Positions 1 to 35,847 of a stretch of 35,847 nt of DNA are shown here, piece by piece. Each line of letters begins with the position of its first letter. Within the stretch, counting starts at the first letter, position 1. Source of the stretch: a virus. The notes below the pieces were generated by a model. The model searched no databases. It was not told the origin of the DNA and worked only from the letters and a program-made list of their open reading frames with translations. The stretch is taken from positions 1-35,847 of the IMG/VR virus record IMGVR_UViG_3300011114_000674. The stretch is one strand, 5' to 3'. The position numbers and the translations under genes are program-made.

Positions 1-164
1 CTGGGATTGCACAGGCGGCAAGACCAGCGTCCATCAACGCCGGACGATCTAGAATCTTAAAATCGTGCCGCTCAACTTCGCCTTCGTCCACAGAAACCGT
101 GAACACTGAAATCGGAGCAAGCGGTGGTTCTTTGACCAGCAGCGATTCGAACAATTTGAACAAT
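1..164. repeat. Terminal direct repeat, left copy
   Basis: The first 164 bases match the last 164 (35684-35847) at a constant offset of 35683, with one difference: C at 38 versus A at 35721. The repeat lies inside a coding sequence, and the difference is silent (GCG versus GCT, Ala129 of the patatin). This is the usual sign of a circular contig or a circularly permuted, terminally redundant genome read slightly past one unit. It does not look like a defined phage terminal repeat, because it starts and ends mid-gene. Confidence 0.95.
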
Positions 165-421
165 TCATTACGCGGACGGAACACACCATCCGATCCACGC
201 CATGGCCAATTGAAGGCGAACGTTGTCTTGAATCCGTCAATTGCCTTCCAGAAACGTTCAGGTCCAAGCGGATCCATATAGGCAGTGGCGATGGCATTGA
301 TAGCGCCGCTAGAGACACCATAGATGTGATCCGGCCTATATCCTCTTGAAAATAACCTAAGCATTGCACCGGCCTGATAAGCACCAAGCGCGCCGCAACC
401 GTTAAAGACTAATGCCTTCAT
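1..421 (-). CDS. Patatin-like phospholipase, N-terminal part (continues across the junction)
   Basis: Read with the C-terminal part at the right end, this gives a 259-residue protein beginning MKALVFNGCGALGAYQAG. It has the patatin glycine-rich oxyanion loop (GCGALGAYQAG, 8-18), the nucleophile elbow GVSSG with Ser37, and the second dyad residue in YDAGF (Asp151), where the family usually has DGG or DGA. Patatins are Ser-Asp dyad acyl hydrolases of membrane lipids. No signal peptide or membrane segment is visible, so a cytoplasmic or membrane-surface role is inferred. The ATG at 421 follows a strong GGGAGGGG site and shares one base with the upstream stop (TGATG). It lies in the leftward replication operon. 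Function in the phage is unknown: lysis, superinfection exclusion or host membrane remodelling are all possible. Confidence 0.88.
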   Translation of the reverse strand, partial: MKALVFNGCGALGAYQAGAMLRLFSRGYRPDHIYGVSSGAINAIATAYMDPLGPERFWKAIDGFKTTFAFNWPWRGSDGVFRPRNELFKLFESLLVKEPPLAPISVFTVSVDEGEVERHDFKILDRPALMDAGLAACAIP

Positions 422-681
422 CAATATCCCCTCCCTAGTCCGCCCGTCCCGTAGAAGCGTTGAAATCGGCTCTTATACTTCGGCGCTGACTTGCACTTGT
501 CGCAATCTTCAATTTCAACAGAACGCTCGCAGCCTACAAGGGAGAGAGAGGATTTACCCCTCTCCCCGCAAGTAGGACAGATGGAAGTGTAGCCAGTGTC
601 AGGCAGTGACGTCCAAGTTGCCCCCAATCGAGTACAATCTCTGCCAGCTTTTGACCTTCCTTCCATTTTAAAAATCCCCAT
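421..681 (-). CDS. Small zinc-ribbon protein, paralogue of the adjacent upstream gene
   Basis: An 86-residue basic protein with CPTCG near residue 36 and CDKCK near residue 60, a plausible four-cysteine zinc ribbon, plus an earlier single Cys. It aligns with the product of 681-923 over most of its length: both share a GY.. CP.CG block, an L.G.ER block and a DC..C block followed by an aromatic/basic tail. They look like a tandem duplication. The ATG at 681 overlaps the upstream stop (TAATG). An in-frame ATG at 666, preceded by GGGGA at 8 bases, is an equally good start. Function is unknown; a nucleic-acid or protein binding role is inferred from the zinc ribbon only. Confidence 0.8.
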   Translation of the reverse strand: MGIFKMEGRSKAGRDCTRLGATWTSLPDTGYTSICPTCGERGKSSLSLVGCERSVEIEDCDKCKSAPKYKSRFQRFYGTGGLGRGY

Positions 682-923
682 TATGGCATTCCGTCTAAAC
701 CAATTTTCCCGCGTTCTGAAAACCCGCTGTATCTATAAAAATGCTGTCTCTTCTTTGGCGTGTCCCGGCATTCTGGACAGTCTCCGGTATATAGCTCTCG
801 CTCTTTACCGATTAGTTCTGGCTTAAAATCCCACCTCAAACCGCAAATAGGGCATAGTGCAGAGTAGCCATCATCCTTTACAACATGCCATCCAGACTTG
901 CACCCTCCATATTCAGATGCCAT
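681..923 (-). CDS. Small zinc-ribbon protein, paralogue of the adjacent downstream gene
   Basis: An 80-residue protein starting MASEYGGCKSGW, with CPICG (24-28) and CPEC (49-52). It is the sister of the 421-681 product. A longer reading from 1031 exists, but it would overlap the nuclease gene by about 100 bases. The ATG at 923 has AGGGGAGG just upstream and lies 11 bases after the nuclease stop, so it is preferred. The stop overlaps the next start (TAATG), implying coupled translation. No enzymatic motif was seen. Confidence 0.82.
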   Translation of the reverse strand: MASEYGGCKSGWHVVKDDGYSALCPICGLRWDFKPELIGKERELYTGDCPECRDTPKKRQHFYRYSGFSERGKIGLDGMP

Positions 924-934
924 GGAAACCTCCC

Positions 935-1810
935 CTAGTCGCTTGTCACAGAATCCAATTCCATTAAGTGGCTGAATTGTTTCCCATGGCACTGCGAGAA
1001 AAATTCGCAAGGTCTGAAGTAGGAAAAGCAATTTGCATAATTCCGATCAAACTTCTTTTCATCCGTCTTCGCCTTCTCAATTGCCTTGGTTGCTGCCAAG
1101 TGAATGCCGAGCGCAATCTTAGGCCGCATGATTTCCTTAGGCAAAATGAAATCAATCGATTTCACCGCCTTAGATAACCGCGCAATATATTGCCCGGTGC
1201 CTTCATCGTCCATTCGCTTTAGTTTGGATTTGGTTGTTAGGCGGTAGCGGCAACCCATATACCTCGCAGCGTTCAACTCCAATTGTTCCGCTAGCTCTTT
1301 GACGTGTGCGGCATAAAGGTTAAGTTGCGGATGCATGGGCAACGTCGGCACGAGATCCGGCCTATAGCTTGCCGAAGTCTTCATGTCGCCTATCCACCAA
1401 TTGCCGCTGGCGTCGACAAGGATAACATCGACGATTCCATAGAAGGCGTCCGTTTCGATAAGGGCTTCACAGGCAATTGCCCGAAGTCCAGACTTGGAAT
1501 GCGCCCTCTTGTATTTGCCGAGCATGGCCATGATAAGCGGAGCATGGGTGAATTCTGTTAGGCCATGAGCCTTGCACACTTCCACCGCTTGGCTAAAGGC
1601 ATAGCCGTCTAAGACGTGCCTCGTATCTTCAAGGCACTTGTGGAACGCCTTGCCCACGTTCAGCGATTCGACGTCATCCGTGAAGTCGTCGTCCGGCTTC
1701 GTCACCGCCACCTTCTTATGAAAGTAGCGGCGTTGGCACCCTTGAAATAGCGACAAGCTGCTAGGGCTAAGGCCACGGTGCGGCCTAGCTTCCGGTTTAG
1801 TTGTTTCCAT
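935..1810 (-). CDS. PD-(D/E)XK exonuclease of the Cas4/RecB type with a probable Fe-S cluster
   Basis: A 291-residue protein with the RecB/Cas4-like nuclease signature in order: an LSPSSLSLFQGCQRRYF entry motif (14-30), GKAFHKCLE with His57, GIVDV with Asp128, GDMKT with Asp142 and Lys144, and the QxxxY motif HPQLNLY (160-166). Cys25 with Cys261, Cys268 and Cys274 matches the one-plus-three cysteine arrangement of AddB/Cas4 iron-sulphur nucleases. In phage replication operons such enzymes usually process DNA ends for recombination or degrade host DNA. It lies 12 bases downstream of the SSB-like gene and upstream of the zinc-ribbon pair, in one leftward operon. Confidence 0.9.
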   Translation of the reverse strand: METTKPEARPHRGLSPSSLSLFQGCQRRYFHKKVAVTKPDDDFTDDVESLNVGKAFHKCLEDTRHVLDGYAFSQAVEVCKAHGLTEFTHAPLIMAMLGKYKRAHSKSGLRAIACEALIETDAFYGIVDVILVDASGNWWIGDMKTSASYRPDLVPTLPMHPQLNLYAAHVKELAEQLELNAARYMGCRYRLTTKSKLKRMDDEGTGQYIARLSKAVKSIDFILPKEIMRPKIALGIHLAATKAIEKAKTDEKKFDRNYANCFSYFRPCEFFSQCHGKQFSHLMELDSVTSD

Positions 1811-1822
1811 TTTGGGCGTTCC

Positions 1823-2209
1823 TTAGAGTGTTATGTCGTCGTCCAAGGAAGGCGCGGCTGGCTTCGCTGGTGTTGCCGATGAGCTGCCTACAGCTACGCC
1901 GTTGTCTACTTCCAAATCAAATCGGTGCGACTCTTTGCCCTTGAAAGTGCCCTTGGCGATAACATCCTTGCCGCCGTAGACGATATTGCAAACGGTTCCG
2001 ACGGGCAGAAAGTTTTGAACCAACCAATTCAAATGCCCTGCCGAATTTAGGACGGCTAGTTCCCCGGACGGCAGCTTGAAATTATGCTCGATTCCAAACT
2101 TGCCTTCCTCTTGCCCTAAGTAGGTTCCGCCCGCGATGAGGACATCGCCCTTCTTGCATTCACCGTACTTGAAAAACTTCTTCGAACCGCTAACTTTTAC
2201 GAATGCCAT
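1823..2209 (-). CDS. Probable single-stranded DNA-binding protein
   Basis: A 128-residue protein with a beta-rich N-terminal body (about 1-105), a flexible Ala/Ser/Pro linker, and an acidic hydrophobic tip ending SLDDDITL. That architecture matches bacterial SSB and T7 gp2.5-like proteins, whose acidic tails recruit replication partners. I saw no specific OB-fold signature, so the call rests on architecture and on its place between the polymerase and the nuclease. The ATG follows AAGGAAGG. Other phage DNA-binding proteins could look similar. Confidence 0.65.
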   Translation of the reverse strand: MAFVKVSGSKKFFKYGECKKGDVLIAGGTYLGQEEGKFGIEHNFKLPSGELAVLNSAGHLNWLVQNFLPVGTVCNIVYGGKDVIAKGTFKGKESHRFDLEVDNGVAVGSSSATPAKPAAPSLDDDITL

Positions 2210-2260
2210 GATTTGCCTTCCTTATATTGGCGTTATTGGCCATGGTTAATAGTTCAACAT

Positions 2261-2443
2261 TTAAACCGTATCGCTGCAAAATTTGCAATAGCAAGTAGCG
2301 CAAATGCCGTTATCCAATTCGTCGACGTCAAGGTGCGAGCGGCAAAATTCGCAGACGCCTAGTGGCTTGCAGGTATAGCAAATTGATTCATCTGAGTAGA
2401 TGGGCTTGAATTCAGCCTTGCACGTTTCGCATACCTTAATCAT
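2261..2443 (-). CDS. CxxC-rich zinc-finger mini-protein
   Basis: The ATG at 2443 starts a 60-residue protein, overlaps the end of the polymerase gene by 8 bases and has AGGAAG about 9 bases upstream. A longer reading from 2491 would sit inside the polymerase gene. It contains five CxxC pairs (CETC, CYTC, CEFC, CATC, CKFC) and could bind two zinc ions. No catalytic residues are evident. Its position right after the polymerase suggests a replication accessory or transcriptional role, which is inference. Confidence 0.75.
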   Translation of the reverse strand: MIKVCETCKAEFKPIYSDESICYTCKPLGVCEFCRSHLDVDELDNGICATCYCKFCSDTV

Positions 2444-4451
2444 TCCAATACTTCCTAAATCTTTCCAATTCAGCCTTTCCCTTGCCGTCAACGTATTCTG
2501 TCATGAAGTTGAATCCTTCAACCAACTTATCAGGCATTCTTTCCGCATAGTCCTTTGACCACACTTCACCTTCAATTCGAATCGGTATGGTATGGCCGTA
2601 GCGTTTCATCACGTTGTCAAAAGCCAACACCATTGCGTCCCGAAGTAGAACAACCTGCCCGGTTTCGTAGGCGCCAAATTCAATATAGATGGCGTCGTGC
2701 AAAGTGAAGATGACATCAAGGCCAATGTCCTGGCAGGTTCTAACGGCTTCCCGCATGATAACGCTACCGTGACCTTGAATCGGGAAGTTACCAACGCTTC
2801 GCTTGTTGTCATTGTCTCCCCACATAATCCACCCGTCTGGCAGCATGAGGCGACGCCTTGATTCATACTCTCTTAGCGTCCTTTCTTTCCAAACGGCGAA
2901 TTTAGGATAGGCATCGAAGAATTTTTTGATGAGGCCTTCCGCCGTGTCCTTTGAGAAGTATTCACCAGTAACCGACGACAGCCTGGGTGCAAGCCCAGCG
3001 GCACTCATGTCGTATGAAATGCCAAGGACTAACGCCTTAGCCATGTCACGCACCTTCTTATGGCTTTCCTTCGTCGCCGTCGCTGGCACAAGTCCCGCTT
3101 GCTTGGCAAAGGCAAGGTAGACATCGCCCGATGCATAGGCGTCCATCATGGCCTTGTCTTGGGATATGATGGCCGAAATCAAAAATTCCTGGCTTGCAAA
3201 GTCGGCACCAGCCAATGCCATGCCACTTTCCGCTTCGATGAAATTCCGCATCCAATGGGACTTTAAGTGGATGAACCCAACCGCTCCTGGCTGACTTCTA
3301 GCCGACTGGCTTCCGTAAATTCCAAAGAACGGGCGGACGCGGTTATCGCTTCCTACGAAATCCGAGAACCTCTTTTTGCCTTTGGCGTTGGTTGGCATGA
3401 ACCCATTAAGGCTTTGCTTGGTCTTGAGATAGCGGCAATAGGCACCAGCGAACCCGTCCGACTGGCTATCATACCAATCGTTAAAGGCATCTTTCGAAAG
3501 CGACAATTTCCCGCTGCCCGTGGTTCTCCACTTAGGCTTGCCCTGCTTTTCTACCCATGCCCTTATAGACGATTCGACAGCAGAATACCTTTGAAACTTT
3601 TTGTCGAATATGAAAGGCGGCGTTCCCTTATCGGGGAATAGGTCGATGCATTCCTTCGCCGCTTCGGCTAATATGTTGTGGACGTTCTTTTCAAACTTGC
3701 CGATTTTCTCCATGTTCACTGGATAGCCAAGGCGAAGCATTTGGGCGGTGCGGACGGCATAGTCCCCGCGACTGAAGGCATGGGTTAGCCAGTCGGCGAT
3801 ACTTACCCCCTTATCGTGGAATTGCTTGGCGGCGTCTCGGGTTAGTGCCGGAAGGTGTTCAACATCCGACATACAATACCTTTGAATCCTATCCGCCGCC
3901 GCTTGAACGTCTTCACCTGTTCCGTGGATGATAAGGTTCCTAACTTCATCCTTTTCAACCGAGTCGATCTTGACGTTGGCCAACTTGAACAGCGCCGCTG
4001 CTAGGGAATAGCTTGGCTTATGGTGGGCTTCGCCTTCACCTTCCTCAGGTTCAACCCTGTCATACTTGCTCGGCGGCGGTGACGTCCTAACAACCTTGCC
4101 GTCTATATATTGCTCGCCGTAGGCAAGCGCCTTGTTGTGGTTCAATAGGCATCGGTATTCTAGGTATAGGTCAATAGCTTTTGCCTTAGCCAGCAACTCC
4201 TCGCCGCCCGCCATGCTTAGAATCGACCTTGCTTCCGCTTCCATAACATAGGAAACGAGGGTGTAGCCGTCGTCAACCAAGCGGCGAATGAAGGAAATGG
4301 CTTGCCTTTGTTCCTGCGGGCGTTTGAACAACCAGAAATTTCGGCGATATACTTCCTTGCCGTCGTTCCTAGCAATGGCCGCCATGCAAACGAGGTCCAG
4401 GGTTTTCTCGGACACGCCGCGAAATTCGAAATCAATATAAAGGAATTTCAT
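2436..4451 (-). CDS. Family A DNA polymerase with 3'-5' exonuclease domain
   Basis: A 671-residue PolA-type replicase without a 5' nuclease domain. The exonuclease region shows YIDFEF (Asp7, Glu9) and the ExoIII motif RYCMSD (Tyr192, Asp196); the ExoII motif is not clear. The polymerase domain has motif A GADFASQE (Asp417), motif B RDMAKALVLGISY (Arg468, Lys472, Tyr480), NFPIQG (555-560) and motif C LHDA (His585, Asp586), where HDE is more usual. The residue corresponding to E. coli Phe762 is Leu476. The start shares one base with the upstream stop (TAATG). It is the central enzyme of the leftward replication operon. Confidence 0.96.
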   Translation of the reverse strand: MKFLYIDFEFRGVSEKTLDLVCMAAIARNDGKEVYRRNFWLFKRPQEQRQAISFIRRLVDDGYTLVSYVMEAEARSILSMAGGEELLAKAKAIDLYLEYRCLLNHNKALAYGEQYIDGKVVRTSPPPSKYDRVEPEEGEGEAHHKPSYSLAAALFKLANVKIDSVEKDEVRNLIIHGTGEDVQAAADRIQRYCMSDVEHLPALTRDAAKQFHDKGVSIADWLTHAFSRGDYAVRTAQMLRLGYPVNMEKIGKFEKNVHNILAEAAKECIDLFPDKGTPPFIFDKKFQRYSAVESSIRAWVEKQGKPKWRTTGSGKLSLSKDAFNDWYDSQSDGFAGAYCRYLKTKQSLNGFMPTNAKGKKRFSDFVGSDNRVRPFFGIYGSQSARSQPGAVGFIHLKSHWMRNFIEAESGMALAGADFASQEFLISAIISQDKAMMDAYASGDVYLAFAKQAGLVPATATKESHKKVRDMAKALVLGISYDMSAAGLAPRLSSVTGEYFSKDTAEGLIKKFFDAYPKFAVWKERTLREYESRRRLMLPDGWIMWGDNDNKRSVGNFPIQGHGSVIMREAVRTCQDIGLDVIFTLHDAIYIEFGAYETGQVVLLRDAMVLAFDNVMKRYGHTIPIRIEGEVWSKDYAERMPDKLVEGFNFMTEYVDGKGKAELERFRKYWND

Positions 4452-4651
4452 TATTTTCTGTCCCGCGGGTCCACTGGAAGTAGAGGCTTCAAATCGTGTT
4501 CAAGTAGGAAGGCTTTAGTATAGTCCTTGATGCATCCCTTGCACCAGGAGCTATAGCCCGTGAACGTCCGCCCGTCAGCCTTGAATTTAGAAATGGCTAA
4601 CTTGGTTTTGCATTTGCGGCATCTGAGGAAGTTATGGCGGCGGTTGTTCAT
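4451..4651 (-). CDS. Small zinc-binding protein, endonuclease VII-like zinc module
   Basis: A 66-residue basic protein with CRKC (11-14) and CKGC (37-40) separated by a K..F....G.S. spacer. This pattern resembles the zinc-binding N-terminus of phage recombination endonuclease VII and related HNH proteins. The catalytic half is absent, so nuclease activity is not supported. It is coupled to both neighbours by one-base stop/start overlaps (TAATG), between the helicase and the polymerase. It may be a DNA-binding accessory factor. Confidence 0.75.
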   Translation of the reverse strand: MNNRRHNFLRCRKCKTKLAISKFKADGRTFTGYSSWCKGCIKDYTKAFLLEHDLKPLLPVDPRDRK

Positions 4652-6246
4652 TATATTTTCGAAAGCTCTTGTTCAAATACACCCTCTCCGTCCTGGTCGT
4701 GAATACTCAAGAACCACTTAAGCCTCGCCCGTTCGGCGTCGGTTAAATCCGGGTTTGGCGTGAATGACCAATCCTCACCGCGACCAGAAATTTTCCCGAG
4801 GCTTATGCCTATTTGCTGTTCATATTCTCGTAGGAAACTCCTGGCATTCTTCGCACCTAGTGGACTTTTTCTTTTAATGTTAGGGTAAAATACCTGCCCG
4901 TCATGATTAGCCGATGCCTCTACGATGCCAATCTTATCTACCCCAAGAATCAAATGGCAAATCCTAAAAAAAGATTCTGTCTTAGGCGCGTCTGGCGAAT
5001 GGTGGACATCCTTATAATACCTATATAGGTAGGCATATAAGTCTCTAAGCTTTTCCACGTCGGTTATCGCATTGCGAATGCCTTCGTATTCTTCTTTTGA
5101 ATACGGAGAACCGCCATCTTGCGGCGGCTCAGAAATTTGGGGAACGTAGAATTTCCGATCCTCGAATTTCAATTCGAACGTTTTTCCAGCAACGTTCATG
5201 GCAATCGTAAAGCTGCAATTGTTTTTAATCGGCTCTTGTTCATCCGTTGGGCGGTTTTTTTCTGAAACACCTATAGTCTCATTAACGTTGTTTTTCAGGC
5301 GTTCGATAATACCCCTTGTTAGGTTCGGCTCATCGCGGTGAATCAACCGACTTACGGCCAAGTAGCCATCAAACATGGTTCCATCAGCACCGACAGAAAG
5401 GTTGCGGTAGTTGCTTTCGCCAACTAACGCTCGCTCCAATTCCATATAGGTTGTTTTTCCTGTCTTCGGCGCACCTGCCAGAACTAACACAACCGCCGAA
5501 CGCTTTGCCGCCACGTTATAAAGGCGGCATAGGATATAATCCCGTTCCTTTTCATTCGGGAAAAGCTTCTCTAGGAAACTTAGGATTTCCTTCGGGTGTT
5601 CCCGTTCATAGTCCGACTCAACGTCCCAATCCCTTAGGAACGGCGGACGAATATGAACGTTTACTTTCCTAATATCGCCCTTGACCGGCTCTTGAAGGCC
5701 GCTCGGAAGGCTTGGGTCCATAACGCGCTTGGCCAAGGCGGGGTTAGCAGACTTCCATTCCGCAAAGGCCGCCTTTTGTTCTTCATGGGGATATGATGCC
5801 CTTATCGACTCAACTAATTCGGTGCAATCCACTGACTGCCAACTTCCGAACCTCCCGAATTGAGCTATTCCTATGCCTTTGTTCTTGATGAATCGTATAA
5901 CCGTTACTTGCGAAAGCGGGACGTGGCACGTCGCCTCAGTTGGCGGCAAGTCACCAAGGGAGACCGGCTCGGACATTTCCGAAAGCATTCTAGATAATGC
6001 TCCCAGGATTTCCGAGCAAAGCAAAGGTATGGATTTGCCAGATTGGCCGATAGCCTCAGAAAACCTAGCCGATAGTTCTGGGTCGCTTGGTAGCTTTTCA
6101 AATATCCAAGTTTGAAATGTCGCCGAGCTTCTAAAGAAGCTTCCGCCTACCCCAAAGGATACGTTTCCACTTTTAGAAATTCGCAATCCATATGATTTAT
6201 TTTCTATTAGCGATTTGGCGACAGATTCAACATGGGCAAGCGACAT
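4651..6246 (-). CDS. SF3-type replicative helicase (phage/plasmid primase-helicase family)
   Basis: A 531-residue AAA+ helicase from the ATG at 6246. Walker A is GAPKTGKT (258-265), Walker B is HRDE (Asp305, Glu306), motif C ends IAMN (Asn351), and DRKF supplies a conserved Arg364, as in D5/P4-type SF3 helicases. The N-terminal 200 residues carry no primase motif I recognise. A GTG at 6300 would add 18 residues but lacks a ribosome site, whereas the ATG has GAGG about 7 bases upstream. It is the first gene of the leftward operon and is probably the helicase partner of the polymerase. Confidence 0.88.
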   Translation of the reverse strand: MSLAHVESVAKSLIENKSYGLRISKSGNVSFGVGGSFFRSSATFQTWIFEKLPSDPELSARFSEAIGQSGKSIPLLCSEILGALSRMLSEMSEPVSLGDLPPTEATCHVPLSQVTVIRFIKNKGIGIAQFGRFGSWQSVDCTELVESIRASYPHEEQKAAFAEWKSANPALAKRVMDPSLPSGLQEPVKGDIRKVNVHIRPPFLRDWDVESDYEREHPKEILSFLEKLFPNEKERDYILCRLYNVAAKRSAVVLVLAGAPKTGKTTYMELERALVGESNYRNLSVGADGTMFDGYLAVSRLIHRDEPNLTRGIIERLKNNVNETIGVSEKNRPTDEQEPIKNNCSFTIAMNVAGKTFELKFEDRKFYVPQISEPPQDGGSPYSKEEYEGIRNAITDVEKLRDLYAYLYRYYKDVHHSPDAPKTESFFRICHLILGVDKIGIVEASANHDGQVFYPNIKRKSPLGAKNARSFLREYEQQIGISLGKISGRGEDWSFTPNPDLTDAERARLKWFLSIHDQDGEGVFEQELSKI

Positions 6247-6328
6247 GGAGGAGCCTCGGTTTTTTATTTTGGATTGACTAGCCTTCGCAAATTGCACCAC
6301 TTGCGGCGGTTTAGCAACTAGAAAAGCA

Positions 6329-6358
6329 AAACGGAAAGATAAGTTTATCTTTCCGTTT
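6329..6358 (-). promoter_or_regulatory. Perfect 14-bp inverted repeat, attenuator or operator of the leftward operon
   Basis: The arms AAACGGAAAGATAA (6329-6342) and TTATCTTTCCGTTT (6345-6358) are perfectly complementary around a 2-base centre. On the leftward transcript the hairpin is followed by TTTTGCTTTTC, giving an intrinsic terminator or attenuator shape about 80 bases before the helicase start. The stem is AT-rich for a terminator, so an operator for a dimeric protein is an equal alternative. Confidence 0.6.
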
Positions 6359-6495
6359 AGGCTAATTCATTCCAATCCAAACCGAGGATTAGTAGAACCA
6401 ATTGACTAATGCCACACTTGTATAAAGTAGGCAATAAAAATCTAGCTGCTCATTTTTTAGGCAAAAATTACACCCCCCCCAAGTTCAGCGGGCAA

Positions 6496-6524
6496 AAAAA
6501 CGTGACAGTCACTGTCACGTTTTT
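6496..6524. promoter_or_regulatory. Perfect 14-bp palindrome, probable operator
   Basis: AAAAACGTGACAGT (6496-6509) and ACTGTCACGTTTTT (6511-6524) are mirror complements around a single C. The core half-site GTGACAGT suits a dimeric regulator. It ends 6 bases before the -35 of the rightward promoter at 6531. With T runs on both strands a bidirectional terminator is also possible, but a 1-base loop would force partial opening of the stem. Confidence 0.6.
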
Positions 6525-6530
6525 CAAAAG

Positions 6531-6558
6531 TTGGCACAGTATATGCTATATATATTAT
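6531..6558 (+). promoter_or_regulatory. Sigma70-like promoter for the rightward arm
   Basis: TTGGCA (6531-6536, 5 of 6 consensus) and TATTAT (6553-6558, 5 of 6) are separated by 16 bases of AT-rich DNA. It lies directly downstream of the palindrome at 6496-6524, so repression or activation from that site is plausible. The long leader before the HNH gene (about 290 bases) is a weakness. Confidence 0.5.
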
Positions 6559-6660
6559 ATATATTATATAAAAAACAAAAAACAAACTAAGCCTTCCCCA
6601 TACCCTTAATAATTTTTTTAAAAAAAATTATGAGTACATAACTTATATAAATTTTTCTAT
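6541..6660. other. Extremely AT-rich tract, candidate DNA-unwinding element
   Basis: TATAT/ATTATA repeats (6541-6570) are followed by A-rich sequence and an AT-only palindrome with 11-base arms (6609-6631). Such tracts between divergent replication and late genes are typical of phage origins or curved promoter DNA. No iterons were seen. The nearest DnaA-box-like sequence is 560 bases away. Confidence 0.4.
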
Positions 6661-6854
6661 CGGTGTTGGGGTGCCTACGGTTTAGCCAGTGATATTGTAG
6701 CCTAGCTATATCTTAAGGACCGGCAAATTAAAGGTAGTTTGTCCAACGCGCTTACCCCTTGAAAGAACAACCCGAAAGAAAAACGATTTTCGCACAGCTT
6801 CCATTTTGCCCGAACCGCTTGAACCTCGCAACCAACTTGTGCGACCATTGGGAC

Positions 6855-7202
6855 ATGAAAAACCAAGACGTTCCCCATGCTCAAATAAGAGCCATGCTTC
6901 GGCGGCTTTGGATGTGGTCGCCCAATAGGCGGCTGGCTATGGCAAGGGCTAAGAACCCAGGCCGGGGCACGGGTTACACTTGTGAAGTATGCGACGCGGT
7001 TGTTTCTAAGGTGGAAATAGACCACGATACTCCTTGCGGTTCAACGCCTGGGAGCAAGGGAGCGCCAGCGTCGGCAACGTGGGACGGCTTCATCAATCGC
7101 CTTTTCTGTTCCGTTGACGGGCTCCGTGCGGTATGTAAACCCTGCCACGAGCGAATCACCTTAGCAGGTAGGGTCAATGCGAAGAATCAAAATTGCAATT
7201 AA
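6855..7202 (+). CDS. HNH endonuclease-like protein
   Basis: From the ATG at 6855 the product is 115 residues. An Arg-rich segment (RRLWMWSPNRR) precedes CEVC (43-46), EIDHDTP (Asp56, His57), an Asn at 81 and CKPCH (94-98). This is the treble-clef HNH layout with two zinc CxxC pairs. Phage HNH proteins near terminases often assist packaging or nick DNA; free-standing ones can also be homing nucleases. The frame is open upstream to a TTG at 6759 without a ribosome site. The 6855 start also has only a weak site, so the N-terminus is uncertain. Confidence 0.75.
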   Translation: MKNQDVPHAQIRAMLRRLWMWSPNRRLAMARAKNPGRGTGYTCEVCDAVVSKVEIDHDTPCGSTPGSKGAPASATWDGFINRLFCSVDGLRAVCKPCHERITLAGRVNAKNQNCN

Positions 7203-7219
7203 ATTCATCCTATGCCGAC

Positions 7220-7228
7220 TTATCCACA
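7220..7228 (+). promoter_or_regulatory. DnaA-box-like nonamer
   Basis: TTATCCACA fits the bacterial DnaA box consensus TTATNCACA exactly. It is a single copy in noncoding DNA after the HNH gene. A lone nonamer may be chance; another copy at 28890-28898 lies inside a coding region. Confidence 0.3.
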
Positions 7229-7292
7229 GCCGAAGATTTAACGAAATTAAAATGGTGGCAGGGCGCATGAGGCTCAGCCGCCGTTGCCTTGA

Positions 7293-7346
7293 TTGCGATT
7301 CAGCGGCTCTTGCCGTAAAATAAAACTGTTGCACAATGAGCATTGT
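7293..7346 (+). promoter_or_regulatory. Candidate promoter with downstream palindrome
   Basis: TTGCGA (7293-7298) and TAAAAT (7316-7321, 5 of 6) are spaced by exactly 17 bases. The hexamer-spaced palindrome ACAATG-AG-CATTGT (7333-7346) lies just past the expected transcription start and could be an operator. It would drive the small genes at 7411 and 7609. Confidence 0.4.
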
Positions 7347-7358
7347 CCTTCGAGGCCG

Positions 7359-7387
7359 CCGACGATTGGGTGTCACCCGGTCGTCGG
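7359..7387 (+). promoter_or_regulatory. Stable RNA hairpin upstream of a small membrane protein gene
   Basis: CCGACGA (7359-7365) pairs with TCGTCGG (7381-7387), and the inner GGGT (7368-7371) pairs with ACCC (7375-7378) around a 3-base loop, with a TT/GG internal loop. It ends 13 bases before the ribosome site of the gene at 7411. No T run follows, so a leader structure is more likely than a terminator. Confidence 0.5.
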
Positions 7388-7410
7388 TATTTCGACGCCA
7401 AGGAATAGCC

Positions 7411-7602
7411 ATGCCGCCTAAGCAGACATTGCCAGAATGGGCTATGCCGCTGATGTTCGGCACGTTGATTTCCATTCTGGCTTGGATTGCTGTTACACTT
7501 CAGAGCATGAGTAATACCCTAGCCGTCGCCGTTACCAAGGTGGAAGACCATGACAGACGCCTAAGCAACCTAGAACAACTTTACATGAAAAGCGGAGGGT
7601 GA
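7411..7602 (+). CDS. Small single-pass membrane protein with coiled-coil tail
   Basis: The ATG at 7411, with AAGGA 6 bases upstream, gives 63 residues starting MPPKQTLPEW. A longer frame from 7336 runs through the hairpin and is not favoured. Residues about 14-33 form one hydrophobic segment, followed by a short charged helical stretch (KVEDHDRRLSNLEQL). The layout recalls small phage holin-associated or spanin-like proteins, but no family is recognised. It sits with short hypothetical genes ahead of the packaging module rather than with the lysis enzyme. Confidence 0.65.
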   Translation: MPPKQTLPEWAMPLMFGTLISILAWIAVTLQSMSNTLAVAVTKVEDHDRRLSNLEQLYMKSGG

Positions 7603-7608
7603 TCGGAC

Positions 7609-7824
7609 ATGATGATTTTACCCAGGACTTTCAAGTTTAAGACACCGCATAACGTCTTTTTCCGTCGACTTCACCGCTGCCTGTCGGTTCGCCTGGTTAA
7701 GGGCGATGGCTTCGACTCTGCCGGGTGGCATTATGAGGTTCACCGTGTAAACGGATCAATGGCGATAGTACCCTATGCGGGGACAGTCGCCATTGTCGGC
7801 AAGCTGGTTAATTTCGAACGCTAA
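7609..7824 (+). CDS. Hypothetical small basic protein
   Basis: Seventy-one residues from the ATG at 7609 (ATG at 7612 equally possible), with GGAGGG overlapping the end of the previous gene. It is Arg-rich at the N-terminus (PHNVFFRRLHRC) with a predicted beta-rich C-terminal half. No motif is recognised. It overlaps the stop of the leftward gene at 7821 by 4 bases, tail to tail. Confidence 0.6.
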   Translation: MMILPRTFKFKTPHNVFFRRLHRCLSVRLVKGDGFDSAGWHYEVHRVNGSMAIVPYAGTVAIVGKLVNFER

Positions 7825-7943
7825 AGCGCCACGGCATCTAGGACTTCCGGCCTGGCTTTGAGCAAGGCTACGAAGTCCTCCCAGTGGCCTGGGACGGTGA
7901 TGGTTTGAACGCTGCCATCTGCTAATGTGATTTTAACGACCAT
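7821..7943 (-). CDS. Hypothetical 40-residue protein
   Basis: The ATG at 7943 with GGAGGG 7 bases upstream gives a 40-residue acidic protein starting MVVKITLADGSVQT. A longer frame to 8048 is out of register with the secreted-protein gene and is less likely. It overlaps the end of the 7933-8106 gene by 11 bases in a different frame. It is the last gene of a three-gene leftward islet. Function unknown. Confidence 0.6.
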   Translation of the reverse strand: MVVKITLADGSVQTITVPGHWEDFVALLKARPEVLDAVAL

Positions 7944-8106
7944 GAGTTGACCCTCCAGACCTTCCGCCGTTGTGAATTGACGAGCGGCTTCCATGCCACC
8001 CGTCGCCCATGTCGCCCCTATGTTCGACGGGGAAGGATGCCACGGCATAGCTTGCCGCCGAAAATATAGCGACGATTGCTAGAATTGCAAAAAGGGCCGG
8101 TTTCAT
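7933..8106 (-). CDS. Small predicted secreted protein, Gly/Ser/His-rich
   Basis: Fifty-seven residues from the ATG at 8106, whose ATGA overlaps the upstream stop. The N-terminus MKPALFAILAIVAIFSAAS reads as a classical signal peptide with AXA-like sites near 17-24. The mature part is rich in Gly, Ser, His and Arg and has no cysteine. No family is recognised. Tight coupling on both sides supports expression. It could act in the periplasm or be an inhibitor or toxin-like peptide, but nothing specific shows this. Confidence 0.6.
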   Translation of the reverse strand: MKPALFAILAIVAIFSAASYAVASFPVEHRGDMGDGWHGSRSSIHNGGRSGGSTHGR

Positions 8107-8312
8107 AGTCCAGTTTCCTTTACTTCAAGGGTCTTTCCGCCGATGGCGTAAAGGACGTCTATTGCCAATTCGCTGACAAGAAATTTGGTCCCGCTGTTCA
8201 ACTCGATCCAAGTTGATTCATCGTCACATGCTTCAATAGAGGATATAGAATCAAAGCGAACAGCTATTTTGTCATTCTTATTGTCTATCTTGGTTAGCAT
8301 AACGAATCGCAT
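8103..8312 (-). CDS. Small beta-rich protein, FlbD-like pattern
   Basis: Sixty-nine residues from an ATG with GGAGG 7 bases upstream. The sequence MLTKIDNK.. followed by ISSIEACDDESTWIELNSG and KFLVSE resembles the short beta-sheet pattern of FlbD-type flagellar proteins (LT..NG, I..IE, T.I.L.NG, VkE). The resemblance is weak and may only reflect a common small-barrel fold. It is the first gene of the leftward islet. Confidence 0.6.
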   Translation of the reverse strand: MRFVMLTKIDNKNDKIAVRFDSISSIEACDDESTWIELNSGTKFLVSELAIDVLYAIGGKTLEVKETGL

Positions 8313-8426
8313 GGGGTAGCCTCCGAAAGTTATAACCCCTTATCGGCATTCCCATGAAAAACTTTAGTTGAAATTTGCAAGGCTCTGTATTATTTAGTAA
8401 ATATAACCAACAATAATAGAGAACAA
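8313..8426. promoter_or_regulatory. Divergent intergenic region with a short palindrome
   Basis: The 114 bases between divergent genes must carry promoters both ways, but no clean -35/-10 pair was found. TATTTA-G-TAAATA (8391-8403) is a perfect AT-rich palindrome that could be an operator. Low information. Confidence 0.3.
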
Positions 8427-9044
8427 ATGAAAGTCGAAAACGCCTCCATTTCTTCGCTTGTCTCCGATCCTGCAAACGCCAGAAAGCATTCAGAAAAAAA
8501 CCTAAAAGCTATAAAAGGCTCTCTCGCCAAGTTTGGGCAGCAAAAGCCTATCGTGGTGGGCAAGGGCAACGTGGTTATCGCGGGCAACGGAACGCTTGAA
8601 GCGGCCAAGGCGCTTGGCTGGGAAAAGATCAAAATCGTTAGAACCGACCTAACCGGCACCGAAGCCACGGCCTTCGCTATTGCCGATAACAGGGCGGGCG
8701 AGTTGGCTGGTTGGGACTTTGAAATTCTCGGCGCGGCATTGGCTTCGCTAAAGGCCGAGGACTTTGACATCGGCGAAATCGGGTTTGATTTGAACGATTT
8801 CAATTTGCTAACCCCTTCGCAAGAACCGGATTATTCGGTGATAGAGGAAGGCGAAGGCGATTCCAAACGAATTGACGACATGCGGGGGGAAGTCCGCAAG
8901 GCCATACAAATAGAATTCGATAATGAAAGTTATGAGAAGGCTTTTGAATTGGTGAAATTCTGGAGACAGAAGGGCGTTTCCGTAGGAATGATGCTCATAG
9001 AAAAATTAAAGTCTGAAAAGGAAGCGTTGGAAGGTGCCCAATGA
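8427..9044 (+). CDS. ParB/Srx-like N-terminal domain protein
   Basis: A 205-residue protein whose first 110 residues show the ParB nuclease-like fold: NARKH (17-21), SLAKFGQQKPIVV, VVIAGNGTLEAAKALG (about 49-64) and DNRAGE (87-92). The C-terminal half is acidic and helical and lacks a recognised DNA-binding or methyltransferase domain. Phage proteins of this kind are found next to terminases and DNA-modification genes, where they may bind DNA or act on nucleotides. It overlaps the methyltransferase gene by 4 bases (ATGA). Confidence 0.85.
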   Translation: MKVENASISSLVSDPANARKHSEKNLKAIKGSLAKFGQQKPIVVGKGNVVIAGNGTLEAAKALGWEKIKIVRTDLTGTEATAFAIADNRAGELAGWDFEILGAALASLKAEDFDIGEIGFDLNDFNLLTPSQEPDYSVIEEGEGDSKRIDDMRGEVRKAIQIEFDNESYEKAFELVKFWRQKGVSVGMMLIEKLKSEKEALEGAQ

Positions 9045-9727
9045 GGCTCGAGTCCGGGGAAATCAAGGGGATAAAATTTTACCATCGTACTGGCACTTCA
9101 GACCTTAAGACCTTTGAAGAAGTTATCGGGAAAGATGTTTATAGGAAACGCGGAAACACCATAGAGCCAGGCGAATTCTGGTATGACTGCGGAGGTAATG
9201 TCGGCGCGTTCACATTGCTGGCAATCTCTTGCGGGGCTGAAGTCGAAGTGTTCGAGCCAGACCCGTTCAACTGCGAAATGATCGAAAAGAATCTGAAGCT
9301 GAACAAGATGCGGGCCAAAGTGAATCAAGTCGCCTTAGTCCACAACGGTACCAAAGAAGCAGTCCTTTACGCCGGTAACAACGGGAATTTCTGGCGGAAT
9401 TCCTTGGTCAAGAACTGGAATGGAAAAGGTATAAAGGTCAAGTGTATAAACTTCGATGCCGCCGTGAAGCCCGGCACTTGCGTCAAGATGGACATTGAAG
9501 GAATGGAGATGCCAATAGTCGAAACAACGGCACACCTTTTTAAAAAGTTCATCTTTGAATGGAGCTTCGACATCGACCCAGACCTTGAAAGGTACTGGCG
9601 CATCACAGACAAGTTGTCCGAGAAATACACGGTCACTTGCACCAGCTACCGCGATAAGGGCGTGACAATTTGGCCTAAGAGTTGGTTCCCGGCTTGCGAG
9701 AACGTCTTTTGCCGGGAGAAGGCATGA
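9041..9727 (+). CDS. FkbM-family SAM-dependent methyltransferase
   Basis: A 228-residue class I methyltransferase. Motif I is FWYDCGGNVGAF (Asp49, Gly-rich loop to Gly55), motif II is VFEPDP (70-75), and KMDIEG (149-154) is the FkbM hallmark. FkbM enzymes usually O-methylate sugars or small molecules; the substrate here is unknown. The gene overlaps its neighbours by 4 bases on both sides, so it is translated together with the ParB-like protein and the oxygenase. That suggests a shared pathway acting on DNA, a glycan or a protein. Confidence 0.85.
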   Translation: MRLESGEIKGIKFYHRTGTSDLKTFEEVIGKDVYRKRGNTIEPGEFWYDCGGNVGAFTLLAISCGAEVEVFEPDPFNCEMIEKNLKLNKMRAKVNQVALVHNGTKEAVLYAGNNGNFWRNSLVKNWNGKGIKVKCINFDAAVKPGTCVKMDIEGMEMPIVETTAHLFKKFIFEWSFDIDPDLERYWRITDKLSEKYTVTCTSYRDKGVTIWPKSWFPACENVFCREKA

Positions 9728-10509
9728 AGCGCATCGACTTAGTTAAAAGGGAGCATAGCGTCCAGATCGGAGATGTCTGCGGGCACATTGCGCCCAACAT
9801 CTGTGAAGACTCTATATTCTATGAGGACGGGGAACCTATTGGGTTCTATTTGGCGGATATGGGGAAATTCAACCCCAAGCTGAACAAGTTGGCCGACGTG
9901 GCTAATGCAGAATTGCGGAGTGATCGAGTCCCCAAAACTGTGATGGATAGGAAGAGGCCGCTTGGTGACGGGAGTTATTTGGTAGTTTCCCAGTACAGCA
10001 CCATTATTGGCAGCGTTCCGCCGAAGCCGCATATGCGCCGCGCCTATCCAACCATGAGCAGCGTTCACAATGTAAAGTCTGCAGAGACATTCATCAAGGC
10101 CATGTTGCTGCTTTGCAAAGAGGGCGAAGACGTTATTCAAGAACTGGTGCCAACTGTCTTTGAGCGGCAGTGCCAGATCATTAAAGAAAAAATACCTGAA
10201 AAGTGGCGATTTGGCAGGATGTTTACCAGCTCTATTTCTAACTATAACATTTCAGCACCATTCCATCGCGATGCGGCCAACCTAATAGGTTGCGTCAATA
10301 TCATTATCGCTAAGAAATGGAGAGCAGAAGGCGGAAACACAACTGTTCCAGACTACGGCGCGACAGTTGACAGCCGCGATAATTCAATGCTGGTATACCC
10401 GGCTTGGAAAAATGTCCACGGCGTGACGCCAATAGAAGTTTTGATGGAAGGCGGTTACAGAAATAGTCTGGTGTTCTATCCTCTTAAGGCTTTTGAGAAT
10501 TGCCCATAG
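9724..10509 (+). CDS. 2-oxoglutarate/Fe(II) dioxygenase, JBP/TET-like
   Basis: A 261-residue protein starting at the ATG within ATGA at 9724. The C-terminal domain has FHRDAAN (His181, Asp183), EGGNTTVPDYGATVD (202-216), NVHGVTP (His232) and YRNSLVFYP (Arg246), giving the HxD...H...R set for iron and 2-oxoglutarate. The GG...P.YG..D and HG.TP blocks recall TET/JBP thymine/5-methylcytosine oxygenases, known in phages as base-hypermodification enzymes. The N-terminal 160 residues are unassigned. A protein or small-molecule substrate cannot be excluded. Confidence 0.78.
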   Translation: MKRIDLVKREHSVQIGDVCGHIAPNICEDSIFYEDGEPIGFYLADMGKFNPKLNKLADVANAELRSDRVPKTVMDRKRPLGDGSYLVVSQYSTIIGSVPPKPHMRRAYPTMSSVHNVKSAETFIKAMLLLCKEGEDVIQELVPTVFERQCQIIKEKIPEKWRFGRMFTSSISNYNISAPFHRDAANLIGCVNIIIAKKWRAEGGNTTVPDYGATVDSRDNSMLVYPAWKNVHGVTPIEVLMEGGYRNSLVFYPLKAFENCP

Positions 10510-10514
10510 GAGTT

Positions 10515-10574
10515 GTGGTGGGTAAAGGCAAGGGCAACAAGACAGGCGGACGCGACTTCAAGCCTGGCAAATAG
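10515..10574 (+). CDS. 19-residue micro-ORF with a TerS-like N-terminal motif
   Basis: GTG at 10515 (or 10518) follows AGGAG (10508-10512) and encodes a 19-residue Lys/Gly-rich peptide ending GGRDFKPGK. The ending resembles the start of DUF5681-type proteins (F.KGQSGNPGG), as seen in the next gene. It may be a decayed or duplicated TerS start, or a leader peptide. Confidence 0.4.
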   Translation: MVGKGKGNKTGGRDFKPGK

Positions 10575-10585
10575 GTTTTATTTCC

Positions 10586-10597
10586 ACTGATATCAGT
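10586..10597. promoter_or_regulatory. 12-bp perfect palindrome before the small terminase gene
   Basis: ACTGATATCAGT is a perfect 12-base palindrome located 18 bases before the TerS ATG and ahead of its ribosome site (GAGGGA). It could be an operator, or a packaging-related site, since TerS proteins often recognise DNA near their own gene. This is inference from position only. Confidence 0.35.
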
Positions 10598-10614
10598 TTT
10601 AACTGAGGGATAAA

Positions 10615-11034
10615 ATGAATAAAAAGGGTCCGCCGGATCAATACAAGTTTAAAAAGGGTCAGTCGGGTAACCCAGGCGGTATGCCTAAAATACCAGATGA
10701 TATTAAAGAGGCTAGAAAGCTTAATCAAATTGAGTTAGAACGTATTATAAACAAGTACCTTCATATGCCTAAGAATGATCTACAGGTTATTCTTAAGTCT
10801 CCTAACATACCGATGATGGAATTGATGGTTGCTTCTATCGTCGCGAAAGCTGCAACTGGCGGCGATCACTTGAGATTAGACTTCATCCTAAATCGAATTA
10901 TCGGCAAGGTTAAAGACAAGATTGAAGTGGCAGCTGTGAAGCCATACGTCATCAATAACCTTGATGGCACTAAGACAGTCTTAGGCGTAACCGACGGCCA
11001 AGAGAAGGAGGGCCTAGATTGGAAGGACCCATAA
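10615..11034 (+). CDS. terS: Small terminase subunit-like protein (DUF5681 N-terminus)
   Basis: A 139-residue protein with the N-terminal motif KFKKGQSGNPGG (16-27), the DUF5681 signature found in many phage genes directly before the large terminase. The rest is helical (EARKLNQIELERIINKYL, then a second helical block), consistent with an oligomeric DNA-recognition subunit that selects DNA for packaging. The ATG follows GAGGGA. The gene is succeeded by TerL after a short region with start-codon problems. The name rests on motif and gene order. Confidence 0.75.
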   Translation: MNKKGPPDQYKFKKGQSGNPGGMPKIPDDIKEARKLNQIELERIINKYLHMPKNDLQVILKSPNIPMMELMVASIVAKAATGGDHLRLDFILNRIIGKVKDKIEVAAVKPYVINNLDGTKTVLGVTDGQEKEGLDWKDP

Positions 11035-11093
11035 AGCCAACTAAGCCTATGCCCCGTCCAGAGGATGATGCTTGCAAGGATGTTGAGCCATAA
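11019..11093 (+). CDS. 24-residue ORF overlapping the TerS end, possible TerL leader or N-terminus
   Basis: TTG at 11019 has AAGGAGG 7 bases upstream and opens a Pro-rich 24-residue frame (MEGPIKPTKPMPRPEDDACK..) that ends in TAA at 11091-11093, exactly where the TerL frame begins in another register. It could be a coupling leader peptide, or the true TerL N-terminus separated by a frameshift or sequence error. Confidence 0.4.
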   Translation: MEGPIKPTKPMPRPEDDACKDVEP

Positions 11094-12409
11094 CGGATAG
11101 CTTCACACCACACTCTGAAAAGCAGCAAAGGGCGCTATATTCAAAAGCGCCTATTGTCGTTTTAGCTACTGGCATTCAGTACGGTAAAACCGCTACTGGT
11201 GCCCACCGTATGAAAATAGCCGCCCACACTCATACCGACCCTTTAGACAACTTCCTTATCGTCGCCCCTACCTACAAGATTCTGCAACAGTCCACGTTGC
11301 CAGAATTTTTCCGCATTATGAGGGGTTATGGCGACTATTCGAAGTCTGAATCTGTTTTCAAGGTTCACGGCGGCGGCACTATCTACTGTCGGACCGGCAC
11401 GGATCCTGATTCGATTGTCGGTATAACCAATATACGCCACGTTTGGGCCGATGAGGCGGGTCTTCTGTCTACCTACTTCTGGGAAAACCTCCAGGCTAGA
11501 GCGGCGTTCAAGTCCGCTCCGATTACGCTAACCACTTCCCCATACACCCTGAATTGGATTTATAGGGAGATGATTCGCCCCAAGATGAAGGATGCCACCG
11601 CTCGCCCGGATGTGGAGCTAATTCAGGCCGCAAGCGAAGAAAACCCCTACATGAGTCGCCACGTAATTGAAACAGCTAGGGCCAACATGGACCCTCGCCG
11701 GTTTAATGCTCTATTCGGCGGCAAATGGGAAAGGATGAGCGGCCTTGTATACGATTGCTTCGATGAAGTTGAAAACACCTGCGAGCCGTTTGAGCTACCG
11801 AAAGGCACTAAATACGTCGCGGGAGTTGACTGGGGCTACACCCACCCATTCGTTATCCTAGTTAGAGCCATAACCCCAAGTGGGCAGCACTATCAGGTGG
11901 CTGAAGTCTACGAAGTGGGCCTAACAATCGACAAAAAGATAGACGTGGCCAAAAGACTTAGCCAAGTATTCGACATAGACACGTTCTACTGCGACCCCGC
12001 TAGGCCCGATGAGATAGCCGCCTTCTGTTCGGCAAGGCTAACAGCCGTAGCAGCTAATAATGACATCAGGATGGGGATAGACAGGCAGTACGAATTGATT
12101 AAGTCTAGAAAGTTTAAAATCTTTCGCGGGACATCAGCCAATACGCTCGACGAAATAGAGGGCTACCACTATCCAAATCCCGAGGATAGAGGGCCTGACA
12201 AGTCTGACAAAGAGACACTTCCGGTCGACAAGGCAAACCACGCTATGGACTGCCTTCGTTATATAACTATGGCTACCCACCGCCTACAGGACTTGCGCAA
12301 GCCGACAATTGCTGACACAAAGTCTATAGAGCAAGAGAATGACATCTACCGCCGAATTGAGATGCATAAAAGGCGTCCTAAAACATCACGCTTTGAAAAT
12401 TGGGGATAG
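11090..12409 (+). CDS. terL: Terminase large subunit (packaging ATPase and nuclease)
   Basis: The frame is open from 11087. SFTPHSEKQQRALYS leads into Walker A ATGIQYGKT, which lies before the first ATG (11210), so that ATG cannot be the start. Walker B is VWADEAG, and a TTSP coupling motif follows. The RNase H-like nuclease has GVDWGYTHP, YCDPARPDE and NHAMDCLRY, carrying the expected acidic residues. No ATG, GTG or TTG exists in frame upstream. An ATA at 11090 with AAGGA 9 bases before it is the best candidate, giving 439 residues; frameshifting from the 24-residue ORF is the alternative. TerL pumps genome DNA into the procapsid and cuts it. Confidence 0.9.
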   Translation: MTDSFTPHSEKQQRALYSKAPIVVLATGIQYGKTATGAHRMKIAAHTHTDPLDNFLIVAPTYKILQQSTLPEFFRIMRGYGDYSKSESVFKVHGGGTIYCRTGTDPDSIVGITNIRHVWADEAGLLSTYFWENLQARAAFKSAPITLTTSPYTLNWIYREMIRPKMKDATARPDVELIQAASEENPYMSRHVIETARANMDPRRFNALFGGKWERMSGLVYDCFDEVENTCEPFELPKGTKYVAGVDWGYTHPFVILVRAITPSGQHYQVAEVYEVGLTIDKKIDVAKRLSQVFDIDTFYCDPARPDEIAAFCSARLTAVAANNDIRMGIDRQYELIKSRKFKIFRGTSANTLDEIEGYHYPNPEDRGPDKSDKETLPVDKANHAMDCLRYITMATHRLQDLRKPTIADTKSIEQENDIYRRIEMHKRRPKTSRFENWG

Positions 12410-12416
12410 ATAGCCA

Positions 12417-12776
12417 ATGCCCACATACGCTTGGAAATGTTCAAATGGCCACGACTGGGAGGTTGTAACGACAATAGCCCAAAGGGATGAGCCTAGCATA
12501 TGCCCTGAATGCAGATTTGCGGGGGCTCGCGGGCTAACCCTACCTCAAATTGACAAAACAGCCGCCGCTGATTGGAATAACGCCTCTTACAACCCCGGTC
12601 TTGGGTGTTGGACTAAGGGCACCAAACACGCCCGCCAAATCGCAAAATCTAGAGGGCTTATTGAAGTGGGCAATGAGGACCCTGGTAAAATACATAAAGA
12701 AAATGATAAACTTCGTGAAGACAATCGAGCCAACCGCTGGAAGGAAGCCGATAGGGTTAAAGTCTACGAGGACTAA
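12417..12776 (+). CDS. FmdB-family zinc-ribbon protein
   Basis: A 119-residue protein with the FmdB start MPTYAWKCSNGHDWE and a second pair CPEC near residue 34, so one zinc site is formed by Cys8, His12 (in place of Cys) and the CPEC pair. A conserved-looking NNASYNPGLGCW block follows, then a charged helical C-terminus. Such proteins recur between TerL and portal genes in short-tailed phages; their role is unknown. Seven bases separate it from the TerL stop. Confidence 0.8.
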   Translation: MPTYAWKCSNGHDWEVVTTIAQRDEPSICPECRFAGARGLTLPQIDKTAAADWNNASYNPGLGCWTKGTKHARQIAKSRGLIEVGNEDPGKIHKENDKLREDNRANRWKEADRVKVYED

Positions 12777-12821
12777 CCTGTTGCGCATTACTTCTTAACA
12801 CCATTAAAGGGCTGATAACCT

Positions 12822-14753
12822 ATGGGCGATATTTACAACGGCGCGGGACTTCTAGACGAGCATGAAGCCAGACCGGGCAAGTCATCGACAGAAAAGAATA
12901 GCTACTATCAGCCCACTGACGAAGAAAAGAAGGCCATTAAGTTGGCCGAAAAGATTTTCAAAAAGAACAAGCGCTACCGCTCCCGCTATGACTCAAAGTG
13001 GGTTGACTTCTATCAAATGTTTCGCGGGAAGCAATGGAAAGAGCAGCGCCCGAGTTTCCGCCACGCCGAAGTTATTAACCATGTCTTTAAAACAATCCAA
13101 TCTACCGTACCTCTGCAAACAGACGTGCGTCCACGTTTTGAATTTCTACCGCAAGAACCTGCCGATATAGAACTAGCCGAAATCCTCAACGAAGCCGCTG
13201 AAGCAGATTGGATTAAAAACGGATGGGCCACCCAGCTGCTTGAAGTTATCTACGACAGCAACATTTACTCCACAGGCCTTTCTAAAATGGAGTACGACCC
13301 GGACGCCAATTACAGCATCGGCAACCTGTGCTACGAGAGCCTAGACCCACTCTATTGCTACCCGGATCCGGACGCCAGGGATGTCAATTTAAAGTGCTGG
13401 AATTTCGTCTATGCCGAACCCTGCGACGTTGAGAAGGTAAAGCGCAAATACCCTAAAGTTGCAGAGTTTATTAAGTCAGACCTTAGCGACCTTAGCAGCG
13501 ACTTTAAAACAGATTTAGGGTCTAAAAGGTTCCGCTCGCCGGTAGATAACCAAACCGTAATCACAGAATCGGGTATGAGCGGAGAAACGCTCGGCAGAGA
13601 CAGGGCCTTGGTAATCACCTGTTGGCTAACACCCGAGGCTTGCTCAAAGGACTACGATGAGAAGGACGTTAGCGAGCGAAATCCAGAAACGGGTGAAATC
13701 TTAGAGCATAAATTTGAGCAAGTGGCTAAGTACCCAAATGGTAGAAAGATTGTCATTTGCAACGGTGTTTTGTGTGAAGACACGCCTAATCCTTATGACG
13801 ACGCACTAATCCCGTACCAGAAATTCAACAACTATATTCTTCCTAGAGAGTTCTGGGGGATTTCTGAGGTGGAGCAGCTTGAAGGTCCGCAAAAGACTTT
13901 CAATAAGATGGTTAGCTTTGCCTTAGACGTGATGACATTGATGGGTAATCCGATTTGGATTGTTCCAACGTCGACGGGCATCGACACTGAAAATTTCACG
14001 AATCGCCCAGGCATGGTGCTAGAGCCAGACGGCACACAGATGCCACAGAGGGTCGAAGGCGTCCATCTTCAGCCTTATGTTCTTCAGCTTATCGACAGAA
14101 TGGGCCAATGGTTCGACTCCGTTTCCGGTTCGCAAGACGTCACCCGTGGCGTAAACCCCACAGGTGTAACCGCCGCATCGGCTATTTCATCGCTGCAAGA
14201 GGCGGCGCAAACGCGCCTAAGGCAGAAGGCTCGGAACCTAGACGTTTACCTACAGCAACTTGGTCAAATGTGGCTGTCTAGAACATTCCAATTTAGAACC
14301 GCCCCTGAAATGTATCGTCTAACAGGTAATGAAGGAGCCTCTAAATACTTCAAAATGTATGTTGAGGATTACGAGTTTACAGAGCCCAAAGAAATGCAGG
14401 ACGAGACAACTGGAGAAGTGTCTATTGTCGAAGTCCCAACAGGGGAGATGGGCAAAAAGATAACAGTCCAGAGGTTTAACGAAGCGGGGATGATAAACCC
14501 CTTAGAAGAACAAACCTTCAAAACTAGAGCTAAGTTTGATGTTCGAGTGACAACAGGTTCAAGCTTGCCGTTTGCCAAGGCTGAGAAAGAGCAAAAGCTA
14601 CTTAGCTACTTCGACAGAGGGATTATTGACGCTGAAGAAGTGCTAAAAGGTAGCGACTACCCTAATTGGGAAGCAGTGTTACAGAGAATGGAGCAGAAAA
14701 AGGCTGAAATGGCAGCGCAAGCCGCTCCTATCCCACAGGCACAAGCGTTTTAA
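12822..14753 (+). CDS. Portal protein (P22-like)
   Basis: A 643-residue protein in the canonical place after the terminase. The N-terminal third (KRYRSRYDSKWVDFYQMFRG, then FRHAEVINHVFKTIQS and PRFEFLPQ) and the long middle region with repeated aromatic and acidic blocks match podovirus P22-type portals, which form the dodecameric ring for DNA entry and tail attachment. The C-terminus is Ala/Gln-rich (QKKAEMAAQAAPIPQAQ). The start follows AAAGGG 11 bases away. Length is usual for the family (about 600-730). Confidence 0.85.
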   Translation: MGDIYNGAGLLDEHEARPGKSSTEKNSYYQPTDEEKKAIKLAEKIFKKNKRYRSRYDSKWVDFYQMFRGKQWKEQRPSFRHAEVINHVFKTIQSTVPLQTDVRPRFEFLPQEPADIELAEILNEAAEADWIKNGWATQLLEVIYDSNIYSTGLSKMEYDPDANYSIGNLCYESLDPLYCYPDPDARDVNLKCWNFVYAEPCDVEKVKRKYPKVAEFIKSDLSDLSSDFKTDLGSKRFRSPVDNQTVITESGMSGETLGRDRALVITCWLTPEACSKDYDEKDVSERNPETGEILEHKFEQVAKYPNGRKIVICNGVLCEDTPNPYDDALIPYQKFNNYILPREFWGISEVEQLEGPQKTFNKMVSFALDVMTLMGNPIWIVPTSTGIDTENFTNRPGMVLEPDGTQMPQRVEGVHLQPYVLQLIDRMGQWFDSVSGSQDVTRGVNPTGVTAASAISSLQEAAQTRLRQKARNLDVYLQQLGQMWLSRTFQFRTAPEMYRLTGNEGASKYFKMYVEDYEFTEPKEMQDETTGEVSIVEVPTGEMGKKITVQRFNEAGMINPLEEQTFKTRAKFDVRVTTGSSLPFAKAEKEQKLLSYFDRGIIDAEEVLKGSDYPNWEAVLQRMEQKKAEMAAQAAPIPQAQAF

Positions 14754-14797
14754 ATAACGCCCGCTATATTTGTATTTAACATTGCATAGGGGTTATA

Positions 14798-15724
14798 ATG
14801 TCAGAGGACACCAGCAACAATAATCAGGCCGAAGAACTAGACGTTGACGCGCTGTTGGCGGGGCTTCAGTACCCGAGAGAAGAGCGACCTATGGAAGGCG
14901 GCTCTATCCCTGAAGATAAGCCCGTCGCCAATCCCTCAGAGGCCGCCGCTGTTGAACCACCAAAGCAAGATTCCCCGTGGTGGGCTCAAGAGTTTGACTG
15001 GAACGGCAAGAAAATTAAGCCAGAGCGAGAAGACCAAGTAAAAACCTGGATTTCTCAGGGTTATAACTACTCTCAGCGCATGAATGAGATGAACAAGCAG
15101 CGGGCAGCGTGGGACCAAGAGAAAATTGACCTGCTCCAATACCGAGAAAAATATAATCAGTATAAAGACGTTGACGATTACTTTTCTAAAAACCAAGACC
15201 ATTGGCAGAAGATTCAAGAGGCTTATAAGAATCGTGAACTTGGAGCAAATACTCCAGACCTTTCCAAAGTATTGGCACCGATTGAGGCTAAACTCTCTCA
15301 ATACGACCAGCTAATGCAGGAGATTCAGGAGCAGAAGCGACAAGAGGCGATAGCTAAGGCAGATGAGGCGCTAACTTCGGAGATAGAGTCAACTCGGAAG
15401 CAATACCCGACTATTGACCTATCTGCAAAAGATGAAGCCGGTGAGACTCTCGAAACGCGGATCATAAAGCACGCAATGGAAATCGGAACTGGCAGCTTTA
15501 GGGTAGCGTTTAGAGATTATCTACATGACCAGCTAGTCAACACAGCGAAGGCAAGCGGCCTAGAGGCAGCGCAGAAGGAAAAGGCTATTCAGGCGAAAAA
15601 GGGAATAATTGGCACGTCCAATACCCCGACGAAAGACGTCATGAAGGAAGCCCCTAAAGGCGCTAGTTGGGGAGACAGTTCGTTAAAGGGTGCGAATATC
15701 TTAAAAGAACTAGGACTATTTTAA
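14798..15724 (+). CDS. Probable capsid scaffolding protein
   Basis: A 308-residue, highly charged, helix-rich protein located between portal and major capsid, where scaffolds normally lie. It has an acidic N-terminus with Pro-rich linker, a long coiled-coil-like middle (QYDQLMQEIQEQKRQEAIAK) and a lysine-containing C-terminal segment that in other scaffolds contacts the coat protein. AGGGG precedes the ATG. Identification is by position and composition. Confidence 0.75.
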   Translation: MSEDTSNNNQAEELDVDALLAGLQYPREERPMEGGSIPEDKPVANPSEAAAVEPPKQDSPWWAQEFDWNGKKIKPEREDQVKTWISQGYNYSQRMNEMNKQRAAWDQEKIDLLQYREKYNQYKDVDDYFSKNQDHWQKIQEAYKNRELGANTPDLSKVLAPIEAKLSQYDQLMQEIQEQKRQEAIAKADEALTSEIESTRKQYPTIDLSAKDEAGETLETRIIKHAMEIGTGSFRVAFRDYLHDQLVNTAKASGLEAAQKEKAIQAKKGIIGTSNTPTKDVMKEAPKGASWGDSSLKGANILKELGLF

Positions 15725-15744
15725 AACACTAAGGAGATTTCAAT

Positions 15745-16668
15745 ATGGCACTTTCATACGATCAAATCAGTGCGATCACGCAGAAGAAATTCATCCCAAA
15801 ACTTGTCGATAACATTTTTGACTCTGATCCATTGCTCAAGCGAGCTAAGGAAAAGGGCTGGTACGAGACAATCGACGGCGGAACTTCTGTTATTTATCCT
15901 TTGAACTATGCTCAAGCTACCGCTGAAGGCTGGTTCCAAGGAGCTGAGACTTTGAGCAATACCGATAATGACGTCATCACCGGCGCTGAATACAACTGGA
16001 AGCAACGCTATGTTTCCATCGTAGTCACCCGACGCGACGAACTTATCAACAGCGGCGATGCTCAAATCGTCGACTTTGTTAAGTCTAAAGTCCAAATCGC
16101 TGAAAAGACCATGGCAGACAAACTTTGCGACGGTCTTTACAACGCTGGAACAGATTCCAAGGCGATTGCTGGTCTTCGCTCGATTGTTGATAACGCCAAC
16201 ACCGTTGGCGGCATTGACCAGTCTGCATATTCCTGGTGGCAGTCTCAGGAGGATAGTTCCACAACCACCCTCACCATTGCAGCACTGCAAACCATGCATA
16301 CTGCTTTGAGCATCAACAACGAAGGCCCGACAGTTATCTTGGCCACCCGAGCCAACTATAACCGCCTTTATGCGTTGCTCCAGCCGCAACAGCGCTTTAC
16401 ATCTGGCGACAAAGCCGACGCTGGCTTCAGCTCGTTGATGTTCAACGGCGTCCCATTCATCGCTGGCTCTAAAGTTCCAAGCGGCCACATTTTCATGCTT
16501 AATGAGAAATATCTGCACCTTGCAGCTCATAAAGATGAAGACATGCGCTTCAGCAAATTCCAAGAGCCTAACAACCAAGCCGTAAAAGTTGCTAAGGTTT
16601 ATTGGATGGGCGTTTTCGGCACCGACAATGCTCGCATGCACGGCAAGTTGACAGCTATCACGGCTTAA
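15745..16668 (+). CDS. Major capsid protein, HK97-like fold family
   Basis: A 307-residue protein right after the scaffold, with a strong AAGGAG site. Features typical of this podovirus coat group are the N-terminal helix (SAITQKKFIPKLVDNIF), then NWKQRYVSIVVTRRDEL, and a C-terminal FNGVPFIAGSKVP block. No cleavable prohead delta domain is obvious. It should form the icosahedral shell. A long open frame on the opposite strand here is a shadow. Confidence 0.88.
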   Translation: MALSYDQISAITQKKFIPKLVDNIFDSDPLLKRAKEKGWYETIDGGTSVIYPLNYAQATAEGWFQGAETLSNTDNDVITGAEYNWKQRYVSIVVTRRDELINSGDAQIVDFVKSKVQIAEKTMADKLCDGLYNAGTDSKAIAGLRSIVDNANTVGGIDQSAYSWWQSQEDSSTTTLTIAALQTMHTALSINNEGPTVILATRANYNRLYALLQPQQRFTSGDKADAGFSSLMFNGVPFIAGSKVPSGHIFMLNEKYLHLAAHKDEDMRFSKFQEPNNQAVKVAKVYWMGVFGTDNARMHGKLTAITA

Positions 16669-16697
16669 TGAAACCACATTAAAAGGAGAAAAATACT

Positions 16698-17174
16698 ATG
16701 GGTTTTTACGGACTTTCCCCTGTTAAATTTGGATCGGTGTCCATGGTCACAGCTACCTTGGGTAAAAACGACCCAGAGTTGGGGACAAGGACAGTCGAAA
16801 ACGGTAGCGAATACGTTTTCGTTTACAATGCTGGTAACAGCCAAATTTCTGTCGGTAACGGCGCTGTTCTCACAGGCGTTACCGGCTACAGCTGCACCGT
16901 GTCTTCTGTTGTTGGCGTAGATTTGCCAGTAGGCGTCTGCTATCACGCAACAATGACCACTGGCACATACGGCTGGTTGCTCACACGCGGCTTTGGCTCT
17001 GCTAAAGCAGCTGCATCCACTGCACCTGCCGCTGGCGACATCTTGATTCTTGGCACCGACGGTGTTTGGACAGTCAAGTCGCTCTCCACTGGCTTTATGG
17101 GCAACGTAAATGCTAAAGCTATGACTGCGACCGGCTCTGCTGGTGTCTGCACAGCATACTTCTCTATTTACTGA
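16698..17174 (+). CDS. Probable capsid decoration or head-associated protein
   Basis: A 158-residue Gly/Thr/Val-rich protein with strongly beta character, next to the coat gene and preceded by AAGGAG. There is no signal peptide or catalytic motif. Position and composition fit a decoration (cement) protein that binds the capsid surface. It could equally be a minor head fibre component. Confidence 0.6.
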   Translation: MGFYGLSPVKFGSVSMVTATLGKNDPELGTRTVENGSEYVFVYNAGNSQISVGNGAVLTGVTGYSCTVSSVVGVDLPVGVCYHATMTTGTYGWLLTRGFGSAKAAASTAPAAGDILILGTDGVWTVKSLSTGFMGNVNAKAMTATGSAGVCTAYFSIY

Positions 17175-17189
17175 TTTGGGGGCTAGGGA

Positions 17190-18206
17190 GTGGTAGTTAG
17201 GAAGCGCGAGATAATTTGCGAATATCAGCCGTATATTGATAACCCTCCTTATACAGGCCAAGACCTGTATAAGCAGTCATGTTCTAACGATGAAGTAACG
17301 GTTAATTCATGGCGAGACACTTGGTTGAAACAGATCAAGGAAAACCATGAATCTTTCGGACCCTTCAAAGAAAAGGGCATTGGTAGGCTGTGGGCCTCAG
17401 AATCCCTTAAGCCAGTTATCATAGTCGGCAGTGGCCCTAGTTTGAAACTTAATGCTCACGAGCTTAAAGACAATCCGGGGATAGCAGTTATCTCGTGCCT
17501 TCATAACTTCCACTTCCTAGAGGACTTAGGCGTCAAGGTGGACTACTACGTCACCCTTGACGCTGGTCCTATAACTATTTCAGAAGTTAGCGAAGGTGGG
17601 TCTAGGACAGCCGAAGAATACTGGGAGTTGACAAAAGACAGAAAGCTTCTTGCATTCATCGGAACTCACCCAGACTTGCTTAAGAAGTGGCGCGGTGAGG
17701 TATTGTTCTTCAATTGCCCGCTACCAGACGCTTCATTGATGAATGAGATCGAGAAAATAGAGAAGTTTAGAACCTCTGTTTCAACCGGTGGGAATGTCCT
17801 AGGCGCTTGCGCTTATATAGCTAAGGCCATCTTAGGGTGTAATCCACTGGTATTTGTTGGCGCTGATTTCTCGTTTTCGTACCTTGATAAGTTTCATGCT
17901 TGGGACAGTAGCTACGATGCTAGCTTAGGTAATTACATCCGAATGACCGACGTATTCGGAAACAGCGTCAAAAGTTGGCAATCTTATGCGAATTTTAAGG
18001 CTTGGTTTGACTCCAGGGCCATGACGGTTCCGGGGCAGTGGGTAAATTGCACCGAGGGCGGCACTTTTGGTGCCTATCCCGGCGGGAATATCCGGCATGT
18101 CAAGCAACAGGCATTGCGAGCCTTTTTAGATGAGTATAAACTTCATTATCACATCAAAGACCAATGCGAGAATCCAGAGACAGACGACTTAAAAATCCTA
18201 TTCTAA
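17190..18206 (+). CDS. DUF115 / MptE-like protein
   Basis: A 338-residue protein starting at GTG 17190, near a GGGGGCTAGGGAG site. It contains KPVIIVGSGPSL (74-85), a VDYYVTLDAGP block (118-127), TSVSTGGNV and LVFVGADFSFS. This is the DUF115 core shared by archaeal 6-hydroxymethylpterin diphosphokinase MptE and Maf-type flagellin glycosyltransferases. It sits unexpectedly inside the virion module, between head genes. It may transfer or activate a sugar-like or pterin-like group; the phage role is unknown. Composition does not look different from its neighbours. Confidence 0.8.
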   Translation: MVVRKREIICEYQPYIDNPPYTGQDLYKQSCSNDEVTVNSWRDTWLKQIKENHESFGPFKEKGIGRLWASESLKPVIIVGSGPSLKLNAHELKDNPGIAVISCLHNFHFLEDLGVKVDYYVTLDAGPITISEVSEGGSRTAEEYWELTKDRKLLAFIGTHPDLLKKWRGEVLFFNCPLPDASLMNEIEKIEKFRTSVSTGGNVLGACAYIAKAILGCNPLVFVGADFSFSYLDKFHAWDSSYDASLGNYIRMTDVFGNSVKSWQSYANFKAWFDSRAMTVPGQWVNCTEGGTFGAYPGGNIRHVKQQALRAFLDEYKLHYHIKDQCENPETDDLKILF

Positions 18207-18218
18207 GGAGAATATAAG

Positions 18219-18488
18219 ATGGCATTTACAGCTACAAAGAGCGAAGCAACTGTTTTCGGAAACCAGCGCGTATGGCAAGGTGTAGTGACCGCCGACGCTG
18301 TTAGCGGCGTGGTTAGCTTTGGATTCGCTTCCATCACCCATGTCAATTGGGCACCCAAGAGCATGTCCTCTGCCGGGATTCGCGTCCGCCAAAACGCAAG
18401 TGCCGCTGGCGTCGCTTCCAACGGCGATGTTGGCGTGTCTGGAACTACAAGCGGCGATGAAATGTATATGACAGTATTTGGACGATAA
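18219..18488 (+). CDS. Hypothetical virion-module protein, beta-rich
   Basis: An 89-residue protein rich in Ala, Ser, Gly and Val with an AAGGAG site. It has no cysteine or catalytic motif. Its place in the head operon and its beta character suggest a minor structural protein; no family is recognised. Confidence 0.65.
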   Translation: MAFTATKSEATVFGNQRVWQGVVTADAVSGVVSFGFASITHVNWAPKSMSSAGIRVRQNASAAGVASNGDVGVSGTTSGDEMYMTVFGR

Positions 18489-18499
18489 AAGGAGGTTCC

Positions 18500-18853
18500 A
18501 TGAGCTGGGGACCAAAGCAGATTTTTACAACCACCATTGCTAGCGGTGCGTCAACAAGCGCAACACTAGATTTCGGCGACAAGATGCATTCTCAAATCGC
18601 CGTTAAGTATGTGACCATGAGTACCGGAGCGCAGCTTTCCATTTTTGGGTGTGACACGTCGACTGGAACATTCGGCGTGATTCATGAGCGGGTGAATACC
18701 GCCCCTGTCCAACACCAGGCGCTAACAATCGCCACAGGTGTTAGCGGCGGTAATTGGGCTTGCTTCCAAGGCTTGCCATTCCGCTATGTTCAATTCGTAG
18801 CATCTGCCGTTGTTAGCGGCGGGGTAGCTTTAACAGTGTTAGCAGGAGATTAA
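18500..18853 (+). CDS. Hypothetical virion-module protein, beta-rich
   Basis: A 117-residue protein with a very strong AAGGAGG site. It is rich in Thr, Ser, Ala and Val and reads as alternating beta strands (ALTIATGVSGG, YVQFVASAVVSGG). It shares style, but no clear sequence identity, with the decoration-type protein at 16698. It may be a minor capsid or head-tail protein. Confidence 0.65.
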   Translation: MSWGPKQIFTTTIASGASTSATLDFGDKMHSQIAVKYVTMSTGAQLSIFGCDTSTGTFGVIHERVNTAPVQHQALTIATGVSGGNWACFQGLPFRYVQFVASAVVSGGVALTVLAGD

Positions 18854-18858
18854 TTTGC

Positions 18859-19323
18859 ATGGCTAGAGTCAAAGTCTGGAACGATAACAAATACCCACAT
18901 TCTGAGATGTTCAAAGGCGAGATGATTACAATCGGACCTGGAGAACATATTGAAATGGACTGGGAAGAGGCCATCGAGTTTAAGGGCCAATTTACAGGCA
19001 TTAAACGACTTCCAGACGACTCGCCGGACCCACGAGGATTTAAGAAAATTCGGGTGGAAGCACCGCAAAGCCCTGTATTCAAAGACGACCTAGTTAATCA
19101 TGCAAACGGTCAAAGCTTTTTAACAAAGGACGACCTTCAAAGGTCTTTGGCCATGTTCTCGCACTTGCGGGCACCTGGTGATGTTGAACAACAGCAACAG
19201 CCTTCTATTTCTGTCGAGCAATATAACGCCCTTATGGCTGAAATGGCTGAGATGAAGAAGCAGATGGCCAAAAAGTCACCCGGAAGGCCAAAAAAGGAGA
19301 CTTATGAGCAAGGAGCAGAATAA
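18859..19323 (+). CDS. Hypothetical head-module protein with AT-hook-like C-terminus
   Basis: A 154-residue protein. The N-terminal part (VKVWNDNKYPHSEMFKGE, then ITIGPGEHIEMDWEEAIEF) recalls a small conserved protein seen in podovirus head operons. The middle has a Gln run, then a helical stretch and the C-terminal SPGRPKKE, which matches the core of an AT-hook (GRP with flanking Lys). A role in contacting packaged DNA is possible but unproven. The last 20 bases overlap the next gene. Confidence 0.65.
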   Translation: MARVKVWNDNKYPHSEMFKGEMITIGPGEHIEMDWEEAIEFKGQFTGIKRLPDDSPDPRGFKKIRVEAPQSPVFKDDLVNHANGQSFLTKDDLQRSLAMFSHLRAPGDVEQQQQPSISVEQYNALMAEMAEMKKQMAKKSPGRPKKETYEQGAE

Positions 19324-19783
19324 GCCCGAGGCCGTGTCGCCGGATGGCTTTAAGCTGAAGGGGCGTTGGAAAGTTATCCACTCCAGGGGCGATGAAATCC
19401 TCAAAACAATTGAGGGAGACAACGTAATTTGCACAAACGGCAAGGAGTTTTTAGCAAGCTTCCTTTACTCCGCCGCCGTCGCCGCGTCTACGTTCACCTG
19501 CAAGTACGTTGCTATCGGGTCTGACAGCACTGCTGAAGCCGCTGGCAACACAGCCTTAGGGACTGAGTTAGCCAGGACTACCGGCACAGTGTCTTATGTC
19601 TCAAACGCGATGTATCAAGTGACAGCCACCTTCGCATCGGGCAGTGGAACAGGTACTATTTATGAATACGGCCTTCTGTCATCGTCAACAGGCGGAACAC
19701 TTCTCAGCCGGGACACTGAGGCTTTGATTACAAAAGGCGCTAACGACACCCTCACCACAATTGTGAGGATAACAGTTTCCTAA
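19304..19783 (+). CDS. Hypothetical virion protein
   Basis: A 159-residue protein whose start (AAGGAG site) lies inside the previous gene, in another frame. The N-terminus is charged (GFKLKGRWKVIHSRGDEI). The rest is Thr/Ser/Gly-rich and beta-like, with GTIYEYGLLSSSTGGTLLSRD. This style is common in phage tail-associated or capsid fibre proteins. No firm family. Confidence 0.65.
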   Translation: MSKEQNKPEAVSPDGFKLKGRWKVIHSRGDEILKTIEGDNVICTNGKEFLASFLYSAAVAASTFTCKYVAIGSDSTAEAAGNTALGTELARTTGTVSYVSNAMYQVTATFASGSGTGTIYEYGLLSSSTGGTLLSRDTEALITKGANDTLTTIVRITVS

Positions 19784-19802
19784 AAACAGGAGAGCATTAG
19801 GG

Positions 19803-20246
19803 ATGGCAAATTATTCTATAACCGTCACTAATGCTCTCTTCTTTGAAGGCCCCAGCTATCCGACAATTTGGAATGCCTTCGCCTGGGGCCAAGAAAACTG
19901 GGGTAACGTCAGAGATCTTGGAACCAATGTCACACACGCCGTAGACACGCCTCTAACCTTAGATAGCTCTTTTAATTTTTCATACATAAAACCCATCCTA
20001 GAGTCGCTTGATCTTGTATCAGAGGCGGCAAAATATGTTACAATAACCCTAGACAACACCTTAACCTTCCTTATCGACATGGGCAGCGAAACCCTAAGAG
20101 ACGGGAACGGCTGGTATTATGTTTTCCCCGACGACATAACAGAGTTAGAGGACAGGGCTTTTACCACCTGGACTGCGAACAGTGGAAACTCAGCATCCTG
20201 GGTAGCCTCTAGTTCCGCCTCAACTACCTGGAGTGAAGAGACATGA
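19803..20246 (+). CDS. Hypothetical virion protein
   Basis: A 147-residue acidic protein, rich in Thr, Ser and aromatic residues, with several Trp (FAWGQENWGNV; TTWTANSGNSASWVAS). It may share Trp-Gly motifs with the tail hub protein (SLWGTLVWGSGTW), a pattern typical of phage structural beta domains. It overlaps the adaptor gene by 4 bases (ATGA). Function unassigned. Confidence 0.65.
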   Translation: MANYSITVTNALFFEGPSYPTIWNAFAWGQENWGNVRDLGTNVTHAVDTPLTLDSSFNFSYIKPILESLDLVSEAAKYVTITLDNTLTFLIDMGSETLRDGNGWYYVFPDDITELEDRAFTTWTANSGNSASWVASSSASTTWSEET

Positions 20247-20881
20247 CGCCAAGCGAACTAAACACCTATTGCAGACAACGCTATAACGCCACTGCCGATA
20301 ACTTCTTTTCAGATACAGAACTTTATAGCTATATGTATGACGCTCAAATGCAACTTGCTAGAGAGACAAAGTGTATAAAGGCAGTCTATTCATCTAGCAC
20401 TGTCGCCAGCCAAAACGAATACGACAAGCCCTCTAGGAGTGTGTCCATAAAGAGGGTTACCTATGGGGGTAAAAAGCTAGTCAAGATAAACGACAAGCTT
20501 GACGACTATTTGACCGGCGGCGATCAAGACACCACATCCACCGGGGAACCTCAGTATTATTGGGATTGGGGAACAACAATTCACTTGCGTCCGACTCCAG
20601 ATGCAATAGGAACATTGAAAATTTATAGCTTTGATGTTCCTGATACCGTTTTGGCCACTGGGACTTTCAACGTCCCGCTTCGCTATCACCTAGACCTAGC
20701 TGACTTTGTGCTGTTTATGATGGCTCTAAAAGATAAGAATTTTGACGTAGCTGCCATATATGAACGTAGCTGGCAGACAAAACTATCCAATGCAAAACGC
20801 TATGAATCAAAACTAGCCAGAGGTGACGCTTGGGAAGGTGTAATCCCAGAGTGTCTTGGCTACGACATCGAGGTTCTATAA
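20243..20881 (+). CDS. Head-tail adaptor (P22 gp4-like)
   Basis: A 212-residue protein beginning with a helical segment (TPSELNTYCRQRYNA, then FFSDTELYSYMYDAQMQLARET), as in podovirus adaptors that extend the portal ring. A beta section follows (HLRPTPDAIGTLKIYSFDVP), then a helical C-terminus. Its place directly before the large tail hub gene, with overlapping stop and start, supports the assignment. Confidence 0.7.
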   Translation: MTPSELNTYCRQRYNATADNFFSDTELYSYMYDAQMQLARETKCIKAVYSSSTVASQNEYDKPSRSVSIKRVTYGGKKLVKINDKLDDYLTGGDQDTTSTGEPQYYWDWGTTIHLRPTPDAIGTLKIYSFDVPDTVLATGTFNVPLRYHLDLADFVLFMMALKDKNFDVAAIYERSWQTKLSNAKRYESKLARGDAWEGVIPECLGYDIEVL

Positions 20882-22791
20882 TGGGAAGACAATATGACAT
20901 TGTATTCCCAGGCAACGCTAGACAAGAGCTAGACGGCGGAAAAAACTCTAAGTTTGCTAGGTCTATCATTGCCGACAACGAGAGTCCCGACGTTAAAAAC
21001 GTCATTTTCACAAACGGGGCCTGTGAGACACGCTTAGGGTCTACGAAACTCAATACCTCTGCCATCGGCAGCTTCACCATAGACGGGCTATACACCCGTC
21101 ACGACTACACAGGCGCGTCAACCATGGTTGCCTTTGCCGGTGGGTCGATGTGGCAGCTTAATTCTACCACCTTCTCCACAATCGGAAGCGCACAAAGCGT
21201 GTTTACGGCTGGAGTGAGGGTAGGAACAGCTGAGTTCGAAAACCATATGTTTATAGGCAATGGTTACGTCACACCCTATAAATATAACGGCGTTGCGTTT
21301 ACAAGGCACGGCGTCCCAGCCGCAACTGGCGCTGTTTCTGTCGCATCTGCCACCACTTCGACAGGCGTTCTAACAGGCGACTACCGATACAAAGTCACCT
21401 ATATAAACTCCGCAAGCGTCGAGGGAGACGTAGGCACCTCGACGGTTACAATAACCGCAACTAACGCCAAGCTTATATTGACTGGAATACCTACAGCACC
21501 ACAAAGCCACGGTGTTGGATCTAGGTACATTTATAGGACAGCGGCGGGTGGGTCTACTTTCAAGCGAATCGCCACCATTGCAGACAATACCACCACCTCA
21601 TACGTCGACAACACTTCGGACGCATCATTGGGAGCTACAGCCCCAACAGACAACGGCGAGCCTCCGAAGTATAGCTTTTGCCTATACCATCAAGGACGAC
21701 TTTTCTGTAACGACACGTCTAACCCTAATTACATTTGGTATTCGAATAGCCTAGAGCCATACACCTTCGCGTCAACAAACTTTCAGCCAATAGGTGACGC
21801 AAGCTTTGACTTAGTTAGAGGGGCTTCCGTCTATTCAAACGGTATCTTAGTCCAATGCGAAAACTCTCTTTTCTACTGGGACATGCCTTCGACAGACCCT
21901 ACGGCGTGGCGTGTCATTAAGATTAGGTCGCAATACGGAAGCAAGTCTCCATTTGGAACCTTCTTATTCGATAATAAGATAATGGTCCCAGCCATGCAGA
22001 ACAGCAAGTTTAGCGGGTTTGCTGCAATTGCTGGCACTGCATTAGATCCGGAAGTTACCTATCTAGACTCAACAACTGTAGGCGGAGACCTCCACAGCGA
22101 TAGGATAGAGACAGATGCCTTTTTGATTCAGGAGGCTTATGCCGGTCAAATTTCGGCATTCGTCTTTAAGAACAAAGCCTATATATCGGTACCATACGAT
22201 AGCGGAGCTACTACAAATAATCGCGTCTATCTCTTCGACTTTTCAATAAGCAATCTAGGTAAAAAGCAAAAGTATAGTTGGGTACCACTGACAGGAATTA
22301 ATGCCACTCAGTTTACCGAATACGGTGGAAACCTGTATTACGGGTCCTCTACGGCAACCGGCTTTGTTTATAAATTAGAGCCCGCGTCAACGTTTTCAGA
22401 CGACGGATCCGCCATAGACAGTTACATTTGGACGAAGGAATTTAGTGGATTGCCGGGGCATGAGAATCTTGAAAAGGACTTCAGGAAACTAAAAATCCTC
22501 GTCGAGAAAACTGGCAACTACTACATGACAATTGCCTATAGAACCGACTCCGACGCCGGTCAAGGTGTTACAACTCAAGCAAACTTAAGTGCTGGAACTA
22601 GCCTTTGGGGAACGCTTGTATGGGGTAGCGGTACATGGGGCGGCGGATTCGATCAAGAAGAGATCGTTTTAAGCCTAGGTCAAGCAAGGGGCAAAAGGAT
22701 TCAATTCAAATTCACTAATCAGAACACCGCCGGTCAAAGATTCAAAATATACGGAATGAACTTCACATATAACATCAAAGGCAAGAGGTAA
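20881..22791 (+). CDS. Tail hub / stabilisation protein (P22 gp10-like)
   Basis: A 636-residue beta-rich protein. The real start is the ATG at 20881 (TAATG overlap with the adaptor), not the upstream in-frame ATG at 20830. The N-terminus has SPDVKNVIFTNGACETRLG, typical of podovirus tail-nozzle proteins. Fibronectin-like (TGDYRYKVTYINSASVEGD) and propeller-like blocks follow, including RLFCNDTSNPNYIWYSN. It should form the short tail below the adaptor. Confidence 0.78.
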   Translation: MGRQYDIVFPGNARQELDGGKNSKFARSIIADNESPDVKNVIFTNGACETRLGSTKLNTSAIGSFTIDGLYTRHDYTGASTMVAFAGGSMWQLNSTTFSTIGSAQSVFTAGVRVGTAEFENHMFIGNGYVTPYKYNGVAFTRHGVPAATGAVSVASATTSTGVLTGDYRYKVTYINSASVEGDVGTSTVTITATNAKLILTGIPTAPQSHGVGSRYIYRTAAGGSTFKRIATIADNTTTSYVDNTSDASLGATAPTDNGEPPKYSFCLYHQGRLFCNDTSNPNYIWYSNSLEPYTFASTNFQPIGDASFDLVRGASVYSNGILVQCENSLFYWDMPSTDPTAWRVIKIRSQYGSKSPFGTFLFDNKIMVPAMQNSKFSGFAAIAGTALDPEVTYLDSTTVGGDLHSDRIETDAFLIQEAYAGQISAFVFKNKAYISVPYDSGATTNNRVYLFDFSISNLGKKQKYSWVPLTGINATQFTEYGGNLYYGSSTATGFVYKLEPASTFSDDGSAIDSYIWTKEFSGLPGHENLEKDFRKLKILVEKTGNYYMTIAYRTDSDAGQGVTTQANLSAGTSLWGTLVWGSGTWGGGFDQEEIVLSLGQARGKRIQFKFTNQNTAGQRFKIYGMNFTYNIKGKR

Positions 22792-22797
22792 TACATA

Positions 22798-23508
22798 ATG
22801 GCACTAGACTATCAAAAGCAATTTGATGTCCAAAGGCAAAGGGCTTCTCAACAAGAAAATGCTCTCGTTCAAAACCAAAGAGATGCTTTGAATAGAAGGC
22901 TTGCAGCGATGGGCGGAGGCCCAGGAGGGGCGGCAATAAAATTAGAGCAGCAAATAGGCGACGAGAGCGCACAGCGTTTGCAACAAGCTAACGAAGGAAT
23001 CAACGCAGCGCAATCAGCCGAAGAGGCGAGGACTAGAGATGTTCAACAGGCTAGAGACTTCGCTAGGTCTGAAAGAGAGGCCGGACAGTCTTTTCAACAG
23101 TCAAATTTGAACAAGCAACAAGAATTGGCTCTTGCTGGTTTGACAGGTAAGTACCAAGGCCAAGACACAGCGGCAGCTCAACAACAGGCTTTTGCTAACA
23201 GAATGGCCCAAGATCAATTCGACTATGCTAAGTCAGAAGGCCAAAAAGAGTATGAATACGCTGCTAAAACAAACGCAATCTCACTGATGAATAATTTAAA
23301 GCAGAGCGGTTACACCCCTAAGCAAATCGGAGAAATGTTAAAGAGCGTAGGACTTTATGATCTAGGAATACCCGGGTTTAGCCCTCAAGATATTGAAGGC
23401 ATAACAACTCCTGGCGCTCAACCGTGGCAGAATCTAACTCCACAGCAAACATCGCAAGGATTGGGAGCAGCCGCAGCCGCTAGTTTGAAAAGGAGGGCTG
23501 GACAATGA
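22798..23508 (+). CDS. Probable DNA ejection protein, Gln/Ala-rich
   Basis: A 236-residue protein, unusually rich in Gln and Ala, almost wholly helical up to about residue 160. It is the first of four genes in the place where podoviruses encode ejection proteins (P22 gp7, gp20, gp16). No signal peptide. The AAGGAGGG near its end serves the next gene. Confidence 0.65.
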   Translation: MALDYQKQFDVQRQRASQQENALVQNQRDALNRRLAAMGGGPGGAAIKLEQQIGDESAQRLQQANEGINAAQSAEEARTRDVQQARDFARSEREAGQSFQQSNLNKQQELALAGLTGKYQGQDTAAAQQQAFANRMAQDQFDYAKSEGQKEYEYAAKTNAISLMNNLKQSGYTPKQIGEMLKSVGLYDLGIPGFSPQDIEGITTPGAQPWQNLTPQQTSQGLGAAAAASLKRRAGQ

Positions 23509-23876
23509 TTAATAGAGTAGCATTTGAAGGGCCTGTTAAAACAAGTGGCGGTGGCGGCAAACAAGGCGGTGGGAAAACTGGTGCCCTGGTCGGAGCCGCT
23601 TTAGGCGGTGTTTCTGGAGGACTTGCTGGCGCTGGTGCCGGTGCTGGACTTGGAGCAATGGTCGGCGAGGCTCTAAGCCCCTCCGAAGCCGGTCAAGCGG
23701 CTATGTCTCGCCGAATTGAAACAATGCAGCCGCAGCCAGTCCTATCAGAGACTTCTGAAAAATTGAAGCAATCTGTGATGGCATTGCATGCCGCCCCACA
23801 ACCTGTTCGCGATGAATACGGACCACAGCTTATCCAAGCATATTTAACCTCTCTTTCTAATGACAGGAGGGGATAA
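23505..23876 (+). CDS. Probable ejection protein with glycine-zipper segment
   Basis: A 123-residue protein with a long Gly/Ala stretch (GALVGAALGGVSGGLAGAGA, continuing to about residue 54), a glycine-zipper membrane-inserting segment as seen in some virion ejection proteins. The C-terminal half is helical and amphipathic. It overlaps the previous stop by 4 bases. It likely helps form the channel across the host envelope. Confidence 0.62.
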   Translation: MINRVAFEGPVKTSGGGGKQGGGKTGALVGAALGGVSGGLAGAGAGAGLGAMVGEALSPSEAGQAAMSRRIETMQPQPVLSETSEKLKQSVMALHAAPQPVRDEYGPQLIQAYLTSLSNDRRG

Positions 23877-23879
23877 CGT

Positions 23880-24980
23880 ATGCCTATCAGTCAAATAGGG
23901 TTTATGGCCCCAAGACAGACAGAACGCCAAGAGGCTCCAAAGAAAGACTGGAAAGACTACCTAATTGAAGGATTGCAAATAGCTAACGGCATTGCAGGGC
24001 TTGCATCAAACGTTCAGACAGTACGAGAAAAGCAGGGTAACATCGAGGCTCAAAACCGCGAAGCCCAAGGCATCTTAAGTGGACAACGCCTTCTTGAAGC
24101 ACAGAAGGCTGGTATGGACGTTTCCTATGAACCGTCCCAAGGAGCAATGCCTTATTCCACTGTTGGGAAAGAAGGCGATATACGTGATGTTTTTATCAGG
24201 CAGAATGCTATAAGAGACTCTAAACCAAAAGATATTATTTATGGAATTGGGCCAAAGGGTGAGAAAACAGCCATAACTTGGGATAGGCAATCTGAGTTAC
24301 CAGCTGGTTTTAAACCGTGGGTAGAGCCAAAACAGCAAGAACTAACTACTATTGAGACAACGGATGAAAAGGGCAACCCTGTAATTAAAGTTGTACCTAA
24401 AATATCCGGCTCCACTTATCCTAAACCAATAAAAGAAAACCAGGATAAACAGCCAACAGAGGCCCAAATGTCTTCTGCAAACTTTGGCAGAAAAGCACAG
24501 GATGCAAATTCTGTAATTCAGAAGATAGAAGATAGCGGGTACGACCCATCCGCATATGGAAGGGCCGCAAGGGATCTTCCGCTACTCGGGTCATTTACTA
24601 AGAGCGATGCCGACAGGGGGTATGAACAGGCGCAAAAGGAATTTATTGCCGCAATTCTTAGAAAAGAGTCCGGCGGAGCTATCACTAAAGATGAATTTTC
24701 TGAATACGGTAAAATCTACTTCCCGCAGCCAGGCGATGGCCCGGAAGTCTTAACTCAGAAGGCCATAGCCAGAGATAAAGCTGCTAAGTCTCTCCTAGAG
24801 ATGGCTGGAGAAAAGGCCGCAGGTTCTATCTCTAATCGTGACATTTCTGGGTTAAGAGTTAAGCAACAGTCTGGCATGGGGGAAGCAATAGCCGCCCCAA
24901 AGACCCCTGCAAAAGCTAAACAGATAATGCAGAATGGAGTTATCTACAAACTAAACGAAAGAACGGGGCAATATGAGTGA
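23880..24980 (+). CDS. Probable ejection protein
   Basis: A 366-residue protein with a helical start, mixed charged middle and a Lys-rich tail (PKTPAKAKQIMQNGVIYKLN). RAARDLPLLGSF and QAQKEFIAAILRKESGGAI are typical of phage internal virion proteins; the ILRKESGGAI type of block is recurrent in podovirus ejection proteins. AGGAGGGG precedes the ATG. It overlaps the next gene by 8 bases. Confidence 0.65.
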   Translation: MPISQIGFMAPRQTERQEAPKKDWKDYLIEGLQIANGIAGLASNVQTVREKQGNIEAQNREAQGILSGQRLLEAQKAGMDVSYEPSQGAMPYSTVGKEGDIRDVFIRQNAIRDSKPKDIIYGIGPKGEKTAITWDRQSELPAGFKPWVEPKQQELTTIETTDEKGNPVIKVVPKISGSTYPKPIKENQDKQPTEAQMSSANFGRKAQDANSVIQKIEDSGYDPSAYGRAARDLPLLGSFTKSDADRGYEQAQKEFIAAILRKESGGAITKDEFSEYGKIYFPQPGDGPEVLTQKAIARDKAAKSLLEMAGEKAAGSISNRDISGLRVKQQSGMGEAIAAPKTPAKAKQIMQNGVIYKLNERTGQYE

Positions 24981-26697
24981 TAAAAAACCACCTTTTGACC
25001 CAAGCAAACCGTTTACGGAAGTGAAGCCTCCGTTTGATCCAAGCAAACCATTTTCTGAAATTCCAGAGGTGGCCAAAGTAGAACCGTCTACTTCTGGTTC
25101 TTTCGGTAGGGGTCTTGCCCAAGGGGCTTCATTAGGCTTTGCAGATGAGGCGACAGCCGCATTGGCCACGGCATATTTGAAGGGAAAAGAGTTAGTTGGG
25201 GCGGGTCGCCCGATTGACATGGCTAAAGAATATTCTAGCCTTAGGGATCTATACAGGCAGAAAGATGTCGAAGCCGGGACTAAGAACCCAATCGCATACG
25301 GGTCCGGGACATTTGCTGGTGGCGCGTTATCGACAATAGTCCCAGCTGCCGCCGTCCCAAAGCTAGGGGCTCTTGTAGCCGGGCCATCGGCATTGGCTAG
25401 ATACGGCAGCGCTGCCGGACTTGGGGCATTAGGCGGGGCTGGGTATTCTGAAGCAAACCTAACAACTCCAGAAGGCGCTAAAGATCTGGCGTCTGATGTT
25501 GCAAAGGGAGCGGCCATAGGAGCTACTGCTCAAGGCATTGGCGATTTGTTAGGGAAGGCCGCTTCCACGTTTAAACCGTCTAACCTTATGAAAACGGCTG
25601 ATAGCCGCGTTCTGAAGCAAGCCGGATATATGGGACCAGAACTTAAAAAACTTTCTGAGGCTGAAAAATCTCAGATAGCTAACGTACTTAGAGACACAAA
25701 GACGGTTACAGCATTCAAGTCTCTAGACGATATTGCAGCTAAAGCAGCAGAGAATAAGGCCATAACCGGCAAAGAAATAGGCAACACTTTAGACTCAGTA
25801 GATTCCTTAGTCAAAAAGGCTTATTCGCTTGTTGACGAAGGCAAATTCGGGGATATTCCAGAGCAAGCCAAAGTTAACTTGAAACAAGCCATATCTGACA
25901 AGTTTCAGTTCAACATGGCGAGTATCGGCAATCGAATTGAATCAGAGTTAATCCAAGCCAATTCATCTAACCCTCTTATGAAAGGCGAGATGTCTAAATT
26001 GGCGGATATAGCCGCTGATTTTAAATCGGGCAAGCCGATGTCTTTGAGAGAGGGCAACGTAATAAAGGGCACGCAGGGGAAGATAACAAACTTCAATTCT
26101 GAAACAGTACCACAGAGTTTTAAGCAAGAAGTCTATTCAATAATCAAAGATGAAATAGATCAGACTGTAGGAAGGATTGGAAACCTAGAGCAAGCCATAG
26201 CTAAGGCAGAGGGAACTACTCTAGGCACTATTGACGCAGCGGCTAGGGGTAAATCAGTCCTAGAAGACTACATAAAGTCAAAAAAGGACTATGGGGCGTT
26301 AAAAAAGACGGCTGATATTTCGGCTAAAAGGCTTGGGCAACTTCAAGCAAATAGAGACATAAGCTTGACAGACACCATTGCAGCTGGTGCCGGTATGGCA
26401 TCCGGAGGACCAGCGAATGCTATTGCAATTGGTGCATTGAATAAGCTTTGGAGACAAAACGAAGCGACCATTGTTGGTGGCACTGCCAGGACAGCTGCTA
26501 GAATCCTTCAAACGGTTCCAGACGCCTTGGGTCCATACGCACCAATACTTGAGAATGCCGCAAAAGTAGGTGGTGTTAGCGGCATCCGTGCTGCCCACCA
26601 AGACCTTCTTCAAAGGCCGGACTATGTTAAGGTCTTAAACGACTATGAATCCAACCCAATGCAAAGACGATTAAATAATACACAGGGGAGACAATAA
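24973..26697 (+). CDS. Large ejection protein with N-terminal tandem repeat
   Basis: A 574-residue protein. It begins with two copies of a 13-residue unit containing KPPFDPSKPF, then GRGLAQGASLGFADE and a long Ala/Gly-rich hydrophobic region (about 100-160), and is helical afterwards. This layout (FDPSKPF repeats plus GLA.GASLGFADE) is familiar from internal virion or ejection proteins. It probably enters the host envelope with the DNA. Identification is by pattern and order. Confidence 0.68.
   Translation: MSDKKPPFDPSKPFTEVKPPFDPSKPFSEIPEVAKVEPSTSGSFGRGLAQGASLGFADEATAALATAYLKGKELVGAGRPIDMAKEYSSLRDLYRQKDVEAGTKNPIAYGSGTFAGGALSTIVPAAAVPKLGALVAGPSALARYGSAAGLGALGGAGYSEANLTTPEGAKDLASDVAKGAAIGATAQGIGDLLGKAASTFKPSNLMKTADSRVLKQAGYMGPELKKLSEAEKSQIANVLRDTKTVTAFKSLDDIAAKAAENKAITGKEIGNTLDSVDSLVKKAYSLVDEGKFGDIPEQAKVNLKQAISDKFQFNMASIGNRIESELIQANSSNPLMKGEMSKLADIAADFKSGKPMSLREGNVIKGTQGKITNFNSETVPQSFKQEVYSIIKDEIDQTVGRIGNLEQAIAKAEGTTLGTIDAAARGKSVLEDYIKSKKDYGALKKTADISAKRLGQLQANRDISLTDTIAAGAGMASGGPANAIAIGALNKLWRQNEATIVGGTARTAARILQTVPDALGPYAPILENAAKVGGVSGIRAAHQDLLQRPDYVKVLNDYESNPMQRRLNNTQGRQ
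24985..25062 (+). repeat. Two tandem 39-bp coding repeats
   Basis: Two in-frame units (24985-25023 and 25024-25062) encode KPPFDPSKPFTEV and KPPFDPSKPFSEI. The DNA has diverged at several third positions, so the duplication is not recent. It may be a protein-binding or cargo-like linker. Confidence 0.75.
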
Positions 26698-26699
26698 CG

Positions 26700-27848
26700 A
26701 TGGCAGCACCGTCACTAACATATACGCTCACTAACGGCTCGACAGCCGATGCATCGCAAGTGATGCAGAACTTTAACGACCTTTTGAATGGCTATACCGA
26801 CGGCACAAAAGACCTGTCGATAAACGCACTCACTTGCGCTGGCACGGCCACGCTCAACGGTAATATCAATTTAGGAAACGCTTCTGCCGACGATTTAAAC
26901 ATTACCGCAAGTCTTGCTTCGTCGCTTCCAATTAAGACAACCAATAGCTATGACATTGGCTCATCCACCCTTGGCCTAAGAGCTGCCTATTTCGGAGCCA
27001 ACAGCCAAACGGTCAATATCAAGGGCTCTGCGTCCATGTCCGCAACGTGGACCCTAACCCTACCTGTGAGCGCTGGCGTCACAAAGAAGGTGCTTTATAC
27101 GGACGGCTCAGGCGTCACATCGTGGGATTGGGGCCAAGGCGTCACAGTGGCAAAAAGCACAAACTATACCGTCACGGACACAGACGGCTATGGAACCATC
27201 CTTTTCACGACTGGCTCAGGAGCAAACGTTTTGACACTCCCAGCCGTTGCAAATAACACAAATAGAATCATCGCTATTCGCAAGGTCGACAGCGGAACCG
27301 GAACGCTTGCAGTCACAGGAGCTAGCTCAGAGCAGATTGATGCGGCAAACACCTTCACTCTCTATAATCAGCATGAGTGTCTTATTATTCAAAGCGATGG
27401 TAGCTCATGGCACATATTGAAGCATACGCCAGGGGTTTGGAAGTCCTACACACCGACGGGTGCATGGTCGACAAACTCCACCTACACTGGCGGATTCCTT
27501 CGCTCTAGATCATATCTTGAGGTTTGGGTCAAGATTGCCTTGGCTGGTGCCCCAACTTCTGCGTCTTTAACGATAAACTTGCCAAGCGGCTTCACAATCG
27601 ACACAAACGGCACAAACTCGGACACTGACTCCGCTGACGTTGGCGTGGTGACGGTCAAGCAAAACACTGGCTCAAACTACTTCTTGGGCCACGTCAACTA
27701 TGCGACCACAACCACGGTGACGGCCACAACCTTCACGGTTTCAGGCACCAGGGTTGACAGGACTACGGTTAGCCAAATAGCTCCAATTACATTTGCTGCC
27801 AGTGACGAGGTTCACCTTCGCTATCGCGTGGCGATTACCCAGGCTTGA
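26700..27848 (+). CDS. Tail fibre / receptor-binding protein candidate
   Basis: A 382-residue Thr/Ser/Asn-rich protein at the end of the structural operon. The start (SLTYTLTNGSTADASQVMQN) resembles N-terminal virion-anchoring segments of phage fibres, followed by repeated beta-strand blocks and a distinct C-terminal domain from about residue 245 (WKSYTPTGAWSTN..). No catalytic spike motif is seen. It likely binds the host surface. The hairpin 24 bases downstream ends this operon. Confidence 0.7.
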   Translation: MAAPSLTYTLTNGSTADASQVMQNFNDLLNGYTDGTKDLSINALTCAGTATLNGNINLGNASADDLNITASLASSLPIKTTNSYDIGSSTLGLRAAYFGANSQTVNIKGSASMSATWTLTLPVSAGVTKKVLYTDGSGVTSWDWGQGVTVAKSTNYTVTDTDGYGTILFTTGSGANVLTLPAVANNTNRIIAIRKVDSGTGTLAVTGASSEQIDAANTFTLYNQHECLIIQSDGSSWHILKHTPGVWKSYTPTGAWSTNSTYTGGFLRSRSYLEVWVKIALAGAPTSASLTINLPSGFTIDTNGTNSDTDSADVGVVTVKQNTGSNYFLGHVNYATTTTVTATTFTVSGTRVDRTTVSQIAPITFAASDEVHLRYRVAITQA

Positions 27849-27871
27849 TAGTTTGACGGAAATTTAAAGAT

Positions 27872-27914
27872 AAGGTAGATGGGTAGTACCATAAATATTC
27901 TACTCATCTACCTT
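27872..27914 (+). terminator. Probable terminator after the structural operon
   Basis: AAGGTAGATGGGTAG (27872-27886) pairs with CTACTCATCTACCTT (27900-27914) over 15 positions with one G-T pair. The 13-base loop is AT-rich. The following sequence GTTTCC is a poor U run, so termination may be partial or factor dependent. Confidence 0.6.
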
Positions 27915-27931
27915 GTTTCCAAGGATAACCT

Positions 27932-28147
27932 ATGAATCTAGACGCAATATACTTCGTACTATCTGCTCTTTTTTTGACAAATCTAATCCAAGCTTATTTT
28001 CTCCTATCAAAGTCCAATAAACAGAAGGCAAAATTAGATATAAGCGCATCTGATTTGCTTCATGAATTGACAGTAAATGGCAGTGCAATCTTGAAGGTCG
28101 ATGTTATGGACAGGGATAACCTTCTCCTGAGACTGCCGCGTGGTTAG
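27932..28147 (+). CDS. Small single-pass membrane protein
   Basis: A 71-residue protein with one hydrophobic segment (about 5-26) and a charged C-terminal domain. AAGGA precedes the ATG. One-segment proteins of this size near lysis genes can be holin-like or anti-holin-like, but no family is recognised. Its stop overlaps the aminotransferase-like gene by 8 bases. Confidence 0.62.
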   Translation: MNLDAIYFVLSALFLTNLIQAYFLLSKSNKQKAKLDISASDLLHELTVNGSAILKVDVMDRDNLLLRLPRG

Positions 28148-29090
28148 TTCATCTAGGTCATACAAGCTTATACAAAGAGCAGATGAGAGCCTAGGACACT
28201 GCAAAGAAGGGCCTAGAGTGCTTATTTCCAGCGGAAACGGTGCCAATGTATATGCTGCCGCTGACAACTACAAATACCTAGACTTCACTGGCTCTAGTGG
28301 CGTTTTAGGCCACTCTAACGACAGCCTAAATCAAGATGTTTCAAGGCAATTGCAAAGAGGGATATCCCTACCTTTACACAGGTATTCGGAGCTAGAGGCA
28401 GCCGAAAAGACAAAGGAAGCAATTCCATTCATCGACCACGTCAAGTTTTTTAGGAAGGAATTTGACGCTGTATCGTTCTGCTTTGAGTTATCTAATTATT
28501 TTTCATCTGATCCAGTTTTTGTTTCTCCAGACGACACAATTCAAAGCGACATACAATCTTTAAGGGATAAATGCACTTCACATAACCGTTTGCTGGTTAT
28601 GAACGAATCACATTCATCCTTCAGGTTCCCTAAATTCTCAGCATCTAATTACTACGGTATAGTTCCAGACCTAATAATCATTGGTGCGGCAAATGCTTGC
28701 GGGTTTCCATTTTTCATAGTGGGCGGCAAGTCTATACTCATGGCCCAAAACCCAGAAATTGAAGAAGACTACCCAGTTGACTGCATTTCATTAGGGGCAT
28801 ATACGGCGGCCGTAACACTGCTACAAAAGCGCTATTCTATTGAGCAATTGTGGGAGAATGCAGCTACCTTCCAACGGGAATTTAACAAGTTATCCACATC
28901 TATTCAGCTGGCGGGTAACTACTCGACAAGGCTCAGGGTGTCTGGAGAGCCAAAGAACGTGGGACGTTTTATGAAAGAGTGCTTGTCAGCCGGGTTTATC
29001 TTTGATGACTATGTAAACTTCACATTTCCGCTTATTTCTGAGTGTAAAAGTGCTATTCCTATTCTTAGATCAATACTTTTAAAAGTATAA
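28140..29090 (+). CDS. Degenerate class III aminotransferase homologue (probable pseudoenzyme)
   Basis: A 316-residue protein (GTG at 28140) that follows the glutamate-1-semialdehyde aminotransferase fold: YKYLDFTGSSGVLGH, LLVMNESHSSFRF, YGIVPDLIIIGAANACGFP and VGGKSILM. In the family, Asp of DEV..GFR binds the PLP nitrogen and Lys of the GK..GGG.P block holds PLP; here they read Asn155 and Ala183. The SG.EA block is also lost, and the chain is about 100 residues shorter than usual. PLP catalysis is therefore unlikely. It may have been repurposed for binding or structure. No frameshift is seen. Confidence 0.7.
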   Translation: MVSSSRSYKLIQRADESLGHCKEGPRVLISSGNGANVYAAADNYKYLDFTGSSGVLGHSNDSLNQDVSRQLQRGISLPLHRYSELEAAEKTKEAIPFIDHVKFFRKEFDAVSFCFELSNYFSSDPVFVSPDDTIQSDIQSLRDKCTSHNRLLVMNESHSSFRFPKFSASNYYGIVPDLIIIGAANACGFPFFIVGGKSILMAQNPEIEEDYPVDCISLGAYTAAVTLLQKRYSIEQLWENAATFQREFNKLSTSIQLAGNYSTRLRVSGEPKNVGRFMKECLSAGFIFDDYVNFTFPLISECKSAIPILRSILLKV

Positions 29091-29107
29091 ATTACTGGGG
29101 AGTTTAA

Positions 29108-29317
29108 ATGTCAAATAAGCTAGAATTCAATTCATTGGACGACTTGCTAAACTATTTAGACTCTAATGAGAAGTCCATAGGAGAAGACGTTGCTAAATAT
29201 AAGTCACAAGTCTCAGAGTTAACGGGTCACGATTTGAGCAAGCCTGTAACGGCTTTGGACGTTATCAAAATCGTTAAGAAAGTATTCGGAGCAAATCCAA
29301 TTGGACCATCTGCCTGA
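29108..29317 (+). CDS. Hypothetical small acidic protein
   Basis: A 69-residue soluble, helical protein with a good GGGGAG site. It has no cysteine, no membrane segment and no recognised motif. The next gene starts within its last 17 bases, so the two are probably coupled. Confidence 0.6.
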   Translation: MSNKLEFNSLDDLLNYLDSNEKSIGEDVAKYKSQVSELTGHDLSKPVTALDVIKIVKKVFGANPIGPSA

Positions 29318-29567
29318 AATAGCTTTAAGCGTTTGCCTATTGGCGAGCCTAGTTTTGAACGCTGCCATATGCCTTTCGATTGTGAAGCATTCTAAATCTG
29401 CTGATTCGGACTATAGGCCAACGCCTGGCAGCGGTTTGGCGTCTGGTATTGTCGAGGTCGCTGGCGGTGTGTTCAGAAGGGCCAATAAAAAGAGGCGTCC
29501 AGTAGTTTCGACAGAGGATGCCCTATGGAAGCTAGAGCAAGATTCTAACTCAAGGCCTATGCGATAG
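29301..29567 (+). CDS. Small membrane protein with basic tail
   Basis: An 88-residue protein from TTG at 29301 (GGAG about 9 bases upstream). One hydrophobic segment (about 7-28) is followed by a basic cytoplasmic-type tail with RRANKKRRP. An inner-membrane, lysis-related role is conceivable from position, but no family is evident. Confidence 0.55.
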   Translation: MDHLPEIALSVCLLASLVLNAAICLSIVKHSKSADSDYRPTPGSGLASGIVEVAGGVFRRANKKRRPVVSTEDALWKLEQDSNSRPMR

Positions 29568-29583
29568 GGCTAAACCCTGCTAG

Positions 29584-29616
29584 TATATTCCTACACACCT
29601 AAATTGGCGGAATATA
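29584..29616 (+). other. Inverted repeat between genes
   Basis: TATATTCC (29584-29591) and GGAATATA (29609-29616) form an 8-bp inverted repeat with a 17-base spacer, just before the GGGAGGGG ribosome site of the lipoprotein gene. It may be a weak leader hairpin or an operator. Confidence 0.35.
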
Positions 29617-29629
29617 GCGGGAGGGGCTT

Positions 29630-30553
29630 ATGCGGGCTTTTTGTCTGGCATTTGTTGCTTTGTTTCTATTTGCTTGCTCGTCTGGCAAGCAGCCTGAAAA
29701 GGACATTCCTTCCTTAGACATCAGGGCTAAGTATTCCGTAGCCGTCAAACGCCTTTCAGATAAATTCCTTGAAGGCGGTTGGGTTGTCACACGCGACATT
29801 GAAGGCAAGCCAGAACACGTTGGCGAGGGGTTACTATGGACAGGTCTTTGGCTCGCTGCCGCCCCTTGCGACGATTCGGCCTTATCTGACACCATGCTAC
29901 GCGAGGTTATAGCCTCCCTTGACGGTGCCCTAGTCCGCTATCTTCCGCTCGGAGAATACGAAGGCGGAAGGGAAGTAACCCTAGACGGTGCCCTTGGCCT
30001 ATATCGTGGCATTGCCGAGCGAATAGAACGTTGCGGCGGTGGGACACTGTGGGCACCCGTCATCGCCGCCCACCTTAAATACGTCGATGACCACGGCCAG
30101 AAATTAAATGCGAATTCAAGGGCTACTCTTGATAAGGAATTCACCTATGTCTTGGACCTTCTAGGCTACCGCCTAGGCGTTCGCGGAAAGCCTAGCACCG
30201 ACAGGCTTAGGCTACTCGGCGGCCAAGTGTCGGCATGGGCAGCAGCGGTTGTGGCGAACAAGGCGGCGGCCTACCGAATCCACCTTGGATTCCTTGCCCT
30301 AGAATCGGCAGAGGTTATGGGAGAGAAGGTAGATTGGTTCTCCTTTTGCGCCGGGAGCAACGGTGCCGACATTCCCCTCGTAGATAACAAATGCGGGCGC
30401 GGAAACCTAAAGGGTTGGATCGAGCAATTCAGGTTTAACGAGTGGGAATACCGCCACCAACGTAGCGGCAAGTGGGAAAGCCCAGACGGCCACGGCGATG
30501 AAACGCCTGGCTTAGACTTGATAACGGCAATCCGGGCGGCGTATGATATCTGA
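29630..30553 (+). CDS. Predicted lipoprotein of unknown function
   Basis: A 307-residue protein with a lipoprotein signal: MRAFCLAFVALFLFAC followed by SSGK, so Cys16 would be lipidated and the mature part anchored in the envelope. The mature region is helical with blocks such as GEGLLWTGLWLAAAPCDD and, near the end, SGKWESPDGHGDETPGLD. No enzymatic family is recognised. It is far larger than usual outer-membrane spanins. Phage lipoproteins can block receptors or DNA entry, or be anchored lysis factors; this is open. GGGAGGGG precedes the ATG. Confidence 0.72.
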   Translation: MRAFCLAFVALFLFACSSGKQPEKDIPSLDIRAKYSVAVKRLSDKFLEGGWVVTRDIEGKPEHVGEGLLWTGLWLAAAPCDDSALSDTMLREVIASLDGALVRYLPLGEYEGGREVTLDGALGLYRGIAERIERCGGGTLWAPVIAAHLKYVDDHGQKLNANSRATLDKEFTYVLDLLGYRLGVRGKPSTDRLRLLGGQVSAWAAAVVANKAAAYRIHLGFLALESAEVMGEKVDWFSFCAGSNGADIPLVDNKCGRGNLKGWIEQFRFNEWEYRHQRSGKWESPDGHGDETPGLDLITAIRAAYDI

Positions 30554-30659
30554 CAAGATATCCCTACTATACCTAATAGCCCTAGAATCTCTTCGATTCG
30601 CCTATTGGTTCTTTTTTAAAAGATCCAAAGGGAAACCCATAACAGCGAGGATTGCTAAA

Positions 30660-30932
30660 ATGGAAACCGTTAAAGTCGAATTAGAGTGTTCCAAGGAAAC
30701 CTACGAGCTAGGCAAGGGCTTGGCTGATTTCATCGGTGCGGTTAAGACTGCCTTGGCTGATGGATGGCAGCTTGGCACCGATATCCCGGTTGTTATCTCT
30801 GCCGCTCTTTCTACCCTTGTTCCAGCCGTTGACGGCGTAACAAAGGTTAAGGACGAATTGGCATCCGACAAAAAAGCGTTCGTAAACGCCGCCGTTGCTA
30901 CAGGTGCGGCTGTCATGAATGCAGTTTTGTGA
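30660..30932 (+). CDS. Hypothetical protein, Ala/Val-rich
   Basis: A 90-residue protein from the ATG at 30660 (GAGG 9 bases upstream), starting METVKVELECSKETYELG. A start at 30543 would add 39 residues with a hydrophobic stretch (LLYLIALESLRFAYWFFF), but has no clear ribosome site; it does, however, overlap the lipoprotein stop, so a membrane-anchored longer form is possible. The C-terminal half (AALSTLVPAVDGVTKV) is helical. Function unknown. Confidence 0.6.
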   Translation: METVKVELECSKETYELGKGLADFIGAVKTALADGWQLGTDIPVVISAALSTLVPAVDGVTKVKDELASDKKAFVNAAVATGAAVMNAVL

Positions 30933-30942
30933 TATTTACTTA

Positions 30943-31017
30943 GGCAAGGGCAAGCTATTCATTTGAAGTGTTTCTGAGGGGGACCACTTTTATAAACCGG
31001 GTAGCCTTGCCCTTCCT
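30943..31017 (+). ncRNA. Structured intergenic RNA, possible regulator or terminator
   Basis: The 102-base gap can fold with an outer stem AAGGGCAAG (30946-30954) with CTTGCCCTT (31006-31014), extended by CTA with TAG across a one-base bulge, enclosing an inner stem AAGTG (30966-30970) with CACTT (30985-30989). The loop region includes GAGGGGG. There is no strong U run. It could be a leader controlling the endopeptidase or a terminator. Confidence 0.4.
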
Positions 31018-31034
31018 ATTTAGCTGAGAGAAAA

Positions 31035-31403
31035 ATGCTAGATAGATACCTTTCAAAGAATTTCAGGGAGCGGGAATTCCGATGCAAATGCCGGAAGGCA
31101 CTATGCGATGCACCGCCAATGGACCAGTCATTCATAGATTTGCTGCAAAAGATTAGAGATCGTTATGGCAAGCCAATGCCAATCCTTTCGGGCGCTAGAT
31201 GCCATGAATGGAATGCTCTTGTAGGCGGCAAGGAACACAGCCAGCACTTGCTAGGGAAGGCTGTAGACGTTGGCTTCGCCTCGCCTCAAGACCTAGGCGA
31301 ACTATTGGCCGTTGCTACCGACATGGACGTTGGCGGCATCGGCATTGCAACAACTTTCATACACCTAGACAACGGACCAAAGGGGCGACGGTGGAGCTAT
31401 TAA
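31035..31403 (+). CDS. Peptidase M15 family endolysin (cell wall endopeptidase)
   Basis: A 122-residue Zn-dependent peptidase of the M15 (VanY / L-Ala-D-Glu type) family. SGARCHEWNALVGGKEHSQH (52-71) ends in His71, then AVDVG gives Asp78 and FIHLDNG gives His110, the three zinc ligands. An N-terminal EFRCKCRKALC cysteine cluster is typical of the M15_3 subgroup. No signal peptide is present, so release would need a holin. It cuts stem peptides of peptidoglycan. The following gene starts 13 bases before its stop. Confidence 0.9.
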   Translation: MLDRYLSKNFREREFRCKCRKALCDAPPMDQSFIDLLQKIRDRYGKPMPILSGARCHEWNALVGGKEHSQHLLGKAVDVGFASPQDLGELLAVATDMDVGGIGIATTFIHLDNGPKGRRWSY

Positions 31404-32137
31404 AACGAATTGGATTCATCCTGGCACTGGCAGCGCCGCCAGTATTGGCTGTCTTGATTATATTGGCGTTCATTCTTTCGCTTCCAGCTTGCACCGACGT
31501 AACGCATTCAGCAAAGCCGGATGTTTACTATAAGCGGGATGCCAAACTAAGCTACGGCGGCAGAGACTACCTAGGGGTTGCCATTCTACCTAGAGCGGCA
31601 ACCTATAGGTTGCAATTTAGTTTCTCTGGCGACTTAGACCTGTTCACGCTTAGAACCTGTCACCGCGAAATCACGCAAGAGGAATTCGGCGGCGGTGGGA
31701 TATTCAACAGAAAGCAGAAGCAAGTTGAAATCACCTACGAACCGCAACCGGGAATTGAATCGGGAACCTACTGCCCGGTCGAAATCGGCGGCTACGATGC
31801 TGAGAAGGGAAGGCATAGCTGGGGGTTCATCGACTTTGAAGGTCCAACAGAAACCCTATCCGGCCTTGTTAAATGCAATGGCATTCGACAGGTGTTCAAT
31901 GGCGTTAGCGTTTGCCAATCCTTAGAAGGTTTGGCACAGGAGATAGTGTTCCCCGTCGATGTTAGGTTTGCACCGTCCGAATGCCTGTCACCGGAAACGA
32001 AAGACAACCGCACGTTCCGAATCTACCCACCCAAAGGGCGATGCATTTACGTCTTCCGAGAAATGGGCGGGGACGGCAGGTTCCACAGGCTAACGACGAT
32101 CGGATACGAATCAATTCTTGTTAGAAAGGTTCTCTGA
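31391..32137 (+). CDS. Predicted lipoprotein, second in the late region
   Basis: From GTG 31391 (AAAGGGG 6 bases upstream) the product has 248 residues; an in-frame ATG at 31208 is a shadow inside the endopeptidase gene. The N-terminus has Lys/Arg, a long hydrophobic stretch (7-31) and SLPAC, a plausible lipobox with Cys34. The mature part is beta-rich with several Cys (CHRE, YCPVE, KCNG, CQSL), which may form disulphides in the periplasm. No family is recognised. Its place after the endolysin suggests a lysis or envelope function. Confidence 0.68.
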   Translation: MELLKRIGFILALAAPPVLAVLIILAFILSLPACTDVTHSAKPDVYYKRDAKLSYGGRDYLGVAILPRAATYRLQFSFSGDLDLFTLRTCHREITQEEFGGGGIFNRKQKQVEITYEPQPGIESGTYCPVEIGGYDAEKGRHSWGFIDFEGPTETLSGLVKCNGIRQVFNGVSVCQSLEGLAQEIVFPVDVRFAPSECLSPETKDNRTFRIYPPKGRCIYVFREMGGDGRFHRLTTIGYESILVRKVL

Positions 32138-32328
32138 TGATTGCGATTATAACGGCGCTAGCACCGGCAATCCTTTCTATCCTGTCCTTTATTCTAGACC
32201 GAATGGGTGTTTCCGTTAAAACGAAACTATCCTTTTTGAACATGGTAGAATCAATGGGTCAAGAGGGGTTGATATCCGTTAAACTCCACAAGTCCTATGA
32301 GGACCAACGGCAAAGGCTTATGCAATGA
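32137..32328 (+). CDS. Small membrane protein, possible lysis accessory
   Basis: A 63-residue protein with one N-terminal hydrophobic segment (about 2-20) and a charged helical tail, with the start overlapping the previous stop by one base (TGATG). Size and location next to the endopeptidase and a lipoprotein would suit an inner-membrane spanin partner or small holin, but the periplasmic coiled coil of a classic spanin is short here. Confidence 0.6.
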   Translation: MIAIITALAPAILSILSFILDRMGVSVKTKLSFLNMVESMGQEGLISVKLHKSYEDQRQRLMQ

Positions 32329-32525
32329 AGGTTCTGTGCGGTTATGTTTGCGACGACGGCGAAGAGGGGTCAATAATGCTGGACGTCTACCGTATTGAAG
32401 ACGTCGAATCAGAATTTAAATTTCAAATGGGTATGCGCGGACTTAGGACGGTTAAGAGAATGGAAGTGCCGGACTATAGGCTAACGTGGTTCAGGACTGC
32501 CGACTATGATGACGACGCGGACTAG
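32325..32525 (+). CDS. Hypothetical small acidic protein
   Basis: A 66-residue protein, acidic at the C-terminus (DYDDDAD), starting in an ATGA overlap. It has two cysteines near the start. It is the last rightward gene and overlaps the end of the leftward metallopeptidase gene by 35 bases. No function can be assigned. Confidence 0.6.
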   Translation: MKVLCGYVCDDGEEGSIMLDVYRIEDVESEFKFQMGMRGLRTVKRMEVPDYRLTWFRTADYDDDAD

Positions 32526-32814
32526 CAAACGCTGCCGATAGCAACAGCATTGCAAGAGGCTCTTCTAGGCCATAGATAACTTTGTGCGGTATGCGGATAT
32601 CGAAATCGAAGTCCATGGCATGAAGCAACTCATGAATCAGTGTAACGAAGGTTTCCTTCTTTCCCATGCCAGCCGACAAGTAGATGGTCCTGCTCTCTTC
32701 ACAGCAATAGCCAGCCCAATCATTCCTTAAAACTTCATTCGAGAATGAAATCTTCCACGATACTTTCCCGATTCGAATGGTGTCTGGGTAGTCATCTAAT
32801 TCGGGAAATCTCAT
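32491..32814 (-). CDS. HExxH metallopeptidase-like protein
   Basis: A 107-residue protein with HELLH (61-65) and a downstream YGLEEPLAM (Glu84 or Glu85) that could be a third zinc ligand, a gluzincin-like arrangement. Upstream YCCEESRTIYLSAG matches the small SprT/ImmA-like phage peptidases that act inside the cell on proteins. It is the last gene of the leftward operon. Specificity is unknown. Confidence 0.78.
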   Translation of the reverse strand: MRFPELDDYPDTIRIGKVSWKISFSNEVLRNDWAGYCCEESRTIYLSAGMGKKETFVTLIHELLHAMDFDFDIRIPHKVIYGLEEPLAMLLLSAAFASPRRHHSRQS

Positions 32815-32823
32815 AGGTTCCCC

Positions 32824-33507
32824 TTATAATGGTATGAATCTAGGTCCGTCTTGGTCAATAAGGCCGACGCCTTGGGTATGCTTTGATATTTTATTTTGCC
32901 GCGAGTAGGACATAGGCACCGAGGATTCATCGGCACAGAATCCGGCGTTCAATTCCCACAGCGTCTTTTTGCCAAGCCTCATATATGACACGCCGCCTAG
33001 GTGAAGGTGCCCGCAAACGGTGTTCATTTGGTTATGCTTAACGTGTTCGCCGAATTTCCTATAGCCATGCTGAAAGCAAATGCCGTCTAGTATTAATTCT
33101 TCACGCTCGCTTGGCTGGGTTGTCACGCCCTCGAATTCCCAGAGCGATTTGGAATGGTCCATGAACCGCTCATATTCCGGCATGACATCAAACACCTTTT
33201 TAACCAGGCGGCTATCGTGGTTGCCTAAAAGTTGGAAGCATTCGGCGTTAGGAACTGCCGATTGGACGGCCTTCCAAAACGCCTCGGCCTGTTCCCTGCC
33301 GCGCCTTGTCTCTTCGGCGGGTGTCATGATGTTCACCGAACGTGCAAAGCGGCTATAGGAATAGAGGTCGTAAAGATCACCTACCTGAACCACTATGCGC
33401 GGTTTAACGCGGCGAATTAAGTCGATGATTTTACGCACTGTCCCCTTCGCTTGAAAGGGAAAGTGTGTGTCCCCCACCGCAACAATAGACCCGCTCGTTT
33501 TTGGCAT
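32824..33507 (-). CDS. Calcineurin-like metallophosphoesterase
   Basis: A 227-residue protein with the full set of metal-site motifs: GDTHFPF (Asp13, His15), QVGDLYD (Asp44), LLGNHDSR (95-98), FQHGYR and CGHLHLGG. Such enzymes hydrolyse phosphodiesters or phosphomonoesters; phage members can act on nucleotides, DNA ends or phosphoproteins. No ribosome site is visible at its ATG, and a -10-like element sits where a leaderless transcript would begin. Confidence 0.9.
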   Translation of the reverse strand: MPKTSGSIVAVGDTHFPFQAKGTVRKIIDLIRRVKPRIVVQVGDLYDLYSYSRFARSVNIMTPAEETRRGREQAEAFWKAVQSAVPNAECFQLLGNHDSRLVKKVFDVMPEYERFMDHSKSLWEFEGVTTQPSEREELILDGICFQHGYRKFGEHVKHNQMNTVCGHLHLGGVSYMRLGKKTLWELNAGFCADESSVPMSYSRQNKISKHTQGVGLIDQDGPRFIPL

Positions 33508-33513
33508 GGTCTA

Positions 33514-33522
33514 AGTATAGCA
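33514..33522 (-). promoter_or_regulatory. Extended -10 promoter, possibly giving a leaderless mRNA
   Basis: Read leftward, TGCTATACT has an extended -10 (TGN plus TATACT, 5 of 6). Its end is 6-7 bases before the ATG at 33507, so transcription could start at the start codon itself. No ribosome site is visible. No clear -35 was found. Confidence 0.35.
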
Positions 33523-33530
33523 GAATGCGC

Positions 33531-33568
33531 GGAATGCAAGTAGGGCAAGGCGTTGGCGGGAATGCAAG
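33531..33568. repeat. Direct repeat of 10 bp upstream of the leftward promoter
   Basis: GGAATGCAAG occurs at 33531-33540 and again at 33559-33568, 28 bases apart, in the gap between the SNF2-like gene and the metallophosphoesterase gene. It may be an activator or repressor site; two copies are only suggestive. Confidence 0.4.
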
Positions 33569-33569
33569 G

Positions 33570-34787
33570 CTACGTTATGGCTTTCCCAATAGTGTCCATT
33601 TTCTCTAATAGTGTTTTACGGATATAGGTATCCGTAGGCGTGGAGTCGATATAGTGGACGACACAAATTTGCTTTTGGCCGATACGGTGAATTCTTTTTT
33701 CCGCTTGTAGGTTATCGGACGGCACCCAGCTTAAGTCGTTAAAGATAACATTTTTCGCCGCCGTCAAAGTGAAGCCAGTAGACATTGAACCTATTGTCGC
33801 CACGATAGTTAGAATCCTAGAATCCGGCCTTTGAAACTCATTTACAATCGACTGCCTTTCCCAGGCTGGCGTTCCACCTGTTATAGCCACCGCCCTTGGA
33901 CCTATTTTAGCGGCGATTTCTTTGGCCGGTTCAATATGGTCGGTGAACACAACCAACTTGCCCGCGCCGGATTCCATGAGCGATCGGCAATATTCAACCG
34001 TGGCTGGCACCTTCAATACGGCACTAAGTCGCTTGGCTGATGAATCGACCTTCTTGCCTTTAAGGTATTCATGGAATACTTGCTCAAGTCCATCCGGTGC
34101 TTCGGTGGTTGGGATGGCCACTTCCTTCCGTATAATAGGCGGCAAGTCTTTCAGCACGTCAGCGGCGAGGAACCGTATAGCCTTCGGCCTTAGTAGAGAT
34201 CTAAATTCCTCAACTCGATTTGGTTTCAAGTCCTTATATTTTTCGACTAAGCGGCCATGTACACGCATTTCCTCCACGTCGCAGAAGTAGCGCGAAAATT
34301 TCCGGTGATAGCGTAGGCCGGGCGGAAGTGTCCCCTCAACGTCGCCGCCCATGTCCATGAGCATTAGCAAAGTCCAAATGTCTGGCACCCGGTTCTTTAT
34401 TGGCGTTCCCGAAAGTCCTATAAGGCGTTCCGGCCTATAGTCTCTAACCGCGTTAAAAAAGGTTTTCGTCCGAATAGCTCCGGGCGATTTCAAATAGTGG
34501 CATTCCTCGGCAACCCAGAACCTTGAAGACAAGAGGACATCGGGATTTAACTTGTGAAGCATTGCATACGAAACATAACCAGCAAGCGGGACACCCGCCT
34601 TGGACGATTCGTTCCGCCAAGTCCCCTCAAGAAATGCAGGTCCGAATATGAGCGGCTGACAGCCTAGCCGCCTAGCCGTCTCTAAGGCTATGAATGATTT
34701 TCCAAGCCCCATTTGGCATAGGTTTAGCGAATACTTTCGACTCAAATGGAAGGCAACGCAAGTTTCTTGGTAGGGGTATAGTTTCAT
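33570..34787 (-). CDS. SNF2-family DNA helicase/translocase
   Basis: A 405-residue SF2 protein. The ATG at 34787 (ATGA overlap with the upstream stop, AAGG site) fits the N-terminal MKLYPYQE; a longer frame to 34823 is less likely. Motif I is QMGLGKS (25-31), motif II EECH (94-97, DEAH in most), motif III SGTP (126-129), and motifs V and VI are TGFTLTAAKNVIF and RIHRIGQK near the end. Phage SNF2 enzymes translocate on duplex DNA in replication or recombination. It is compact, with no accessory domain. Confidence 0.92.
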   Translation of the reverse strand: MKLYPYQETCVAFHLSRKYSLNLCQMGLGKSFIALETARRLGCQPLIFGPAFLEGTWRNESSKAGVPLAGYVSYAMLHKLNPDVLLSSRFWVAEECHYLKSPGAIRTKTFFNAVRDYRPERLIGLSGTPIKNRVPDIWTLLMLMDMGGDVEGTLPPGLRYHRKFSRYFCDVEEMRVHGRLVEKYKDLKPNRVEEFRSLLRPKAIRFLAADVLKDLPPIIRKEVAIPTTEAPDGLEQVFHEYLKGKKVDSSAKRLSAVLKVPATVEYCRSLMESGAGKLVVFTDHIEPAKEIAAKIGPRAVAITGGTPAWERQSIVNEFQRPDSRILTIVATIGSMSTGFTLTAAKNVIFNDLSWVPSDNLQAEKRIHRIGQKQICVVHYIDSTPTDTYIRKTLLEKMDTIGKAIT

Positions 34788-34999
34788 TCGGCCTTCGAAA
34801 GTATGCGTTCTAAGTCTTTCCACTTATCCGAATCGCGGGCTAGAACCTTATGCGCGTCGGAAATTTTTTTCGCCAATTCGGCAACAGCGAGCAAATTAGG
34901 AACATCGACAACAAGCAAATGCTGCACCGACTTCGGAAGCGTTTGAAGTTTAACTAGGCTCAGACTTCCTAAGCGGGCTTTGATGGCGTCGAGGTTCAT
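34784..34999 (-). CDS. Hypothetical small protein
   Basis: A 71-residue protein from the ATG at 34999 (ATGA overlap, GAGAGGGG site), starting MNLDAIKARLGSLSL. It is helical, with Leu-rich amphipathic segments and no cysteine. It lies between a coiled-coil gene and the SNF2 gene, overlapping both by 4 bases. It is likely an accessory or adaptor protein, but this is inference. Confidence 0.62.
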   Translation of the reverse strand: MNLDAIKARLGSLSLVKLQTLPKSVQHLLVVDVPNLLAVAELAKKISDAHKVLARDSDKWKDLERILSKAE

Positions 35000-35328
35000 T
35001 TCCCCTCTCCCTTGCGCCATTCTTCGAGTCGATTAATCATCTCAAGGCCCATATTGTAGGCCAGTAGCTCATGCCTGACAGTGTCTTCGCTTGCGACAGA
35101 TGTGGCCGCCTCACACACCTTCTCGGCCAACTCCAGGCGTGCAAAAGTCGCAGCCATCTCTTTAGGAACATCATTCATGGCATTTTCGGCATCATCCAGG
35201 CGCTTGCGTAGGGATTCGATTTCATCCAATGCCTCATGGAATGAATCTATTAGCATTTCTTCGTTGCTAGTTTGTATTTCTCTTTTTGACTCGTCGATAA
35301 GTTCACGAGCTTTTTTAAGGTCGATCAT
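34996..35328 (-). CDS. Coiled-coil protein
   Basis: A 110-residue, strongly helical, charged protein with heptad-like stretches (SLRKRLDDAENAMNDVP, RLELAEKVCEAATSV). It has one cysteine and no catalytic motif. It overlaps the patatin stop (ATGA) and the next gene, so it is co-translated with the patatin. Oligomerisation is likely; function unknown. Confidence 0.65.
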   Translation of the reverse strand: MIDLKKARELIDESKREIQTSNEEMLIDSFHEALDEIESLRKRLDDAENAMNDVPKEMAATFARLELAEKVCEAATSVASEDTVRHELLAYNMGLEMINRLEEWRKGEGK

Positions 35329-35847
35329 TCCGCCGATTCCCCAGCGTCAAAAAATTCTCTGCATTTTGAAAACTCAAGTGGTCCGCCAATTGCTTCAAGC
35401 GGAGCAATGGCCCTAAAATCTATATGCCTATACCCGTCATCCTGATTCTTCACAATCATCTTGGCAATATCCCGTTTCAATATTTCAGCCAATGCCATGT
35501 CGATTGAATGATAAGCCGATGCCAATTCCTTCGGCCTAATAGAATCAAGCCTAGGCGTGGTTCCGCCAAGCGGCCTTCCCGATATCAAAGTTATTTCCGT
35601 TGCACCGTCGGCAATGGCATAGGACAGAGGAGCAAGCAACCGAAAGCCAGCGTCATACCTACCCTTCCTACTTTCTATTAGCCCTGGGATTGCACAGGCG
35701 GCAAGACCAGCGTCCATCAAAGCCGGACGATCTAGAATCTTAAAATCGTGCCGCTCAACTTCGCCTTCGTCCACAGAAACCGTGAACACTGAAATCGGAG
35801 CAAGCGGTGGTTCTTTGACCAGCAGCGATTCGAACAATTTGAACAAT
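35325..35847 (-). CDS. Patatin-like phospholipase, C-terminal part (continues across the junction)
   Basis: This is the rest of the gene that begins at 421 near the left end; the open frame runs off the right edge. It contains the second dyad residue (YDAGF, Asp151), then LAPLSYAIADGATEI, which matches the conserved patatin block after DG[GA]. The C-terminal 80 residues are unassigned. The stop shares bases with the ATG of the coiled-coil gene. The segment 35684-35847 duplicates the left end. Confidence 0.88.
   Translation of the reverse strand, partial: LFKLFESLLVKEPPLAPISVFTVSVDEGEVERHDFKILDRPALMDAGLAACAIPGLIESRKGRYDAGFRLLAPLSYAIADGATEITLISGRPLGGTTPRLDSIRPKELASAYHSIDMALAEILKRDIAKMIVKNQDDGYRHIDFRAIAPLEAIGGPLEFSKCREFFDAGESAE
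35684..35847. repeat. Terminal direct repeat, right copy
   Basis: Same 164-base segment as 1-164, with one base different (A at 35721 against C at 38). It marks where the circular or permuted genome was cut to give this linear sequence. Confidence 0.95.

Follow-up and report, generated by a model that had tools for sequence, protein, structure and literature searches.

An uncultured phage, represented by a 35,847-base virus record (hereafter the window, i.e. the whole stretch of DNA analysed), carries at 8427-10509 a cassette of three genes encoding a ParB-domain protein, a FkbM-type methyltransferase and a TET/JBP dioxygenase. We propose, with a probability of roughly 0.6, that this cassette is a phage DNA hypermodification system in which thymine is converted to 5-hydroxymethyluracil by TET and then to 5-methoxymethyluracil by FkbM, with ParB guiding or regulating TET. 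The genes of the cassette and the two neighbours downstream are:

8427..9044, + strand: ParB N-terminal-domain protein, first gene of the cassette, 205 aa (Pfam ParB_N; PHROG 620, ParB-like)
9041..9727, + strand: FkbM-type SAM-dependent methyltransferase, enzyme of the exchangeable slot, 228 aa (Pfam Methyltransf_21, motifs, AlphaFold, TET neighbour)
9724..10509, + strand: TET/JBP 2-oxoglutarate/Fe(II) dioxygenase, predicted thymine (DNA) hydroxylase, 261 aa (Pfam Tet_JBP, motifs, AlphaFold)
10615..11034, + strand: DUF5681 protein in the small-terminase position, neighbour outside the cassette proper (Pfam PF18932, 5.4e-9)
11210..12409, + strand: terminase large subunit, neighbour (Pfam Terminase_3, 5.8e-6; PHROG 2, 3.9e-36)

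The ParB/FkbM and FkbM/TET junctions are both 4-nt ATGA overlaps, and the cassette, with ParB and TET in a contiguous arrangement, lies immediately upstream of the terminase genes. The TET length of 261 aa is counted from the ATG at 9724; the mechanical list of open reading frames begins TET at a TTG at 9682. An initial annotation of this DNA had described three genes joined by ATGA overlaps, called them ParB-like, FkbM and TET/JBP, and placed them beside the terminase. The coordinates and content of the genes proved correct, the family calls agree with the Pfam and PHROG matches, and the DUF5681 protein followed by the large terminase is found downstream. Upstream of its first ATG (11210), the large-terminase frame stays open and, within window 11090-11210, encodes the Walker A motif (GIQYGKT); no ATG, GTG or TTG start occurs there, which may point to a non-standard start, a frameshift or a sequence error.

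The Pfam family Tet_JBP (PF12851) matched the window TET at 5.8e-9 with 35.8 bits, compared to a curated cut-off of 34.9. Among 42 homologues, the metal and 2-oxoglutarate set H181, D183, H232 and R246 (HxD...H...R) was invariant, as were G203, G204, P209 and Y211 in the GG..P.YG block and H232, T235 and P236 in the HG.TP block, both blocks having been named in the initial annotation. The AlphaFold model of TET (mean pLDDT 95.7) has the TET double-stranded beta-helix fold and, along its entire length, matched TET2 (Z 18.8, rmsd 3.7, 244 residues) as well as NgTet1 (Z 18.7, rmsd 2.8, 210 residues). Moreover, its 16 best-matching PDB chains were all from the TET family, and the oxygenase is accordingly not of an unrelated fold. 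Searching the PDB with the single sequences of TET and of FkbM returned no significant relative. A TET profile search reached TET2 only weakly and, therefore, it is the fold comparison that bears the assignment to the TET family. All through the family, TET has a basic calculated pI (median 9.2, against 8.3 for FkbM), which is compatible with action on DNA but only weakly indicative of it. From family, fold and context, the predicted first step, in which TET would hydroxylate the methyl group of thymine in the phage's own DNA to yield 5-hydroxymethyluracil, is strongly supported. The PHROG containing the window TET (PHROG 6059) is mislabelled 'queuine tRNA-ribosyltransferase', and phage TET/JBP proteins are widely annotated with this name, as 'DpdA-like' or as 'SNF2 DNA repair protein'.

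The window FkbM matched Methyltransf_21/FkbM (PF05050) at 6.8e-10 (39.8 bits; cut-off 22.7) and, among PHROGs, a methyltransferase family, while TET matched a TET-containing family. The SAM motif (D49, G51, N53, G55), E72/P73/D74 and the DIEG motif (D151/I152/E153/G154) were invariant in 32 homologues. The AlphaFold model (pLDDT 92.6) has a class I methyltransferase fold; the solved structures closest to it are those of RNA methyltransferases with differing chemistries (Trm5, RlmO; Z about 14), so the acceptor atom is not readable from the fold. Inspection of the FkbM sequence revealed neither the (D/N/S)PP(Y/F) motif of N-methyltransferases nor the PC motif of C5-methyltransferases and, with the catalytic motifs of both absent, a DNA N- or C5-methyltransferase is very unlikely. 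We infer that FkbM, as a predicted 5-hydroxymethyl-pyrimidine O-methyltransferase, carries out the second step, in which the SAM methyl group would be moved onto the new hydroxyl to yield 5-methoxymethyluracil. With this small, non-ionisable cap in place, the base would be closed to additional oxidation or conjugation, and the DNA would escape both restriction enzymes and the defences directed at hydroxymethyl bases.

Related loci were fetched with TET and with FkbM separately, and their neighbourhoods were then classified. In the resulting census of 140 loci, the order was PARB-FKBM-TET in 76, PARB-TAGT-TET in 29 and PARB-(GAT)-ADDT-KIN-TET in seven, while ParB directly adjoined TET in eight (L001, L002, L018, L020, L025, L026, L030, L035); these proportions are not frequencies, since resemblance to the TET or FkbM of the window decided which loci were retained. 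The slot glycosyltransferase is TAGT (TET-associated glycosyltransferase, PF20691), with cluster members matching the profile at 1.5e-11 to 0.005. The amino acid:DNA transferase is ADDT (PF18724, 9.5e-12), which occurs with a P-loop deoxynucleoside-kinase-like protein and at times also with a glutamine amidotransferase. Within the window's lineage, the census contained no cassette with both TAGT and FkbM.

The TET tree requires at least 22 changes of slot state, and its starred branches force at least five changes for FkbM and five for TAGT. Locus L043 and locus L058 share 93-97% nucleotide identity through the end of ParB and 89% identity from the first base of TET into the following genes; between ParB and TET, by contrast, L043 has GATase-ADDT-kinase and L058 has FkbM, exchanged exactly at the gene borders. 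The exchange of FkbM versus an empty slot between L030 and L126 is likewise clean. That slot enzymes are swapped at gene borders between conserved partners suggests a common intermediate. The middle gene would then represent a tailoring slot, and in related phages the same hydroxymethyl base would be decorated in other ways. The oxidise-then-methylate path that had been imagined in the initial annotation gains independent support in this way, because in sister cassettes the position of FkbM is held, after clean exchange, by known or predicted hydroxymethyl-pyrimidine modifiers, i.e. TAGT or ADDT with the kinase; its product is a prediction.

Other cassettes contain additional enzymes. L078 (1578-2878) has the order ParB-TAGT-sulfotransferase-TET, which predicts a sulfated sugar on the hydroxymethyl base. 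Proteins that by eye resemble sugar-nucleotidyltransferases or cytidylyltransferases lie within the TET cassettes of L034 (4127-5923), L243 (1587-2366) and L251 (5657-7100), and suggest phage-made sugar or other activated donors.

In the loci retrieved with FkbM, TET adjoined the window-type FkbM in 126 of 126 (some contigs were fetched twice). Across all fetched loci there were 99 distinct FkbM-TET junctions, and in 76 of these 99 ParB and FkbM overlapped by exactly 4 nt. The survey of the gene triple in other phages proposed in the initial annotation, thus, yielded the same gene set at about 100 distinct viral junctions, by which a chance overlap or a one-off cassette in the window is ruled out. 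FkbM could nevertheless act independently of TET, whether on ordinary DNA bases or on glycans or the capsid, and be merely co-located, given that FkbM enzymes are diverse, that the fold is near that of RNA base methyltransferases and that some phages have FkbM genes away from any TET cassette (those of Streptomyces phage Muntaha, Rhodococcus phage Trina and two Manatee Spring phages have no annotated TET in their neighbourhoods). However, the constant presence of TET, the frequent 4-nt overlaps, the replacement of FkbM, precisely at gene borders, by enzymes that tailor the TET product and the lack of N- and C5-methyltransferase motifs make such independence very unlikely.

A second alternative is that FkbM methylates another group derived from the TET reaction: either the carboxylate of 5-carboxyuracil, once oxidation is complete, with a methyl ester as the product, or a hydroxyl on a sugar or amino acid that host enzymes add. 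TET enzymes are capable of iterative oxidation. Moreover, in L127 (8001-11509) one cassette contains FkbM, ADDT, a Rossmann (FAD/NAD-type) oxidase-like protein, a kinase and TET, making a multi-step thymidine hypermodification that includes methylation possible; the same FkbM stands alongside a kinase in one further locus, and L242 contains both TAGT and a FkbM unlike that of the window. The L242 FkbM groups with an unrelated phage FkbM (100/99, but with long branches). On account of these three loci, the target of FkbM in some phages may be a group added later, such as an amino acid or a sugar. In nearly all loci, however, FkbM is the sole tailoring enzyme of the cassette, so that no attached group is made there and a host-made one would be needed. 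Thus, we consider methylation of another group rather unlikely for the cassette in general, and favour direct O-methylation of the hydroxymethyl base.

We searched for genes that would distinguish between thymine and cytosine as the base oxidised. A C5-cytosine methyltransferase (PF00145) was found neither in the window record (which may itself be a fragment) nor in the cultured phages MED4-184 and HTVC112P; among 42 related records, six have one elsewhere in the record and in 36 none was found. A thymidylate-synthase-like hydroxymethylase (PF00303) was present in none of the 42 records. With both enzymes absent from the window and its cultured relatives, oxidation by TET of thymine in polymerised DNA would be the economical source of a hydroxymethyl group, and from these gene absences the substrate of TET is most likely thymine rather than 5-methylcytosine. 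Were 5-methylcytosine made by the host or the phage the substrate, TET would generate 5-hydroxymethylcytosine and FkbM 5-methoxymethylcytosine. The characterised TET enzymes with solved structures, which are the nearest folds, act on 5-methylcytosine, and the six records with a C5-methyltransferase also fit with this route, so that 5-methylcytosine may be the substrate in some of the related phages. By contrast, the 36 records without one, and its absence from the window, MED4-184 and HTVC112P, speak against cytosine. Similarly, sister cassettes use ADDT and the kinase, whose biochemistry is that of thymidine hypermodification. Altogether, we regard the cytosine version as unlikely and retain the route from thymine to 5-methoxymethyluracil.

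The window ParB matched ParB_N at 9.8e-6 with 26.0 bits, just below the cut-off of 26.3, and PHROG 620 (ParB-like) at 5.3e-39. ParB is the first gene in nearly all cassettes regardless of the content of the slot. Because it persists in cassettes that lack FkbM or have another enzyme in its place, it belongs with TET or with the cassette; it had been suggested in the initial annotation as a DNA-binding partner, and a partnership with TET or the whole cassette fits the data while one specific to FkbM does not. Given this constancy, the ParB-domain protein would most likely guide or regulate TET on DNA. The nucleotide motif of the window ParB is GNGT while most relatives have GNMR or GHGR (GxxR-type) and, therefore, its nucleotide chemistry may differ.

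A two-step logic in which an oxygenase acts first and a cap follows is known from the base J pathway of kinetoplastids, in which the TET/JBP oxygenases JBP1/2 generate 5-hydroxymethyluracil and a second enzyme, the J glucosyltransferase, caps the hydroxyl. The proposed FkbM route shares this logic; the base J pathway differs in that it is eukaryotic and the cap is glucose rather than methyl. The TAGT phage cassettes have the same ParB-X-TET order, the same slot and the same TET subfamily as the window; however, in place of a predicted O-methyltransferase their slot is occupied by a glycosyltransferase, for which the predicted reaction is glycosylation of the hydroxymethyl base. In actinophages, cassettes with ParB and TET upstream of the terminase have been described as thymidine hypermodification systems in Tonitrus (PMC11955845) and CaiB (PMC9302106), with the composition ParB, TET-JBP, aGPT-Pplase and 5hmU DNA kinase (PMC11955845, PMC9302106). 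Like the window, these have ParB first (in the actinophage annotation examined here, ParB precedes TET), a TET/JBP protein, 4-bp overlaps and a location upstream of the terminase. In contrast to the window, they use a pyrophosphorylase and a kinase for tailoring and have no FkbM, and their TET is only about 26-30% identical to that of the window. The statement in the initial annotation that no system of exactly this form was known, thus, holds for the FkbM partner, which alone would be novel, and not for ParB with TET, which had already been described (PMC11955845, PMC9302106). Literature searches on FkbM, phages and modification gave mentions of giant viruses and prophages only. In the part of the literature covered, we found no report of a ParB-FkbM-TET cassette or of a 5-methoxymethyl pyrimidine in phage DNA; a prior mention is possible.

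Many aquatic phages, including cultured Prochlorococcus and Pelagibacter phages, have the same kind of cassette. In the Prochlorococcus phages MED4-184, P-HS2 and MED4-117, which unlike the window phage are cultured, the order ParB-FkbM-TET-small ORF-TerL is that of the window, with 49% identity for TET and 46% for FkbM. We found no account of these cassettes in the literature searched; their genes are annotated as 'DNA methylase' (the ParB of MED4-184 and MED4-117), hypothetical and 'queuine tRNA-ribosyltransferase'. In Pelagibacter phage HTVC112P, ParB, TET and FkbM similarly form a single overlapping run; however, the order is ParB-TET-FkbM and FkbM is only 28% identical to that of the window. 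More than 20 related contigs share this order and the distant FkbM, and relatives of the HTVC112P cassette have TAGT or ADDT where FkbM stands. The FkbM tree joins the window and Pelagibacter lineages with support of 77/51, and FkbM may have been recruited either once or separately in each. We lean slightly towards the broader proposal that aquatic phages widely make 5-methoxymethyl-2'-deoxyuridine by means of TET and FkbM, as one of several products exchanged by swaps of a single gene or gene pair while ParB and TET on either side stay fixed. In the literature covered, we found this base nowhere reported as naturally occurring.

If the proposed pathway is correct, a new natural DNA base is predicted in Prochlorococcus and Pelagibacter phages, and O-methylation joins the known ways in which phages cap hydroxymethyl bases. 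Because cultured phages of both groups carry this kind of cassette, the predicted base is directly testable, and genes mis-annotated as 'queuine tRNA-ribosyltransferase', 'SNF2 DNA repair protein' and 'DNA methylase' would become a testable pathway. Moreover, the slot provides a natural swap set (FkbM, TAGT, ADDT with kinase, or none) within a genome region that is alike in other respects, which is useful for asking what each decoration gains against restriction and against defences that target hydroxymethyl bases.

Outside the cassette, the capsid and portal proteins of the window phage are only about 30% or less identical to those of cultured phages. A MptE-like protein (PF01973, 3.5e-22) is encoded at 17190-18206 among the structural genes. 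Finally, a protein encoded at 28140-29090, where the late genes draw to a close, matches the class III aminotransferase profile in its central part only (1.2e-8).
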